Source: Arachnia propionica
GTDB taxonomy: Bacteria > Actinomycetota > Actinomycetes > Propionibacteriales > Propionibacteriaceae
Reading direction: 5' to 3'
DNA length: 64,000 nucleotides
Assembly: GCF_003932785.1 (NCBI RefSeq)
Contig: NZ_RQYT01000012.1
Span: forward strand, 1-64,000
Below the pieces are notes generated by a model. That model was not told the origin of the DNA, searched no databases, and saw only the letters and a list, made by a program, of their open reading frames with translations. Of this stretch, positions 1-64,000 are shown one piece after another. Position 1 is the stretch's first letter; each line of letters opens with the position of its first letter. The translations under genes were made by a program, and so were the position numbers.

Positions 1-397
1 CCTCGACGACGACCTCCCGGCTCAGGTCATAGGCCAACTCGAACGGCGTCACCCTCAGCCCCAGATCATCCGCCGCCGCATCCGAGACCACCACCGGCTC
101 CACCACCACCGGCTCCGCAACGGGAGCAGGAGCCGTCTTCGGCGTCGGCTCGGTGGGTGTCACCGGGGTCAACGCCTGCGTCGACGCCCCCTCCTCATCC
201 GTGTACCCCTTCTTCACCTTGGAGGCGACCTGCTTCTCCGCCTCCGCCAGGGCCTTCTCCGCGGTGTCGTACTCCTTGGTCTTCGTCGTCCCCGCCGACC
301 CGCGTCGACCGTACCGCACGGTCACCGCGGTACCGGCCACGTCGATGTACCAGAACTTGTCAGAACTTCCCTCAGTCAGGCTCAAGCGTCGCTGCAT
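1..397 (-). CDS. WGR-domain protein, N-terminal part (cut by window edge)
   Basis: Reading leftward from an ATG at 397, the frame stays open to the window edge (about 132 residues). The first ~70 residues form a WGR domain: a start like MQRRLSLTEGSSDKFWYIDV, then the signature VRYGRRGSAG and a lysine/glutamate-rich helix (YDTAEKALAEAEKQVASKVK). A low-complexity Pro/Thr/Val/Glu linker follows (about residues 75-105), then a new ordered segment that is truncated. WGR domains bind nucleic acid and occur in PARP-type and MolR-like proteins. Which larger architecture this has cannot be seen. The domain call is firm, the function open. Confidence 0.85.
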   Translation of the reverse strand, partial: MQRRLSLTEGSSDKFWYIDVAGTAVTVRYGRRGSAGTTKTKEYDTAEKALAEAEKQVASKVKKGYTDEEGASTQALTPVTPTEPTPKTAPAPVAEPVVVEPVVVSDAAADDLGLRVTPFELAYDLSREVVVE

Positions 398-484
398 GAG
401 GAGAACCTTAGAGCACCCCACCGACAAAAAATCCGTGCCCGCACAGCACGGACCAGGGGATGGGTCACCGCGCACGTGCGCCAG

Positions 485-533
485 GGTCTCGACACGGACT
501 GCCCGCAAGCTCGCGGTCCGGCTCGACCAGCGG
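485..533. repeat. Dispersed GGTCTCGACACG / GGCTCGACCA repeat, copy 1
   Basis: Between the WGR gene and the radA stop lies GGTCTCGACACG followed about 25 bases later by GGCTCGACCAGCGG. The same pair of motifs recurs at 56505-56665 and 58152-58361. The inner part contains short inverted arms. It lies in non-coding DNA just downstream of radA, as expected of REP-like elements. No transposase is nearby. Confidence 0.6.
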
Positions 534-547
534 AAAGGAAGACACCT

Positions 548-1924
548 TCAGGGGCGCGACCCGCTGAGGCCCAGCGTGGCCAGGGCCTGGGCCAGGGTGT
601 CGACCTCCACCACCTTGAGCCCGGCCAGCTTCGGCACCTTGACCGTCACGTCACGCGATCCCTGCGGGACGAGGGCCAGCTCGAAGCCGAGCCGGGCCGC
701 CTCCGCGAGGCGACGCTCCGTGCCGGGCACGCGACGCAGATCCCCAGCCAACCCGACCTCGCCGAGCGCGAGGATGCGCCGCGGATGCTGCCGGTCCAGC
801 GCCGCCGACGCCACCGCCACCGCGACCGCCAGGTCCACCGACGGATCCGTCACCTTGGCCCCGCCGACGGTGGAGGCGTAGACGTCGAACTGGGACAACG
901 GCAGCCGGGCCTTGCGTTCCAGGACGGCGAGGATCATCGCGATCCGGGAGGAGTCGAGGCCGTGAGTGGCGCGCTTCGGCGACGTCCCCGGCGTCGGGGC
1001 GACGAGGGCCTGGACCTCCGCGAGCAGCGGCCGCCGCCCCTGCAACGTCACCGTGACGCAGGTGCCGGGCACCGGGTCGGTGTGGGCGGTGGTGAACAGC
1101 CCCGAAGGGTCCGGCACCTCCACGATGCCGCTCTCCGACATCTCGAAGCAGCCCACCTCGTCGGCCGGGCCGAACCGGTTCTTCGTGGCCCGCACCATCC
1201 GGAACCCGGAGTGACGGTCCCCCTCGAAGGTCAGCACCACATCGACGAGGTGCTCCATCGTCCGGGGTCCCGCGATGGAGCCGTCCTTCGTGACGTGGCC
1301 GACGATGAGCACGGCCATGTTCCGGTTCTTCGCCACCCGGGCCAGCGCGCCTGTCACCTCCCGGACCTGGGCGGGCCCGCCGGGGGTGCCCTCGGTGCCG
1401 GAGACGGAGATGGTCTGCACCGAGTCGACGATGAGCAGCGACGGTGCGACCTCCTCGACGTGGCCCAGCACCGTGGCCAGATCGTTCTCGCTGGCGAGGA
1501 ACAGGTCGTCGTGGAGGGCGCCGGTTCGGGAGGCCCGCAACTTCACCTGAGACGCCGACTCCTCACCGGAGACGTACAGGGTGGTCTCCCCGGTGCCCGC
1601 CCACTTGGCGGCCACGTCGATGAGCAGCGTCGACTTGCCCACCCCCGGCTCCCCGGCCAACAGGACGACGGCGCCGGGGACCAGCCCGTCGCCGAGCACC
1701 CGATCCAGCTCAGCGATGCCGGTGCGTTTGCGGCGGGCGTCGTCGGTGGCGACCTCCGAGATGCGCTGCGCCGAACGGGTCGGTGTTGCGGCCTGGACCT
1801 TGCGGAGGGTGGGGGCGCCGCGCTCGACGACGCTGCCCCAGGCCTGGCACTCGCCGCAGCGACCGACCCAGCGCGGGGTGGTCCAGCCGCATTCGGTGCA
1901 GTGGAACGAGTCCTGTTTCGCCAT
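548..1924 (-). CDS. radA: DNA repair protein RadA
   Basis: RadA is a RecA-like, DnaB-type branch-migration helicase acting in recombinational repair. The 458-residue protein starts with a four-cysteine zinc finger (CTECGW...CGECQAW, about residues 8-25). Next come Walker A GEPGVGKSTLL (about 95-105), the RadA-specific KNRFG motif (KNRFGPADEVGCFEM) and a C-terminal Lon-protease-like fold. The ATG at 1924 was chosen because it places MAKQ right before the zinc finger. An in-frame ATG 33 bases upstream would only add an unconserved leader. Length is normal. It is on the opposite strand to the isomerase-mfd block. Confidence 0.97.
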   Translation of the reverse strand: MAKQDSFHCTECGWTTPRWVGRCGECQAWGSVVERGAPTLRKVQAATPTRSAQRISEVATDDARRKRTGIAELDRVLGDGLVPGAVVLLAGEPGVGKSTLLIDVAAKWAGTGETTLYVSGEESASQVKLRASRTGALHDDLFLASENDLATVLGHVEEVAPSLLIVDSVQTISVSGTEGTPGGPAQVREVTGALARVAKNRNMAVLIVGHVTKDGSIAGPRTMEHLVDVVLTFEGDRHSGFRMVRATKNRFGPADEVGCFEMSESGIVEVPDPSGLFTTAHTDPVPGTCVTVTLQGRRPLLAEVQALVAPTPGTSPKRATHGLDSSRIAMILAVLERKARLPLSQFDVYASTVGGAKVTDPSVDLAVAVAVASAALDRQHPRRILALGEVGLAGDLRRVPGTERRLAEAARLGFELALVPQGSRDVTVKVPKLAGLKVVEVDTLAQALATLGLSGSRP

Positions 1925-1961
1925 GCCTGAGAAGTGTAGGGAGCAGGTCCGACACAAGAGG

Positions 1962-2600
1962 TCAGACGACGACGGTACCCTTCCGCGGCGACTCGAACGT
2001 CACCTCGATGACCCCGGGGTGGGCATTCGGGGCCACCATGTCGATCGCGACGCCGTCGAGGTCCCGTTCCACCGGCACCCCGAGCCAGTCCGAGAGCCGC
2101 TCCGCCGAACCGGACAGCCGCACCGACGTGAGCTGCACGTCGGAGGTCAGGGCGCTGGGACGCAGCAGATCCTCTGACACCCACTGCAGGAAGTACGGCA
2201 GCTGCGGGTCAGCGATGAGACCTTGGATGCCGAGCTGCCGCCACTCCAGCTTGCGGCCGTCGGGGAACTGCCGCGACCCGGGGACGGAGCTGCGCTCCAG
2301 GCGACGCTCGTACGGGGCGATCTCGTCGACGCTCACCACCCAACCGAGCCAGCCGCCGCCCATCTCGGAGCGGGTGCGCACCGCCTGCCCGAAGGGCGCC
2401 TTCTCGGCCGCTGGGTGGTCCAGGACCTCCACCACCTCGATGTAGCGGGCGTTCGCCAGCGGGATGATGTGGTTGCGCGTCCCGAACCGGGGATGGAAAC
2501 CACCATCCTTGAAGTCTGCGCCGAGCAGATCCGCGAGGCGTTCGGCATCCGCCCTGATGCCATCCGGTCCGCTGGCGAAGATCATGTGGTCGACATGCAT
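1962..2600 (-). CDS. VOC-family (glyoxalase-like domain) protein
   Basis: A 212-residue protein opening MHVDHMIFASGPDGIRADAERLADLLG, typical of single-chain glyoxalase-like (VOC) proteins with two beta-alpha-beta-beta-beta halves. Candidate metal ligands include the His in HVDH and the Glu in RYIEVVEV. It ends 37 bases upstream of the radA start in the same orientation, so the two are probably cotranscribed. An alternative ATG at 2624 would add eight residues. The ATG at 2600 is preferred because the family fold starts there and GAGG precedes it. Substrate unknown. Confidence 0.8.
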   Translation of the reverse strand: MHVDHMIFASGPDGIRADAERLADLLGADFKDGGFHPRFGTRNHIIPLANARYIEVVEVLDHPAAEKAPFGQAVRTRSEMGGGWLGWVVSVDEIAPYERRLERSSVPGSRQFPDGRKLEWRQLGIQGLIADPQLPYFLQWVSEDLLRPSALTSDVQLTSVRLSGSAERLSDWLGVPVERDLDGVAIDMVAPNAHPGVIEVTFESPRKGTVVV

Positions 2601-2666
2601 GTCCTCATTGTGCCCACTGAGCATTCCGCTCTCCCAATCGGGGGTCCGGTCGGTAGGGTTGGTGAG

Positions 2667-3473
2667 GTGCCCACCCCCACGGTTCTCCTGTCGACCACCG
2701 CGGTGTTCCCCGAGGCGACGTCGGATGCCTTCGAACTCGCGGCGGAACTCGGCTACGACGGTGTCGAACTCATGGTCGGAGCGGACCAGATCAGCAGCGA
2801 CGAGGAGGTCGTCGTCACGCTGAGCGATCACCACGCGGTCCCCGTCCTCTCCGTCCATGCCCCCACACTCCTCATCACCCCCGGCGTGTGGGGCAGCGAC
2901 CCGTGGGAGAAGCTCCAGCGTTCGGCGGAGGCGGCGCGACGGCTCGGCGCGGACATCGTCGTGGTCCATCCCCCGTTCCGGTGGCAACGGGAGTACGGGC
3001 GCGGCTTCGTCGACGGCATCCGGGAGCTCAACCGCACCAGCGGGGTCACCTTCGCGGTGGAGAACATGTTCCCGTGGCGCACCCTCGCCGGCGATTTCAT
3101 GGCCTACGCGCCGGGCTGGGACCCCACCGACCTCGACTACGACCACCTCACCCTCGACCTCAGCCACGCCTCCACGGCCCGGCTGCGTTCCCTCGACCTC
3201 GTCGCGGCGTGGGGGGACCGTCTCACCCACGTCCATCTCACCGATGGGAGGGGCTCCTTCAAGGACGAGCACCTGCTGCCCGGGGAGGGGGACCAGGACG
3301 CGTGGGAGGTCGTGCGGGAGCTGAGCCGTCGTGGCTACGAGGGCCACATCGTCCACGAGGTGTCGACGCGGCGGGCGAGGACCCGCGAGGAGCGGGCGTC
3401 GTTGCTCGCTGACCTGCTCGCCCGGACCCGCGAGGAACTCGCCGCAGGCGCCCGGCCAAAGGAGGACAGCTGA
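2667..3473 (+). CDS. Sugar phosphate isomerase/epimerase-family TIM-barrel protein
   Basis: A 268-residue AP-endonuclease-2-like TIM barrel. Visible family features are LGYDGVELMVG near the N-terminus, VLSVHAPTLLITPGVWGS, the strand-loop DIVVVHPPF, TFAVENMF with its Glu, LTLDLSHA with Asp and His, and THVHLTDG with His and Asp. These are the metal-binding positions of the fold. The start is taken as GTG 2667, divergent from the VOC gene; a longer upstream extension would read into the VOC gene. It overlaps the next gene by one base (TGATG), so the two are translationally coupled. The substrate cannot be assigned. Confidence 0.8.
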   Translation: MPTPTVLLSTTAVFPEATSDAFELAAELGYDGVELMVGADQISSDEEVVVTLSDHHAVPVLSVHAPTLLITPGVWGSDPWEKLQRSAEAARRLGADIVVVHPPFRWQREYGRGFVDGIRELNRTSGVTFAVENMFPWRTLAGDFMAYAPGWDPTDLDYDHLTLDLSHASTARLRSLDLVAAWGDRLTHVHLTDGRGSFKDEHLLPGEGDQDAWEVVRELSRRGYEGHIVHEVSTRRARTREERASLLADLLARTREELAAGARPKEDS

Positions 3474-4381
3474 TGAACCGTGCAGCGAACTGGGTGAGAT
3501 GGATGATCCGGCGATCCTGGTTGTCCCGGCAGGCGGCCTCCTCCCAGGCCCTCTGGGAACTGGCCCGCAACTACGTCGCCGGGCAGGAGGTCGCCGACGC
3601 CGTCGAGGTGGCGACGAGGCTGCAGCAGCAGGGCCTGGAGCTCAGCTTCACCCATCTGTCCCGGCGCGACTCCGAGTCCGACACCCCGGCGGTCCTGCAG
3701 CAGCTGCTGGCAGCCCTTCCCGAGGGGATGTCGGGGGTGGAGATCTCGGTCAAACCGTCGTCGCTGGGTTTGAGGACCTCGAAGGTCACCGCCCGCGACG
3801 CCCTGCGAGAGCTGTGCGTGGCGGCGGCGGAGCGGTCCGCGCACGTCACCCTCGAGATGCAGCGGCCGCATGAGTACGAGGCCGTGATGGCGCTGTACCG
3901 GGCCGTGAGGGAGCAGCATCCCGGCCTCGGGATCACCATCCCGGTGAACTTCCGGGTCGCGGAGGCGGAGGTTCGTCGTCTCGGCGCTGAGGGCGCCAGG
4001 GTGCGGTTGTGTGTCAGCTCCTACCCGGCGGGTCGCGACGTCGCCATCGTCAAGGAGCACGAGAAGTCGTTGGCGCTGGTCAGGTGCCTGCGGATCATGA
4101 TGGAGTCGCCCGGCTATCCGATGCTCGCCTCCCACGATCCCCGCATCATCGAGATCGCCTGCCTCCTCGCGCACCGGACGCAGCGCACCCGGGACACCTT
4201 CGAGTTCCAGATGTTCCACGGGGTACGGCCCCTGGAGCATCGACGCCTCGCTGACATCGGCTGGACCTCGCGCACCTGCCTGCCATTCGGGACCGGCTGG
4301 TACTCGTACCTGGCGACGCGGATCGCGGCGCGGCCGAGGAACCTGTGGGGATACGCCCGGGCGCTGCACGACAAGCGGTGA
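3473..4381 (+). CDS. Proline dehydrogenase family protein
   Basis: A monofunctional proline dehydrogenase of 302 residues, the FAD enzyme that oxidises L-proline to pyrroline-5-carboxylate. The barrel motifs are visible: VEISVKPSSLG, HVTLEMQ, LGITIPVNFR, MLASHDPRII, FEFQMFHGVRPLEH and the C-terminal LPFGTGWYSYLATRI, whose Arg and Tyr correspond to substrate and FAD contacts in PutA. Length is normal for one-domain enzymes. It is coupled to the preceding isomerase-like gene. No pyrroline-5-carboxylate dehydrogenase is present in the window. Confidence 0.88.
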   Translation: MNRAANWVRWMIRRSWLSRQAASSQALWELARNYVAGQEVADAVEVATRLQQQGLELSFTHLSRRDSESDTPAVLQQLLAALPEGMSGVEISVKPSSLGLRTSKVTARDALRELCVAAAERSAHVTLEMQRPHEYEAVMALYRAVREQHPGLGITIPVNFRVAEAEVRRLGAEGARVRLCVSSYPAGRDVAIVKEHEKSLALVRCLRIMMESPGYPMLASHDPRIIEIACLLAHRTQRTRDTFEFQMFHGVRPLEHRRLADIGWTSRTCLPFGTGWYSYLATRIAARPRNLWGYARALHDKR

Positions 4382-4415
4382 CGGTGCCGCGGCGACGCCG
4401 TGACAGAATGGGCCG

Positions 4416-7400
4416 GTGCGTTTTCCGGGCCTGAGTGCCGCTCTCGAGACCGATGCCGCCATCCGGGCGACCCTGCGTGACGCGCAGGTCGTCGGCGCGG
4501 AGGCCCGCGACATCACCTGCGCTCCGTCGTTCTTCGCGACGCTGGCCGCGCTGCTGGCGGAGGCGTCGGGCCGGACGCTTCTCGTCGTCAGCTCCACCTT
4601 CCGGGAGGCGGAGGCCCTCACGGCCGAGATCGGCGGCATGATCGGTGAGGACGACGTCGCCTACTACCCGGCCTGGGAGACCCTGCCGCACGAGCGGCTC
4701 TCGCCGCGGGCCGACACCGTCGGGCGACGGTTGGCGGTGCTGCGCCGGTTGACCTCGCCGACCCCGCCGCGGGTGCTGGTCGCGCCCGTCAGGTCGTTGC
4801 TGCAGCCGCAGGTGAAGGGGCTGGCCGCGATGCGTCCGGTGACGGTGCAGGTCGGCGAGGAGCGTGACCTCACCTCCCTGCTCCAGGACCTCGTCGGTGC
4901 CGCCTACCACCGGGTTGATCTCGTCGAGCGGCGGGGCGAGTTCGCGGTCCGCGGCGGCATCGTCGATGTCTTCCCGCCGACCGCCGACCACCCCGTCCGT
5001 ATCGACTTCTTCGGCGACGAGGTGACCGAGATCCGGCCCTTCGCCGTCGCCGACCAGCGCTCCACGGGCGAGCAACTGACAGCCGTGACGGCCGAGCCGT
5101 GCCGGGAACTGCTGCTCACCGACACGGTGCGGGCCCGCGCGAAGGACCTGCTGGGGCGGCATCCGCAGCTCGCCGACATGCTGTCCCGGATTGCCGAGGG
5201 GCATGCGGTGGAGGGGATGGAGGCCCTCATCCCCGTCCTCGTCGACGGCCTGGAGCTCATCACCGACGTGCTGCCGCCCCGCTCGATGGTGCTCGTCGTC
5301 GCCCCGGAGCTGGTCCGCACCCGGGCGGCGGAGCTCGTGCAGACCTCCCAGGAGTTCCTCACCGCGTCGTGGGCGGCGGCGGCCAGCGGCGGCACCTCCC
5401 CGATCGACCTGGGGGCGTCGGCCTACCGCAACCTCGGCGACGTGCGGGAACACACCATGGCCGCCGGCCACAAGTGGTGGACGCTCAGCCCCTTCACCGC
5501 GGAGGTCGCGCCCGACGACAACCTCGATGCGGACTCGGTGCACTCCCGTCAGCTCGCCGTCGCCCCCTCCGACGACTTCCGCGGCGACGTCGACGCGGCC
5601 GTCGAGCACATCCAGTCGCGCATCCGCGACGGGTGGCGGCTCCTCATCGGCGTCGAGGGCAAGGGTCTCGCGACCCGGATGTTGGAAATCCTCGGCGAGC
5701 ACCGGATACCCGCCACCCTCTCCGAGCTGGAGGAGGAGCCCGCTGCCGGCAGCGTCCACGTCGTGTTGGGCGGGTTCCGTCGTGGCTGGCGCGACGACGA
5801 CGCGAAGGTCGAGCTCATCACCGCGGCCGAGCTGTCGGGTCAGCAGGGGCCGGAACGTGGCGCCCGGAAGCTGCCGAGCCGCCGTCGCAACACCATCCAG
5901 CCCCTCGAACTGAAGGCGGGGGACCCGATCGTCCACGAGGTGCACGGGGTGGGCCGGTTCGTCGAGCTGATCCAGCGGACGGTGCAGGGGTCCGTGCGCG
6001 ACTACCTCGTCATCGAGTACGCCCCCAGCAAGCGGGGGCAGCCCGGGGACCGGCTGTACGTCCCGATGGATCAGCTGGACCAGCTGACGCGCTACGTCGG
6101 CTCCGAGACCCCGGCGCTGGACAAGATGGGCGGCTCCGACTGGGCCAAGCGGAAGTCGAGGGCGCGGAAGGCCGTCGGCGAGATCTCCGCCGAACTCATC
6201 AAGCTGTACGCGGCCCGGCAGGCCACGAGGGGGCACGCCTTCGGCCCGGACACGGCGTGGCAGCGGGAACTCGAGGACGCCTTCAGCCACGTCGAGACCC
6301 CCGACCAGCTGGCCGCCATCCAGGAGGTCAAGGCCGACATGGAGAAGGTGGTCCCGATGGACCGTCTCATCTGCGGCGACGTCGGGTTCGGCAAGACGGA
6401 GATCGCGGTCAGGGCGGCGTTCAAGGCCATCCAGGACGGCAAGCAGGTCGCGGTGCTGGTGCCGACGACGCTGCTGGTCAGCCAGCACCACCAGACCTTC
6501 GCCTCCCGGTTCGCCGGGTTCCCGGTCCACATGGCGCAGCTGTCCCGGTTCCAGAGCGACGCCGAGGCCCGCAAGGTGCTGGAGGGGCTGGCCAGCGGGC
6601 GCGTCGACCTCGTCATCGGCACCCACCGGCTGCTGTCGAAGGAGGTCGAGTTCAAGGATCTCGGGCTGGTCATCATCGACGAGGAGCAGCGGTTCGGCGT
6701 CGAGCACAAGGACCGGTTGAAGGAGTTGCGGGTCAACGTCGACGTGCTGTCGATGTCGGCCACCCCCATCCCGCGAACCCTGGAGATCGCGATCACGGGG
6801 ATCCGGGAGATGAGTGTCATCGCCACCCCGCCGGAGGAGCGGCACCCGGTCCTGACCCTCGTCGGGCCGTACGACAACGGCCAGGTGCGGGCCGCGATCC
6901 GTCGGGAACTGGCTCGGGAGGGGCAGGTCTTCTTCGTCCACAACCGGGTGGAGTCCATCGACAAGGTGGCTGCGGAGTTGCGTGAACTGGTGCCGGAGGC
7001 GCGGGTCGCGACGGCGCACGGTCAGATGGGGGAGGCCCGGCTGGAGCAGGTCATGCTCGACTTCTGGGAGCGTCGCGCCGACGTGCTGGTGTGCACGACG
7101 ATCGTCGAGGCGGGCCTCAACATCCAGACCGCGAACACCCTCATCATCGACCGCGCTGACACGCTCGGGCTGTCGCAGCTCCACCAGCTGCGGGGCCGGG
7201 TGGGGCGGTCGTCCGAACGCGGCTACGCCTATTTCCTGTACCCGAGGGACAAGACGCTCAGCCAGACGGCCCACGAACGGCTGTCGACGATGGCCGCGCA
7301 CACCGACCTGGGGGCGGGCATGTCGATCGCGATGCGGGATCTCGAACTGCGTGGTGCGGGAAACCTGCTGGGCGGGGAGCAGTCCGGGCACATCGCCGAC

Positions 7401-7895
7401 GTCGGCTTCGACATGTACCTGCGCCTGGTGGGGGAGGCCGTCGCCAACTTCCGCGGGGAGGACACCGAACCGGAGCCGGTGATGCGGGTTGAGCTGCCGG
7501 TCATCGCGCACCTACCGGACGAGTACGTCGCCTCCGAACGGCTGCGGCTCGAGATGTACAAGCAGATCGCGGAGGTGAGGACCCAGGCGGATGTCGACGC
7601 GGTGCGTGAGGAGCTCCTCGACCGGTACGGCCCGCTGCCGGAGCCGGTGGAGCAGCTGCTGGCGGTGGCGGAGCTGCGCAACCGGGCCCGTGAGCTGGGG
7701 GTGAACGAGATCGTCGCCCAGGGCAAGTTCATTCGCTTCGAGCCGGTGTCGCTGCCGGACTCGCGCCAGGTGCGGCTGGGAAGGCTCCACCCGGGGGCGG
7801 TCCACAAGAAGGCGACCTCCCAGCTGCTGATCCCCAAACCGACCGACGACCCGGTCACCTGGGCCAGAACCATCCTGGACACGATCGTCGGGTAA
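4416..7895 (+). CDS. mfd: Transcription-repair coupling factor Mfd
   Basis: A 1159-residue Mfd, the translocase that removes stalled RNA polymerase and recruits UvrA. In order it has a UvrB-like N-terminal module, a CarD-type RNA-polymerase-interaction domain starting around PIVHEVHGVGRFVELIQ (about residue 505), and a RecG-like helicase core. Core motifs are Walker A CGDVGFGKTEIA (about 650), the DEEQ box IIDEEQRFGVEHK, SATPIPRTL and QLRGRVGRS. A C-terminal TRCF domain follows. The start is GTG 4416. In many Actinobacteria mazG lies close by; here a 30 kb siderophore locus intervenes. Confidence 0.97.
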   Translation: MRFPGLSAALETDAAIRATLRDAQVVGAEARDITCAPSFFATLAALLAEASGRTLLVVSSTFREAEALTAEIGGMIGEDDVAYYPAWETLPHERLSPRADTVGRRLAVLRRLTSPTPPRVLVAPVRSLLQPQVKGLAAMRPVTVQVGEERDLTSLLQDLVGAAYHRVDLVERRGEFAVRGGIVDVFPPTADHPVRIDFFGDEVTEIRPFAVADQRSTGEQLTAVTAEPCRELLLTDTVRARAKDLLGRHPQLADMLSRIAEGHAVEGMEALIPVLVDGLELITDVLPPRSMVLVVAPELVRTRAAELVQTSQEFLTASWAAAASGGTSPIDLGASAYRNLGDVREHTMAAGHKWWTLSPFTAEVAPDDNLDADSVHSRQLAVAPSDDFRGDVDAAVEHIQSRIRDGWRLLIGVEGKGLATRMLEILGEHRIPATLSELEEEPAAGSVHVVLGGFRRGWRDDDAKVELITAAELSGQQGPERGARKLPSRRRNTIQPLELKAGDPIVHEVHGVGRFVELIQRTVQGSVRDYLVIEYAPSKRGQPGDRLYVPMDQLDQLTRYVGSETPALDKMGGSDWAKRKSRARKAVGEISAELIKLYAARQATRGHAFGPDTAWQRELEDAFSHVETPDQLAAIQEVKADMEKVVPMDRLICGDVGFGKTEIAVRAAFKAIQDGKQVAVLVPTTLLVSQHHQTFASRFAGFPVHMAQLSRFQSDAEARKVLEGLASGRVDLVIGTHRLLSKEVEFKDLGLVIIDEEQRFGVEHKDRLKELRVNVDVLSMSATPIPRTLEIAITGIREMSVIATPPEERHPVLTLVGPYDNGQVRAAIRRELAREGQVFFVHNRVESIDKVAAELRELVPEARVATAHGQMGEARLEQVMLDFWERRADVLVCTTIVEAGLNIQTANTLIIDRADTLGLSQLHQLRGRVGRSSERGYAYFLYPRDKTLSQTAHERLSTMAAHTDLGAGMSIAMRDLELRGAGNLLGGEQSGHIADVGFDMYLRLVGEAVANFRGEDTEPEPVMRVELPVIAHLPDEYVASERLRLEMYKQIAEVRTQADVDAVREELLDRYGPLPEPVEQLLAVAELRNRARELGVNEIVAQGKFIRFEPVSLPDSRQVRLGRLHPGAVHKKATSQLLIPKPTDDPVTWARTILDTIVG

Positions 7896-8042
7896 ACGAT
7901 CGGCCACATGGGTGCCCTCGCCCCGAACAGAGGGGCTGCGGTATCAGCGACTGGTCGTGCTCGGTGGTAGATCCCTTCTTGTTCGGAGCTGTTCCGACGA
8001 GGAATCAGTCCGTCGACGAGTTCTGCGGGAGGGATGGCGGTC

Positions 8043-9299
8043 TCATCGTCCTAGTGTCTCCTCCAGCCGCCGGGAATCGGAGACTCGTTGCTGCTCGGAT
8101 CTCCTCCGAGACACGAGGTGTCCCAGCCAGAGAGCGCAGACCACACCCCCGAGGCTGGCGACTGCGAAGGCGATGAACACGGCTCCCGGTGGCGAGGCCA
8201 GCCCCTCCCCGGGGGGCGTGCTCATCAGCAGGTGGGATCCGATGACCGGGGCGGCCACGGCCCCGAGTCTTCCGAGTCCGAGGGTGAATCCCAGCAGGCC
8301 GGCCCGCCAGGGATCCTCGGTTGCCTCAGCGACAAGTGAGTTGACCAGGTTCTGAGTTGATGGTGATGCCATGCCCAGCATCACCACGACGAGGATCATG
8401 CTCATGCCGCTGACGAGTTGGGAGGGTACGAGTAGCAGGCACACTGCACCCGTCAGGCCGGAGAGCACTGTCACAGGGAGAGCCCCGAAGCGGAAGGCGG
8501 TCAGTCCGGTGAGGACCGACCCCGCCACGGCGCCGAGATTGAGGAGCATCGTGAGCTGGAAGGCTCCTGAGAGAGGCACGTCCAACTGGGTCATGAGTTT
8601 CGTCAGCCAGGTCATCAGCCCGTAGAAGGACAGGAGGAAACAGAAAGTGGCCAGGGCCCCTGCCGTCGCGGGAAGGGCCAGACTCCGCCAGGGCACCGGA
8701 GGCCGTTCCTCCCGTTCCGACATCTGCGAAACGGATCGGCTGCGGAGCACCACGCTCACCATCGGCAGCAGGGCCACGCCCAGCAGGGCTCCGGCCCCGA
8801 ACAGGGGACGCCAACCGAATTGCTCCGCCGTGGCGCGGGAGGCCAGCGCAGCGATCGCCCCACCAGCGGGGATTCCTCCGGTGACCAGTGAGAAGCACAG
8901 GGGGATCGCCCCGCTGCTGCAGGAACGGCGTACGGCTGCCATGCACAAGGGCAGCACCACACCGAGACCGCAACCAGCGAGTAGCCGCGTGATCCACATG
9001 AACACGACATTCAGAGAGAGCATGGTGCCGAGCATGGCTGCCGAGAACAGGAGCACTCCGCTGATGAGAACCCGGTCGTGTCGCCACCGCGTGCACAACG
9101 GGCCGACGGTGAGGCCGCCGAGCAGCATGCCGATGAAGGCGGCTGATCCGGTCAGACCGGCTGCTGCCGTGTCCAGACCGAGGTTTGGGTCAGCCGACAT
9201 CACGGGAAGGAGCATGCCGTAGACGCTCAGGTCGTAGCCCTCGACGATCATGACGGTCGCCGCTGCGGCGACCACTCTCCAGTCAACGGATCGCATCAT
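8043..9299 (-). CDS. MFS transporter, aromatic-acid:H+ symporter-like
   Basis: A 418-residue, roughly 12-helix MFS protein. The first helix carries VEGYDLSVYGMLLPVM, resembling the DG(F/Y)D motif of the AAHS (PcaK/BenK) aromatic acid symporters, and the loop between helices 2 and 3 has GPLCTRWRHDRVLISG, the MFS A-motif position. It is last in the left unit: its start overlaps the phosphopantetheinyl transferase stop by 17 bases. It could export the siderophore or import an aryl acid precursor; the family resemblance favours the second, the position is neutral. The direction of transport is inference. Confidence 0.8.
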   Translation of the reverse strand: MMRSVDWRVVAAAATVMIVEGYDLSVYGMLLPVMSADPNLGLDTAAAGLTGSAAFIGMLLGGLTVGPLCTRWRHDRVLISGVLLFSAAMLGTMLSLNVVFMWITRLLAGCGLGVVLPLCMAAVRRSCSSGAIPLCFSLVTGGIPAGGAIAALASRATAEQFGWRPLFGAGALLGVALLPMVSVVLRSRSVSQMSEREERPPVPWRSLALPATAGALATFCFLLSFYGLMTWLTKLMTQLDVPLSGAFQLTMLLNLGAVAGSVLTGLTAFRFGALPVTVLSGLTGAVCLLLVPSQLVSGMSMILVVVMLGMASPSTQNLVNSLVAEATEDPWRAGLLGFTLGLGRLGAVAAPVIGSHLLMSTPPGEGLASPPGAVFIAFAVASLGGVVCALWLGHLVSRRRSEQQRVSDSRRLEETLGR

Positions 9300-9987
9300 T
9301 TCCCTCTCGTGGTGTTTCGGGGACGTGAATGGCAGTCAGGAGGTGGTCTCCCGTCACTCCCCAGCGTCCGTGGAAGTGTGTGATGGCTGTGGATGGGGCT
9401 TCCGGGCTCGTGACGAGTGCTCGGAACACCCCGGGACCGAGGGTGATCGCACACTGGTTGAAGTCCAACCACAGGTGGGTGAGTGGATACCAGGCCTTGT
9501 AGACCGCTTCCTTCGCGCTGAAGAACAGGCGGTCCCAGGCGGTCCGCGGGTCGTGGGTGGTCAGGGCTGTCGCGGTGCGTCTCTCGACGGGGTTCATCAC
9601 CATGTCGTGAACCCCGTCCGGGAGGTTCTGGTTGGTCTCGGAATCGATGCCGATGGTCCGCGTCGTGTGACGTCGCGCCACTGCTGCCGCCCGATACCCG
9701 AGGCAGTGGGTCATGCTGCCCACGATGTCGACCGGCCACAGTGGCTCACGCCGTGGACCGGGAGGCACCGAGGCTGGCGCAACACCCAGGACGCCCATGG
9801 CCTGACGAGCACAGTGACGTACGGTGGTGAACTCTCGACGTCGTTTTTCGACGGCATGGGCGAGATGGACCTGCTCGTCGGGAAGAAGGAGGGCATCGGG
9901 GGGATCCTCTGAGGTTTCGTGCACGGCCACAAAGGTCGGCAGCAGAGCCTGGAATCCGGTTACGGTGATCCGATCGATGGCGGACAA
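9283..9987 (-). CDS. 4'-phosphopantetheinyl transferase (EntD/PptT-like)
   Basis: This Sfp-superfamily enzyme of 234 residues should attach phosphopantetheine to the carrier domains of the neighbouring assembly line. Family motifs seen are RRREFTTVRHCARQAM, PLWPVDIVGSMTHC, the metal-binding GIDSE and FFSAKEAVYKAWYPL. This set is typical of the EntD/PptT branch. It sits three bases after the hydroxylase stop and overlaps the MFS start, so the three left-hand genes form one operon. Its position gives a clear set of client proteins: carrier domains in five downstream products of the divergent unit. Confidence 0.92.
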   Translation of the reverse strand: MSAIDRITVTGFQALLPTFVAVHETSEDPPDALLLPDEQVHLAHAVEKRRREFTTVRHCARQAMGVLGVAPASVPPGPRREPLWPVDIVGSMTHCLGYRAAAVARRHTTRTIGIDSETNQNLPDGVHDMVMNPVERRTATALTTHDPRTAWDRLFFSAKEAVYKAWYPLTHLWLDFNQCAITLGPGVFRALVTSPEAPSTAITHFHGRWGVTGDHLLTAIHVPETPREGNDAIR

Positions 9988-9990
9988 GGG

Positions 9991-11349
9991 TCAGGTTCTT
10001 TCGACGCGACCCGTTGGGGCGAGCTCAGTGGGGATCCTGGGTTCGCCGTCCTCATCCGCCAGATCTGGGGTGGACATTCCCACCCCGAGACCAGCCAGCA
10101 CCCGATCCGACAGCTCTCCCAGGCAACTGAGATTAGCGAATCCCGGTCCTTGCCGCAGGCCGGAGAGGGTCGGTAGGAACAGCTTCGGCTCAACTCCTGT
10201 CAGGCTGAGGTCGGTGCCGATCCGTTCCTCCACACGCGCCGGAGTTGGTACCCCCCTGCAGGCGGCGGTCAGACGGGTCAGTACCTCTTCGTCCATCAGT
10301 TCGGTGAACCAAGTGGGGCTGTTGCCGCGTGCGTCCACAACCAGGTCGAAGTTCTCCTCGCGGGTTCCCAGCACGGGATCGGTGATGCGGATTGAGATGA
10401 ATTCCCTTTGCTGCGCAGCGCTCTCTGCGGTGCCGCGTAGATGGGAGACACGATCGTCGACGTGGAGCAGATCCTGGGTTCGCCTGGAGAAGACACCATG
10501 GTCAGTGCGGGAGATGACATCGCGGCGGGCGGTGTCGTCCAGGGTGAGCCAGCGGGTGGGTTCGGTGTACAACGAGTTCTCGAACTGGCTCTCCCCCCGC
10601 GAGAAGATTGTCGCCGCTGGCGAGATGACGTGGATCTCCTGGCACGGGTGACGCACCAGTTCGTTGATGATGCTGGCGGCGCTCTCGCCCCCACCGATGA
10701 CGGCGATGCGGTTGGCCTCAGGTAGGGAGCCATCCGTCACCGTGTGCCAGAAGCTGGACAACGAGTGGACCTGGGGCAGTTCCGCGATGCGGCGGGAGCT
10801 GGTGCCGGGGCCGGTGATCATGAGTGCGTCGGACGCCACATGGTGCTGTTGGCCGTCATTGAGGTGGACCTCCAAGGACCAGCGGCCCGGGTCGGAGATG
10901 ACCGAGATCGTGCGGATCGTTCCGGTGAGCAGGTTCAGATCGGTGCGTTCAGCCACCCAGGTGAGGTAGGCCGCCCATTCCCGGTGGCGTGGCGCCGGAT
11001 GGCCGCGGTCGACCCATGAGGGGTAGCGACTGGTGTCGATGAGGAACTGGGGCCAGCTGACCTCGAACAGGAAACGGTCCACCTCCTGATTGAGTGGTCG
11101 GATCCCGTGGGCATCGGGAGGATCAACGATGCGGGTTCGGTACGGGAAACCCACGTCCTTCATCGGGGAGGTGCCGAGCAGGTGGTGTCCGTTGGTCCAG
11201 CCACCGCCGGACAGCCAGTTGCCCCCGACCCCTTGAGGGTCGATGACCAGGATCTCAGGTGCCGGAAGCCCCATGCGACGTAGGGCATGCGCCTTGGCCT
11301 GAACGGCGATCGCCTTGGGGCCTGCGCCAAGAACCGTCAACGACAGCAT
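9991..11349 (-). CDS. Lysine/ornithine N-monooxygenase (MbtG-like)
   Basis: A 452-residue FAD- and NADPH-dependent N-hydroxylase of the SidA/IucD/MbtG family, which makes the hydroxamate precursor by oxidising the lysine epsilon-amino group. The FAD fold begins VLGAGPKAIAVQAKAHALRR, continues GVGGNWLSGGGWTNG, and the NADPH fold is IAVIGGGESAASIINELV. MbtG of mycobacteria has similar length and the same GAGPKA opening. The ATG at 11349 has a strong ribosome site (GGAGGAG). It is transcribed away from the NRPS unit across a 70 bp intergenic region with an iron-box-like sequence. The exact amine (Lys or Orn, free or carrier-bound) cannot be read from sequence. Confidence 0.87.
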   Translation of the reverse strand: MLSLTVLGAGPKAIAVQAKAHALRRMGLPAPEILVIDPQGVGGNWLSGGGWTNGHHLLGTSPMKDVGFPYRTRIVDPPDAHGIRPLNQEVDRFLFEVSWPQFLIDTSRYPSWVDRGHPAPRHREWAAYLTWVAERTDLNLLTGTIRTISVISDPGRWSLEVHLNDGQQHHVASDALMITGPGTSSRRIAELPQVHSLSSFWHTVTDGSLPEANRIAVIGGGESAASIINELVRHPCQEIHVISPAATIFSRGESQFENSLYTEPTRWLTLDDTARRDVISRTDHGVFSRRTQDLLHVDDRVSHLRGTAESAAQQREFISIRITDPVLGTREENFDLVVDARGNSPTWFTELMDEEVLTRLTAACRGVPTPARVEERIGTDLSLTGVEPKLFLPTLSGLRQGPGFANLSCLGELSDRVLAGLGVGMSTPDLADEDGEPRIPTELAPTGRVERT

Positions 11350-11383
11350 TAATCACTCCTCCAACTCTTCGCCGAGATGAGAC

Positions 11384-11412
11384 TTTACGCAACGTAAATA
11401 TATGCATACTGT
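11384..11412 (+). promoter_or_regulatory. Predicted promoter of the siderophore NRPS unit
   Basis: TTTACG (11384-11389), a spacer of 17 bases, and TACTGT (11407-11412) fit a sigma-A promoter. Transcription would start around 11419-11420, at the ATG itself, implying a leaderless mRNA. The -35 hexamer is one arm of the perfect inverted repeat TTTACG-CAA-CGTAAA (11384-11398). CATACTGTATG (11405-11415), around the -10, is a second perfect palindrome. The same -10 hexamer occurs in the Y RNA promoter at 41234. Confidence 0.55.
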
Positions 11413-11413
11413 A

Positions 11414-11432
11414 TGAGGCATGCCTAGCCTAA
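11414..11432. promoter_or_regulatory. DtxR/IdeR-type iron box
   Basis: Read on the minus strand this is TTAGGCTAGGCATGCCTCA. It matches 14 of 19 positions of the DtxR/IdeR consensus, TTAGGTTAGSCTAACCTAA. It covers the predicted transcription start and start codon of the NRPS unit, a position where bound repressor would block initiation. Iron repression through this box is inferred from the match and from the siderophore genes on both sides. Confidence 0.6.
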
Positions 11433-12592
11433 GTGATCAGTCGGTGGCTCATGGGGCCTTCGTGGCAGTCGCCCTGAGTGACGGTGAGTCCGCTGCCGCC
11501 CTCCTGTCGCGCTGCGGGTCTGGCCTCATGGTCGAGGAGGGGTCCTCGTCGGCTGGGACGCAGGAGATCCTGAGGTCCGATGCCCTGGGGGTGCCCGGCG
11601 AAGGACATGTGGTGCGGTTGAGGGTTCATCGACGTGGCAGGTCGGCCCTGGTCACGGCGCTGGCAGGTGAAGGCATGGATCTCGATGGGCTGTCCCAGAT
11701 CTTGGACCGGGTGCTCTCGGGTCTTCCTGTGCCAGCACTGACAGGACAGTCGAGGAGCAGCCAGGGCACGGCCATCGAGTACGAGCAGGCCCAGGCAAGC
11801 CTTCCCCGGGATCTCTTCGACGACCTCATGGCCCTGGGTGAAGGAGAGCCGGAGGATGTCCTCGTGCGAGTCGTGGCAGCCATCTCCGGACTGCCCTGCC
11901 AAGGACGTGTCGAATCCGTGTCACCGTCTGTTCCCTGGCCCTGTAGTCCTCGCCTCGCGCTGAGGTCCATCGAGAGCGGCGGGGAGCCCATGATTCGTGT
12001 TCTGCTCAGTGAAGCCCTCGCCAGCAATCAAGCTCGTCGCGAACTGGAACGTCACGGACCTGACATCCAGGGGCAGTTGTGCTCGGTGACGGCAATACGA
12101 GATGCCGCCACGGTCAAGCTGCTGGTGCGCACCATTGCCGGGGTGGGAGCTTCGCGAGTGCTCGCGGTACTGACGGAGGTCGCGTCCAGCTGGGTCGAGG
12201 CGCCGGACACTGCCGTTCCCGCGTCGGATCTGGCTGCGGTCCTGCAAGGTGCGCATGAGACGGAGGACCACACGGATGTCCTGCCCGGCAACGATTGGGA
12301 GCAACTACTGGTCGATCAGGTGTGCCGTCTTCTCGAACGACCAGAGCGTGCCGTCAGCCTGCGCGACAATTTCTTCTCCTTGGGCGGTGACAGCATGACG
12401 GCTCTGCAACTGGTGACTGCCGTGAGGGCCCTGGGGTGGCAGATCGAGGTCAGGGACGTCTTCATCAGCGCCAACCTCAGAGCCCTTGCTTCCAGGATGC
12501 GCCCCGCAACCCCGGAAGTTGCTGCGGCGGCACCCATGAGCGCCTCCGGGCTTGACACGGAGACCCTCAACCGGCTCGTCAGCGAGGAGTAG
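11420..12592 (+). CDS. Orphan NRPS carrier protein with unrecognised N-terminal region
   Basis: A 390-residue first gene of the NRPS unit. Only the C-terminus is clear: a peptidyl carrier domain at about 290-365 with the phosphopantetheine site FSLGGDSMTALQLV. The first ~280 residues show no adenylation motifs and no intact HHxxxDG. A stretch near residues 55-95 (VVRLRVHRRG...GMDLDGLSQILDRVL) vaguely recalls the C3 region of a condensation domain without its histidines, so it may be a degenerate condensation-like domain. ATG 11420 overlaps the iron box and lacks a Shine-Dalgarno site, consistent with leaderless translation. It ends two bases before the MbtF-like gene. Role unknown. Confidence 0.75.
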   Translation: MPSLSDQSVAHGAFVAVALSDGESAAALLSRCGSGLMVEEGSSSAGTQEILRSDALGVPGEGHVVRLRVHRRGRSALVTALAGEGMDLDGLSQILDRVLSGLPVPALTGQSRSSQGTAIEYEQAQASLPRDLFDDLMALGEGEPEDVLVRVVAAISGLPCQGRVESVSPSVPWPCSPRLALRSIESGGEPMIRVLLSEALASNQARRELERHGPDIQGQLCSVTAIRDAATVKLLVRTIAGVGASRVLAVLTEVASSWVEAPDTAVPASDLAAVLQGAHETEDHTDVLPGNDWEQLLVDQVCRLLERPERAVSLRDNFFSLGGDSMTALQLVTAVRALGWQIEVRDVFISANLRALASRMRPATPEVAAAAPMSASGLDTETLNRLVSEE

Positions 12593-12594
12593 GG

Positions 12595-15500
12595 ATGCCT
12601 CAGATCCTCGACGTGGTCGCCTTGTCCCCCACCCAGGCAGGGATGACAGCGATCTCCCGGGCGGATCTCACCTACGATCCCTACCTGGTGACGATCTCAC
12701 TCGATCTGGTCGGTGTCACCCCACACCTGATCTCCCGATTGCGTCCAGCCCTGGCAGCTCTGTGTCGGCGACATCCACATCTTCTTGGTCGGGTTCGAAG
12801 TGAAGGATTGCCCCATCCCGTTCTTCTGGTCCTCGACAGTGGATGCCCAATTTGGCAGGTGTACGACTTCAGGACCGAACCCGACCCCATGGCGGCCGCC
12901 CAAAGGTTCCGTGCCACCGAAGGAAACCGCCCACTGTCGATCTCAGACGGTCCACTCATCCGGGCGACACTTCTCCACGTCGGTGGGGAGGACAGCTCAG
13001 GTCATTGCATCCTGCTGCTGACGATGCATCATCTGGTGATTGACGGCTGGTGCATGCCGCTTCTCATCGAGGAACTCGTTGCCCTGATCCGGGGTGACGA
13101 GGCACTGCTTGGGCCACCGACCCCATTGCGCAACCACGCCGCATGGCTCGCGGCTCAGGAGCCGACTGTCGCCCAACAGGCATGGCGGGAGGAGCTTGAG
13201 GATCTGGAGGAGATGCCGCGTCTTGGACGTCGGATCAGTGTTCTGGCTCCGGTGGTTGGAGAACAGCGGATCGGGGCCGCCGACTCCACGGCCATCCTGA
13301 CCCATGCCCGACAGCAGGGACTCACCCTCGCGACCTTGGCGCAGCTGGCATGGGCGCGGATCCTCAGCAGCGCGGCTGGGCGGGACGACGTCGTATTCGG
13401 GAACACCAGCTCCGGGAGACACCCGGAGATCCCCGGTGGGGATCGGATCATCGGTGGACTCGTCACCACGACCCCAGTCCGGGTTCGGGTGGACGATCGT
13501 CCGCCCAATGAGGCGGGAGCCGAGCTGCAGGCCAGGCTTGCGCAGCTGCGGCGCCACGATTGGCTCGGTTCATCGGGTGTGTCCCAGGCCCTGGGGGTAG
13601 GCGGTCGTGAACTCTTCGACTCGCTTCTCGTGGTGGAGAACACCCCGGCCGGAGACGTTCATCGAAACATCAGCCTCGGGGACGGGGCCACGTCCCGTCT
13701 GCTGCGCATCGATTCGCCCAGTCACTACCCGGTCACGGTGGTGGTCCTCGTCGATGGTGAGGAGATCGTGGTCCGAGTTGAGTCCCATGACACCCGAATC
13801 CCTGACAGCTGGGCCTTTGCTGACCCGACCCGGACAGCGCGTCGGATCGCTGTGGCACTCGAGGACCTGGTGACGGCGCCCTCGTTGGCCGGGATCAACA
13901 TCCTGCTCCCCGAGGAAGTGGATCATCTGGCCGGTTCCCCAGGCAGGGAGGACCTGCCGGAGTCCATCGACGAGATGCTGCAGGAGGTTGCGACAAGGGC
14001 CCCTCGCGCCCAAGCCCTCGTCGATGTCTTCGGGGAACTGGACCTCCAGGGGTTCCAGAGCGGGGTCGATTCCTTGGCGAGGACTCTGCGCCAGGCCGGA
14101 CTGAGATCTGGCGAACCCGTGGCGGTCGCCCTACCACGTGATCGTCGGGCCGTGATCGCGCCTTTCGCCATTGCTGCCGCGGGTGGGGTCACGGTGCATC
14201 TCGATCCAATTCAGCCTGTGGCGAGAATGTCCCAGATCATCGCTGATGCCGGGAGCACTCTGGTCCTCACCGAACCCTCGACGGCAGAGGCCTTGACGCA
14301 GATGGGACGCGATGTCCGGTGTGGTGTTGTGGATCCGTCACGGCTGGGACAGGTGTCATGGCGAGTACAGGGAGCCCCGGCTCCCGGTGAGTTGCCGATC
14401 TCACCGGAGCGTCGGCTGGCCTACGTCGTCTTCACTTCGGGCAGCAGCGGCCGGGCGAAGGGGGTGGCAGTTTCCCATGAGGCACTGCTGAGCTATTGGA
14501 GCCACCATGACCGCCACATCCTCGGACCCGCTCAACGGAGGTTGGGACGCCCGATCCGGGTGGCCCATGCTTGGTCGACGGGGTTCGATGCGGCATGGCA
14601 ACCCCAGGTGGCCCTGTTGAGTGGGCACAGTGTCCACGTCGTTGACGAGGAGACCCGCAATGATCCCGGGATGTTGGTGCGGGCCTTGAGGGACCACCAG
14701 ATCGACATGATCGACACCACCCCCTCCATGGTGCTGCGCCTGCTCGATGCGGGATTCGCCGAGGCGGAGTCCCGCCCCAGCATCTTGGCCCTCGGAGGAG
14801 AGGCCATAGCTCAGGACCTGTGGGACCGGTTGCGATCCCTGGGGGGCACGGTGTGGAACTGCTACGGGCCCACGGAGGCAACGGTCGAGTGCTTCATGGC
14901 CTGCGTCGAGGAGCACGTTCGGCCAACGATTGGAGTGCCCCTCGACGGTATGTCGGCAGCCGTTCTGGACCACCGTCTGAGGCCGCTTCCTGCCGGGATG
15001 TCGGGCCAACTGGTTGTGTGGGGGGCACAGCTGGCCGAGGGATATGTTGGACTGGACAAGGAGACCGCTGCCGCATTTCCTAATGGCCTGAACGGGCGGA
15101 GACTCTATCTGACGGGGGACCGGGCGCGAAGAACAGTCGAGGACACGGTTGTCTTCGAGGGCAGGTGCGACGAGCAACTGAAGATCAACGGCTACCGGGT
15201 GGAACCTGATGAGGTTGCGACGGTGTTGCGATCCCTACCCGGGGTCCTCGATGCCTGCGTGGTGACGGAGGAGGAGCAGGGGCGGCCCTGGCTGGGGGCC
15301 CTCGTGGTCACGGAACACTCCGTGGCCGCTGTGCGTCGTCTGGCAGCCATGAGACTACCGACGTATCTGCTGCCCAGAGTCGTCGCTGTCGTTCAACGAC
15401 TACCGGTCACGCACAACGGCAAGCTGGATCGGGCTGCTGCCAGCCGCTACCTCAAGCAGACCTCGCTGCAGGAGTCCGGTCAGGGAGGTCACCAGATGAC

Positions 15501-16962
15501 CCCTCAGCTGGAGGATCTGCTCACCGCGGTGTCGCGGATGACCGGCAGCGCTCCCTCGCCCTCGTCTCGACTGGATGATCTTGGGTTGGACAGCATCGCC
15601 GTGATGGATCTGGCGACCTCGCTGCGCCATCCCGTCCCCGGAGGACGGATCTGGCAGGTCTCGGTGCGTGATCTGGTCGAGAGCCCCAGCATCGCCGACG
15701 CCGCATTGCGCATGAGGCAGTCGGTCGACCAGTACCCGGGGGACTCCCGAGGTGATTCGCCGACCTTCGTGCTGGCACGGCTGGCTCGTGCTCACGTCGC
15801 GAACTCAGGGGAGGCCTTGGCGTCCATGACGCAGAGTCAACTCGTGACCCTTCCCGAGGAGGGGATGCCCCAACTGCAGCACATGACCGAATCATTGCTG
15901 GCTGCCCTCGTGGCTGCGCACCCGAGTTTGACGGCGCGGCTCGACGACAACGGATCTGAGCTGGTTGCCGGGGGGCTGCCGCCAGTGGTCGACATCCTGC
16001 CCGCAGGTCACTCCTTGGCAGAGGCACGTGCTGCCGGAGTGAGGTGTCTGGATCCCTGGCGGGGTCCGCTGTGCGCAGCCAGCGTCCGGCTCGGTGCGCC
16101 CGGGAGGCCCCCCGTGTTGCTGCTGACGGTGCATCATCTGGCCGTGGATGTGGTGTCCTGGCACATCCTCGCCGAGGACATCCAACGGTTCGGAAGCGGC
16201 CTGGAGATCGTGCCCGAGTCCTTGGTCCCCGCCGACAGCAGTGCGATGCTGAACCGTGATCTGCCTGACCGCAGACCCTTGGGGCCAACGCTGGCGTCCC
16301 GCCACTGCGATCCCCGGCTCGACGTCGGGATTGAACCGGTGGTGTGTCGTCGGGTCGCATCAGCCACCACATCCGCCGTGCTGGGGATGGCGAAGGATGG
16401 TCTGGGTGTGGACGACATCCTGGGGGTGGTCACGGCTTGGACGGATCGAGAGTTCGCTGCGACGCGGCGTGATCCCGCTGGCGAGGAGTTGTGGTTCACC
16501 ATCGAGGTCCATGGGCGGGAAGGCCTGGAGGAGAGCCGAGCCGTGGGCTGGTTCACCGCGGAGCTGACCCGTCGGGCACCCGTGCCGCAGACTCTGGATG
16601 CTGGCTGGATCGCACGGACTGTGGCTGCCAGTAGTGAGGACGAGGAGGCCCTGGCCGCGAGTTGCCTCAACTACTTGGGGCGGATGGACCTCCTCTCCGC
16701 GTGGGTGGATACCCCGTGGCAGATCCTCGACCCCGGAGAGGCGCTGGCTGAACTTGGTGCTCCGGAGCTGGACGGCATGCCTGCCCGGTTCTCGATGACC
16801 GTGACGGCCCATGTCGAGGCCACGGCTGAGGGCCCGGTACTCGTGGCCAGTTTTGCCGGTGCACGTGGTCTTCTCGGCGAGGCCCAGATCGAGGAATATG
16901 CGACACGTTGGCTCCGCAACGTGGCCCTGAGTGTCAACGACATGGAGGAGAAGGACCGATGA
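12595..16962 (+). CDS. NRPS, C-A-T-E module (MbtF-like), predicted to load lysine
   Basis: A 1455-residue synthetase, close to MbtF length. The condensation domain has HHLVIDG at about residue 144. The adenylation domain (about 450-950) has FTSGSSGRAKG, NCYGPTEAT, YLTGDRAR and the core lysine in NGKLDRAA. A carrier site LGLDSIAVM lies near 997. The last ~400 residues are an epimerisation-type domain (HHLAVDVVSWHIL, EVHGRE, VGWFTAEL, CLNYLGRMD). The pocket read by hand against PheA is roughly D-A-Q-D-A-G-C-V-E; acidic residues at two pocket positions suit a basic substrate such as lysine. There is no thioesterase, as expected if release is by lactam formation. The stop overlaps the next ATG (ATGA). 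Confidence 0.9.
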   Translation: MPQILDVVALSPTQAGMTAISRADLTYDPYLVTISLDLVGVTPHLISRLRPALAALCRRHPHLLGRVRSEGLPHPVLLVLDSGCPIWQVYDFRTEPDPMAAAQRFRATEGNRPLSISDGPLIRATLLHVGGEDSSGHCILLLTMHHLVIDGWCMPLLIEELVALIRGDEALLGPPTPLRNHAAWLAAQEPTVAQQAWREELEDLEEMPRLGRRISVLAPVVGEQRIGAADSTAILTHARQQGLTLATLAQLAWARILSSAAGRDDVVFGNTSSGRHPEIPGGDRIIGGLVTTTPVRVRVDDRPPNEAGAELQARLAQLRRHDWLGSSGVSQALGVGGRELFDSLLVVENTPAGDVHRNISLGDGATSRLLRIDSPSHYPVTVVVLVDGEEIVVRVESHDTRIPDSWAFADPTRTARRIAVALEDLVTAPSLAGINILLPEEVDHLAGSPGREDLPESIDEMLQEVATRAPRAQALVDVFGELDLQGFQSGVDSLARTLRQAGLRSGEPVAVALPRDRRAVIAPFAIAAAGGVTVHLDPIQPVARMSQIIADAGSTLVLTEPSTAEALTQMGRDVRCGVVDPSRLGQVSWRVQGAPAPGELPISPERRLAYVVFTSGSSGRAKGVAVSHEALLSYWSHHDRHILGPAQRRLGRPIRVAHAWSTGFDAAWQPQVALLSGHSVHVVDEETRNDPGMLVRALRDHQIDMIDTTPSMVLRLLDAGFAEAESRPSILALGGEAIAQDLWDRLRSLGGTVWNCYGPTEATVECFMACVEEHVRPTIGVPLDGMSAAVLDHRLRPLPAGMSGQLVVWGAQLAEGYVGLDKETAAAFPNGLNGRRLYLTGDRARRTVEDTVVFEGRCDEQLKINGYRVEPDEVATVLRSLPGVLDACVVTEEEQGRPWLGALVVTEHSVAAVRRLAAMRLPTYLLPRVVAVVQRLPVTHNGKLDRAAASRYLKQTSLQESGQGGHQMTPQLEDLLTAVSRMTGSAPSPSSRLDDLGLDSIAVMDLATSLRHPVPGGRIWQVSVRDLVESPSIADAALRMRQSVDQYPGDSRGDSPTFVLARLARAHVANSGEALASMTQSQLVTLPEEGMPQLQHMTESLLAALVAAHPSLTARLDDNGSELVAGGLPPVVDILPAGHSLAEARAAGVRCLDPWRGPLCAASVRLGAPGRPPVLLLTVHHLAVDVVSWHILAEDIQRFGSGLEIVPESLVPADSSAMLNRDLPDRRPLGPTLASRHCDPRLDVGIEPVVCRRVASATTSAVLGMAKDGLGVDDILGVVTAWTDREFAATRRDPAGEELWFTIEVHGREGLEESRAVGWFTAELTRRAPVPQTLDAGWIARTVAASSEDEEALAASCLNYLGRMDLLSAWVDTPWQILDPGEALAELGAPELDGMPARFSMTVTAHVEATAEGPVLVASFAGARGLLGEAQIEEYATRWLRNVALSVNDMEEKDR

Positions 16963-19900
16963 TCGATGCCGCATGGTTGCGGGAACGCCTTGCCGATGAA
17001 CTGGATCTTGACCCCACGGAGGCGGAGGAACTGACCGAGGACACTGACCTCATCGGTCTCGGGCTGGACTCATTGCGTGTGCTGGCGATCAGCGACGCCT
17101 TGGCCAGGGCGGGGGTGCGGGTGCATTTTTCAGAGCTGGTGATGGATCCCACCTTCGGTGGTTGGCTCGCTGTGATCGCTGCCGCAGACCCAGCCGCCAT
17201 CCCTGAGCTGGCCCGTTCGGATGATCCCGGCGACGGCGAGTTCCCGTTGGCCACCATGCAGCACGCGTACTGGTTGGGGCGGGGACAGGAACAGCGGTTG
17301 GGAGGTGTTGCAGCTCACCTGTACGTCGAGTTCGATGGCAGCCACGAGGACCCTGAGGCCTTCACGGACGTGTTGCGCACAGCGACATCCGCTTTGCTGC
17401 GTCGACATCCGATGCTGCGCACGGCGGTCCTGGACACCGGATTCCAGCGAGTCCTTCCCGTTCCGGAGGACTGCCCCCTGGTGGTGCACGACCTCCGGTA
17501 CAGCTCCGCGGAGGAGATCGAGCGCAGGCTCGACGAGTTGCGCTCCGATTACAGCCATCAACTCCTGGACCTCAGCTCGGGTCAGGTGTGGCTGCCGGTA
17601 CTCACACTGCTCCCGGGCGGCAGGCATCGCTTCCATCTGGATGTCGACATGGTCGCGGCGGACGCCATGAGCTATCGACAGTTGACCGAGGATCTGGCTT
17701 GCCTGATGCAGGGAACACTCACCACTGGTGACGCATCCCTGCCACCCTTGACGATGACCTATCGCGACTACCTTCTCGCGCAGCAGCGGATCTTGGAATC
17801 TCCCGGGCCTGCACAGTCCCGGCGTCGGGAGCAGGATCGTCAGTGGTGGCAGTCGCGACTCGATCTGCTGCCGGAACCTCCGGGGCTGCCGTTCATACCT
17901 GAGGAACTCAGAACCGAACCGCATCGCAGCATCCGATTGGCGGCAACCCTGTCGGCCACCGAGTACCAAGCCCTCCAGGAAAGGGCACACCGTCGGTCCC
18001 TGACCCCGGCGATGGTCGTGGCGACGGCCTTCACCCAGGTTCTGGGGCGGTGGTCGGACACGGGGCGGATGCTGCTCAACATGCCTCTGTTCGCCCGGGA
18101 ACCAGTGCATCCTGAGGTGGACCTCGTGGTTGGGGACTTCACGAATTCGATGATGGTCAGTGCCTCGACCTCCCGAGAGGACTTCACCCGGGCCGTGCGG
18201 GATCTGTCGCGGGAGGTGCACACTGCCGCCGCGCATTCGTCCTACACGGGCCTCGAGGTGCTGCGTGACCTGGGAAGGCGTCGTGGACACCCGGTCACGG
18301 CGAATGTCGTCTACACCTCAGGCCTCGACCTGGGAGATCTGTTCTCTCCCAGGGTGAGGGAAATCTTCGGTACTCCGATCCACATCATCTCTCAGGGCCC
18401 TCAGGTCGACCTTGATGCTCAGGTGGTGGAGTTCGACAAGGGGATGCTGCTCAACTGGGATCTTCGCCGGGACGCACTGCCCCCGGGGGTCGCGGAGGAT
18501 ATGTTCGCCGCCTTCATGGAGACTCTGAGGCGGCTCGCCACCTCGGATGAGGCTTGGGATCAGCCGTGCTTGATTGATCTGCCCGCGTCCCAACGTCAGG
18601 TACGTGATGAGGTGAACAACACTGCTCTCGAACTGCCCGAACGTACTCTCCACGAGGCCGTCATCGAGCAGGCACAGCGCACCCCTGGAGCACCTGCCCT
18701 CCGGTGGCGGGACGAACAAGGCCTCGCCCGGGAGCTGACCCATGAGCAGATGCTGTGCCAGGCCGGCGCCCTCGCCCGCGCCCTTCGAGGTCAGGGTGTG
18801 ATCCCGGGAGACACGGTTGCCCTGCAACTGCCACGGGGGCCTCAGCAGATCATCGCCATCCTTGGTGTGTTGCTGGCCGGTGCCGCCTATCTTCCGCTCG
18901 GAATGAACCAGCCCGAACGCCGCAGGGACCAGGTAATGGTCGACGGACAAGCCGTGACCCTGGTCACCTCCCGGGAGGTTGAAGCAGCACTGACCGCTGG
19001 GATCCCCACCTTGGAAGTAGTGGTCGCAGAGGCGGCTCCGGTCATGCCGGAGGCCGTCGCCTACGTGCTGTTCACCTCAGGCAGCACCGGACGTCCGAAA
19101 GGCGTCGAGGTCAGTCATGCGGCGGCTTCGAACACGCTTGACTCCCTGATCTCCCGGTTCGATCTGATGGGTCGGTCACCGGTCACCTTGGCGTTGTCAG
19201 CCTACGACTTCGATCTCTCAGTCCTCGACCTTTTCCTGCCACTTGCGCTGGGGGGACACGTGGTCCTGGTGGATGAACATCAGGCCATGGATGCCGTGGT
19301 CTGGGCCGAACTCGTCTCCGAGTTCAAGGTCACCCTCCTGGGATGCGCCCCTGCGTTGGTGGGGATGCTCCTCGAGGCCGCCCGGCCCGATCAGCTGGCA
19401 TCACTGCAACTGGTGCTCACCGGTGGGGACCGGATCCCACCCACCTTGGCCCACGCGTTTCGGGCCGCGGTTCCGGGACTCGTCTTCGTGGGTCTCGGGG
19501 GAGCGACGGAGGCAGCCATTCACTCGACGGCGTACATCGTTGATGATTCGCTGCCGAGGGAGACCACGGCAGTTCCCTATGGGAAGCCTTTGGACAACGT
19601 CACCATGCGGGTGGTCGGTGAGGACGGATCTGACGCACCGGACCATGTGACGGGTGAGTTGTGGATCGGTGGTCGCTCTCTCGCGGAGGGCTATCGAGGT
19701 GATCCCGAACGCACTCGGGACAGTTTCGTCCTCGTGGCGGGGAAACGGTGGTACCGCACAGGTGACCTGGCCCGCTACCGCCCTGACGGGGTCGTCGAGA
19801 TCCTGGGACGGCGTGACAACCAGGTCAAGATCCGTGGTTTTCGGGTGGAGCCGGGAGAAGTGGAGGCGGCGCTCGAATCCTTGGCAGAGGTCAGTGCAGC

Positions 19901-20453
19901 GATCGTGGTGGTCTCTCAAGGCACCCGCCTGGCTGCGATCGCCCAGCCGGCCCCGCAGATCACCAGGCCGCTGTCCACCTCGCTGCTGAGGGAGCAACTG
20001 GCTGCCCTGCTGCCGCCCCACATGCTTCCTTCCGACATCATCGAGGTTGCGACGCTGCCGGTCACAAGCAACGGCAAGAAGGACCGCAGGGCGGCTGGCC
20101 AACTGGCTGCGCGGGGGCACCGGGAGGCGCCGGTTGGTCCTGACGGTGAGGATGGGCCACGAGGGACGGTTGAACTCGCCCTCAGCTACCTGTTGGGGCA
20201 GGTGCTCAACTCGGAGGTCCACAGTGCCACGAGGGACTTCTTCGATCTCGGGGGGGATTCGGTTCTCGCAACCAGCTACACGGCACGGGTGCGGGAGTTC
20301 TTGGGAGTGGGGACGATGAAGGTGGCTGATGTTCTTGAGCATCGTTCTATCCGGGAGCTGGCAGATCGCTTGCGTCACATTCATCCTCGGGTTCATGAGT
20401 TGGAGAACACGGCTGCGTTGTTGGTGGAGGTCGCCACGGGGGACGTGTCGTGA
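16959..20453 (+). CDS. NRPS, ArCP-Cy-A-T (MbtB-like), aryl-oxazoline/thiazoline module
   Basis: A 1164-residue synthetase. It begins with an aryl carrier domain (site LGLDSLRVL, about residue 35), followed by a heterocyclisation domain. That domain carries the Cy signature DMVAADAMS (DxxxxDxxS, about 230) in place of HHxxxDG. The adenylation domain has FTSGSTGRPKG near 705 and GLGGATEAAIHST, the form usual for A domains paired with Cy domains. A carrier domain follows (LGGDSVLATS, about 1097). It should join the aryl acid to Ser, Thr or Cys and cyclise it. As I recall, mycobacterial MbtB is about 250 residues longer because of a terminal thioesterase; here that domain is absent and separate thioesterase genes are present. 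Confidence 0.92.
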   Translation: MIDAAWLRERLADELDLDPTEAEELTEDTDLIGLGLDSLRVLAISDALARAGVRVHFSELVMDPTFGGWLAVIAAADPAAIPELARSDDPGDGEFPLATMQHAYWLGRGQEQRLGGVAAHLYVEFDGSHEDPEAFTDVLRTATSALLRRHPMLRTAVLDTGFQRVLPVPEDCPLVVHDLRYSSAEEIERRLDELRSDYSHQLLDLSSGQVWLPVLTLLPGGRHRFHLDVDMVAADAMSYRQLTEDLACLMQGTLTTGDASLPPLTMTYRDYLLAQQRILESPGPAQSRRREQDRQWWQSRLDLLPEPPGLPFIPEELRTEPHRSIRLAATLSATEYQALQERAHRRSLTPAMVVATAFTQVLGRWSDTGRMLLNMPLFAREPVHPEVDLVVGDFTNSMMVSASTSREDFTRAVRDLSREVHTAAAHSSYTGLEVLRDLGRRRGHPVTANVVYTSGLDLGDLFSPRVREIFGTPIHIISQGPQVDLDAQVVEFDKGMLLNWDLRRDALPPGVAEDMFAAFMETLRRLATSDEAWDQPCLIDLPASQRQVRDEVNNTALELPERTLHEAVIEQAQRTPGAPALRWRDEQGLARELTHEQMLCQAGALARALRGQGVIPGDTVALQLPRGPQQIIAILGVLLAGAAYLPLGMNQPERRRDQVMVDGQAVTLVTSREVEAALTAGIPTLEVVVAEAAPVMPEAVAYVLFTSGSTGRPKGVEVSHAAASNTLDSLISRFDLMGRSPVTLALSAYDFDLSVLDLFLPLALGGHVVLVDEHQAMDAVVWAELVSEFKVTLLGCAPALVGMLLEAARPDQLASLQLVLTGGDRIPPTLAHAFRAAVPGLVFVGLGGATEAAIHSTAYIVDDSLPRETTAVPYGKPLDNVTMRVVGEDGSDAPDHVTGELWIGGRSLAEGYRGDPERTRDSFVLVAGKRWYRTGDLARYRPDGVVEILGRRDNQVKIRGFRVEPGEVEAALESLAEVSAAIVVVSQGTRLAAIAQPAPQITRPLSTSLLREQLAALLPPHMLPSDIIEVATLPVTSNGKKDRRAAGQLAARGHREAPVGPDGEDGPRGTVELALSYLLGQVLNSEVHSATRDFFDLGGDSVLATSYTARVREFLGVGTMKVADVLEHRSIRELADRLRHIHPRVHELENTAALLVEVATGDVS

Positions 20454-23400
20454 GATCCCTCGATGAGGTCAGGGCCCTGCTGGCACAGCGACGGCAGGGA
20501 GAGGGGCAGGCCTTGGCGCCGGTTGCTCCCTCGAGGGCGGAACAACCAGTGCTCAGCGCAGCCCAGCGAAACATCTGGGCGAAGCAGCAACTCGATCCAG
20601 CAAGCTGTGCCTACAACCTTTGTCTGAGGCTGACCTTCAGATGGGACGACGGCGCGGAACCGGTTGATGAACGTCGGTTGGTCGAGGCCTTTCACACCGT
20701 GGTGCGTCGCCATGAGGTGTTACGCACCACCTATCCGACGGGTGAGGATGGCGAGCCCTGGCAGTGTGTCCATGACCTCCTCCCACCACAGGTGCGGCAA
20801 CACCCTCCCGGGACCGATGTTGATGTCGTCACCCGTGAAGCCGTGGCGCGTCCCTTCGATCTGGCGGTGGACACCCCGATGCGTCTGGACCTGGTGCGGG
20901 TCGGTGAGCAGACATTGGTGGTCGTGATGACCTTGCAGCACATCGTGTGGGACGGCATGACGATGTCCGTTTTGGCCCGAGAACTCAGTGCGGCCTACCT
21001 GACCCAAGAACTTCCGGCCCCGACCTGGCAGGTTGCTGACTTCGCCGCCGAGGAGCAGACCAGTGGCCATGAGGGAGCACGGACCTACTGGAAGGGGGTG
21101 TTCCGTGACGGGGTTCCCCAGCTCGCGCTGCCCTTGGAACACGAGGACAGCGAAACTGGGGCACGTCGTGATCATCGTCTCAGCGTCGCCGCCGATGCCA
21201 ACCTTCGATCCCTGGCCAAGGAACACCGGACCACGCCCTTTGCGGTGTTCATCGCTGCGTTTCACTTGGCGTTGAGAGTCGTCACCGGGCAGGTCCGGAC
21301 GGTCATCGGGACCACGGTGGCCAATCGCGAGCAACCCGGGCAGGATCAGCTGTTCGGCAATTTCAGCAACCAGATTCCGCTGCTCCTGGACGGGTCGGCT
21401 GTTTTGGGTACCACCTTCGCCGATCTGGTGGCTACAACCACAACGGTGATCTCGGATGCTTTCCGGCACAAGACGCTTCCCACCGCTGAGATCGCAGCTG
21501 CCGCCGGGATCGACCGTTCCGCCGGGGAGGAGCTGTTCTCCACCATGGTGCTCTTCCTGACCCAGGACATCGCCGGCCCCCAGCTCCCGGGTGTGAGCTG
21601 CAACTGGGAACTCATCGACAACAAGGCCGCCCTCCACCCCTTGGCGTTGGAGGTGTTCCACCACCCTGGCCACACAGAGGTGCAGTTCACCCATCAGCGA
21701 CGACTCTCCGCTGATCTGGTCGACTCTGTGGCGGAGATCCTGGACACGGTGATCGCCTCGGCCACCTCGAGTTGTCCCCTTCGTGAGCTCCTGGTGCTGG
21801 GGAGGAGGGATCGATCCTTCCTGGACCAGCATGCCCGTGGAGCACGCCGCGAGATCGAACCGGCAACGGTTGATGGGATGCTGCGGGATGCGGCGGAATC
21901 CTGTGCCGACAACCCGGCCGTCGTTGTGTGCGATGCCCAGGGGCAGGAAACGCAACGTCTGACCTATGCACAGTTCGACGCGGAGGTCAACCGTCTCACC
22001 CGGGAACTGCTGGCTCGAGGCGTTGCCACTGGTGATCGGGTGCTCGTCGCGACGGGGAGGTCGGTGTGGTTGCCGATCGCCATGGCGGCGGTGCTGCGAG
22101 CCGGTGCATGTCACGTCCCAGTGGATCCCAGGCATCCTCCGCGGCGGATCCGGGAGGTCGCGATGGATGCCAGCCCCAGCCTGGTGCTGGTCGCCGGGAT
22201 TGCCTCCCGTGACCCCGGGAGTTACGGCGACATCGTCGTGATCGACCTCGACGACGTGAGCACCCAGGCGCAGCTTCGGGCCCGCAGCGCGGCATCGGTT
22301 ACGGTGGGGGAATTGACGCGTCCCCTGTCAGGGGAGGATCCGTGCTATCTGATCCACACATCAGGATCCACGGGCAGTCCCAAGGGAGTGCTCAACCTCC
22401 ATCGTGGAGTGGCGAATCATTTGCAGTGGTACGGAAGAACCTTCCTCCGAGGCCGTCGTTGCAGAGTGCTGCAGAAGGCGCCGGTGACCTTCGACGTCGG
22501 ACTTGCGGAACTACTCAACCCTCTCTCCAGCGGTGGCACGACGGTGATTCCCCCTGCTGATTGGTGGGAGGGGGAGGTGGAAGCGCTGGCCCGAATGGTG
22601 GCGCACCAGCGGATTCAGGTGCTCTCCCTGGTTCCGAGTCACCTCAGGGTCATCCTGGACACCGTCGAAAACCTGTCAGGAATGCGTTGCCTGGAGGATC
22701 TGTTGTTGGGTGGGGAGGCGGTACCGGGCAATCTTGCCCTGCGTGCTCGTGAATTGTTGGGGTGCCGGGTCCACAGCCTCTACGGACCGACCGAGGCCGC
22801 CATGGACGTGACCTGGGTCGAGTTCACCCCAGAACTGGCGGTGGCTGCTGGCGAGAGCCTCATCGGTCGTCCCGAGGACAACGTCACGGTTCGTATCCTG
22901 GGGCCGGGGGATGTCGAGGTGCCGGTGGGGGTACCCGGGGAACTCTGTCTCGTCGGTGCTCAGGTGGCCGCTGGGTACTGGAATCGTGAGGTGGAGACGA
23001 GCAGGGCCTTCGGGATCAGCCCGGTGGAGCAGGACGGTGGGGAACGCATGTACCGCACTGGTGACATCGCCTCCTGGCGGCGCGACGGACAACTCGTCTT
23101 CCACGGTCGGACCGGGGAGCAGGTCAAGATCCGTGGGAACCGGGTGGAGCTCGGTGAGGTCGAGGCAGCCCTGCTCGAGGTGCCGGGGGTGCATCAGGCG
23201 GCAGTTGCCGTGTGGGCTGGGCGACTCGTGGGGTACGTGGTGCCAGCACCTGGTGTTCATCTTCTCCTCGACGATGTTGTAGAGATCATGGGACGCCGGG
23301 TACCGAGTTACATGGTGGTTGAGCTCTTGGTGGAACTCGAGGACTTGCCGTTGACCGCTCAGGGCAAGCTTGACCGAGCCGCCCTTCCGGAACCCCAACT

Positions 23401-26362
23401 TGCCGGGGGAGACGACGGTCAACTTGAAGGGGCTCAGCGACGTGTGGCCGAGGTCATGGCTGAGGTTCTCGGCCTCGGTGAACCTCCTGGCCCGAGAAGC
23501 AGCCTGTTCTCCCTGGGAGGGGATTCGATCGCAGCCATCCGCGTGGTTGCAGGGCTGCGTCGGGTTGGACTGGAGGTGAGCGCCCGGGCCGTACTCGCCG
23601 CAAGAGACATCGCGGAGCTGGCCCAGGGGTGCCGCGACGCCCGGGGCGTCCCCAAGACCGGGGAATGGGGTCCCAGGCGTGCCCCGGTGCCGCCCTTGGG
23701 GGGGCCATTGACCACATTGGACGAGCAGAGCGTCGGATTGGTGCAGTTCACGGTCCTCAGGCTCGATGCGGGAATCGACTTGACCGAGGTGACGGCGCGT
23801 CTTGACGGGGTGCTGCGGCAGCACCCCGTCCTGGCGGCACGGCTGCTTCCAGATGGCTGGTTGGAATTGCCCGGTGAAGTCCCCGGTTGCCGGATCGACG
23901 TAGCCGAGGAGATCCGGATCACCGATTCAGACTCCCTGCAACCAGTCGTCGTGAAACTGGCCCAAGCCCTGGCCCCGTCCGAGGGAAGAATGATGACGGC
24001 GGGTGTCTATGGGCCGGTTCACCACCGTTGTCTGGTCATCGTGGCGAGTCATCTCGTCGTGGATGGGGTGAGTTGGCGGGTGATCCAGCGCGAACTGGCC
24101 GCATCCGAGGTCTCCGATCCCGAGAACGGTTTCCTGAGATGGGCGGCCATGCTGGCCGAACAGTCTGCTGCAGGGCAGGACCGAGATTGGCTCACAATCA
24201 TGGAGCAGGTGTCAGGGCGGGTGATGTTGGAGGCGGGGTTGGATGTTGAACGGACCGCATCCACCCACCGGATCGTCCTGGGGTCTGGTATGTGCGCTGA
24301 TCTGATCGATGCTTCCCGAGCCCTGGGGTGTGACCTGCTGGATCTCATTCTGGCGGCAGCGGTGACAGCTCTCGGTGACGTCATCCCCGGGGCAGGGGCG
24401 GGAGTGACGGTCGAGGGACACGGAAGGGACAATCCGGTCGCGGAGGCGGTCCGCGCCGAGAACTCTGTCGGTTGGTTCACGGCTTCCTGGCCTCTTCCCG
24501 TCACCCGGAAGGAATCCTCCCGCGCCACCCTGCAAGCGGTCCGTTCCGCGCGGCACAACCTTCCCGAGGACACCGCACGTCCGGGGGTGCTGCGTCTGGA
24601 GCACCCCCACCCGCTTCCGGAACTCTGCGTCAATCACCTCGGGGTGTTCACCACCACCGACAGCTCATCCCACAGGGCATGGCAACCTCTTCCGGGCCTG
24701 CCAGCAGTTGGTGGGTGGGCAAGCCCTGACACCCCGTTGGGTTCGGTGCTCGACCTGACCACGGAGTTGCATGAGCGCCCGGAGGGTTCGGAGCTCCGAG
24801 CAACTCTGCGTGCTGCCGGACGTCACGTCAGTGTGGAGCAGGCTGAGCGTTTCCTCAGGATCTGGCAGGAGGAGCTCAGGGATCTGGTGGAGCTGGCGGC
24901 AACGGACCCGGGACGTTGTCCCGCTGACTTCGTGGTCCAGCAGATCACCCAGGCAGAAGTCGACACCTGGTCCACCAGGTTCGGCCACCCAGTGAAGGAG
25001 GTACTCCCGCTGACAGCGCTCCAACGCTCGCTGGCCCTGTCGTCGTTGGCCTCAGGAGGCGCCGACGGCTACATCGTGCAGTCGATCCTTGAACTTCATG
25101 ACGACTCCCGACGGCTGAACGCCGAAGTGCTCGCTGATGCCGCAGGCATCGTGGTGGGCCACCATCCTGGCCTGGGTATCGCCCCAGCCGCTTCCGGGTC
25201 GGATCTGGTCGGGGTGGTGACCTCGGGGCTGCAGGTTCCTGCCATCGAACTCGAGATGGAGGAGGCAGCGGTTGCGGAGTGGTTGAAACAGGACGCCCGC
25301 TCGACCTTTGACCTGTCAGCTCCGCCCCTGCTTCGCGTCGCGCTGCTCCGCACACCCGATCGATGCCACTTGGTCATCACCTGCCATCACCTCATCACTG
25401 ACGGCTGGACCGGGCAACTGCTGATGCTGGAGCTCGCCCGGGTCCTGGCTGCGCTGCTCGAAGGTGACAGGGACAAGGCGCGCCATTGTGTCGTCGGTGA
25501 TCCCGGGACCTTCCTGAGGGCTTCGGCGCTGCTCCTCGACAAGGCTGAGGAGACACGGAGGGTGTGGGCTGATGTGTTGGAGTCCGTCGAACCCTTGGTT
25601 TTGGGTGGTCCCCGCAGCAGTGTGATGGAGCCGTATCTGGTCATGGCGGAGCTTCCGAGGGACCGCTGTGGTCAGTTGGCCGAACTTGCCGCCCAGGAGA
25701 ACACATCCCTCCACACGCTGTGCCAGCTCGCCTGGGGGCATGCCTTGGGCAGCCTCACCGGGAGACGATCACTGGTCTTCGGTGAGGTGGTCTCGGGACG
25801 CACCCTGGAACTGCCGGGCATCGAGGAGTCGATCGGCTGCTACGCCAACACCGTTCCGGGGCTTGTCGATCTCGACCCCGCGGGGAGTTGGCGGCAGGCG
25901 GTGAAGAACCTGGTGGCGTTGCGTCGTCGGGTGCTCGGCTGGGAACACCTGTCCTTGGTGGATGCTCACCGTATGGCAGGGGTCCGAAAGCTCTTCGACA
26001 CCTTGTACGTCTTCCAGTCCTATCCGCCGCATCACGAGGAGCTGGCTGACACGCTGCGTGCGGCAGGCCTGCCACTACAGCAGGTTCGTCCCGGAGGAAG
26101 TACCGATGCCAGCGCGGTCCTCATGGTCTTCCCAGCAGGGTCGGTGGGTGGCGACGAGGTGTTCCGGTGTTCCCTTCACACCGCTCCCGACGTCCTCGAC
26201 GAGGAGCAGAGTCGAATTCTGCTCGATGTCTTCGTGGCCGCCCTGACAACCATGGCCGCACAACCTGATGCGCTGATCAAGGAGTGCCAGCTGATCGATG
26301 ACTTCGACCAGTTGGCGTTGGAGGCGTTCCGACTTCCCACGGTGAGAGAGGCAGACAGATGA
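20450..26362 (+). CDS. NRPS, C-A-T-E-C (MbtE-like)
   Basis: The largest protein here, 1970 residues, starting at GTG 20450 overlapping the previous stop. Domains are: condensation with QHIVWDGMT at about 163 (first His replaced by Gln, catalytic second His kept); adenylation (HTSGSTGSPKG about 634, SLYGPTEAAMD); carrier (LGGDSIAAIR about 1021); epimerisation with SHLVVDGVSWR about 1200, EGHGRDN, VGWFTASWPL and CVNHLG; and a second condensation domain with HHLITDGW about 1645. By position it should add the (hydroxy)lysine. The terminal condensation domain has no A-T after it in cis and may esterify the peptide to the beta-hydroxyacyl carrier made by the two PKS genes. Epimerase motifs look intact. 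Confidence 0.9.
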   Translation: MRSLDEVRALLAQRRQGEGQALAPVAPSRAEQPVLSAAQRNIWAKQQLDPASCAYNLCLRLTFRWDDGAEPVDERRLVEAFHTVVRRHEVLRTTYPTGEDGEPWQCVHDLLPPQVRQHPPGTDVDVVTREAVARPFDLAVDTPMRLDLVRVGEQTLVVVMTLQHIVWDGMTMSVLARELSAAYLTQELPAPTWQVADFAAEEQTSGHEGARTYWKGVFRDGVPQLALPLEHEDSETGARRDHRLSVAADANLRSLAKEHRTTPFAVFIAAFHLALRVVTGQVRTVIGTTVANREQPGQDQLFGNFSNQIPLLLDGSAVLGTTFADLVATTTTVISDAFRHKTLPTAEIAAAAGIDRSAGEELFSTMVLFLTQDIAGPQLPGVSCNWELIDNKAALHPLALEVFHHPGHTEVQFTHQRRLSADLVDSVAEILDTVIASATSSCPLRELLVLGRRDRSFLDQHARGARREIEPATVDGMLRDAAESCADNPAVVVCDAQGQETQRLTYAQFDAEVNRLTRELLARGVATGDRVLVATGRSVWLPIAMAAVLRAGACHVPVDPRHPPRRIREVAMDASPSLVLVAGIASRDPGSYGDIVVIDLDDVSTQAQLRARSAASVTVGELTRPLSGEDPCYLIHTSGSTGSPKGVLNLHRGVANHLQWYGRTFLRGRRCRVLQKAPVTFDVGLAELLNPLSSGGTTVIPPADWWEGEVEALARMVAHQRIQVLSLVPSHLRVILDTVENLSGMRCLEDLLLGGEAVPGNLALRARELLGCRVHSLYGPTEAAMDVTWVEFTPELAVAAGESLIGRPEDNVTVRILGPGDVEVPVGVPGELCLVGAQVAAGYWNREVETSRAFGISPVEQDGGERMYRTGDIASWRRDGQLVFHGRTGEQVKIRGNRVELGEVEAALLEVPGVHQAAVAVWAGRLVGYVVPAPGVHLLLDDVVEIMGRRVPSYMVVELLVELEDLPLTAQGKLDRAALPEPQLAGGDDGQLEGAQRRVAEVMAEVLGLGEPPGPRSSLFSLGGDSIAAIRVVAGLRRVGLEVSARAVLAARDIAELAQGCRDARGVPKTGEWGPRRAPVPPLGGPLTTLDEQSVGLVQFTVLRLDAGIDLTEVTARLDGVLRQHPVLAARLLPDGWLELPGEVPGCRIDVAEEIRITDSDSLQPVVVKLAQALAPSEGRMMTAGVYGPVHHRCLVIVASHLVVDGVSWRVIQRELAASEVSDPENGFLRWAAMLAEQSAAGQDRDWLTIMEQVSGRVMLEAGLDVERTASTHRIVLGSGMCADLIDASRALGCDLLDLILAAAVTALGDVIPGAGAGVTVEGHGRDNPVAEAVRAENSVGWFTASWPLPVTRKESSRATLQAVRSARHNLPEDTARPGVLRLEHPHPLPELCVNHLGVFTTTDSSSHRAWQPLPGLPAVGGWASPDTPLGSVLDLTTELHERPEGSELRATLRAAGRHVSVEQAERFLRIWQEELRDLVELAATDPGRCPADFVVQQITQAEVDTWSTRFGHPVKEVLPLTALQRSLALSSLASGGADGYIVQSILELHDDSRRLNAEVLADAAGIVVGHHPGLGIAPAASGSDLVGVVTSGLQVPAIELEMEEAAVAEWLKQDARSTFDLSAPPLLRVALLRTPDRCHLVITCHHLITDGWTGQLLMLELARVLAALLEGDRDKARHCVVGDPGTFLRASALLLDKAEETRRVWADVLESVEPLVLGGPRSSVMEPYLVMAELPRDRCGQLAELAAQENTSLHTLCQLAWGHALGSLTGRRSLVFGEVVSGRTLELPGIEESIGCYANTVPGLVDLDPAGSWRQAVKNLVALRRRVLGWEHLSLVDAHRMAGVRKLFDTLYVFQSYPPHHEELADTLRAAGLPLQQVRPGGSTDASAVLMVFPAGSVGGDEVFRCSLHTAPDVLDEEQSRILLDVFVAALTTMAAQPDALIKECQLIDDFDQLALEAFRLPTVREADR

Positions 26363-27159
26363 CCGACGACGTGAACTCCTGGCTTCGTGGCTTCACCGGG
26401 GCGGCAACAGCTGATGCGCCGTTGCTGCTGCTGTGTCCCCATGCCGGGGCAGGGGCCACCGCCTATCGGGGCCTGGCAGCGGCCCTCGTCCGTGAGCTGG
26501 AGGCCTACCCAGCTGCTGGGGACAGCCCTGCAGAGGTTGTCGTTGCCCACTATCCCGGACGACAGGACCGATCCTCGATCCCTGCCCCCGGAACTGTCCT
26601 GGGCTACGCTCAGGGCCTGCTTCCGGAAACGGAGGATCGGATCCGTGCCGCAGCGGAACCGAGACCCATCACCATCCTGGGACACAGCATGGGTGGTTTG
26701 ATCGCTTACGAGTTGGCCAGGTTGCTGCGACGTCGCGCTCTGCCTGTTCGATTGCTCGTGGTCTCTGCGACCCATCCCCCTCAGCTGACCGAGGCGGTGC
26801 CGCAGCACCCCACCGACGACGAAGGACTCCTGGAACACCTGGCAGGTCTGGAGGGTACCGGGGTTGAGGTGCTGCGGAATCCGGAGGTGCTCTCGGTGGT
26901 ACTGCCTGCTCTCAAGGCGGACTACGCCGCCTTCGACAGCTACGCCGACGACGACTCCGGCTCCCTGGATGTCCCGGTGCTTGCCCTCGGAGGCTGGGAT
27001 GACCCGGGGGTCACCCCAGCCGCATTGCGTGGCTGGGGTGCGCGAACCACTGGACCGCTCAATGTGGTGATGTTTGCAGGAGACCATTTCTTCATCAAGA
27101 ACGCTGTCGGCCCTGTGGCGGCAAGAGTGGCCGAGGAGGTGGACGTACTGTGCCGTTGA
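26359..27159 (+). CDS. Type II thioesterase (alpha/beta hydrolase), first copy
   Basis: A 266-residue editing thioesterase with CPHAGAGATAYR near the N-terminus, the nucleophile elbow GHSMGGLIAYELA, an acid position in LALGGWDDPGV and the catalytic His in FAGDHFFIK. The family hydrolyses misprimed or stalled acyl groups from carrier domains. ATG 26359 overlaps the NRPS stop (ATGA), and its own stop lies 10 bases into the ketosynthase gene. It may replace the thioesterase domain missing from the MbtB-like protein. Confidence 0.92.
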   Translation: MTDDVNSWLRGFTGAATADAPLLLLCPHAGAGATAYRGLAAALVRELEAYPAAGDSPAEVVVAHYPGRQDRSSIPAPGTVLGYAQGLLPETEDRIRAAAEPRPITILGHSMGGLIAYELARLLRRRALPVRLLVVSATHPPQLTEAVPQHPTDDEGLLEHLAGLEGTGVEVLRNPEVLSVVLPALKADYAAFDSYADDDSGSLDVPVLALGGWDDPGVTPAALRGWGARTTGPLNVVMFAGDHFFIKNAVGPVAARVAEEVDVLCR

Positions 27160-28493
27160 GTTCGAGGCAAGGTACCGTGGCCAGCGGTGCCCGCCTGGTT
27201 CAGGACCCAGTGGTCATCGTCGGACTTGGTGTCGAGGCGCCAGCGGGAATCCTCGGACCGGGAGCCTTCTGGGACGCCCTCGAGGAGGGAAGATCCCTGC
27301 TGGAGCCTCTGCCGCGGGATCGGGGCTGGGACCTGGATCGGATCTTTGAGTTGCCACACCGGATGGGATGGGGCCCGGTGCCGGATTCCGGTGGTTTTCT
27401 GCATGACGCGACCCGCTTCGACGCCCCCTTTTTCGGGGTCACGCCACGTGAGGCCGAGGGGATGGATCCGCAACAACGGGTTGCCATGAGGACGGCGTGG
27501 CAGGCCTTGCAACAGGCAGGGATCGATCCCGCCTCACTGATCGGTGAGGGACACCGGGCAGGGGTCTTCATGGGGGTCTCGCCCAATGCCTACGGTCCTG
27601 CGGTGCACATCCCCGATCCGCTGTTGTCCGGGCGGCGATTCACCGGATACCTGAATTCCTCCGTGGCTGGTCGAATCTCGAACCTGCTGGATCTCTCCGG
27701 GCCTGCTGTGAGTCTGGATGCGGCCTGCGCCTCGTCCTTGGCGGCCCTGCAGCAGGCGAGCAACGCGCTGTACCTGGGGCAGTGTGAGTGGGCGCTGGCC
27801 GGTGCCGTGTGCGTCATTGCCACCACAGGCTCATATGTTGAGTTCTCCCGTCACCGGGCCCTTGATCCGTCGGGGTTTTGCCGTCCCTACTCAGCGTCGG
27901 CGGCTGGCACCATCTGGAGTGAGGGTGCTGTGGTCGTGGTGATGGAACGCAACAGTCGGGCGCTGGAACTGGGGCATCGGGTCCTGGCGGAGGTGCGGGC
28001 GGTGGGGGTCAACCACAACGGGTCCGGAGCCCACCTGACTGTTCCCTCCCAGAACGCCCAAGAAAAGCTGTACCGCCAGGTTCTGGAAGATGCGGGTGTT
28101 CTTCCCCAGGAGATCGCCCTGCTCGAAGGACACGGTACGGGAACTGCTGCCGGAGATCCCAGAGAATTGAGGGCCATCGCTGCTGTGTACGGGTATCAGC
28201 GGGATGACGAACTCCTCCTCGGCTCGGTGAAGTCCAATCTGGGACATGCCCAGGCAGCGGCTGGGTTCCTCGGATTGGCGAAGGTGATCCTCGCGGGTTG
28301 GCATGGCTGTATACCGCCAAGCCTGCATTCCGATCCCTGGAACCCGGTGATCGACTGGGGGAGCCATCGAATCCGGGTTCCTGAGGCCGTTGAGTCATGG
28401 AACGGGCCGCGGCTTGCGGCGGTCTCCAGTTTCGGGGTCTCGGGAACCAACGCGCACGCGATCATCGAGGTTCGTCAGGAGCATCATGTCTGA
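27150..28493 (+). CDS. Beta-ketoacyl synthase (MbtC-like)
   Basis: A stand-alone PKS ketosynthase of 447 residues, practically the size of MbtC. The catalytic triad is complete: Cys in LDAACASSLAAL, His in EGHGTGTAAGDP and His in KSNLGHAQAAAG. It should condense an acyl starter with malonyl (or methylmalonyl) on the acyl carrier of the next protein, giving the beta-hydroxy acid of the siderophore after ketoreduction. GTG 27150 overlaps the thioesterase, and the stop overlaps the next gene by eight bases. Confidence 0.93.
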   Translation: MPLSSRQGTVASGARLVQDPVVIVGLGVEAPAGILGPGAFWDALEEGRSLLEPLPRDRGWDLDRIFELPHRMGWGPVPDSGGFLHDATRFDAPFFGVTPREAEGMDPQQRVAMRTAWQALQQAGIDPASLIGEGHRAGVFMGVSPNAYGPAVHIPDPLLSGRRFTGYLNSSVAGRISNLLDLSGPAVSLDAACASSLAALQQASNALYLGQCEWALAGAVCVIATTGSYVEFSRHRALDPSGFCRPYSASAAGTIWSEGAVVVVMERNSRALELGHRVLAEVRAVGVNHNGSGAHLTVPSQNAQEKLYRQVLEDAGVLPQEIALLEGHGTGTAAGDPRELRAIAAVYGYQRDDELLLGSVKSNLGHAQAAAGFLGLAKVILAGWHGCIPPSLHSDPWNPVIDWGSHRIRVPEAVESWNGPRLAAVSSFGVSGTNAHAIIEVRQEHHV

Positions 28494-31455
28494 GAGGGTT
28501 TATTTTCCCGATGGCGCTGTGGCGGTGTTGATCAGTTCACGGACTGCCTCGGGGTTGCGGAGAGAAGCAACCGCGTTGGCGGGTTTTGTTCGTCGGGACC
28601 CTGCCGTCACTCCTGTTCAGCTCAGTGAACTGGTGGCTGCCACCCGCTCTGCCCAACCTTGGCGGGCACTACTGCGGGTGAGAGGACGGGAGGGGCTGCT
28701 CACAGGGCTGGAGTGGGTGGCCAGCGGTGGGGGGAGACAGGTCCTTCCCGAGGTTTCGGTCCATGTCGGTCACGCCGAGAGCCGAAGCCCAGCGATGATC
28801 TTCCCCGGACAGGGAGGTCAACATCCCGGAATGGGCCGTGAACTGTACAAGTTCAGCGCGGCGTACCGGAATACCGTGGACCGGATTGATGCCCAGTGTC
28901 TCGACGAGAGAATGTCGATTCGGTCCTATCTGCTGGATGCGGTTCCCTCCGATCTCGTCCAGCCCGCGCTTTTCAGCCACATGCTGGGTCTCCACGCCTT
29001 GTGGCGGGAGTGGGGGGTGACCCCCGCCATGGTGGTGGGACACAGCCAAGGCGAGGTGGCGGCTGCCTGCGCAGCAGGACTCGTCACCGAAGAGGAGGCC
29101 GCTCAGGTCATCGTCGGGCGGGCAGGAGTGAGCAGGGAGTATGCGTTGAAGGGACGCTACGAGATGCTGCTGATTGGTGCTCGGCGGGATCGAATCGAAA
29201 GGCTCCTACCCACCCTCCCCGGCTGGGCCGAGGTGTGCGCAGTGAACTCGCCCTCACAGCATGTGGTGACGGGAGAGCTGGGTGCGGTGAGGGCTCTGGA
29301 GAAGATGCTCGCCGAGGAAGAGTTTTTTCTGCGACGGATCGAGGTGGATTTCCCCAGCCACACCCACCTGATGGACCCGAGCCGCCAGTTCCTCGAAGCC
29401 AGTTTCGGTCATCGCCCCTTCAGGGAGCCCCAGATCCCGTTCATCAGCTCCACCCTGGGAGGGCCCATCCCAGAGGGGTGGCTCCAAGGGGCCTACTGGT
29501 TCGCCAACCTGAGACATCGGGTTAGGTTCGATCTTGCGATTGAAAACGCGCTGGAGCAAGGGGCCTCCTCCTTCATCGAATTGTCCGCTCACCCCGCTCT
29601 GCTCGTCAGCGTTGCCGAGACGGCGGCTACAGCGAACCGCCCTGACATCCTCACCACCAGCAGCGGGCATCGTGACGAACCGGTCGCGGTCGGGTTCGCG
29701 GATCGTCTCGCCGAGGTACTCGTGAGTCACAGGGAGATCGCCATCTGGCGTCCGGATCGGACTCCTTCCGTGCCGTTGCACTTTCCGCCCACCTCTTGGG
29801 AACCCGAGGTGTTGTGGGCGCCGGCTGACTCCTCCTGCGGCACTCCGGGAAGGATCGGCGCTGTTCCGCAGTGCCTGGGCGAGAGCTGGCAGCCCTTGGG
29901 AGGCCACCTTCTTCCCGCCCCCAGAAGGGTTCTCCTGCACTGCGGCTCTGAGGAGTGGGTCCGGTCACTCAGGGAGGCGGCGGAGCGTCTGGGGGCGGAG
30001 GTGGTGGCGGAGGAGCCCGATGTCCTCGTGGTCATGGTGGAACCCGGCGGGGGACAGGGACACCGCCTCAGTTCCACGCTGGCCGACCTCCATCGTCAGT
30101 TGGAGACGTTGCGTGGATCATCCGCCTCGGATCTCCTCATCGTCACAAGGGGGGCGGAGGATCGACGTCACCTCGGGGGTGAGGCTCCAGATCCCATCGC
30201 AGCGGCAACAGCAGCGATGGCACGTTGCATGGCCGCCGACTTCCACCCCAGGCAGTTGCGGCACCTGGATGTCGGGGCCACTGATGACCTCGCATCCGCA
30301 TCCCGCCACATCATGACGGCAGCCCACATCGGAAGTGAGTGGAGCCTTGCCGTGCTCGAGGGCGAACTCCACAGTAGGCGTCTCGTCATCGATCAGGCTC
30401 TATCCGACCGTCAGGAGTATGCAGAGGCGGTGATCCTGGGAGGAACCGGTGTGGTGGGGCTTGAGATCTGCCGACGATTGGCCGAGCAGGGGTGTCGGAG
30501 GCTGGTGGTCGTGTCGCGACGCACTCCCCAAGGTCTGTCCGCAGCGGCACTGCAGGCCATCTCCAACGCCAACGGCACTGAGGTGGTGCATCAAAGGTGC
30601 GACGTCACGGATCCTGCGGCGATCCAGAATCTTGCATCCTCGCTGCCAGAATGTTCTGGTGCCCGCCTCGTCGTCCACTGCGTCGTGAACTATGAGGCGG
30701 TTGCCGACTCCGACTGGGAGGCGGCTCTGAAGGCGAAGTCGGGGGCCGTGCCAGCAATTCGGGAGCACCTCCTGCGCCCGGAGGACCGTCTGATGGTGTT
30801 CTCCTCCCTGTCCGCAGGGATCGGGGCCCGCAATCATGCGGTCTATGCCGCGACCAATCGGGTTCTCGAGGTCCTCTCCCTTGCGGACAATGACCGGACC
30901 ACGGTGATTCGTTGGGGGCTGTGGCCACACCATGGACACACAGGGGCTGTGGTCAGGAGCTTGGAAGACATCGAGAAATCTGGTTTGAGGCCCATGGACC
31001 CGTCCACGGCGGTGGCGATTGCCCTGGCCTCCCCTCCGGGTCTCGTGAGCATCGCCGCCGCCCACTGGGAGCAGTTGGCAGGAGTGTTCTCCTTGATCGG
31101 TGCAAACATGCTGTTCGAACATCTGGTGACCCCGCCGTCGAACAGGCTCGCAGCCGAAGAGGTCCGGGCAGAACCGGTTCAGCATCGCCAGGAGCAGCAG
31201 GGGAAACCCGTGTCCGATTCGGGTGCTGAAGAGGTCGCAACGACCATTGAGGCAGTGGTGCGCGAAACACTCGGTTATTCGGCTGATGCCGAACTCGAGC
31301 GTTCCACTTCCTTGGTCTCATTGGGGATTGACTCGACACAGGCGCTCTCACTGCAGCGTGCGCTTGCGGCTGTCACGGGAAATGCTGTGACCGCAGCGGA
31401 CATTCTCAGGGGAGCGAGCCTGCACGATCTGATCACCGTAGCTGTGAAGGAGTGA
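28486..31455 (+). CDS. PKS protein, AT-KR-ACP (MbtD-like)
   Basis: A 989-residue protein with the content and size of MbtD. The acyltransferase (about 95-390) has PGQGGQHPGMG and the active-site GHSQGEVAAAC. A ketoreductase follows (about 640-850), with NADPH loop VILGGTGVVGLE and a catalytic segment FSSLSAGIGARNHAVYAATN containing Ser, Tyr and Asn. The carrier is at about 925-985 (LGIDSTQALS). With the preceding ketosynthase it forms one split PKS module that makes a beta-hydroxyacyl unit. The AT lacks a clear YASH or HAFH motif, so malonyl versus methylmalonyl is undecided. Confidence 0.92.
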   Translation: MSERVYFPDGAVAVLISSRTASGLRREATALAGFVRRDPAVTPVQLSELVAATRSAQPWRALLRVRGREGLLTGLEWVASGGGRQVLPEVSVHVGHAESRSPAMIFPGQGGQHPGMGRELYKFSAAYRNTVDRIDAQCLDERMSIRSYLLDAVPSDLVQPALFSHMLGLHALWREWGVTPAMVVGHSQGEVAAACAAGLVTEEEAAQVIVGRAGVSREYALKGRYEMLLIGARRDRIERLLPTLPGWAEVCAVNSPSQHVVTGELGAVRALEKMLAEEEFFLRRIEVDFPSHTHLMDPSRQFLEASFGHRPFREPQIPFISSTLGGPIPEGWLQGAYWFANLRHRVRFDLAIENALEQGASSFIELSAHPALLVSVAETAATANRPDILTTSSGHRDEPVAVGFADRLAEVLVSHREIAIWRPDRTPSVPLHFPPTSWEPEVLWAPADSSCGTPGRIGAVPQCLGESWQPLGGHLLPAPRRVLLHCGSEEWVRSLREAAERLGAEVVAEEPDVLVVMVEPGGGQGHRLSSTLADLHRQLETLRGSSASDLLIVTRGAEDRRHLGGEAPDPIAAATAAMARCMAADFHPRQLRHLDVGATDDLASASRHIMTAAHIGSEWSLAVLEGELHSRRLVIDQALSDRQEYAEAVILGGTGVVGLEICRRLAEQGCRRLVVVSRRTPQGLSAAALQAISNANGTEVVHQRCDVTDPAAIQNLASSLPECSGARLVVHCVVNYEAVADSDWEAALKAKSGAVPAIREHLLRPEDRLMVFSSLSAGIGARNHAVYAATNRVLEVLSLADNDRTTVIRWGLWPHHGHTGAVVRSLEDIEKSGLRPMDPSTAVAIALASPPGLVSIAAAHWEQLAGVFSLIGANMLFEHLVTPPSNRLAAEEVRAEPVQHRQEQQGKPVSDSGAEEVATTIEAVVRETLGYSADAELERSTSLVSLGIDSTQALSLQRALAAVTGNAVTAADILRGASLHDLITVAVKE

Positions 31456-31457
31456 CC

Positions 31458-33071
31458 ATGAACCATGAACAACATCTGAACGATCCGGGGTTGGTGCCCT
31501 ACCCGTCAGACATGGTGGCGAGGTATCGGGAAGCCGGTCATTGGAGAGGGTTGACCTTGCCACAGGTGCTTGACAGGTCGGCGGAGAGCTTCGGGTCGGC
31601 CCTCTTCGTCTCGGACTCCTCCCGATGCCTCACCTTCGAGGAACTGGCGCGCTCCAGTGTGCGCTGTGCTGCCTGGCTTGCTGAGCGTGGAATCGGACCG
31701 GGGATGAATGTCGTGCTCTACCTTCCCAACAGCGTCACCTGGGTGGAGAGCTATTTTGGTCTGTTGCGAGCCGGAGCCCGTCCAGTGCTGGTTCTCAGTT
31801 CGCACGGCCGTGTCGAATTGACGCATGTGGCACGCAAGGCCGAGGCGTCGGCGATCATCACCACCGGACGGGTTGGTGTCGTCGACTACAGCAGCGTCGC
31901 CAACCAGGTTCAACAGGAACTGCCGAGGCTCCAGGTTCTGGATCTTCCGGTGGCCCATGATCCTCCGTGGAGCAGGTTTCCGGAACCTGATCCTGCTGAG
32001 CTACCGGAGGTCTCCCCCGAGGATGTGGCTGTGCTGCAACTCTCCGGAGGTACCACCGGGAACCCGAAATTGATTCCTCGGCTCCATGAGGAGTACGACT
32101 ACTGTTCCCGTGCGGCTGCCGAGATCAGCGACCTTGGTCCCGGTGATGTCATGGCCGTCGTGCTTCCCGCAGCGCACAACTTTGCGCTGTCCTCGCCCGG
32201 CCTGCACGGGGCTTTGGCGGTGGGGGCCAGGGTCGTGATGGCCCCGGATCCATCGCCGGGGACAGGTTTCGCCCTGCTGGAGCAGCAAGGTGTCACCCAC
32301 ATTGCCTTGGTCCCGCCGTTGCTCTTGAGCTGGTTGAACTCCGTGCAGGCCGAGGAGTCACAGCACACCGCGCTCAGGGTGGTGTGGGTCGGCGGTTCGA
32401 AACTCAGTCGTGTGATTGCCGAACGTGTCGAGGGGACGTTGCGCTGTCGGTTGCAGCAGGTCTTCGGGATGGCAGAGGGCCTGTGCAACTACACCCGGCT
32501 GGATGATGACCATGACACCGTCATGGGGACCCAAGGACGTCCCCTGTCCCCGGATGACGAGGTCCGGGTCGTCGATGAACGGGGCAACCCCGTCCCCGAT
32601 GGTGTGGAGGGGCTGCTCCAGACCCGTGGTCCCTACACGATCCGAGGCTACTACCGGGCACCGGATCACAACGCCCGATGCTTCACCCCGGATGGCTTCT
32701 ATGTCCCGGGTGATCTCGTGGTTCGAGACAGCCGTGGCTACCTGACGGTCACCGGTCGGGTCAATGACATCATCAACCGTGGTGGTGAGAAGGTTGCCCC
32801 GGAAACCGTGGAGAGCGCCCTGTTGGGTCTACCCGAGGTTCATGACGCCTCCGTTGTCGGAGTCCCGGATGAACGCTGGGGTGAACGTATCGTGGCCCAT
32901 GTCATCCTTCGGAGGTCAGCGGAAGGGACGGAACACTCAACTGCCCGGCAGTTGATCGCGAAGGTCAGGCGTAGTGGGATTGCCGGTTTCGCGGTTCCGG
33001 ATGAGCTGTTCGTGGTTGAGGAGTTTCCGCTGACCGCAGTGGGCAAGGTGAACAAGGAGCAGCAACGGTGA
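31458..33071 (+). CDS. Aryl-AMP ligase (salicylate or 2,3-dihydroxybenzoate), MbtA/EntE-like
   Basis: A 537-residue stand-alone adenylating enzyme that should activate an aryl acid and load the N-terminal carrier of the MbtB-like protein. Motifs are LQLSGGTTGNPKLIPR, FGMAEGLCNYTRLDD, GPYTIRGYY, the hinge TGRVNDIINRGGEK and core-lysine motif AVGKVNKEQQ. The pocket loop reads HNFALSSPG; the Ser matches the dihydroxybenzoate enzyme DhbE rather than the Cys reported in salicylate enzymes, while GLCNYT has neither the Val nor the Leu of those classes. ATG 31458 was chosen for its AAGGAG at five bases; GTG 31452 is the alternative. No aryl acid synthesis gene is in the window. Confidence 0.92.
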   Translation: MNHEQHLNDPGLVPYPSDMVARYREAGHWRGLTLPQVLDRSAESFGSALFVSDSSRCLTFEELARSSVRCAAWLAERGIGPGMNVVLYLPNSVTWVESYFGLLRAGARPVLVLSSHGRVELTHVARKAEASAIITTGRVGVVDYSSVANQVQQELPRLQVLDLPVAHDPPWSRFPEPDPAELPEVSPEDVAVLQLSGGTTGNPKLIPRLHEEYDYCSRAAAEISDLGPGDVMAVVLPAAHNFALSSPGLHGALAVGARVVMAPDPSPGTGFALLEQQGVTHIALVPPLLLSWLNSVQAEESQHTALRVVWVGGSKLSRVIAERVEGTLRCRLQQVFGMAEGLCNYTRLDDDHDTVMGTQGRPLSPDDEVRVVDERGNPVPDGVEGLLQTRGPYTIRGYYRAPDHNARCFTPDGFYVPGDLVVRDSRGYLTVTGRVNDIINRGGEKVAPETVESALLGLPEVHDASVVGVPDERWGERIVAHVILRRSAEGTEHSTARQLIAKVRRSGIAGFAVPDELFVVEEFPLTAVGKVNKEQQR

Positions 33072-33116
33072 GGCATGCTGTGAGGACGCAGAACCGGATA
33101 CAGGAAGAGGCGAACC

Positions 33117-35615
33117 GTGGGTAAGGGGCTCCAGGGAGCGGTGCTGAGAACACTCGGGGCCAAGGAGCACGTGCTCACGGTGACCGGGCGGGAGCAGCGG
33201 GCGGAGCACTTCATCCGGGTGTTCCTGCATTCTGACTCCCTGCTCAACCCCGACGGGGAGGCCCCCGGAAACTGGGTGCGTGCGTGGTTCCCGGATCCTG
33301 ACGGCGGGGGCAAGCAGTTCCAGCGGGGCTACACCCTGGCCTGGACCTCCCCTGCGACCGGGGAGTTCGCCATCGACTTCGTCGTCCACCACCCCATGGG
33401 GCCCGCCTCCTATTGGGCCACCACCTGTGAACCAGGGGACCAGATCGTCGCGATGAGGTTCGGGGAGGAACCGTTTGCCCTGCTCGACCCGGCACCCAAG
33501 GGGTATCTGTTTCTCGGGGATCTGGCCTCGTATCCGGCGATCCATGCCCTGGCCACATCCATTCCCCCCGAACACCCCGTCGTGGTCTATCTCGAGCAAC
33601 ACGATGAGCGGGATGTCGGGCTGCCGCTCCCGGAAGGGCCCAACATCACGGCTCAATGGGTGGAGGAACTCCCTGATGGGCAGGGGTTGGCTCAGGCCAT
33701 CGCCGGGCAGGACTGGACCGGCTGGTATGCCTGGGTGACAGCCGAATCGCTGGCCACCCGGCGGGCCCGCATCCCCTTGGAGCGGGAACATGAACTCAAC
33801 AAGGCCACCCTTCATGCCCAGGCCTACTGGGTCAAGGGGCGGGCCATGGGCAAGTCGCGTGTCCTGCAGGAGGCTGCGGAGGAGCAGGAGGCGAAACCAG
33901 TGTCCCCGCAGCCGGTGGCGTCGGAGAAGATACTCGCCCCCACCCGTGTCGCCCTCACCATCGGCGGGGTGATCCAGGGTCTGTTGTCCCTGCTCCAACT
34001 GGTTCCTTTCATCCTTTTCGCCGAGGTGGCGCGCGCCTTCCTCCGTGGTGCGGACGTGGACGAGTTCCTGACCCTCGGGCTGATCGCCGTGATTGTCATG
34101 GGCGTCGCCGCTCTGGGAACCACCGGACTGCTCTTCGGGATGCATCTCTACGATGCCCGTTTCGCTGCTGCTCTGCGCGGACGGCTCATGGACAAGCTGT
34201 CGTCGTTGCCGTTGGGGTGGTTCGCACGTCGACGAACTGTGGATGTGAAGTCGCTCGTCAGTGATGACGTCACGGCCCTGCACTACGTGGTCACCCATGC
34301 GGTTCTCGATCTGGTGGCTGCCGTCGTCGCGCCCGTGGCCACGCTGATCTATCTCTTCTACGTTCAGTGGCGTCTCGCACTGGTGCTGCTGGTTCCCTTG
34401 GGCGTGTTCCTCTTCGTCATGGTCCGCATCTCGCGGCGGGATGCGGAGAAGACCGCGATCGTGCAGCAGAACTCTGCGGTTGCCTCGGGACAGGCACAGA
34501 CCTTTCTCAACACCCTCGATCAGGCCCGGGTCTATGGATCGAAGGCGGTGGTGGACCTACCGGGAACATTGCGACGTTCGGGTGACTTCGTTGCCCAGTG
34601 GCAGGCGGAGACCGGCCTCATGAAGATCCAAGCCGTGATGATCAACCGCCCCATGACGACACTGGGACTGCTCGTTCTGGCGGGGTGGGCCTTCACGACC
34701 GCGGGCTGGATGCCACCGAGCGACCTGGTCATCTTCCTTGTCATCGGTACCTCGTGCGGCTCCCAACTCCTCGGAATCACCTCGAGCATCAATGTCCTGG
34801 TCCAGTCCTTCGCCTCGAGGGACGCCTTGGAGTGGCTTCTCAGCACTCCTGAGCTCGAGCATGCGACGGGGCGTCGTGCGCCCTCGGGACATGTCCACTT
34901 CTCCGGGGTGGGGTTCGGGTACGGAGCCGAACCCAAGGTGCTCTCCTCCTTTGACCTCGAACTGGAACGGGGAACGGTGACGGCCCTGGTGGGCCCCTCC
35001 GGGGCCGGAAAGTCAACAGTGGCTGCCCTGTTGGCCCGGCTGTGGGATCCACAGGAAGGCGGAATCAGCATCGATGGGGTCGACCTGCGGGAGATGACCT
35101 CGGACCAGCTGTACGGAAAAGTGGCAATCCTGTTGCAGGACGTGCAGCTACTGCGTGCGAGCGTGCGGGACAACATCGCGCTGACCCGTCCCGAGGCCAC
35201 GGATGACGAGATCCGGGCGGCGGCCGCAGCGGCCCAGATCCATGAGCGCATCATGCGGCTGCCGCAGGGCTACGACACCGTCGTCGACAACGGTCGGCTC
35301 TCGGGTGGGGAGAGGCAACGGATCGGGATCGCCCGCGCCCTGCTGGCAGACACTCCGGTGGTGATCCTCGACGAGGCCACGGCTGCTGCCGACCCCGATT
35401 CGGAATGGGCCATTCGGCAGGGCCTGGACGCGTTGTTGAAGGGCCGTACCGTGCTGATGATCGCTCATCGGCTCCACACCGTGCAGCAAGCGGACCGGAT
35501 CGTGGTGCTCCAACAGGGGAAGGTCGCCGAGTCGGGAACCCATGCGGAGTTGCTGCAGCGTGACGGCGTGTATGTGAAGTTGTGGCAGGCAAGTGTGGGA
35601 AAGGGGGAACGGTGA
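33117..35615 (+). CDS. Siderophore reductase-ABC transporter fusion (IrtA-like)
   Basis: An 832-residue fusion. Residues 1 to ~250 are a siderophore-interacting FAD/NAD(P)H reductase domain (QFQRGYTLAW for FAD, GYLFLGDLASYPAI for the nucleotide fold). Next come about six membrane helices (about 285-560) and a nucleotide-binding domain with GPSGAGKSTVAAL (about 626), LSGGERQRIGIARAL and VILDEATAA. This order and size are those of mycobacterial IrtA, which with IrtB imports ferric mycobactins and reduces the iron inside the cell. Start GTG 33117 follows GGAAGAGG. It is 45 bases after the ligase, the widest gap in the unit. Confidence 0.94.
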   Translation: MGKGLQGAVLRTLGAKEHVLTVTGREQRAEHFIRVFLHSDSLLNPDGEAPGNWVRAWFPDPDGGGKQFQRGYTLAWTSPATGEFAIDFVVHHPMGPASYWATTCEPGDQIVAMRFGEEPFALLDPAPKGYLFLGDLASYPAIHALATSIPPEHPVVVYLEQHDERDVGLPLPEGPNITAQWVEELPDGQGLAQAIAGQDWTGWYAWVTAESLATRRARIPLEREHELNKATLHAQAYWVKGRAMGKSRVLQEAAEEQEAKPVSPQPVASEKILAPTRVALTIGGVIQGLLSLLQLVPFILFAEVARAFLRGADVDEFLTLGLIAVIVMGVAALGTTGLLFGMHLYDARFAAALRGRLMDKLSSLPLGWFARRRTVDVKSLVSDDVTALHYVVTHAVLDLVAAVVAPVATLIYLFYVQWRLALVLLVPLGVFLFVMVRISRRDAEKTAIVQQNSAVASGQAQTFLNTLDQARVYGSKAVVDLPGTLRRSGDFVAQWQAETGLMKIQAVMINRPMTTLGLLVLAGWAFTTAGWMPPSDLVIFLVIGTSCGSQLLGITSSINVLVQSFASRDALEWLLSTPELEHATGRRAPSGHVHFSGVGFGYGAEPKVLSSFDLELERGTVTALVGPSGAGKSTVAALLARLWDPQEGGISIDGVDLREMTSDQLYGKVAILLQDVQLLRASVRDNIALTRPEATDDEIRAAAAAAQIHERIMRLPQGYDTVVDNGRLSGGERQRIGIARALLADTPVVILDEATAAADPDSEWAIRQGLDALLKGRTVLMIAHRLHTVQQADRIVVLQQGKVAESGTHAELLQRDGVYVKLWQASVGKGER

Positions 35616-37318
35616 TGTTGGTTCATCTGCGTGCTGTCACGAGTGCTCGAGACTTCTGGGGCTATCTCGTGCTGGCAGTGTCGTCGGCCGGGCTTCAGGT
35701 AGCAGCCGTCCTGGTGCTCTTTCCCTTGGGGCGAGCACTGTTCGGGGGTACGCCGGCAACCGCTGGTGTCTGGGTGGCTCTGTTGCTGGGGCTCATCGTG
35801 GCGGCGTGGGCAGTGGACGTCCTCAGCGCCAGGCGGGGCCTGCGTCTCGGTATCGAGGTGATGCGCGTCATCCAGCAACGGGTCCCGGAAGCGGTCATGA
35901 ACACTCCAGGCCCCGGGGCACAGCGCGCCGCCGCACTTCGGAGTCTGCTGTCCACCGGGGCCACCGAGGCCACCTCAGGAGTGATCCTTCTGGTGACCCC
36001 TGTCGTGACTGCCATCGCCTTCACCGTGCTGTTGGGTGTCGGCTTGATGACGGTCTCCGTTCCGGTGGCGGTGGTGACCTTGATCGGTGGTGCCCTGGCC
36101 CTGCTGGCCCTGTGTGCCAGCACTCGAATTGAGGCCCGCGCTCAGAAGGCTTACACGGAAGCCACGGCGGAGCTTGATGATCGTCTCTTCGAGTTCGCCT
36201 GGGCGCAGCCCTCCCTGCGGACCTCACGTCGTCTCTCCGCGGGACGTGGCTTCGTGGAACAGGCGATCAGGAGCACCCGCAGCCGGGTCCTGCGGCTGCT
36301 TCTCTGGCAGATCCCCGGCGAGTTCCTCTTCAGCCTGGTGCTCCAGTTGGTGCTGCTCGGTTTCGGTGCCACGGCCTGGCTGGCCTTTTCCCGAGGGGCC
36401 GTCGACGCTGTCAGCGCTGCGATGCTGGTCATCGTCCTGTTGCGGGTGTTGGAACAGGTCGGTGTTGTGGCAGGCGCCGTCGCAGGGGTGGGTGCCATGA
36501 GCAGGAGTCTCGCAGAGGTGCGAGAGATCCTGAGGGCTCCTCAGCCACTGGAAGCGGAGTTGCTGAATCAGCCCCCGCACATTCGGCTCCGTGGCCTTCA
36601 GGCGACCTACCCCGATGGCGGCTTGGGTCTTGTTGATGTGGATCTCGATCTCGAGCCGGGAACCGTGACCGTGGTGGTTGGGGCTTCGGGTTCGGGCAAG
36701 TCCACGTTGATTCGGGTGCTGGCCGGGCTGCAGGAGGTCGACGCAGGAGCCATCTCCGTTGCAGGGATCGAGGGAACGAGTCAGGAAACCGTGCATCTGC
36801 TACGTCGCAATGCCGCTGTCGTTTTCCAGGACACCGTCCTCGCCGATGCCTCACTGCGTGAGAACCTGCTTCTCGTCAACCCCGAGTTGAACCAGCCTGA
36901 GATCGAGAAGATCGCGGAGGCCGCGATGTTGACCCCGATTCTTCTCGGTTCCGCCAAGGGTTGGGAGACACCAGTGGGTGAACGTGGATCCGAACTCTCA
37001 GGTGGGGAGAGGCAACGGGTGGGCATCGCCAGGGCGTTGGCGAAACGGGCGCGACTGCTCCTGATCGATGAGGCGACGTCGGCGTTGGATCCCCAGAACG
37101 AACGCGCCATCGTGGAGAGCATCAGGAAGGTACGTCACGAGTACACCACCCTCGTGGTGACGCACCGTCCCATGATGGTCGAACTTGCGGATGTCGTTGT
37201 GGTGATGCAGGAGGGACGCGTTGTGGAGCAAGGGCCTCCTGCCGTGTTGGGAATGGCGGGAGGAGAGTACGCCCGAATGAGGGACGAGTGGAGGGCGGCT
37301 GCTCAGTGGCAGGTGTGA
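35615..37318 (+). CDS. ABC transporter half (IrtB-like)
   Basis: The partner half-transporter of the reductase fusion: about six membrane helices in the first ~300 residues, then a nucleotide-binding domain with VGASGSGKSTLIRVL, LSGGERQRVGIARAL and LLIDEATSALD. The ATG at 35615 overlaps the previous stop (TGATG) and follows AAAGGGGGA, giving a 567-residue protein near the size of IrtB. Exporter-type folding with importer function is the known peculiarity of IrtAB. Direct coupling to the IrtA-like gene supports a heterodimer in the cytoplasmic membrane. Confidence 0.93.
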   Translation: MLVHLRAVTSARDFWGYLVLAVSSAGLQVAAVLVLFPLGRALFGGTPATAGVWVALLLGLIVAAWAVDVLSARRGLRLGIEVMRVIQQRVPEAVMNTPGPGAQRAAALRSLLSTGATEATSGVILLVTPVVTAIAFTVLLGVGLMTVSVPVAVVTLIGGALALLALCASTRIEARAQKAYTEATAELDDRLFEFAWAQPSLRTSRRLSAGRGFVEQAIRSTRSRVLRLLLWQIPGEFLFSLVLQLVLLGFGATAWLAFSRGAVDAVSAAMLVIVLLRVLEQVGVVAGAVAGVGAMSRSLAEVREILRAPQPLEAELLNQPPHIRLRGLQATYPDGGLGLVDVDLDLEPGTVTVVVGASGSGKSTLIRVLAGLQEVDAGAISVAGIEGTSQETVHLLRRNAAVVFQDTVLADASLRENLLLVNPELNQPEIEKIAEAAMLTPILLGSAKGWETPVGERGSELSGGERQRVGIARALAKRARLLLIDEATSALDPQNERAIVESIRKVRHEYTTLVVTHRPMMVELADVVVVMQEGRVVEQGPPAVLGMAGGEYARMRDEWRAAAQWQV

Positions 37319-37968
37319 GCTGGCCCGTGTTGCCCCGGTTGAGAGCTGACCTCCCACCGGAGTGGGTTCTTGCCGAACCACCACCGATCCCGGACCTGCC
37401 GGGTCTCACTGCGACGCGCTTGGGACATGCCCTTGTAGCGCTGAGGTGTGCTGACCATGCAACGGATGCCGAGATGGTAGCGGCGTGGATGTCCTTGCCG
37501 CATTTGGCGGAGACCTGGCAACAGGCCTGGCCGACGGAGCGGTGGATGAGCCACCTCGAGGCCCAGTTGGCCGGAACCTATTCGGTTCCTGCGATCGTGC
37601 TCTGGGAGGGGGCTCCGGTGGGGTATGTGGAGATCTATCGGGCAGCTCGAGATGAGGTGGGACGCTGCTATCGTTCGGAGCCACACGACATGGGATTCCA
37701 CATCGCGGTGGGGCGACCTGAGCTGACGGGACGGGGACGGTTCTCGCCCCTGTTACCGATTCTGGCCGACGCCCTGATGGTGGCCGATCGCTCGTGTGAG
37801 GTGGTGGTGGCAGACCCGGATGTGGACAACGTCCGGATGCATCGGGCGTTGTCCCGCCATGGTTGGCAGGGGGGTGCCGAGATCGAGACCCGTCCTGATC
37901 GTCGCATCAGGCTGTTCCACCGTACTGCTGCACACCTGGATCCTGCGAACCGGGGGCTGCTCGCATGA
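37288..37968 (+). CDS. GNAT siderophore N-acyltransferase (MbtK/IucB-like)
   Basis: A 226-residue acyltransferase of the siderophore-biosynthesis GNAT group: AETWQQAWPTERWMSHLEAQL, VGYVEIYRAARDEVGRCY, the signature PHDMGFHIAVG and GRGRFSPLLPILADALM. In mycobactin synthesis MbtK acylates the lysine epsilon nitrogen, later N-hydroxylated, to make the hydroxamate; this gene should do the same. The start is uncertain. GTG 37288 has GAGGGA at the right distance but overlaps the IrtB-like gene by 31 bases; GTG 37306 and 37315 are alternatives. No dedicated fatty-acid genes accompany it, so acyl chain length is unknown. Confidence 0.87.
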   Translation: MEGGCSVAGVSWPVLPRLRADLPPEWVLAEPPPIPDLPGLTATRLGHALVALRCADHATDAEMVAAWMSLPHLAETWQQAWPTERWMSHLEAQLAGTYSVPAIVLWEGAPVGYVEIYRAARDEVGRCYRSEPHDMGFHIAVGRPELTGRGRFSPLLPILADALMVADRSCEVVVADPDVDNVRMHRALSRHGWQGGAEIETRPDRRIRLFHRTAAHLDPANRGLLA

Positions 37969-38696
37969 AGGCATCTTGGGTGGTGGAATTGGGTAGCCCC
38001 TCGACGGTGGGTGGGGCCACCTTGGTGATCTGTCCCCATGCAGGGGGAGGGCCAGCGTTCTATCGCGGGTTGGGCGCTGCTCTGGGGGAGGGGATGAGGG
38101 TGTGTGCAGTGAACTATCCGGGACGGGAACGTCTCATCCGGGAGCCTCATTCACCGTCGCTGGGTGTTCTGGCTGCCTCGCTGGTGGAGCAGGTTCAAGG
38201 ACTGCAGGAGCCTGTCGTGTTGTTCGGACACAGCATGGGCGCGATCGTTGCGTTCGAGGCTGCATTGAGCCTGGGGGAACAGCTTCGTGGGCTCATCGTC
38301 TCCGGACATCCAGCGCCGACGCAGGGGTCTCTGGACCGCGGCCTGCATCGTGCACATGATGACGTACTGGTGCGCCAGGTGGAGGAGATGGGGGCCGTTC
38401 CGGAGGGGTTGTTCCAGCACCCGGAGTTCAGGCATCACCTCATCAGGCTGCTGCGTCATGATCTGCGTGCCGCCGAGACCCATCGCTGTCGGGAAGGAAC
38501 CGTTGGTGTTCCTCTGGTGGCCTACGCGGGGGAAGTGGACGCGGTTGCTCCTGCGGCGGATGTGCGTGCTTGGGCGTCGATGACCTCGGTCCGATTCCGG
38601 AGTCGTACCTTCCCGGGAGGGCACTTCTACTTCACGACGTCACTGGACGCCGTGGCCGCTGCCCTCCGCTCCGATGTCACGTGGTGCACGGCCTGA
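37965..38696 (+). CDS. Type II thioesterase, second copy
   Basis: A 243-residue thioesterase with ICPHAGGGPAFYRGL, the nucleophile elbow FGHSMGAIVAFEAA, an acid position around YAGEVDAVAP and the catalytic His in FPGGHFYFTT. It is the last gene of the siderophore unit and overlaps the acyltransferase (ATGA). It is clearly related to, but not a close copy of, the first thioesterase, so the two may serve different carriers (editing versus release). The next gene is a lipoprotein with its own leader. Confidence 0.9.
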   Translation: MKASWVVELGSPSTVGGATLVICPHAGGGPAFYRGLGAALGEGMRVCAVNYPGRERLIREPHSPSLGVLAASLVEQVQGLQEPVVLFGHSMGAIVAFEAALSLGEQLRGLIVSGHPAPTQGSLDRGLHRAHDDVLVRQVEEMGAVPEGLFQHPEFRHHLIRLLRHDLRAAETHRCREGTVGVPLVAYAGEVDAVAPAADVRAWASMTSVRFRSRTFPGGHFYFTTSLDAVAAALRSDVTWCTA

Positions 38697-38748
38697 CCGA
38701 AGCGCACACAGGGGATATGCTCGGGGCGAGTAGCAAGGAGAGAAACGC

Positions 38749-39234
38749 ATGAAGCTCGCAGTCCGTCTGGCTGTTCCCGTGTTGGCCGTGGCCGCCCTCG
38801 CCGGGTGCGCGCCCTCCTCGTCGACGGCGGCCGTGGTGGCCGGGACGACCATCACCCGCGGTCAGGTCGACGCCGCGCTCGAGGCATGCAAGACGATCAA
38901 TCCCAGGATGCCTGAACTCCTGGTCGTCCAGTCACTGACCCTGCGCGAGGTGGCCCTCAAGGGGTACGAGCAGATCGGCGCCCCGGTGGATGAGGCCGAA
39001 CTGGACAAGGCCGTTCGTCAGGACCCCGCAGTCAAGCAGGTCGAGGGTACGGCCTGCTGGCCCGTCGCCCAGGGCTTCTTCCTCTTCAACGCGATGCAGA
39101 CGAGCCTCGAGCCCGCGCAGGTGGAGGTGTTCGACCAGATCCCCGTCGAGCTCAACCCCAGGTATGGGAAGTTCGACCTCAGGGACGGTTGGGATCCGGA
39201 GGGCGGCTCCCTGTCGGTGCTCTCGGAGAAGTAG
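38749..39234 (+). CDS. SurA-N-like lipoprotein
   Basis: A 161-residue exported protein with a lipoprotein signal (VLAVAALAGC; lipidated Cys about 20). A short region follows that resembles the N-terminal part of SurA/PrsA-like foldases (GTTITRGQVDAAL...), but no rotamase domain is present. GGAGAG precedes the ATG. Its stop overlaps the mazG start (TAGTG), so the two are cotranscribed. Similar lipoprotein-mazG pairs occur next to mfd or eno in related Actinobacteria. Function unknown. Confidence 0.75.
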   Translation: MKLAVRLAVPVLAVAALAGCAPSSSTAAVVAGTTITRGQVDAALEACKTINPRMPELLVVQSLTLREVALKGYEQIGAPVDEAELDKAVRQDPAVKQVEGTACWPVAQGFFLFNAMQTSLEPAQVEVFDQIPVELNPRYGKFDLRDGWDPEGGSLSVLSEK

Positions 39235-39866
39235 TGGCCGATCGGGGGCAACTCGCGCGGTTGCGTGAGGTGACCGACACCCTGCGGGTCGAGTGCCCGT
39301 GGGACGCCAAGCAGACGCATCGAAGTCTCGTCACGCACTTGGTTGAGGAGACCTGCGAGGTCGTCGACGCCATCGAGGCGGGCTCCGATGAGGAACTGCG
39401 TGAGGAGCTCGGCGACCTGTTGCTGCAGGTCTACTTTCATGCCCGGATCGCGGAGGACCAGGGGCGCTTCGACCTCGACGACGTCGCCGCGGGGATCGCT
39501 GACAAGCTCATCTCCCGCCACCCGTGGGTGTTCGAGGCCGAGGAGGTCCCCGAGGATCTCCGGGCCACCTGGGAGCAGATGAAGCGGGCGGAGAAGGGAC
39601 GCACCTCGTCGCTGGACGGCATCGCCCGGTCGCTGAGTTCGTTGGCCCGCACCCAGAAGGTGATCTCGCGGGCGCGGGCCCATGCGGTCCCCGTCGACCT
39701 CCCCGACGGTGCCATCACGGCGGAGGAGGTCGGCGAGCAGATCCAGGCGCTCGTGGCGAGGGCACAGGCGAGCGGCGTGGACGCCGACGCGGCCGTCCGG
39801 TCGGCGTTGCGGCAGCTCGAGTCCCGTATCACCGAGGCCGAGGGCAAAGCCACGCCCGAGACCTGA
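39234..39866 (+). CDS. mazG: Nucleoside triphosphate pyrophosphohydrolase MazG
   Basis: A 210-residue MazG that hydrolyses NTPs to NMP and pyrophosphate. The metal-binding EExxE...ExxD pattern is present as VEETCEVVDAIE and EELGDLLLQVYFHARI, preceded by the usual CPWDAKQTHRSL. The C-terminal half is shorter and less conserved, as is usual in Actinobacteria. GTG 39234 overlaps the lipoprotein stop by one base; any longer start would extend deep into that gene. Confidence 0.92.
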   Translation: MADRGQLARLREVTDTLRVECPWDAKQTHRSLVTHLVEETCEVVDAIEAGSDEELREELGDLLLQVYFHARIAEDQGRFDLDDVAAGIADKLISRHPWVFEAEEVPEDLRATWEQMKRAEKGRTSSLDGIARSLSSLARTQKVISRARAHAVPVDLPDGAITAEEVGEQIQALVARAQASGVDADAAVRSALRQLESRITEAEGKATPET

Positions 39867-39969
39867 CCCGCGACCGAGGGCTGCTCCGCGATCAGAGCCT
39901 GCCCGGCCCCCGCTCGAGCCTGTGCACGAACCGCCGTTCTGCTTCGTTTGGAACGTTTCAAACCGCGTC

Positions 39970-40851
39970 TCAGCCAAGCAAAGCGGCGATTCGTGTACAG
40001 CGGGGCGACGCGGTCCCGGCGGGCACGGGGCGTCGGTTCCTCTTGAGCGCGGACTGGATGGCGTGCAGGGTCGACGGCCATTCGTCCACCAGCTGGCGGT
40101 GGGTCACCCTGATCGTGTCGTACCCGCGGATCATCGCCTCGCGGTCCCGACGGCGATCGGTCTCGAAGCTGTCCTCGTTGTCGTGCCACTGCTTGCTGTC
40201 CCCCTCCACGATCAGCCTCCCCGCCACGAGCAGGTCCACCCGGCCCACGCCGGGGATCACCACTTGCGGCACCGCTCGGAGGCGATTCCGGGCCAGCCGG
40301 AAACGGAGCACGCTTTCCAGGGGTGACTCGGCTGCAGCGGTCGCCAGCGACAATGCCGTGCCGATCCGTTCCCCGGCTCCTTGGAGGAGGAAGTGGAGTT
40401 CTGCCCGGGTCCTCAGCCCTCGATGAAGGATGCTGTCCAGGGAGACGACGAGCTGTTCCGTCGAGTGATGGCGGGCCTGGCACAACAGGGCGTGGTCAAG
40501 GGACTGCGCCACGTGGCGTGACGGGTCGTCCCTGCGCTCACAGAGGCGTGCCCTCTCGGGGAGCGGACGGGTGCGATGGCTGTATCGCGGGAGCTGCAGG
40601 TGCAGATCCGCGTCGTTCCAGGTGTCGACTCCGTGCAACAGAAGCGCCGATGTGCACGCGAGCGACGCCCCCGCCGTGACGGCCGCGACCACGTCCGCAT
40701 CCGCCTCGGGGAGTGCGTAATGACACCGATCCAGCCGGGTGAGATGCCCGACGGCGACGGCGGCGTCGAACTCGCGACGCGACATGCCGGAACGCAGGGC
40801 CTCCTGTCGCGTGATGATGCCGAAACCAGGGTTGCTCAGGTAGATGCTCAT
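39970..40851 (-). CDS. AbiEi-antitoxin-like protein with DUF559 nuclease-fold domain
   Basis: A 293-residue protein of a type common in Actinobacteria. The N-terminus (GIITRQEALRSGMSRREFDAAVAVGHLTRLDRCHYALP) is the AbiEi-type winged helix, and the C-terminus carries the DUF559/Vsr-like fold (VDLLVAGRLIVEGDSKQWH...DRRRDREAMIRGYDTIRVTHRQLVDEW) with the Asp, Glu-x-Asp and Lys expected of a nuclease core. No AbiEii toxin is adjacent, so a complete toxin-antitoxin pair is not seen. It stands alone on the minus strand between mazG and the repeat/Y RNA region. Confidence 0.8.
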   Translation of the reverse strand: MSIYLSNPGFGIITRQEALRSGMSRREFDAAVAVGHLTRLDRCHYALPEADADVVAAVTAGASLACTSALLLHGVDTWNDADLHLQLPRYSHRTRPLPERARLCERRDDPSRHVAQSLDHALLCQARHHSTEQLVVSLDSILHRGLRTRAELHFLLQGAGERIGTALSLATAAAESPLESVLRFRLARNRLRAVPQVVIPGVGRVDLLVAGRLIVEGDSKQWHDNEDSFETDRRRDREAMIRGYDTIRVTHRQLVDEWPSTLHAIQSALKRNRRPVPAGTASPRCTRIAALLG

Positions 40852-40965
40852 ACTTCTTCATGGGCAGCATCAGCCGCGATCGGTCACCTCGCGCCCTCGT
40901 TCCCGTGAACTGTGGAAAAACCCACGGGCGTCGTGGGCAGGAACCGCCGGGTTGCTTACCCGAGC

Positions 40966-40991
40966 CTTCGATGTCAACGCTGACATCGAAG
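40966..40991. repeat. Perfect hairpin in the AbiEi-like/Y RNA intergenic region
   Basis: CTTCGATGTCA, loop ACGC, TGACATCGAAG: an 11-base-pair perfect stem. No T-tract follows on either strand, so it does not look like a simple intrinsic terminator. Just after it, GCGGCGATTCGTG (40997-41009) repeats the last codons region of the AbiEi-like gene (39986-39998). A smaller hairpin, CCCACG/CGTGGG, lies at 40921-40937. Confidence 0.6.
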
Positions 40992-41014
40992 CAGGGCGGC
41001 GATTCGTGCTCAGG

Positions 41015-41062
41015 GTTGGCGACGGGCGAGGTTGGCGACGGGCGAGGTTGGCGACGGGCGAG
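41015..41062. repeat. Three perfect 16-bp tandem repeats
   Basis: The unit GTTGGCGACGGGCGAG occurs three times head to tail with no mismatch (41015, 41031, 41047). There are no spacers, so it is a short minisatellite, not a CRISPR array. It lies about 150 bases upstream of the Y RNA promoter. Confidence 0.85.
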
Positions 41063-41130
41063 GGCAGGGGGGCGTCGGGGCCAACGGCGTCAGAGCGGGT
41101 GGGTGGGCGTCGGGTGGTGAGAGGGCGGAG

Positions 41131-41200
41131 GCAGGCGAGCCGGGGTCAAGGCAGGCGAGCCGGGGTGAAGGGCGGCGAACCGGGGTGAAGGGCGGCGACG
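41131..41200. repeat. Imperfect 20-bp tandem repeats next to the Y RNA promoter
   Basis: Three copies of a CGGGGT(C/G)AAGG-type 20-base unit begin at 41141, 41161 and 41181, preceded by a partial copy. They end 10 bases before the -35 hexamer at 41211. The 20 bases at 41131-41150 recur exactly at 63575-63594, so the unit is a dispersed element. Function unknown. Confidence 0.7.
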
Positions 41201-41210
41201 CAGCACCCGG

Positions 41211-41239
41211 TTGACATGCCTCTGACAGGTGTGTACTGT
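41211..41239 (+). promoter_or_regulatory. Consensus sigma-A promoter of the Y RNA array
   Basis: TTGACA (41211-41216), exactly 17 bases, TACTGT (41234-41239): a perfect -35, optimal spacing and a good -10. The predicted start is near 41246, three bases before the closing stem of the first RNA module begins. It is the strongest-looking promoter in the window, as expected for an abundant small RNA. No comparable promoter was seen between the modules or before the Ro60 gene. Confidence 0.8.
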
Positions 41240-41245
41240 TCTACA

Positions 41246-41392
41246 CAGCTGGTCCGAACGGGCCGGAGGAGATCGGTTATCACTGATAATGGACGAGTCG
41301 CGGGTTCGAATCCCGCCCCCCTCGGGGGTAGCTCAGCTGGTAGAGCAGTCGGCGAAAGCCAGCCGGTCTTCACACCATGTCCGTTCGGCCCC
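41246..41392 (+). ncRNA. Y RNA-like module 1 with permuted tRNA-like domain
   Basis: The closing stem pairs 41251-41263 (GGTCCGAACGGGC) with 41379-41391 (GTCCGTTCGGCCC), one mismatch and one wobble. The 5' strand GCTGGTCCGAA resembles the conserved start of animal Y RNAs. Inside lie GATCGGTTATC, a tRNA T-arm (GCGGGTTCGAATCCCGC, 41300-41316), an acceptor-like stem CCCC/GGGG capped by CTCG, and a D-arm TAGCTCAGCTGGTAGAGC (41329-41346). T-arm before D-arm means a circularly permuted tRNA, the plan of bacterial YrlA RNAs that bind Ro60. The Ro60-family gene follows at 41910. Confidence 0.8.
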
Positions 41393-41414
41393 ACAACTTC
41401 ATGTTCGTTTCGCT

Positions 41415-41546
41415 GGGTGGGCCGATGAGGGTCGGTTACCTCAGGGACAGGGAGGTTGCGGGTTCGAATCCCGCCACCGTTGGTGTGGCTCAACCAGGCA
41501 GAGCGCCCTGCTCCGGTCCTCGCCACCACGTCCGCCCGGCCCACCA
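41415..41546 (+). ncRNA. Y RNA-like module 2
   Basis: The closing stem has nine perfect pairs: GGTGGGCCG (41416-41424) with CGGCCCACC (41537-41545). The order repeats module 1: GTCGGTTACC, T-arm GCGGGTTCGAATCCCGC (41458-41474), acceptor-like stem CACC/GGTG with loop GTT (41475-41485), then a D-arm GCTC/GAGC enclosing AACCAGGCA. The 3' side CTCCGGTCCTCGCCACCA parallels AGCCGGTCTTCACACCA of module 1. Only 23 bases separate it from module 1, too few for a promoter, so it is probably cotranscribed. Confidence 0.75.
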
Positions 41547-41558
41547 CAATTCCATACC

Positions 41559-41713
41559 TGCTGCCCGGGCCGACGGTGTTCGGTTATCGGTAAATCCCTT
41601 GGAGCAAATCCTCGGGAGATGGGGTTCAAGTCCCCAAACGGATCGCCACCCGATGATCCGTCAGAACGCCCCAGGCGTTCTGACGCCGGATGCCACCCCA
41701 CGCCCGGGCAGCC
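41559..41713 (+). ncRNA. Y RNA-like module 3, divergent (no D-arm)
   Basis: The closing stem is perfect over 11 pairs: GCTGCCCGGGC (41560-41570) with GCCCGGGCAGC (41702-41712). TTCGGTTATC and a T-arm TGGGGTTCAAGTCCCCA (41620-41636) are kept. The acceptor region is replaced by CGGATC/GATCCG (41639-41660). Where the D-arm should be there is an 11-base-pair hairpin, GTCAGAACGCC-CCA-GGCGTTCTGAC (41660-41684). Membership rests on position, stem, GGTTATC box and T-arm; function may differ. Confidence 0.65.
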
Positions 41714-41717
41714 CTCG

Positions 41718-41870
41718 TGCTCGGCCCGGGCGGGCCGAAGAGTGTCGGTTATCCCTCTCACGGAAGAGACGCGGGTTCGAATCCCGCCCCCTTCGGGGTA
41801 GTTCAGCGGTCCAGAACACTCGGGCGCAAGCCCCATCCGGCCCTCACCCCACGCCCGCCCGGCCCCAGCA
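41718..41870 (+). ncRNA. Y RNA-like module 4
   Basis: The closing stem pairs 41719-41735 with 41853-41869 over 17 positions with two mismatches. The order is the GTCGGTTATC box, T-arm GCGGGTTCGAATCCCGC (41771-41787), an acceptor-like stem capped by the stable tetraloop C-TTCG-G (41791-41796), then a D-arm GTTC/GAAC (TAGTTCAGCGGTCCAGAAC). Distinct stems and loops from module 1 with the same plan suggest selection on structure. It ends 40 bases before the Ro60 start codon and no terminator follows. Confidence 0.75.
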
Positions 41871-41909
41871 CCCCATGACTGCCATGGCAACCAGAAAGGA
41901 GGCGACGTC

Positions 41910-43481
41910 ATGGATCCCCTTCGCAGCATCAGCACCCGCACCACGCCGCAGAACGAACCGGCGGACTCGCGTCAGGTCCCCAACAGTGCGGGCGGCCACA
42001 CCTTCCAGCTCGACGATCGAGCACGCCTGCGTCGCTTCCTGACCCTGGGCGTCGACGGCGGCACCTACTACGCCTCCCCGCGGGAACTCGCGCTGGACAA
42101 CGCCCAAGTGCTCGCCCGGATGGCGGCAGCCGACCCGGTCGGCCTCGTCGAGGCCATCGTCGAAGTCTCCGAGGGCGGCATCGCGCCCAAGCAGGGGCCT
42201 GCGCTGTTCGCCCTGGCCTACGCCACCTCCGTCGCCGACGCGGCCCCGCTCGCGCTGGCGGCCCTGCCCCGGGTCGCCCGGACCGGCACCCACCTGTTCG
42301 CCTTCGCCCGCTACGTCGAGCAGTTCCGCGGCTGGGGCCGAGGACTCAGGCGGGCCGTCGGGAACTGGTACCTGGACAAGGGCGCGGACGCCCTGGCCTA
42401 CCAAGCGGTCAAGTACCGTCAGCGCGAGGGCTGGAGCCACCGCGACCTGCTGCGACTGTCCCACCCGGCGACGGTGGTGCCGGAGCTGCGCTCCACGTTC
42501 GAGTGGATCACGCGGGCCGCGGTCGACGACCACACCCCGGCGTTGATCCGCGGCTTCGTCGAGGCCCAGGCGGCCACCGACGTCGCCTCGTGGACCGAGC
42601 TCATCCGCAGGCATCACCTGACCTGGGAGATGCTGCCCGACGCGGCCCTCAAGGAGACCGCCGTCTGGGACGCGCTCCTGGACGTCGGCATCCCGCAGAC
42701 CGCGCTGCTCAGGCAACTGCCGCGCCTCACCCGGCTCGGGATGCTGCCGGGGCTCGGCGGCCGCACGGACGAGGTGTGCGCGCAGCTCACCGACCCGCAG
42801 CGGCTCCGTCGCGCCCGGGTCCACCCCGTCGCGATCCTCGCGGCCGCCCGCACCTACACCGCCGGGCGGTCGTTCCGGGGGACGGCCACGTGGGAGCCCA
42901 CCGCCAAGGTGAGCGACGCGCTCGACGCCGCCTTCTACGCCGCCTTCGGGCAGGTCACCCCGGCGGGGAAGCGGACCCTCATCGGGCTGGACGTCTCCGG
43001 GTCGATGACCTGGGGCGGACTCGCGGGCACGCCGCTCTCCCCGCGGGAGGCGTCGGCGGCGCTCAGCCTCGTGCAGCTCGCCACCGAGCCCGCCGTGCAG
43101 GTCATGGCCTTCCAGGACCTGTTCGTCCCCCTGGACATCTCGCCGAAGCAGCGTCTCGACGACGTGCTGCGTCGGATGGAGGATCTGCCGTTCGGAACCA
43201 CGGACTGCGCGCAGCCGATGCTGTACGCCGAGAAGCGGAACCTGATGGTCGACACCTTCATCGTCCACACCGACAACGAGACCTGGAGCGGGAAGATCCA
43301 CCCGCACCAGGCGCTGCGCCAATACCGCGAGCGGACGGGGATCGATGCGAAGCTCATCGTGGTGGGCATGACCGCCACGGAGTTCACCATCGCCGACCCG
43401 GAGGATCCCGGCATGCTCGACGTGGCGGGCTTCGACCTGAGTGTTCCGAACCTCATCTCGGAGTTCTCGCGTGGGCTCTGA
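41910..43481 (+). CDS. Ro60-family TROVE-domain RNA-binding protein (Rsr-like)
   Basis: A 523-residue ortholog of animal Ro60 and bacterial Rsr. The N-terminal two thirds are the HEAT-repeat TROVE ring (GGHTFQLDDRARLRRFLTLG, GGTYYASPRELALDN, FAFARYVEQFRGWGRGLRRAVGNWY, LAYQAVKYRQREGWSHRDLLRLSHP). The C-terminus is a von Willebrand A domain with an intact MIDAS motif DVSGSM, Thr in FGTTDC and Asp in HTDNET. Such proteins hold Y RNAs on the outside of the ring and feed misfolded RNA ends through it, often with PNPase. A strong site (AAAGGAGG) precedes ATG 41910. Four Y RNA-like modules lie directly upstream. Confidence 0.95.
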   Translation: MDPLRSISTRTTPQNEPADSRQVPNSAGGHTFQLDDRARLRRFLTLGVDGGTYYASPRELALDNAQVLARMAAADPVGLVEAIVEVSEGGIAPKQGPALFALAYATSVADAAPLALAALPRVARTGTHLFAFARYVEQFRGWGRGLRRAVGNWYLDKGADALAYQAVKYRQREGWSHRDLLRLSHPATVVPELRSTFEWITRAAVDDHTPALIRGFVEAQAATDVASWTELIRRHHLTWEMLPDAALKETAVWDALLDVGIPQTALLRQLPRLTRLGMLPGLGGRTDEVCAQLTDPQRLRRARVHPVAILAAARTYTAGRSFRGTATWEPTAKVSDALDAAFYAAFGQVTPAGKRTLIGLDVSGSMTWGGLAGTPLSPREASAALSLVQLATEPAVQVMAFQDLFVPLDISPKQRLDDVLRRMEDLPFGTTDCAQPMLYAEKRNLMVDTFIVHTDNETWSGKIHPHQALRQYRERTGIDAKLIVVGMTATEFTIADPEDPGMLDVAGFDLSVPNLISEFSRGL

Positions 43482-43770
43482 CGATCCCCTCAGTGGCGTC
43501 GTCCCGGCACCAACCGGTGCCAGGGGCGGCGCCTCTCGCCGTGTCGGCGGGGTGTCGGACGTGACCGCGGCCCGGGCCAGGGAGATGCATGAACGCGCGG
43601 CCGAGGCGGAGCGCCGGGCGGCGGAGCTGCGGGCACAGCGCGACGACCTGATCCGCAGGCTCCGGGCCGAGGACGTGGAACGCTGGTCCTACGGGGCGAT
43701 CGCCGCGGCCGTCGGGTGCAGCAGGGAACTCGTTGCCCAGGTGGTCAAGCGGAGGAGCCCGGGCCGCTGA
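43471..43770 (+). CDS. Small coiled-coil/helix-turn-helix protein
   Basis: A protein of up to 99 residues. The clear part is the last ~60: a charged Ala/Arg/Glu coiled coil (MHERAAEAERRAAELRAQRDDLIRRLRAED) followed by an HTH (WSYGAIAAAVGCSRELVAQVVKRR). GTG 43471 overlaps the Ro60 gene by 11 bases and would couple translation; GTG 43561 is a shorter alternative. Its coupling to the Ro60 gene suggests a regulator or partner of that system, but a function cannot be named. Confidence 0.65.
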   Translation: MGSDDPLSGVVPAPTGARGGASRRVGGVSDVTAARAREMHERAAEAERRAAELRAQRDDLIRRLRAEDVERWSYGAIAAAVGCSRELVAQVVKRRSPGR

Positions 43771-43794
43771 TGGGCGAGGTGCGCGCGTTGGTAG

Positions 43795-45120
<1,326 letters not shown>

Positions 45121-45150
45121 TCCCACCGACGGATCCGTCACACTGGTTGC

Positions 45151-45768
45151 ATGCCTGGAGCACCTCGCAGCAAGCCGATGAGCAGCGGTCCGGGTCGTGG
45201 TTCGCCACGGTCCCGGACCGCTGCTCGTCGTGGCGAACGCGTCTCGGGCCGTACCCGGCCCCGTCCCGTGGACGTCGAGGAGGCCGACGACATCGAGGAG
45301 TCGCCCCGTCGCCCCCGGGGCTCGGATCGTGCCCTCGCGGTGACGTGGCGGCTGCTGCTGCTCGCCGTCGTGTTGGCCGCCCTGGGTGTCACCCTGGCGC
45401 AGAGCCTCCGCGTGTACTTCGCGCAGGCACAGGAGATCGCGGCGAAGCGTGCCGAGATCCACGCCACCCGGGAGCGGATCGGTGAGCTGGAGGACCAGCT
45501 GGAACGCTGGCGCGACCCCGCCTTCATCAAGGCCGAGGCCCGGGAGCGGCTGGGCTGGGTGCTGCCCGGCGAGACGGGCTACCGGGTCATCGGCGCCGAC
45601 GGGAAACCGATCGGCGGCGACTCGACGGTCCTCGCCCCCACCCGCCATGGCGGCGGCCTGTGGTGGGAGGGTCTGTGGGGGTCGGTGAAGGTCGCGGACA
45701 GCCCCGTCGAGGGGCAGGAGGACACCGTCCCGTCCATTCCGATGCCGAGCCCGTCAGGAACCCCATGA
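45151..45768 (+). CDS. Septum formation initiator family protein (FtsB/DivIC-like)
   Basis: A 205-residue membrane protein. A basic, disordered cytoplasmic tail (about 1-65) is followed by one transmembrane helix (WRLLLLAVVLAALGVTLAQ, about 67-85), a coiled coil (IAAKRAEIHATRERIGELEDQLERW) and the conserved RDPAFIKAEARERLGWVLPGE. This is the FtsB/DivIC plan; these proteins link early and late divisome parts. Its place between enolase and the DUF501 gene is standard in Actinobacteria. Confidence 0.9.
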   Translation: MPGAPRSKPMSSGPGRGSPRSRTAARRGERVSGRTRPRPVDVEEADDIEESPRRPRGSDRALAVTWRLLLLAVVLAALGVTLAQSLRVYFAQAQEIAAKRAEIHATRERIGELEDQLERWRDPAFIKAEARERLGWVLPGETGYRVIGADGKPIGGDSTVLAPTRHGGGLWWEGLWGSVKVADSPVEGQEDTVPSIPMPSPSGTP

Positions 45769-46262
45769 ACCCCACCATCTCCCGGGAGGATCTCGAGATC
45801 CTCGAGGCGCAGCTCGGTCGGCCCCCGCGCGGGGTGGTCGACATCGCGTGGCGGTGCGCCTGCGGCAGGCCCGGCGTGGTGAAGACGGCGCCGCGGCTGG
45901 AGAACGGCACCCCCTTCCCGACCGTGTACTACCTCACCTGTCCCAAGCTGGTGACGGCCTGCTCCGCCCTCGAGGCGGAGGGAGTGATGGCCGAGATGTC
46001 GCGGCGGCTGCTGGAGGACGACGACCTCGCCGCCCGGTACCGCCTGGCCCATGAGGCCTATCTCGCGGATCGGGCCGCGCTCGGAATGGTGCCCGAGATC
46101 GAGGGCATCTCCGCCGGGGGCATGCCCACCCGCGTCAAGTGTCTCCACGTGCTCGTCGGCCATGCCCTCGCCGCCGGGCCGGGGGTGAATCCGCTCGGCG
46201 ACGAGGCCCTCGAACTCATCCGCGAGCGGATCGGGGACATCTGCTGCGAGGTCGCCCCATGA
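45765..46262 (+). CDS. DUF501 family protein
   Basis: A 165-residue conserved protein with the family landmarks ISREDLEILEAQLGRPPRGVVDIAWRC, the cysteine pairs CACGRPGVVKT and TCPKLVTACSALEA, and VKCLHVLVGHALAAGPGVNPLGDEAL. The conserved Cys and His suggest metal binding, but no function is established. ATG 45765 overlaps the DivIC-like stop (ATGA), and its stop overlaps the ppx start. Confidence 0.9.
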   Translation: MNPTISREDLEILEAQLGRPPRGVVDIAWRCACGRPGVVKTAPRLENGTPFPTVYYLTCPKLVTACSALEAEGVMAEMSRRLLEDDDLAARYRLAHEAYLADRAALGMVPEIEGISAGGMPTRVKCLHVLVGHALAAGPGVNPLGDEALELIRERIGDICCEVAP

Positions 46263-47179
46263 CCACCGTCGCCGCCATCGACTGCGGCACCAACTCCGTG
46301 CGGTTGCTGATCCTGCGACGTGACGGCGAGACCCTGCGCGAGCTGGCTCGGGAGGTGCGGCTGGCGCGTCTCGGTCAGGGGGTCGACGCGACAGGGGAGT
46401 TCCATCCCGACGCCCTGGCCAGGACCTTCGTCGTCGTGGAGGAGTTCGCCCGGATCATCGCCGACCATGACGTGGAGCGGCTCCGTTTCGTCGCCACCTC
46501 TGCGGCCCGGGACGTGACGAACCGTCAGCTGTTCGTCGACGGGGTGCGGCAGCGGCTGGGGGTGGAGCCGTCCATCATCTCCGGTGACGAGGAGGCCCGG
46601 CTGTCGAGCGCCGGGGTGCTGTCGGGGGTGGATGCGCCCGCGCCGGTGCTGGTGTTCGACATCGGGGGAGGGTCCACCGAGCTGGTGGTCCTCGACGACG
46701 ACGGCGCGGTGACCTGGGCGGTGTCCCTGGACGTCGGCGCGGTGCGGGTCAGGGAGCGGCTGCTGCCCTCGGACCCCCCACAGGAGTCGGAACTCCAGGC
46801 GGCACGCCGCTTCATCGGCGGCATGTTCGACGGCTCAGGGGTGGAGTTCGCGTCCATCGCGACGGCGGTCGGGGTGGCGGGCACCGTGACGAGTACGGCG
46901 GCCAGGGCTCTGGGGCTTTCGGCCTACTCCCGCGAGGCCGTCCACGGATCGGTGCTGAGCCGGGCCAGGATCGAGGCAGCGGTCCGGCACTGGAACACCA
47001 CCCCGGTCGCGGAGATCGAGCAGGAACCGTGCATGCATCCGCTGCGCGCCGGGGTGATCGGGGCGGGGACCCTCATCCTGGACGAGATCAGCGCCAGGGT
47101 CCCGTCGGGTGAGGTCCTGGTGAGCGAGACCGACATCCTCGACGGCATCGCCCTGGAACTGTTGGACCAGCCCTCGTAG
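46259..47179 (+). CDS. Ppx/GppA family phosphatase
   Basis: A 306-residue exopolyphosphatase or guanosine pentaphosphatase. It has AIDCGTNSVRLLI (phosphate loop 1), FVATSAARDVTN, ISGDEEARLSSAG, FDIGGGSTELVV (phosphate loop 2) and AGVIGAGTLIL. It is the short, single-module form usual in Actinobacteria. ATG 46259 overlaps the DUF501 stop. Its own stop codon lies inside the following tRNA gene. Whether it prefers polyphosphate or pppGpp cannot be told here. Confidence 0.93.
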   Translation: MTTVAAIDCGTNSVRLLILRRDGETLRELAREVRLARLGQGVDATGEFHPDALARTFVVVEEFARIIADHDVERLRFVATSAARDVTNRQLFVDGVRQRLGVEPSIISGDEEARLSSAGVLSGVDAPAPVLVFDIGGGSTELVVLDDDGAVTWAVSLDVGAVRVRERLLPSDPPQESELQAARRFIGGMFDGSGVEFASIATAVGVAGTVTSTAARALGLSAYSREAVHGSVLSRARIEAAVRHWNTTPVAEIEQEPCMHPLRAGVIGAGTLILDEISARVPSGEVLVSETDILDGIALELLDQPS

Positions 47180-47243
47180 CCCAATTGGCAGAGGCAGGCG
47201 GCTTAAACCCGCCCAAGTACGGGTTCGAATCCCGTCGGGGGCA
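47170..47243 (+). tRNA. tRNA-Leu (anticodon TAA), short variable loop
   Basis: A full cloverleaf: acceptor GCCCTCG/CGGGGGC, D-arm region AGCCCAATTGGCAGAGGC, anticodon stem GGCGG/CCGCC with loop CTTAAAC (anticodon TAA), and T-arm ACGGGTTCGAATCCCGT. CC but no A is encoded after the discriminator. The variable loop is only about five bases, unlike the long arm usual in tRNA-Leu. The first ten bases overlap the end of the ppx coding region. Confidence 0.9.
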
Positions 47244-47476
47244 CCGAGCAGTCCTTGTGCAGGGGGAGCGGAAGAACCGGCCAGCGATGTGCCGAAAATG
47301 TCGCGAACTCGTGTCACACTTTGGAGCAAGCCGGAAACATGAAGGATGAGCGGGCCTGCTCACCCGGTGGGCACAGGGGCCACCGGGGACAACCTGAAAA
47401 CCCGGACCACAGGGGAAGGCGACGGCGCTGACCAGACACCTGTCGCTGTGGTCGACAGTACGGAGAGGAGTCCGTC

Positions 47477-47818
47477 ATGCAGTGGAACTTGGGGAAGCGA
47501 GTCGCGGTCACGGTGGTCGCCGTGGGGCTGTTCGCAGGAGCACAGGTCGCTGGTGCAGGCGCGTGGGAGTCGCCGGGGATGCGAACGCAGTACCCGAGCG
47601 CAGGGGGTAAGTGGGAGTACGGCTACTACGAGCTCTTCATGCGTTCGTACTACACGGTCAACAAGTGCCACGGCAGCACCGTGCAGAAGAGGATCTACGG
47701 GAATATCCAGAAGACGGCCCGGAGCATCGACACGAGTCCGGGGAACAAGTCGATCGCTGAGATCTGGACGCTCAACTCCCGAGGGCTGGAGGGTAGGTAC
47801 TACTACAGGGTCTGCTGA
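47477..47818 (+). CDS. Lactococcin 972-family bacteriocin precursor
   Basis: A 113-residue secreted peptide with a Sec signal (KRVAVTVVAVGLFAGAQVAGA, cleavage near residue 28). The mature part has the family pattern GGKWEYGYYELFMRSYY...HGSTVQ, Ser/Asn-rich middle and aromatic C-terminus (GRYYYRVC). Two cysteines could form a disulfide. The following DUF1430 membrane protein and ABC ATPase are the usual partners of this family, which supports the call. It is preceded by a 230-base gap after the tRNA in which I see no gene. Confidence 0.85.
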   Translation: MQWNLGKRVAVTVVAVGLFAGAQVAGAGAWESPGMRTQYPSAGGKWEYGYYELFMRSYYTVNKCHGSTVQKRIYGNIQKTARSIDTSPGNKSIAEIWTLNSRGLEGRYYYRVC

Positions 47819-47828
47819 CCGTTCTCCG

Positions 47829-47865
47829 CGGGCGTGGTGCAATGGATTACGTTGCGCCACGCCCG
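47829..47865 (+). terminator. Strong hairpin between bacteriocin gene and its membrane protein
   Basis: GGGCGTGGTGCAA (47830-47842) pairs with TTGCGCCACGCCC (47852-47864) over 13 positions with one G-T wobble, and C47829 pairs with G47865. The loop has nine bases. No T-tract follows, so it is more likely a partial terminator or mRNA stabiliser that raises bacteriocin expression over the downstream transporter genes. Confidence 0.65.
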
Positions 47866-47903
47866 TCAGGAACAAGGTGAGCTGAAGGATTTCGGGAGGT
47901 TTC

Positions 47904-49880
47904 GTGCAGAGGAAGGTCGTTGCCGCGACGATGGTCGTGCTGTTCGGCCTGCTGGGATTCATGGCGGCGATGGTTGCCGACTTCCATGACCGCAGTTGGC
48001 CGCAGAGCCTGGGGGTGGAGGCTCAGATCACGGTTGACTTCAGCCAGACCGGGATCGCAGCTGATGCAGGTCGGGAGTTGCTCCGAAGGACTGGGGAGGA
48101 GTACCACCTCGGGCTGTACAAGGTGGCCCCCGACCTCGAGGACACCGGGCGTGAGGTGTTCGTGGCCATCAACGGGCAATCGCTGCGCAGTGTGGAGTGG
48201 TTCGGGGAGCAGCGGGACTCCGAGGTGGTGGCCCCGGAGCGGCTTGCGAACTCCAAGCCTGATGGGGCCTACCTCGTGGTGGATCCGGCCCGGTTGGGTG
48301 AGGCAGTCAGCGCGCTGAGGGCAGAGGGGATCGGGGTCACCGTGACGGAGGCCTCCGTGCTTGACACGGTACGGTCGCTGGTCTCAGCCTCGCAGAGCGG
48401 TTTCATGGCTCCGGTGGCGGCAGCCGCCCTGCTCGTGGCGGCGCTCACGGTGTTCTGGCTTGCCGCCAGGGCCAGGTCCCGCGCGTTGCGAGTGTTGGCC
48501 GGAGGCTCGCCGTGGCGTATCCAGGCCCAGGACATCGGAGGATATCTGTTGTATCTGCTGGGCAGCGCTGTGCTGGTGGGGGTGCTGTGCTGCGGGCTCG
48601 TCGGGCTCTCTCGTGGCTGGCTTCACGTTCCGCTCTTCGCCCAGGCGATGGTCTCCTTCGAGATCATCGCCTTCGTGTTGTGTGGGGTCGTGATCCTCCT
48701 GCTGTCGGTGGTGGCCTGGCCCAGTGCCGCACTGTTCGCCACTCGGAAGCCCGCGGTGACGATGCTGCAGCGACCAGCACGCATCGTCCAAGCGTTGACG
48801 CTGTTCGCCCTGGTTGCTTCGGCAGGGCCAGCGTGGCTGGCCGTTCAGGAGACGGAGCAGACCGCCCAACAGCTTGCCACGTGGTATGAGTTCTCTGATC
48901 AGGTCATGTTGGGCTTCGAAGTCGGCCCGGATCATCTCGATGTCGTGGCGAATCGAGTCCAGCAGGCGGTTTCCCGTGCTGAATCCGAAGGACAGGTCGT
49001 CATGTCCTACACCATCAAGGAGTCGGACTGGTCTGCTGATTTCGGGCCTTACTCCGCCATCTCCATTGTCAACTCCGGGTGGATGAATCTCGTCTCGACG
49101 TCGGTTGGCAAGGATGCGCTCGTTCCGGTTTCCATGGAGCAGGAATGGCCGGTGATCCAACGAGGCCTGGGGGAGTCCTGGGAGATCTGGAGCAGAGGCA
49201 CTCGCTCTGAAGAAGAGGTCTTGGCGGATCTCAGGCTGCATGTTCCGGCAAAGGGAGTGGCGTACCCGGTGGCTGATGGCGGCAGGCCAGGGCAGTTGAG
49301 TTTCCTGACTGATGTCCTGGTGATCGAGGCGCCGACGGTGCAGGCGGTGTTCAATCCATCGAATCTCGTCAGCCTCGCCTCCACCGGAAATGTCCTGCTG
49401 ACTGGGGTGGCTGAGACGAATGATTTGCTGCACGAGGCCGGGCTGGATGAGGCCGGGCTGGCCGAGTTGGGGGTGGAGGGAGCGATCCTTCCGCTGTATG
49501 CGGCGGAGCAGGGCATCCTGCGCGCCCAGTTCGCAGCCCACTTGGCGCGCATCCTGAGTGTCGCCGTGGTGGCCATGACGGCTGCCTTCCTCGTCGCGGC
49601 CGGAGTGAACGCGGTGATTGCTGCCCTGCTCAACACCCGCCGTGACTTCCCGATGCGACTGAGTGGTGCCACCTGGGAGCAGGTGACACGGCCACGCGCC
49701 CGCCGTGAGTTGATCCTTGGCGCCGTGGTGGTGGCCGTGGCCCTGTTCCTCCAGCTGCAAACCCCCGCTGCACTGCTGGCGACTGCGGTGGCGGGGATTG
49801 TGGGGCTGGCTGTGCTGTACCTCGCCCATGCCGCCGCCGCCGCGACGATCTTCGCCCGCATCACGCATCGAAAGCTCTAG
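47904..49880 (+). CDS. Bacteriocin-associated integral membrane protein (DUF1430)
   Basis: A 658-residue membrane protein starting GTG 47904 after GGGAGG. One helix lies at the N-terminus (VVAATMVVLFGLLGFMAAMV), then an extracellular domain, a block of helices (about 165-320), a second external domain (about 320-530) and three or so helices at the C-terminus. This MacB/FtsX-like layout is that of the DUF1430 permease found beside lactococcin 972 genes. With the next gene's ATPase it should form the ABC transporter for export or self-protection. Confidence 0.88.
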   Translation: MQRKVVAATMVVLFGLLGFMAAMVADFHDRSWPQSLGVEAQITVDFSQTGIAADAGRELLRRTGEEYHLGLYKVAPDLEDTGREVFVAINGQSLRSVEWFGEQRDSEVVAPERLANSKPDGAYLVVDPARLGEAVSALRAEGIGVTVTEASVLDTVRSLVSASQSGFMAPVAAAALLVAALTVFWLAARARSRALRVLAGGSPWRIQAQDIGGYLLYLLGSAVLVGVLCCGLVGLSRGWLHVPLFAQAMVSFEIIAFVLCGVVILLLSVVAWPSAALFATRKPAVTMLQRPARIVQALTLFALVASAGPAWLAVQETEQTAQQLATWYEFSDQVMLGFEVGPDHLDVVANRVQQAVSRAESEGQVVMSYTIKESDWSADFGPYSAISIVNSGWMNLVSTSVGKDALVPVSMEQEWPVIQRGLGESWEIWSRGTRSEEEVLADLRLHVPAKGVAYPVADGGRPGQLSFLTDVLVIEAPTVQAVFNPSNLVSLASTGNVLLTGVAETNDLLHEAGLDEAGLAELGVEGAILPLYAAEQGILRAQFAAHLARILSVAVVAMTAAFLVAAGVNAVIAALLNTRRDFPMRLSGATWEQVTRPRARRELILGAVVVAVALFLQLQTPAALLATAVAGIVGLAVLYLAHAAAAATIFARITHRKL

Positions 49881-49897
49881 GAAGGATTCGGAGACCC

Positions 49898-50545
49898 ATG
49901 CTCATCGAAGCCCATGACGTCGGAGTCAGGATCGACCAGAAGCAGATCATCGTGGGAGAGTCCGTCCGATGTGTGCCAGGGGAGATGACCGCTCTGATCG
50001 GGCCGTCGGGGTCCGGCAAGACCACCCTGCTGCACACCCTCGGACTGCTGCTGCCGCCCAGCGAGGGCAAGGTCACCGCGGATGGGGCGGTGATCTCAGG
50101 GGGGAGTGCGCGATCCTGCCGTGCTTTCTGGCGAGATCACGCGGCCTTCGTGCTGCAGGACTACGGGATCATCGATGATGAGTCGGTGGCCTTCAACGTC
50201 ATCCTGCGGCGGAGAGGCGAAACCGCTGAGCTGAAGGCCGTGCTGGAACACGTCGGCCTGGCGGGACGGGAGGACGAGCTGGCCAGCCATCTCTCCGGTG
50301 GGGAGAAACAGCGCCTCGCCCTGGCCCGCGCCATCCATCGTGACGCCCATGTGCTCTTCGTGGACGAGCCGACGGCCTCGCTGGATGCGGCGAACCGTCG
50401 CCTGGTGGTGGAGCTGTTCGCCGACTTCGCAGCCAAGGGGGCCACGGTCGTCATCGCCACCCACGACGATGAGATGATCGCGGCCTGCCACCAGCATCAT
50501 CAGATGAACAGCTCGCCGATTGGTAGAGACCGAAAGGCTTCCTGA
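49898..50545 (+). CDS. ABC transporter ATP-binding protein of the bacteriocin locus
   Basis: A 215-residue MacB-type ATPase: GPSGSGKTTLLHTLGLLLPPSEG (Walker A), AFVLQDYGIIDDESV (Q loop), HLSGGEKQRLALARAI (signature), VLFVDEPTASLD (Walker B) and VVIATHDDEM (His switch). All motifs are intact. It lies 17 bases after the DUF1430 gene and has AGGAAGG upstream. It completes the three-gene bacteriocin operon. Confidence 0.93.
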   Translation: MLIEAHDVGVRIDQKQIIVGESVRCVPGEMTALIGPSGSGKTTLLHTLGLLLPPSEGKVTADGAVISGGSARSCRAFWRDHAAFVLQDYGIIDDESVAFNVILRRRGETAELKAVLEHVGLAGREDELASHLSGGEKQRLALARAIHRDAHVLFVDEPTASLDAANRRLVVELFADFAAKGATVVIATHDDEMIAACHQHHQMNSSPIGRDRKAS

Positions 50546-50555
50546 AGGTCAACTC

Positions 50556-50579
50556 CGCCTATCCGCGCACCCTCTAAGG
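50556..50579. repeat. 24-bp repeat, copy A (direct)
   Basis: The sequence starting CGCCTATCCGCGCACC and ending CTCTAAGG is found in exact reverse complement at 52319-52342, flanking the Bax-inhibitor and Nudix genes. A shorter, diverged copy is at 52464. This copy lies about 175 bases before the Bax-inhibitor start. Elsewhere in 50546-50752 I see only a possible -10 (TAGACT, about 50709). Confidence 0.7.
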
Positions 50580-50752
50580 CCGATGGTGGATGCCCCGCAG
50601 GGGCTGTGTTCCCTCGCGTCGACGACGACGCAGGGCGACCGTCGTGCCGGATCCCTGTTCCCGCAAGGTCATACGATGAGAGGTCTGGGTTCTGTCCCCG
50701 CTGGCGTCTAGACTGGAGGGCAAGAGTCAAACGAATGTGAAGGGCATCAAGC

Positions 50753-51634
50753 ATGGCCAACCCCGTGTTCTCCCGTAGTGAGGCGTTCAACCGTCCTCCG
50801 AAGCCGGCCGGCTACGGCTACCCCCAGCCGGGTTACGGTTACCCGCAGCAGGGGTACGGACAGCCCCAGCCGGGCTTCGGCTACCCGCAGCCCGGTCAGG
50901 CCCCGTACGGACAGCCGGGCGCCCCCATGGGCTACGAGCAGCCCCAGCCGCAGCGTGTCGGCGGCGTCATGACCCTGGACGACGTCCTGGCCAAGACCGC
51001 CATCTCGCTCCTCATCGTCTTCGCGGTCGCCGCCGCGGCGTTCATGGTGGTGCCGGCTGAGCTCGCCATCCCCGTCGCCATCGGTAGCAGCCTCGCCGCC
51101 CTGGCCGCCGCCTTCATCGTCGGGATGCGCGCGAAGATCAGCCCGGTGGGTCTGGCCGTCTACGCCATCCTCGAGGGTGTCTTCATCGGTGGCATCTCGA
51201 AGGTGTTCGAGACCTTCTACCCCGGCATCGTGATGTCGGCCGTCCTGGCCACCTTCGTCACCGCTGGCGCCACGCTGGCCGCCTACAAGTTCTTCAACAT
51301 CCGCGTCACCGGCAAGTTCCGCAAGATGGTGACCATCGCCACCATGGCCTTCGCCGGCGTGATGCTGGTCAACTTCGTTCTGGCCATGCTCGGCATCAAC
51401 ACCGGGCTGCGTGAGGTCGGCTCCGGCGCTGGTCTGCTGTCCATCGGCGTCTCGGTCCTCGCCGTGTGCCTCGCCGTGTTCAACCTCGTCATCGACTTCG
51501 ACTTCGTCGAGCGTGGCATCGAGGCCCAGGCCCCGGCCTCCGAGTCGTGGCGTGCTGCCTTCGGCATCACCGTCACCATGGTCTGGCTCTACGTCGAGAT
51601 CCTCCGCATCCTGTCCTACTTCCAGCAGGACTGA
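50753..51634 (+). CDS. Bax inhibitor-1/YccA family membrane protein
   Basis: A 293-residue protein. The first ~65 residues are a low-complexity tail of Gly-Tyr-Pro-Gln repeats (GYGYPQPGYGYPQQGYGQPQ and similar), followed by seven predicted membrane helices from about residue 78 with the family segments AVYAILEGVFIGGISKVFE and LVIDFDFVERGIEAQAP. The bacterial family may act as calcium leak channels. The tail is typical of actinobacterial members. The gene overlaps the convergent Nudix gene by 19 bases at its 3' end. Confidence 0.9.
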   Translation: MANPVFSRSEAFNRPPKPAGYGYPQPGYGYPQQGYGQPQPGFGYPQPGQAPYGQPGAPMGYEQPQPQRVGGVMTLDDVLAKTAISLLIVFAVAAAAFMVVPAELAIPVAIGSSLAALAAAFIVGMRAKISPVGLAVYAILEGVFIGGISKVFETFYPGIVMSAVLATFVTAGATLAAYKFFNIRVTGKFRKMVTIATMAFAGVMLVNFVLAMLGINTGLREVGSGAGLLSIGVSVLAVCLAVFNLVIDFDFVERGIEAQAPASESWRAAFGITVTMVWLYVEILRILSYFQQD

Positions 51635-52311
51635 CCCGCGACGCGCTCCAGGTGCTGGTTCAGCACCCGGCGCGCCGCCTTCGTCCAGCGGCGATCCCGC
51701 CAGGACTCCAACGGCACCCAGTCGGCCCGCTCCGTCGATCCCCCCAGATCGTGGAGCACGGGACGGCTGGGTGTCCCGCATTCCGCCGCATAGATGATGC
51801 GCAGGGCGTGGAAGTCCTCCAGCACCCCGTTCGTCGCCCTGCCGATCCAGTGATCGGACTGGAGTGCGAGCAGCTCGCCAAGCCGCACCCGCTGACCGGT
51901 CTCCTCGAACACCTCGCGTTGCACCCCGTCCTCCGGGGCCTCCCCGGCGTCGAGGCCGCCGCCAGGCAGCGTCCAGGTCCCGGGCGCCCGGGTGAGGTTG
52001 GAGTTCACGGTGCCGAGCAGCCCCATGGGGGACAGCACCACCGCGTACGCCCCGATGCGCTGATGCACCGTCGGGATCTCGGGGCTGTCCGGCTCCTCGT
52101 GATGCACCGGACGGACCAGCGGTTCCCGGTCCCTGCCCCGCACCGGCCGCACCCGGAACGACACCTCGACGTCCTCGTCGATGAGCCGGGCTGACAAGGG
52201 GCGCAGCGGCACCCAGCCCTGGCGGAACAGGGTGTGTCTCGGGTGCTGGCCGTGGCCGACCTCGAAGCTCGTCACGAGGCAGCTGTCGTCCGAGAAGCCG
52301 AGGATGCGCAT
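51616..52311 (-). CDS. Nudix hydrolase with N-terminal extension
   Basis: A 231-residue protein whose C-terminal ~150 residues are a Nudix domain with the complete box GGGLDAGEAPEDGVQREVFEETGQ split here as GG(x5)E(x7)REVFEETG. The first ~80 residues form a small separate region (SFRVRPVRGRDREPLVRP). The Nudix family cleaves nucleoside diphosphate derivatives; the substrate is unknown. Its ATG lies eight bases from repeat copy B, and no ribosome site precedes it, so translation may be leaderless. Confidence 0.9.
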   Translation of the reverse strand: MRILGFSDDSCLVTSFEVGHGQHPRHTLFRQGWVPLRPLSARLIDEDVEVSFRVRPVRGRDREPLVRPVHHEEPDSPEIPTVHQRIGAYAVVLSPMGLLGTVNSNLTRAPGTWTLPGGGLDAGEAPEDGVQREVFEETGQRVRLGELLALQSDHWIGRATNGVLEDFHALRIIYAAECGTPSRPVLHDLGGSTERADWVPLESWRDRRWTKAARRVLNQHLERVAGQSCWK

Positions 52312-52318
52312 CCGTCAA

Positions 52319-52342
52319 CCTTAGAGGGTGCGCGGATAGGCG
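52319..52342. repeat. 24-bp repeat, copy B (inverted)
   Basis: Exact reverse complement of copy A (50556-50579). On the minus strand it ends eight bases before the Nudix start codon, where it would overlap the promoter -10 region (TCTAAG is inside the repeat). This suggests a promoter or operator rather than a mobile element. Confidence 0.7.
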
Positions 52343-52463
52343 CATCTACTGCGGTCGCCCCGGTGCCCCCCCGGCTGTGTTGTCCTCCTCGAACGCACGG
52401 TCCAGTGCGCTCTTCGTCGTCCGCCTTGCCATGAGGTCACCGTGACGATCCTCGTGACGACCC

Positions 52464-52483
52464 CCCTATCCACGCACCCTCTT
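52464..52483. repeat. Diverged copy of the 24-bp repeat before the metallopeptidase
   Basis: CCTATCCACGCACCCTCTTA matches the first part of copies A and B with two or three changes and lies about 45 bases before the metallopeptidase start. CCTATCC at its left end is mirrored by GGATAGG about 25 bases downstream, giving a possible hairpin. Confidence 0.5.
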
Positions 52484-52528
52484 ATTCCTTCTCGGATAGG
52501 CTGGGGTAGGTCGTTCTCAGGAGGAGAC

Positions 52529-53458
52529 GTGGACTATCGCGACAGCGCGGACCTTTCCGGTACCCGCACCCGCAGAGCGGGTGGGGGTGGTGGCCGTTCC
52601 GGCGGCGGCTTCGGCGGTGGCCTCGGCGGCGGGTTGGGCGGTGGCCGGGGTGGACGCCCGATGGCAGTCGGCGGGGGCATCGGTGGCGTCCTGATCCTGC
52701 TCCTGGCCCTGTTCCTCGGCCCCTCGCTCGGCCTCAACGTCGGTGATCTCATGGGTGGTCAGGGGGGCGGTTCCAACGCCCAGCCCGGCTCCTACCAGAC
52801 GGAGTGCAGTGGCCAGGACGCGAAGAAGAACCGCGACTGCCGGTGGGCCTACTACGAGACCGCCGTACAGAAGTACTGGTCCGGGGCCATTCGCGACTAC
52901 AAGTACGCCGACATGGAACTGTACTCCGGCACCGTCCGCACGGCGTGCGGCATGGGCCAGACCCAGATGGGGCCGTTCTACTGCCCCGGCGACTCCACCG
53001 TCTACATCGACGACTCCTTCGTCGGGACGCTGCTGAACCAGCTGGGTGCCGCCGGTGGCGACGCCGCCGAGCTGTACATCGTCGCCCACGAGTACGGACA
53101 CCACATCCAGAACCTGGATGGCATCATCCGCTCCATCAAGCGCGACTCCGGCGATGGCTCGGAGCAGGTCCGCCTCGAGCTCCAGGCCGACTGCTACGCG
53201 GGGGTGTTCTTCCACAACACCGTCAAGGACCCCCAATCGCCCATCGCGGCCGTCTCCAAGGATGACCTGCTGCGGATCGCCGACGCGGCCAAGTCGGTCG
53301 GCGACGACCACATCCAGCGGCAGCAGGGAGGCTTCGTCAACCCCGAGTCCTGGACCCACGGCAGCTCCGAGCAGCGGCAGCGCTGGGTCAGTATCGGCTT
53401 CGACACGGGCAACCCCAGGTCCTGTGACACCTTCTCCGTCTCGGATGCCGACCTGTGA
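52529..53458 (+). CDS. YpfJ-family neutral zinc metallopeptidase
   Basis: A 309-residue protein with a Gly-rich N-terminus (about 15-50), one membrane helix (IGGVLILLLALFLGPSLGL, about 52-70) and an extracellular peptidase domain. Zinc-binding HEYGHHIQ lies near residue 188, followed by RLELQADCYAGVF containing the third ligand Glu. GTG 52529 was chosen because GGAGGAG precedes it and because YRDSADLSGTR is the usual family start. Substrate unknown. Its stop overlaps the next start (GTGA). Confidence 0.9.
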   Translation: MDYRDSADLSGTRTRRAGGGGGRSGGGFGGGLGGGLGGGRGGRPMAVGGGIGGVLILLLALFLGPSLGLNVGDLMGGQGGGSNAQPGSYQTECSGQDAKKNRDCRWAYYETAVQKYWSGAIRDYKYADMELYSGTVRTACGMGQTQMGPFYCPGDSTVYIDDSFVGTLLNQLGAAGGDAAELYIVAHEYGHHIQNLDGIIRSIKRDSGDGSEQVRLELQADCYAGVFFHNTVKDPQSPIAAVSKDDLLRIADAAKSVGDDHIQRQQGGFVNPESWTHGSSEQRQRWVSIGFDTGNPRSCDTFSVSDADL

Positions 53459-54681
53459 GAATCGTCAGCCCGGAACAGCTGGGGCAGGCCCTGCCCGCCC
53501 TGCCCGCCAATCCCCGCATCGTCACCCAGGGCAGCTTCGGCACTCCCCGTGCCCTGCTCGACCTCCTCGATGCCGCCGTGCCCGAGTATCGACTGTTCAT
53601 CGTCAACGGTCTGGGGCGGCTGCCTGACCGTGACGGGGTGCGGATCGAGACCAGCTTCGTCGGTTCCGGTCTCCGCGGGAACCCACGCGTCGACTACTAC
53701 CCGGCACGGCTGTCCGTCACTCCGAGACTGTTCGCCATGACCCTGCCCCCGGACGTCGTCGCCGTTCAGACCTCCCGCGTCGTCGACGGCAAGGTGAGCC
53801 TCGGCATCGAGGTGCAGATCATCCCCGGGGCCATTGAGGCCCTCAAGGCCCGCGGCGGAGTGCTCATCGCCCAGATCAACGAGGAGATGCCCTTCATCCA
53901 CGGCGACGGGGTGCTCGACGTGGCGGACATCGACCTGGCGGTGGAGATCGCCGAACCGGTTCCCGTCGCCGGGGACGTCCCCATCGACGACGAGTCGGCG
54001 GCCCTTGGTGAGCGACTGGCGGCGATGATCCCCGAGGGCGGCACCCTCCAGATGGGGATCGGTGCCCTGCCCGGGGCGGTGCTGAAGGCCCTCCGCGGGG
54101 CGAAACGCCTACGGGTGTGGACCGAGCTCATGGCGGACGGCTTCCACCACCTGGCGATGACGGGGGTCCTCGACCCGGATCACCCGATCACCGCCACCTT
54201 CGCCTACGGGTCGGCGGAGATGTACGCCTGGGCGGACAGCAACCCGCAGCTGCGGCTGTTGCGCTGCGAGACCACGAACAGCCCCGGCATGATCGCCCAG
54301 CAGCCTGCGGTCACCAGCATCAACACGGCCCTGCAGGTCGATCTGTTCGGCGCGGTCAACGCCACCCGGGTCAATGACCGGATCATCTCCGGTACGGGCG
54401 GCCAGGCGGATTTCGTCGTCGGGGCCATCCACTCCCCGGGCGGGCAGTCGATCATCGCCCTCAAGTCGTGGCACCCCAAGGCCGACCGCTCCACCATCGT
54501 GCCGAAACTCAGCGAGTCGACGACGTCACTGCAGCCGTCGTGGGTGGTGACGGAGCAGGGAGCAGCCCGGATCTTCGGGGCGAGCCAGCGCGATCAGGCG
54601 CTCGGGATGATCCAGGTGGCGCATCCCCGCGTCCGCGACGAACTCACCGCGGAGGCCCAACGGATGGGTCTGCTCAGCTGA
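53455..54681 (+). CDS. Acetyl-CoA hydrolase/CoA-transferase family protein
   Basis: A 408-residue protein of the acetyl-CoA hydrolase/4-hydroxybutyrate CoA-transferase family. It has GTLQMGIGALPGAVL, VWTELMADGF, FAYGSAEMYAW, the segment around CETTNSPGMIAQQPAVTSINTALQVDLFG, GGQADFVVGA and VVTEQGAARIFG. Family members transfer CoA between short acids such as acetate, propionate, succinate or butyrate. In a propionate-forming actinobacterium a propionate/succinate role would be plausible, but this protein is not diagnostic. It overlaps the convergent lipoprotein gene by eight bases. Confidence 0.88.
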   Translation: MRIVSPEQLGQALPALPANPRIVTQGSFGTPRALLDLLDAAVPEYRLFIVNGLGRLPDRDGVRIETSFVGSGLRGNPRVDYYPARLSVTPRLFAMTLPPDVVAVQTSRVVDGKVSLGIEVQIIPGAIEALKARGGVLIAQINEEMPFIHGDGVLDVADIDLAVEIAEPVPVAGDVPIDDESAALGERLAAMIPEGGTLQMGIGALPGAVLKALRGAKRLRVWTELMADGFHHLAMTGVLDPDHPITATFAYGSAEMYAWADSNPQLRLLRCETTNSPGMIAQQPAVTSINTALQVDLFGAVNATRVNDRIISGTGGQADFVVGAIHSPGGQSIIALKSWHPKADRSTIVPKLSESTTSLQPSWVVTEQGAARIFGASQRDQALGMIQVAHPRVRDELTAEAQRMGLLS

Positions 54682-55645
54682 GCTCCGCCTCGGCGTACTC
54701 CTGGCCCATCAGATCCGTCCAGTGGATCCTGCCGTCGCAGTCGAAACGCACCGTCGGCGCCACCTTCGTGAATCGGGAGTCGATCTCCACCCGGCACGGT
54801 TTCGCCGGGTCCGGGCTGTACTTCTCGATGCCGCGGGCCAGCACGAGGGGGTCGATCGCCGCCGGATCGAAGAAGGGACGGTCCGTGGCTTCGTTGCGTC
54901 GCGTGACGAACACGGGCAGGGCCCCGGTGCGGGAACGACGTTCCGTGACGCCCGCGTTGGGTGGCAGGTCGAGCCAGTAGCCGATGTCGGGGGCGAAGCC
55001 GACCTGGGCGGCGGACCTGGCCCCGGCGACGACGTCGGTGATTCCCTGGGTGATGTCGGCGACGGAGGAGAAACCGAGGTTGCGCACCGGCTGCGCGTCG
55101 CGGGTGAAGAACACGGTCTTGCTCTCGGGGCTGGTGGTGACGGTCATGAAGACCTCGCCGGGCCGGTACTCGACGATCTGCAGTACCTTGTCGCCGCCCT
55201 TCGCCCCGAGGGTTTCGGCAGTGGTGAACATCCCGTCGATGTTGCCGAGCGCGAAATCGGTGGGGTGGAAGGTGCTCTGCCCGAGGTACTGCACGTCGGA
55301 GTCGACCTCGACGATCTGCTCGTCGCGCCACCGCAATGTCAACGGTTGCTGTTGCCGGGTGAGGAGGGTGACGGTCAGTTCCGTCTCCGAGACGTCGAGT
55401 TTCAGGGCGGGCAGGTTGCCGTGGAGTTTCGCGATCCGCTTCAGCACCTGCTCCGCCCCGCCGTGGGTGAGCTCCTTGGTCAGGCGCATCGGCACCGGGG
55501 TGGTGGGGGTCGGCGACGGGGAAGCTGTCTCCGACGCGGTCGTGGTGGGGCTGGTGGACGGGCTCCCAGGGGCCCCGGGATGGCCGGGGGCGCAGCCTGC
55601 GAGCAGCACCAGAAGGGTCATGGCGGCTGCTCGGGTCGGCTTCAC
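54674..55645 (-). CDS. Secreted lipoprotein of unknown function
   Basis: A 323-residue lipoprotein: signal TLLVLLAGC (lipidated Cys about 18), then a Ser/Thr/Pro spacer to about residue 50. The exported domain begins TKELTHGGAEQVLKRIAK and contains WRDEQIVEVDSDVQYLGQSTF and FTRDAQPVRNLGFSSVADI. Two late cysteines (CRVEID, FDCDGRI) may pair. I do not recognise a family. It is monocistronic and convergent with the CoA-transferase gene. Confidence 0.8.
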   Translation of the reverse strand: MKPTRAAAMTLLVLLAGCAPGHPGAPGSPSTSPTTTASETASPSPTPTTPVPMRLTKELTHGGAEQVLKRIAKLHGNLPALKLDVSETELTVTLLTRQQQPLTLRWRDEQIVEVDSDVQYLGQSTFHPTDFALGNIDGMFTTAETLGAKGGDKVLQIVEYRPGEVFMTVTTSPESKTVFFTRDAQPVRNLGFSSVADITQGITDVVAGARSAAQVGFAPDIGYWLDLPPNAGVTERRSRTGALPVFVTRRNEATDRPFFDPAAIDPLVLARGIEKYSPDPAKPCRVEIDSRFTKVAPTVRFDCDGRIHWTDLMGQEYAEAELS

Positions 55646-55812
55646 CCGGTCATTCTAGGAGACCTCGGGGGCCGCTCCCCGGCTCCTGCACGTCGACCGC
55701 GTCGTCCTTCCGGGCAGATTTGTTTCAACGTTTTGTCTCAACCTTCAATTTCGTCTGCACGGTTCCTGCCCCCGGGCTGGGCGTGAAATCGCGGGCTGAT
55801 TAGGATGGACGC

Positions 55813-56484
55813 GTGATTCGACCTGTCCTTCCCGACGTGCTGGCCGAGCTGGAATCCCTGGAGGATCCGAAGGCGCTCGCCATCAACCTTCGCCATGGGA
55901 ACACCCATTCGGTGAACCTGACGAAGGTGCGTGGGATTGCCAAGCAACTGGGGGCCCAGCCGGAGCTGGCGCGGGCGCTCTGGGCGACGCGGCAACCCAA
56001 CGCCAGGCTGGTCGCGCTCCTTGTCGCACGGCCGAAGCAGTTCTCGGAGGAGGAGCTGGACCGGTGGCTGAGGGAGGCGGCCACGAACAAGGAGCGGGAC
56101 TGGTTCGTGAGCTACCTCGTCGCGAAGTCCGTTCACGCCGATGCGTTGCGGAAGTGTTGGATGGACGACGAGTCGCCGGACGTGGCGGCCGCGGGGTGGG
56201 CGTTGGCGACGGACCGGGTCGTCAAGAAGCCGGAGGTGCTGGATCTGGATGACTTGTTGGACCGGATCGAGGCGGGCATCCAGGCCGCCCCGGAGCGACT
56301 CCAGTGGGCGATGAACACCTGCCTCGGCAACATCGGCATCGAGCATGAGGACAAGCGGGAGCGGGTGCTGGAGATGGGGCTGCGGCTGGGGATCCTGAGG
56401 GATCACCCCACCTCGGCAGGCTGCGTCTCTCCGTACGTCCCGGTCTGGGTCCCGACGATGCTGCGTCGTCGCGCTGAGGGCTAG
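55813..56484 (+). CDS. DNA alkylation repair protein (AlkD-like)
   Basis: A 223-residue all-helical HEAT-repeat protein with the AlkD-family features NLTKVRGIAKQLG, LARALWATRQPNARLVALLVARPKQ, LDRWLREAATNKERDWFVSYL and a Trp-rich middle (CWMDDESPDVAAAGWALA). AlkD enzymes remove N3- and N7-alkyl purines. The GTG start 55813 follows a possible -10 (TAGGAT). Some relatives have lost glycosylase activity, so the catalytic role is inferred. Confidence 0.8.
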   Translation: MIRPVLPDVLAELESLEDPKALAINLRHGNTHSVNLTKVRGIAKQLGAQPELARALWATRQPNARLVALLVARPKQFSEEELDRWLREAATNKERDWFVSYLVAKSVHADALRKCWMDDESPDVAAAGWALATDRVVKKPEVLDLDDLLDRIEAGIQAAPERLQWAMNTCLGNIGIEHEDKRERVLEMGLRLGILRDHPTSAGCVSPYVPVWVPTMLRRRAEG

Positions 56485-56504
56485 CGCCCGGGAGACGCTC
56501 TTCC

Positions 56505-56665
56505 GCTGGTCGAGCCGCGAAGCGAAGCGAGCGTGTCGAGACCTCCGCAACAGTCCCTGCGAACGGTCACGGGGTCTCGACACGGGTCCCTCCACTGCGT
56601 TCCGGGTCCCGGCTCGACCAACGGAGGGAAGAGGGACCCCTCGGCTCGACCAGCGTGGAGAAAGA
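56505..56665. repeat. Dispersed GGTCTCGACACG / GGCTCGACCA repeats, cluster 2
   Basis: Non-coding DNA after the AlkD-like gene holds CTGGTCGAGCCGCGAAGCG, GTGTCGAGACCTCCGC, GGGGTCTCGACACGGGTCCC, CCCGGCTCGACCAACGGAGG and CTCGGCTCGACCAGCG. The motifs occur in both orientations, so hairpins are possible. The same set is found at 58152-58361 on the other side of the HNH gene and once at 485-533. Confidence 0.75.
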
Positions 56666-56740
56666 GGATCCTCACCGACGCTTCTTCAGCCGGAGGCAGG
56701 GGGTATCGACCTCGGTCAACGGGGTGCGTAAAGAGGGTGT

Positions 56741-58081
56741 TCAGTGGAGGGCGTATTGGATCCATTCCCAGGCCTCGGATTCCACCGGTCTGGTCTCTGG
56801 GGGTTCTGGTGGGTCGAGCCAGGGTGGAGGTGGCTCCTCCACCCGCACGACTGGTTCGGGGGTTCGCAGGTGGATGGTGCCGCCGGTGGCATGCACCAGA
56901 TACTCAAACCCTGCCGGAGACTTCCAGTGGAACCAGCCCGGCGCGGGTTGGGTGAGTGTCCAGCCGCCGAAGGTCTTTGCCCGATGTGACCTGCGCGCCA
57001 GGGGTGCGAGGTTCCCCCAGCGGGTCTGCCCGGTTTCGCCGTCCCGGTAGGGGATCGTGTGATCCACATCACAACTGCGGGAGGCCCGGGAGGCGTAGGG
57101 GAACACATCCACCGGCATCAATGCGGTGACCGCGGCGCGGAGCCCGAGCGAGGGGTCGTGGAGATCCTCCGGTGCATGACGGAGTGGGTCAACGATCGGT
57201 CGGACGGTGACTTTCGAGTCCTTCAAGAATCGAGGAAGCTGGCTGGTGAGGAAGGCGCCCCACCGCTCCACCTCAACCACACCCGACGAATCGGCATCCG
57301 GATCAAGGGCGGGGTCGTCGGCGTTGATGTGCACGATGAGGGTGGCTTGGGGCAGCATGTCCTGCCCACCCGCCCGTCTCGCGAGGACTCCGACGGCGGC
57401 GGCGCGGCGTTGTTTCAGATCCCCGGTCTCGGCCGGGAGGGTTTTCGCGACCTCGGTGAGGGCGTGGTCGAAGTCGATCGCGTCGCGGGGATCCAGGATC
57501 CCGTACAACGCGCAGTGGCCGTTCTTGACGGTATCGACTGCCACGTAGCGGTTCTCCCGCTGCCGGGTCTCTCGTTCCCGGGCCGCATCTGGGTCGGCGG
57601 CGATGATCCATGCTTCCAGGTTGCGGCGGATCCGCTGCCACGACCACAACCTGAGAGCGACGGCGAGTTTCCGATCCAACCGTGAGGCTGCCTCCGCGTT
57701 CAGCTGGGAGATGGCTGGCCGGTTCACCACCTCGGCGACCTGCCACCAGCGCAGACTCCCCGTGAGGAAGGCCTCCCACAACGCCGGGAACCGAAACCTG
57801 ACGTCCAGAACCGTTCCGATCTTCTCCAACGCCGCATCGGGGGAGATCTGAAGGATCCCACCCAGTTCGTGGGCGAGGAACTCACCCACCGACGGCGTCC
57901 CGTCCCCACCCGGCTCAAGGAACCCTTCCACAGCCTCCATCACCGCAGCATCGTCGACCTCATACAACTCCGCGGCTTTCGCGATCCCGACGATGAGGGC
58001 CACCTCCGCCGCCCGGGCGTGGGCGTCCGCCTCATGAATGGCCTGGTAGGCCTCGGCGAGGGTGGCGGGGAGGGGGTTCAT
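56741..58081 (-). CDS. HNH endonuclease signature protein (DUF222/13E12 repeat family)
   Basis: A 446-residue protein of the actinobacterial 13E12 family: an all-helical DUF222 region (ISQLNAEAASRLDRKLAVALRLWSW and around) followed by an HNH domain (SCDVDHTIPYRDGETGQTRWGNLAPLARRSHRAKTFGGW). The start is ATG 58081 (MNPLPATLAEAYQAI); reading further upstream would run into repeats. The family is multi-copy, often near mobile DNA, and its role is unproven. Dispersed repeats flank this gene on both sides. Confidence 0.88.
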   Translation of the reverse strand: MNPLPATLAEAYQAIHEADAHARAAEVALIVGIAKAAELYEVDDAAVMEAVEGFLEPGGDGTPSVGEFLAHELGGILQISPDAALEKIGTVLDVRFRFPALWEAFLTGSLRWWQVAEVVNRPAISQLNAEAASRLDRKLAVALRLWSWQRIRRNLEAWIIAADPDAARERETRQRENRYVAVDTVKNGHCALYGILDPRDAIDFDHALTEVAKTLPAETGDLKQRRAAAVGVLARRAGGQDMLPQATLIVHINADDPALDPDADSSGVVEVERWGAFLTSQLPRFLKDSKVTVRPIVDPLRHAPEDLHDPSLGLRAAVTALMPVDVFPYASRASRSCDVDHTIPYRDGETGQTRWGNLAPLARRSHRAKTFGGWTLTQPAPGWFHWKSPAGFEYLVHATGGTIHLRTPEPVVRVEEPPPPWLDPPEPPETRPVESEAWEWIQYALH

Positions 58082-58151
58082 GACCCCATTGTAATCGAAT
58101 GGGTGTTCTAGTGCAAGGGGTTGGGGAGAACTTTTCCCTCGGTTTCTGTTG

Positions 58152-58361
58152 GTTGAGCCGCTCGCCGGAACGCAGTGGCGGGGGCCGTGTCGAGACCCGG
58201 TGCGGGTTCGCCGGGATGGTTGCGGAGGTCTCAACACGAGGCCTCCGGCCTCGGCTCGACCAACGGAGAGAAGGTGGCCCGTATCCTCAGCACGTGGCGT
58301 TGGAGGTCTCGACACGGGTGGCTCGCGTTGCTCGCGGGCCGACTCGACCAGCGAAATTGGA
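58152..58361. repeat. Dispersed GGTCTCGACACG / GGCTCGACCA repeats, cluster 3
   Basis: The gap between the HNH gene and the ABC permease contains GTGTCGAGACCCGGTGCGGG, GGTCTCAACACGAGGCC, CTCGGCTCGACCAACGG, GGTCTCGACACGGGTGGCTC and CGACTCGACCAGCG, the same motifs as cluster 2. I see no gene in 58082-58395. Confidence 0.75.
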
Positions 58362-58395
58362 GTGCGGCGACGGCTGATCGACCCACCCGAGGGGG

Positions 58396-59481
58396 TCAGG
58401 CTGTCCGCATGACCGCCACGGGGTCTCGGTTCGCAGCCAGCACAGCCGGGGGGATCGACGCCAGCAGGGCCGTCATGCAGGCCAGTACCGCGACCCCAGC
58501 GGCGAAGTCCAGGCCCGGCGCGTGTCCCCACAGGGCCCCCAGCCCCAGGCCGAGCGCTATCCCTGTACCCGCCCCGAGACCCGCCGGGATGGCGGTGCGG
58601 AGCGCGACCAGGGTGATGAGGTCGCCGCGGGTGATGCCGAGGGTACGGCGTCGGCCGAGGTCCCGGCGTCGGATCAACACATCGGCCAGCACCACGACGG
58701 CGACGAAGAACCCGCCCGCCCCCAGGATGAGCAGCAGGAGGGAACGCCCGAAGCCCGTGACCTGCCGCTCCACCAGCTTCCCGGCGGCGGCTGCCGCCAG
58801 TGGGGAGTCGACGCTGAGTTTGTTCGCACCCGCGGACACGATGCTGAGGGCGGCGTTCTGTGTCGCGGAGGCGGTGTCGATGCTGATGGAGATGGTGCGG
58901 ATCTGACGGAGCGGTTCATCGCCGTCGAACCGGGTGACAGCCATCGTGGCCAGGTCGGTGAAGGGTTCCCGAGGCTCGAAGGAGCCGACGACGGCCCACT
59001 GGCGCCCATCCGTCCCGTCCAGGTGACCGACCGGGTGGCTGAGGCCGAGGCGTCGCTGCGTCTCGACCGAGATGACGGCCTCGCCCGGGGACCGGGGGAG
59101 TCTGCCACGGGTGATGGTGATGGCCCGCTCGATGTCGCCGACGAGGGCGACGAGCGCCACCTTCGGTTCCCCGACCGCCCCGTTGACCACGTCGACGGGG
59201 GTGGTGCTGCCGACCACGGCCTCGACGCTCGACAGTCCTCGCAGCACATCGACGGCGGCCGGGCCCAGGGACCGGGAGCCGTTCACGTCGGTGACGGTGA
59301 CGGTGCGGGCGCCGGGGCCGGCGAGTTCCCGGGCCAGGTCAGCCTCCAGCGCCGCCTGACGGCCGACGGTGATGAGGGCGACGCACGCCGTCGCGGCGAC
59401 GACGACAGCCACCAGCGCGCTGGGGACGGGGGAGCAGCGGGCGGCGGCAAGGGCCTCGCGGAGCAGGTCGCGGAGCTTCAC
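58396..59481 (-). CDS. ABC transporter permease (MacB/FtsX-like)
   Basis: A 361-residue permease: one N-terminal helix (PSALVAVVVAATACVALITVG), a periplasm-side MacB-type domain (about 45-240), and three C-terminal helices (LLLLILGAGGFFVAVVVLADVLIRR; ALRTAIPAGLGAGTGIALGLGLG; AAGVAVLACMTALLASIPPAVLAA). The loop RRRDLGRRRTLGITRGDL is the typical FtsX coupling segment. Its start overlaps the ATPase stop (ATGA). It is the last gene of a five-gene minus-strand operon. Confidence 0.9.
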   Translation of the reverse strand: MKLRDLLREALAAARCSPVPSALVAVVVAATACVALITVGRQAALEADLARELAGPGARTVTVTDVNGSRSLGPAAVDVLRGLSSVEAVVGSTTPVDVVNGAVGEPKVALVALVGDIERAITITRGRLPRSPGEAVISVETQRRLGLSHPVGHLDGTDGRQWAVVGSFEPREPFTDLATMAVTRFDGDEPLRQIRTISISIDTASATQNAALSIVSAGANKLSVDSPLAAAAAGKLVERQVTGFGRSLLLLILGAGGFFVAVVVLADVLIRRRDLGRRRTLGITRGDLITLVALRTAIPAGLGAGTGIALGLGLGALWGHAPGLDFAAGVAVLACMTALLASIPPAVLAANRDPVAVMRTA

Positions 59482-60119
59482 AGTGACAGCACCTCGTCGG
59501 CCCGGGCCACGACGGTGGGGTCGTGGGTGGCGACGACCACGGTTCTGCCCTCCCCGGCCGCCTCTGCGAGGGCGTCGAGGACGAGGGCGGAGTTGTCCGG
59601 GTCCAGGTTGCCGGTGGGTTCGTCCGCCAGCACGATGGTCGGGGAGTTGACCAGGGCGCGGCAGATGGCCACGCGCTGCGCCTGGCCGCCGGAGATCTGG
59701 CCGGGGCGGTGGTCCGCCCGCTCGGCGAGACCGAAGCGGGTGAGCAGGTCGCGGGCGCGGGTGCGCAGCTCGCCGCGGTCTGCCCCGGCGTAGAGTCCCG
59801 GTTCGACGACGGAGTCCAGGATGATCCGCGACGGGTCGAGTTCCGAATCCTGGAAGACGAACCCGATCCGGGTGGCCCGCAGGTGGGCGCGGCGGTGATC
59901 AGGTAGGGCCGAGGCAGGCTCGTCGCCGATGTGGACGGTCCCGGAGGAGGGGGTGAGCATGAGCCCGAGCACGTACAGCAGCGTGGACTTGCCGCGTCCC
60001 GACGGGCCGGTCAGCGCGGTGACGGCTCCGGGGGTGAAGCGGTGGCTCAGGCCGTCGAACAGTTCCGTGTTGCCCTTGGCGTAGGCGAAGCGGAGATCCT
60101 CGATGCTGAGCCCGGTCAT
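59478..60119 (-). CDS. ABC transporter ATP-binding protein
   Basis: A 213-residue LolD/MacB-type ATPase with TGPSGRGKSTLLYVLGLML (Walker A), GFVFQDSELDPSR (Q loop), QISGGQAQRVAICRAL (signature), IVLADEPTGNLDPD (Walker B) and VVVATHDP (His switch). The start ATG 60119 overlaps the adaptor stop (ATGA), which excludes a longer upstream reading. Confidence 0.93.
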   Translation of the reverse strand: MTGLSIEDLRFAYAKGNTELFDGLSHRFTPGAVTALTGPSGRGKSTLLYVLGLMLTPSSGTVHIGDEPASALPDHRRAHLRATRIGFVFQDSELDPSRIILDSVVEPGLYAGADRGELRTRARDLLTRFGLAERADHRPGQISGGQAQRVAICRALVNSPTIVLADEPTGNLDPDNSALVLDALAEAAGEGRTVVVATHDPTVVARADEVLSL

Positions 60120-61177
60120 GACGGGGAGGACTCCGGGCGCGGCGAGGGCTGGCCGAAGACCCGCACCTGCTCGCCCACGTTCACCCCGTCGACCACGGCC
60201 AGGCCGTCGGCGACGGTGCGGATGGTGACTGTGCGCTGCTCGTCGGTGCCTCCCGAGACGACGGTGACGGTGGTGGTGGCGTCCGGTTGGGTGGTGAGGG
60301 CGGCGACGGGGACGACCGGTCCGGTCTCCGGCGGGATGACCTGGACGTCGGTGAGGAGGTTGGCCTTGCCGGGAAGCGCGGCGCACTGGTCGCCGCACAG
60401 CAGGGTGCCGTCCTGGGCGGTGATGGGGACGCTCACCCCTTGGTCGTTCGGGATGTGCTCGCCGGTGATGCCCTCCCAGGTGTGGTCGCCGTGGCGGACC
60501 GTCACGGTGGTCTGGGGTGGGACGAGCTCGGCCTGCTGCGGGGTGAGAATCATGGCGAAGGTGGGGTCGCCGCTCATGGCGCGCACGACGACCTCACCCC
60601 CGGCCAGGGCGGCACCGGGCCACAGCAGGGTGGCATCGAGGGTGACCTGGGCGGGCAGGGTGGGTACGGCCACCAGCTCGCCCAGGGCCATCGCCCCGGT
60701 CTCGGGTTGGCCTGCGGCGCGTTGCCAGGCCCGCATCGCGGCGGTGGTGGAGGAGCGCCACTGCCCGTCTGGGGCCTCGGTGGTGTGCCCGGCAGCGACG
60801 AGGGCCGCCTGCACCTGGGTGACATCTGGGCCGCTGTCGCCCTCACCCAAGGGCCGGTGGAAGGGGATGGCACCTGCGATGACCCGCACCGCCACCCCGT
60901 CGACGGCGTACAGCACGTCGCCGTTGGTCACCTCACCGCCGGGACCAACGGCGGTGACGGTGCCCTCGAGCCGGTTGACCGCAGCGGGAGCACTGGCCCG
61001 CTCGACGGTGGTGCTGAGGGTCAGCACCCGGCCGAGTTCCCGCTCCACCACCTCGACGGTGACCGACGAGTCGTCGGCCTGGGTGGTGGCCTGGGGCGGG
61101 GCGAGGGTGACCCGCCCGGCGAGGAAACCGATCCCCAGGGCGAGCAGCACGGCCACGGCGACAAGGAACTTCTTCAC
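60116..61177 (-). CDS. Membrane-anchored adaptor with peptidoglycan-binding domain
   Basis: A 353-residue protein with one N-terminal membrane anchor (FLVAVAVLLALGIGFLAG), an adaptor-type beta domain (TVTAVGPGGEVTNGDVLYAVDG, lipoyl-like) and a peptidoglycan-binding domain at about 110-160 (GDSGPDVTQVQAALVAAG...TAAMRAWQRAAG). A C-terminal beta region follows. Gram-positive exporters of peptides often pair a MacB-type ABC transporter with such an adaptor. It is one base from the upstream lipoprotein stop. Confidence 0.85.
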   Translation of the reverse strand: MKKFLVAVAVLLALGIGFLAGRVTLAPPQATTQADDSSVTVEVVERELGRVLTLSTTVERASAPAAVNRLEGTVTAVGPGGEVTNGDVLYAVDGVAVRVIAGAIPFHRPLGEGDSGPDVTQVQAALVAAGHTTEAPDGQWRSSTTAAMRAWQRAAGQPETGAMALGELVAVPTLPAQVTLDATLLWPGAALAGGEVVVRAMSGDPTFAMILTPQQAELVPPQTTVTVRHGDHTWEGITGEHIPNDQGVSVPITAQDGTLLCGDQCAALPGKANLLTDVQVIPPETGPVVPVAALTTQPDATTTVTVVSGGTDEQRTVTIRTVADGLAVVDGVNVGEQVRVFGQPSPRPESSPS

Positions 61178-61861
61178 TCATCCTCCGTACAACGCGGTGT
61201 CAGGGGGGAGTTCGGGACATGCCTTGGCCACATCGGCGGGGACCTCCACGGCCGGGTAGGGCCACCAACGGTCCTCAGTCGTGAAGAAAGTGGCGACGTA
61301 GACGTCCCGGGTGGGTTTGCCCTCCTCGACGACGGGCTGGCCGTGGGCCTTCATGCAGGGGATGTAGTACTGCTCGAAGTAGTCGTGGACCAGTCCTATC
61401 TGGTCCTCGGACCAGTCGCCGCGAAGGCGTGGGTCCAACGTGTACTGGGAATCACACTTGTAGTAGGCCAAGTCGAAAGCCGGGATCTGACTTTCTGGGA
61501 TCCCTTCCCCCAGGTCTGGCCCTCTGTAGCCGGGAGTCACATCAAAACCAGCGTCCTTCAAACACTGTGACATGGTGACGGAGTAGTCCTCGTAACTCTG
61601 GGTCCAGCGGATGAGTTCCACCTCTGGCACTGGTCCCGTCTCCGGCTCGAGGTGCTTGAGTTGCTCAGCGCGGACAGCCCAGCGCTCTTCCTCTGTGAAG
61701 GTCTTGGCGGTGATCTTCACGGTTGGCTCCCACAAGCTGGGGTCCCAGGTCCGGGGTGCGGTGGTGCTGGGGGAGGAGCTGGACTCTGGCGGGGGCGTAC
61801 AGCTGGCCAGGCCAAGACTGCACACCCCCACCAGAGCAGCGAGCGCTACGGAGAGCCTCAT
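61178..61861 (-). CDS. Lipoprotein of the peptide/ABC operon
   Basis: A 227-residue lipoprotein with signal VCSLGLASC (lipidated Cys about 21). An exported domain carries three further Cys-containing motifs: YSVTMSQCLKDAGFDV, YYKCDSQY and YIPCMKAHG. I do not recognise its family beyond likeness to lipoproteins beside bacteriocin-type ABC genes in Actinobacteria. Its start overlaps the stop of the small secreted peptide gene (ATGA), so it belongs to that operon. Confidence 0.8.
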   Translation of the reverse strand: MRLSVALAALVGVCSLGLASCTPPPESSSSPSTTAPRTWDPSLWEPTVKITAKTFTEEERWAVRAEQLKHLEPETGPVPEVELIRWTQSYEDYSVTMSQCLKDAGFDVTPGYRGPDLGEGIPESQIPAFDLAYYKCDSQYTLDPRLRGDWSEDQIGLVHDYFEQYYIPCMKAHGQPVVEEGKPTRDVYVATFFTTEDRWWPYPAVEVPADVAKACPELPPDTALYGG

Positions 61862-62175
61862 GCCGGTGGGGTGCAGAAGCCGTAGGAGCCTGAGCGGAGG
61901 AGGGTTACGGCGCTGGCTGACCAGTTGGCTGTTCTGGCGTATGAGTGGCCGTAACCGTAGTATGTGCCGTAATGCTTGGCGACTTGGCGACCGTTGATCT
62001 TGAGAATAAGCGGTCCCTTGTCGAGCCGCTGCATCTGTCCTCGGACAGACACGGTTGCCCCACCACCCGAGCAGTTCTGTCGCCCGCTCTCAGTGTAAGC
62101 CTGCGCTGGTGCGGCCATTGAGCCGAACAGCGCGACGGCTGCTGCGAGGGCGACAAGTCGTCTCTTCACCTTCAT
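61858..62175 (-). CDS. Small secreted peptide, possible bacteriocin-like product
   Basis: A 105-residue precursor with signal peptide RLVALAAAVALFGSMAAPAQA (cleavage after AQA, about 23). The mature ~80-residue basic domain has two cysteines (RQNCSGGG and YGFCTPP) and is rich in Gly, Tyr and Ser. The start is ATG 62175, six bases after AAGGAG; the ATG two codons upstream sits directly on that site. It resembles no family I can name, but it heads an operon of lipoprotein, adaptor, ATPase and permease, as exported antimicrobial peptides often do. Confidence 0.75.
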   Translation of the reverse strand: MKVKRRLVALAAAVALFGSMAAPAQAYTESGRQNCSGGGATVSVRGQMQRLDKGPLILKINGRQVAKHYGTYYGYGHSYARTANWSASAVTLLRSGSYGFCTPPA

Positions 62176-62199
62176 TCCCATCTCCTTCGATAGAATAGA

Positions 62200-62211
62200 T
62201 CCGATATCGGA
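62200..62211. promoter_or_regulatory. Perfect palindrome upstream of the secreted-peptide operon
   Basis: TCCGATATCGGA is a perfect 12-base palindrome in an AT-rich patch 25 bases before the start codon. On the minus strand TATTCT, just downstream, could be a -10 hexamer, so the palindrome would lie in the spacer, a usual operator position. The regulator is unknown. Confidence 0.45.
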
Positions 62212-62280
62212 ATGATAGTCATCCAGGGAGGAGGATGGAAGAGATTAAGGGGAAGGAGGAGTAACTCTGGCCAGGAGTTA

Positions 62281-62793
62281 TCATGTAGAGGGTTGTGTGC
62301 TGCCACGTCCCGTGGTGATGAGGCGGGGATGCCTGGGTGGGGCTAGCAGCTCGGTGGCGTAGAAGGTCGGGTAGGCGCGGCGGTCCCGGCCGTACTCGGC
62401 GAGCGGCACCCAGACCGGCTGCTCCCGTCTCCCGTCCTGGGTCACCCCGCCCGGGCGGATCTGCTGTTCCGGGTCGAACGTCATGAGGAAGTGGAAGGAC
62501 ACCTCATGGCAGGCCCGGCCCACCAGCAGCGGGGAATGCTCGTCGGTGAAGAAGTTCTGGTGGATGAACAGCAACCGGTCGATGCCGTAGTCAACTCCCA
62601 ATTCCTCCCGTACCTCGCGGATCGCGGCCTCCTCGGCCGTCTCGCCGTGATGCACCCCGCCGCCGATCGTGTACAGGTACGGGTCGGTCTCGTTGCTCAT
62701 CATGAGCACCGAGCCCTCGTGGAGGATGACGGCGACGGCGCGCAGCCGGAACCAGCGCTCGCCGTCGTCGAAACCGCAGTCGACCTCAGCCAC
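62281..62793 (-). CDS. Nudix hydrolase
   Basis: A 170-residue Nudix protein with the box [23 protein letters not shown], split here as GG(x5)E(x7)REVREELG, plus the strands [17 protein letters not shown] and [11 protein letters not shown]. The size suits a single-domain (d)NTP or nucleotide-sugar hydrolase; the substrate is unknown. The start overlaps the end of msrA by eight bases, so they are cotranscribed and may both serve oxidative damage control, which is inference. Confidence 0.9.
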
Positions 62794-63439
62794 AGCGCAC
62801 GCCCGTGGCGTGGTTCGGACAGTACCCGCCCGGGTTCTTGTGGAGGTACTGCTGGTGCTCCTCCTCGGCCCGGTAGAACGTCGCCCCGGGCGTGATCTCG
62901 GTGGTGATCTGCCCGTAGCCCGACTCCGTCATGCGGGCCTGGAAGGCGTCGCGGGACCGGGTGGCCGCGGCGAGCTGGGCCTCGTCGGTGGGGAAGATCG
63001 CGGAACGGTACTGGGTGCCGACGTCGTTGCCCTGCCGGAACCCCTGGGTGGGGTCGTGATTCTCCCAGAACAATCTCAGCAGGTCGTCGTAGCTGATCCG
63101 CGCCGGGTCGAAGACCACCTGCACGGTCTCGGTGTGGCCCGTCTGGCCCGTGCACGTCTCCCGATACGTCGGATTGGGGGTGATGCCGCCCATGAACCCG
63201 ACGGAGGTGTTGACCACGCCGTCGGTCTCCCAGAACAGGCGCTCCTCGCCCCAGTAGCAGCCCATCGCGAAATGGGCGACCTCGCAACCCTCGGGCACCT
63301 CGTCGAGCGGCAGCCCCAGGACGGCGTGACGGGGGATCGGGTCCAGGATCGGCTGATCGCGCCCGGGCAGTGCCTCCTCCTGGGTCACCAGCTGCGGATT
63401 GAGCCTGCGTTGAAGAAATCCAGCCACGTCAATGTCCAT
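62786..63439 (-). CDS. msrA: Peptide methionine sulfoxide reductase MsrA
   Basis: A 217-residue MsrA that reduces the S form of methionine sulfoxide. The active site is [14 protein letters not shown] with the catalytic Cys, followed by [46 protein letters not shown] and a C-terminal recycling Cys (GGYCPNH, and GVRCG at the end). The N-terminal extension ([21 protein letters not shown]) is usual in Actinobacteria. The start is taken as ATG 63439. Confidence 0.95.
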
Positions 63440-63574
63440 GCGGACAAGAGTATGGGGCCGCACCAACAGGTGCATCCGCTGCGGCCCTCATCACTGGTTT
63501 CGCCTGCCTTGGGGTGGAAAGGCCTGCCTTCTTTCACATTGCCTGTCTTGTTGGACAGGAGAGCCGCCAGAATG

Positions 63575-63601
63575 GCAGGCGAGCCGGGGTCAAGACAGGC
63601 G
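63575..63601. repeat. Copy of the 41131 repeat in the msrA-ung gap
   Basis: The 20 bases 63575-63594 are identical to 41131-41150 (GCAGGCGAGCCGGGGTCAAG), and CAGGCGA follows in both. GGTTTCGCCTG (from about 63496) and CAGGCGAAACC (around 63595-63605) form inverted ends about 100 bases apart, with the repeat inside. I see no gene in 63440-63615. Confidence 0.65.
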
Positions 63602-63615
63602 AAACCGTGGGTTGG

Positions 63616-64000
63616 TCACAGTGCCCAGTCGATGGGGGAGGCGCCCTGCGCCTCGAGGGCCGCGTTGGCGCGGCTGAACGGCTTGGAGCCGAAGAAGCCG
63701 TTGCGGGCGGACAGCGGCGACGGGTGGGCGCTCGCGATGACCGGGACGTCGCCGAGCAGCGGGGTCGTCGACTGGGCGTCGCGCCCCCACAGGATCGCGA
63801 CCAGCGGGCCGCCGCGGGAGGCCAGCGCCGAGATGGCCGCCGTCGTCACCTCCTCCCAGCCCTTGCCCCGGTGTGATCCGGGACTGCCCGGCGCCACCGT
63901 CAGGACCCGGTTCAGCAGCAGCACCCCCTGGTCGAACCACGCGCTGAGGTCGCCGTGCTGGGCGGGCGGGATGCCGAGGTCGTCGGCCAGTTCCTTGTAG
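63616..64000 (-). CDS. ung: Uracil-DNA glycosylase, C-terminal part (cut by window edge)
   Basis: About 127 residues of a family 1 uracil-DNA glycosylase, the base-excision enzyme for uracil in DNA. Visible segments are [35 protein letters not shown] and the DNA-intercalation loop [24 protein letters not shown] with its conserved His. The N-terminal half with the catalytic Asp lies beyond the right edge. Confidence 0.95.

Follow-up and report, generated by a model that had tools for sequence, protein, structure and literature searches.

A four-unit Y RNA array, Ro60 and a small HTH gene behind an operator-like palindrome in a Propionibacteriaceae genome

Results

Genes and features of the Ro60 locus

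The window analysed here, a stretch of 64,000 nucleotides, holds a Ro60 operon and comes from a 3.49-Mb Propionibacteriaceae genome. The nearest named relative in our search was Arachnia propionica OH887_COT-365, whose Ro60 is 94% identical, and Tessaracoccus caeni is a member of the same genus group. A putative promoter with an operator-like palindrome is followed by four Y RNA units (41252–41864), the Ro60 gene (41910–43481) and a small HTH gene, in this order. A preliminary description of this DNA had placed four tandem Y RNA-like units upstream of a Ro60 gene, and they are indeed present there, with CGGTTAYC boxes starting at positions 41274, 41433, 41581, and 41746. Unit 4 ends approximately 45 nt before the Ro60 start codon, and a ribosome-binding site (AGAAAGGAGG) lies at 41893–41902 (forward strand). 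No terminator-like site was found in 41100–43900, including the interval between unit 4 and the Ro60 gene.

The Ro60/Rsr protein (41910–43481, forward strand) has 523 amino acids with TROVE and vWA domains (Pfam TROVE, 1e-46; vWA_Ro60, 4e-66), and the TROVE ring and vWA domain extend over its full length. Its best solved relatives are Deinococcus radiodurans Rsr (2nvo, E 1e-120) and human RO60 (9nen, E 6e-110). The NCBIfam Rsr equivalog model matches residues 4–522 with 518.8 bits, below its 900-bit cut-off, and the protein is an Rsr homologue outside this narrow equivalog. Among the genomes listed for the genus group, Ro60 is patchy, being present in 9 and absent from 20.

Just upstream of the array promoter, positions 41022–41190 contain short direct repeats of the GCGAGGTTGGCGACGG and GGCAGGCGAGCCGGGGT types. 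The reverse-strand gene at 39970–40851 encodes a protein whose N-terminal part is AbiEi-like (PADLOC, E 9e-8) and whose C-terminal part weakly resembles a restriction endonuclease. In four other loci (L006, L007, L009, and L010), the array seems to lie directly 3' of mazG. An RNA repair operon was considered and rejected; rtcB is present but on another contig.

The four Y RNA units

Unit 1 (41252–41390), unit 2 (41411–41541), and unit 4 (41724–41864), all on the forward strand, are of the YrlA type. Each has a two-helix closing stem of the Ro60 type and a domain composed of a T arm, an acceptor-like stem, and a D arm, and unit 4 carries an extra hairpin after the D arm. In unit 3 (41559–41713, forward strand), the Ro60 stem is accompanied by a T-like stem-loop (GGGGTTCAAGTCCCC); the D arm is absent and two other hairpins take its place. 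The idea that all four units follow one design therefore holds for units 1, 2, and 4 and fails for unit 3, which is a Y RNA by its stem and not a YrlA.

R1, a covariance model trained on 33 actinobacterial tRNA-like units, recognises all four units, with 120.7, 104.7, 46.0, and 97.3 bits for units 1 to 4; since units 1, 2, and 4, the three strongest, were among the training sequences, only the score of unit 3 (46.0 bits, E 5e-8) is independent. The next match in the window is a tRNA fragment with 13.6 bits. An R1 search of the genome gave no further Y RNAs outside the array, and its other matches above 40 bits are junctions of tandem tRNA-Lys genes. The search with Rfam models that had also been proposed turned out differently, as no unit of the array reaches a gathering score, which is 69 bits for YrlA (RF02553). 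Against that cut-off, unit 1 scores 51.3 bits (E 2e-10) and unit 2 scores 38.3 bits (E 1e-6), while unit 4 gives only a partial match of 24.6 bits. Scanning five related loci with the Rfam YrlA model likewise gave no match at the cut-off, and the model thus fits this clade poorly. Units 1, 2, and 4 share the YrlA anatomy but are not members of RF02553 by score. A model of the nematode Y-like RNA ceN72-3 matches unit 1 with 35 bits (cut-off 38). tRNA genes or pseudogenes at the array were rejected: ARAGORN gave no match there, and the elements run from T arm through acceptor to D arm and lack an anticodon arm.

Structure and covariation

The unit stem consists of a lower helix that has at most 12 pairs and ends in GGGC/GYCC, an internal loop with CGRNGN opposite a CAC-rich strand, and a 7-pair upper helix that ends in CGG/CCG and leads into the GGTTAYC box. 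RNAalifold analysis of the 33 aligned tRNA-like units of Actinobacteria recovered the stem, T arm, acceptor-like stem, and D arm, and 23 of the 33 consensus pairs show compensatory changes on both sides. In 192 box-anchored units, the mean pairing score was 14.8 of 19 for a unit's own arms, 11.5 for swapped arms, and 10.9 for shuffled arms; scores of at least 13 were reached by 83%, 15%, and 3%, respectively. Pairing is kept across units while the sequence changes, and the stems pair better than expected by chance. The proposed selection on structure is borne out by these doubly changed pairs and by the better pairing of own than of swapped arms.

Folding energies were less uniform as a check. 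Relative to shuffled sequences, unit 3 folds clearly better (z = -4.1), whereas units 1, 2, and 4 are only weakly better (z = -2.4, -1.1, and -1.9). Because the effect is weak in three of the four units, we did not use the energy z-scores as proof and relied on covariation instead. Covariation, the sub-threshold Rfam YrlA matches, and the gene context, in which the units adjoin Ro60 as bacterial Y RNAs do, jointly back the identification of a Y RNA array.

Array size and conservation

Units were counted at 77 distinct Ro60 loci, each with 600 nt or more of sequence upstream. Three loci have no unit, 16 have one, 33 have two, 14 have three, 10 have four, and one has five, against a background of 0.027 units per locus in shuffled sequence; almost all units share the strand of Ro60. 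Loci with two units form the most frequent class (33 of 77), three or more units occur at 25 of 77 loci, and the 11 loci with four or five belong to Arachnia, Micropruina, Cellulomonas, Nocardia, Mycolicibacterium, and others. The array had been regarded as an unusual expansion. Four units do stand at the upper end of this broad distribution, but with 11 of 77 loci having four or five the array is not unique. It is of a known kind.

Of 74 loci, 60 have one or more units with both T and D arms, and units with and without a D arm stand side by side at 53 of the 58 multi-unit loci. On the suggestion that the array could provide one protein with several RNA gates for different clients, what can be read from the sequence is two structural classes of Y RNA, with and without the D arm. 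All four units occur in unchanged order in the closest relatives, L004 and L005; units 1, 2, and 4 are 83–98% identical to theirs and unit 3 is 64–84% identical. The array is thus kept, with the insert of unit 3, the least conserved of the four, evolving fastest while its stem is retained.

The linker between units 1 and 2 (CCACAACTTCATGTTCGTTT, 41391–41410, forward strand) contains an ACAANT motif and may be a processing site. This motif occurs in 18 of 70 linkers, compared with 0.7 expected from shuffles, mostly as ACAACT or ACAATT, and these two forms recur in inter-unit linkers of several genera. On the basis of this recurrence, ACAANT is a candidate cleavage site.

The small HTH protein

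The small HTH gene (43471–43770, forward strand) encodes 99 amino acids, and its GTG start overlaps the Ro60 stop. The gene was found in 21 of 197 genomes of the family, all of which have Ro60, and it adjoins Ro60 in each. No full-length HTH protein was found in genomes lacking Ro60, and a class sample of 395 genomes gave only partial, weak matches. One further match in a family genome without Ro60 (E 6e-4) lies inside an 846-amino-acid frame and was rejected as spurious. Relatives are encoded directly after Ro60 in Micropruina, Propionicimonas, Tessaracoccus, Nocardioides, Cellulomonas, Actinomyces, Arthrobacter, Actinophytocola, Mycolicibacterium canariasense, and others. Most of what the screen of neighbouring genes returned were antisense frames of the Ro60 gene, which were disregarded.

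AlphaFold2 predicts one long helix followed by an HTH, with pLDDT above 90 over residues 31–90. A fold search with this model returned mostly HTH domains of regulators as best matches, none of them significant (E about 1). No curated family in Pfam or NCBIfam matched above its cut-off, and PADLOC gave only E 0.012. The label MRP-L20, a mitochondrial ribosomal protein, was rejected as a weak resemblance below the Pfam cut-off, and this resemblance makes RNA binding by the HTH protein conceivable. Phage or plasmid origin was likewise discarded, as there was no match in either collection.

Promoter, operator, and their linkage to the HTH gene

A putative sigma-70-type promoter of the array was recognised by eye at 41211–41239 (forward strand), with TTGACA (41211–41216), a 17-nt spacer, and TACTGT (41234–41239); it was absent from the output of the automatic promoter scan. 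Positions 41211–41248 are 89–97% identical to L004 and L005, and the DNA just upstream is not conserved. An operator-like palindrome (TGTGTACTGTTCTACACA, 41230–41247) covers the -10 region, and overlap between operator and -10 position was seen in nearly all promoters examined. This 18-bp element, TGTGTA-N6-TACACA, has a single match in the genome and occurs exactly once in 15 of 17 Ro60-positive genomes of the family (this one and 14 of 16 others). The palindrome was first noticed in Propionibacteriaceae, and its core, TGTA-N6-TACA, was then found wherever the HTH gene was found in other families.

Counting only loci with enough sequence on both sides, 35 have both the HTH gene and the operator core, one has the HTH gene only, none has the operator only, and 38 have neither. 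The exception is L028, whose operator has one mismatch; L005 and L048 have the operator without the HTH gene, but their contigs end just after Ro60. The residue following EL(I/V)A in the recognition helix covaries with base 5 of the operator half-site: L or Q goes with G or C in 24 of 24 loci, and A or K goes with A or T in 9 of 9. In L008, a close relative of the window, both the residue and the base are changed. The association P values (2e-20 and 3e-8) overstate the strength of these relationships, since the tests ignore shared ancestry. The exclusive occurrence of the HTH gene and operator with Ro60, as read from these genomes, suggests that this RNA quality-control system has a switch of its own.

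The position of the operator relative to the units varies. All units are behind the operator in the Arachnia group, and the first unit is in front of it in Cellulomonas (L043, L051), Actinomyces (L057, L058, L086), and L048, L053, L061, and L068. In Labedaea (L062), the operator lies between the only unit and Ro60. The four-unit array of Micropruina (L018) has two operators, before unit 1 and before unit 3. Such differences in architecture suggest that a basal supply of Y RNA may be separable from an induced one.

Discussion

Proposed operon and alternative explanations

We consider an autorepressed Ro60–Y RNA operon, with a leader that is processed into four Y RNAs, to be the best reading of the locus, and we hold it with considerable confidence. 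One promoter would give a single transcript containing the four Y RNAs, the Ro60 message, and the small HTH gene. Cleavage of the leader, probably within the A/U-rich linkers, would then release the four Y RNAs, each about 130–155 nt long. Each would bind the outer face of Ro60 through the common two-helix stem, the CCGRNG internal loop, and the GGTTAYC box, while the variable insert would set the role of the particle; three of the inserts mimic tRNA, as in YrlA, and one does not. The HTH protein would bind the palindrome over the -10 box and repress its own operon, and a signal, likely RNA damage or stress, would lift the repression. That it represses rather than activates is our guess from the operator position.

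Somewhat less firmly, though we think it probable, the HTH family, which occurs only beside Ro60 in Actinobacteria, would be a dedicated autorepressor acting on one operator per genome and switching on Ro60 together with two classes of Y RNA. In some genera, one tRNA-mimic Y RNA would lie outside this control, so that basal and induced Ro60 particles may carry different RNAs.

Three other explanations were weighed. Regulation could lie elsewhere, with the palindrome bound by a regulator encoded at another site and the HTH protein being a component or partner of the Ro60 particle. The lack of a sensor domain in the HTH protein and its sub-threshold similarity to MRP-L20 fit this idea, which we nevertheless regard as unlikely given the nearly one-to-one co-occurrence of the HTH gene and operator, the covariation between recognition-helix residue and operator base, and the predicted long helix plus HTH. 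The units might also act mainly in cis, with Ro60 recognising the four Y-like stems in the 5' UTR of its own message and so regulating its own translation or stability, and with free Y RNAs being minor. The short, terminator-free interval between unit 4 and the Ro60 gene would suit such an arrangement. However, a simple binding leader would not need the complete YrlA domains that are kept here, a unit lies upstream of the regulated promoter in L043, L051, L057, L061, L062, L068, and others, and a member of the genus reportedly yielded co-precipitated Y RNAs (PMC11277228), so that we judge this explanation quite improbable.

A decayed tRNA array or chance tRNA-like DNA is hardly credible. Although the T loops and D arms are tRNA-like and R1 gives 40–44 bits at tandem tRNA-Lys junctions, orthologous units are kept across species and their closing stems covary, and this covariation refutes the explanation.

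Relation to known Ro60 systems

The proposed operon shares features with several known systems. YrlA bacterial Y RNAs (Rfam RF02553) reportedly go back to Chen et al. in 2014. Like three of the units here, they adjoin Ro60 and combine a Ro60 stem with a T arm, an acceptor-like stem, and a D arm arranged in permuted order; the present array differs in scoring below the Rfam cut-off, in having four units in one leader, and in including one unit without a D arm. The D. radiodurans Rsr/Y RNA/PNPase system (RYPER) has in common with the window the Rsr homologue and a Y RNA with the Ro60 stem, whereas the window has four Y RNAs, of which three contain a full tRNA-like domain. Vertebrate and nematode Y/sb RNAs have a 5' arm of the GGNCCGR...GGUUAUC type but no tRNA-like domain; their likeness to the window units is taken here as a resemblance and not as homology. 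Published work summarised in reviews (PMC4726728, PMC8394870) has bacterial Y RNAs binding and gating the Ro60 ring and tethering PNPase. By analogy, we infer that the YrlA-type units may gate Ro60 or tether PNPase here and that unit 3 does something else.

In Salmonella, the rsr-yrlBA-rtcBA operon combines Ro60 and more than one Y RNA under common regulation (PMC7790460). The window likewise has Ro60 and multiple Y RNAs in one operon; its Y RNAs lie upstream of Ro60 rather than downstream, no RtcR or sigma-54 was seen, rtcB is on another contig, and the small HTH gene and operator are present instead. In the literature that we found, regulation of bacterial Ro60 and Y RNAs is known only for this RtcR-controlled operon. 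The HTH gene of the operon and its operator are new relative to the preliminary description, and a Ro60-specific HTH gene with a single operator goes beyond the descriptions found in our literature searches. Such a regulator offers a handle, as the factor that relieves it would reveal what the system responds to, and arrays of different Y RNAs on one Ro60 make the gate and tether ideas testable by removing single units. None of the four RNAs passes the Rfam cut-off, and such arrays are therefore probably missing from standard annotation.

We take Propionibacterium propionicum to be the species now named Arachnia propionica. Lupus sera reportedly precipitated Ro60 particles with Y RNAs from P. 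propionicum, and the RNA content of Arachnia Ro60 particles may bear on their sensing, given this recognition (review, PMC11277228).

The tRNA-Lys matches noted above are the junctions of three tandem tRNA-Lys genes (L137 and L138; contig C114 of G000, 11739–11926; R1 40–44 bits). They match R1 because a T arm, acceptor strands, and the D arm of the next gene stand in the YrlA order, and the YrlA domain may have arisen from such a junction between two identical tRNA genes lying side by side.
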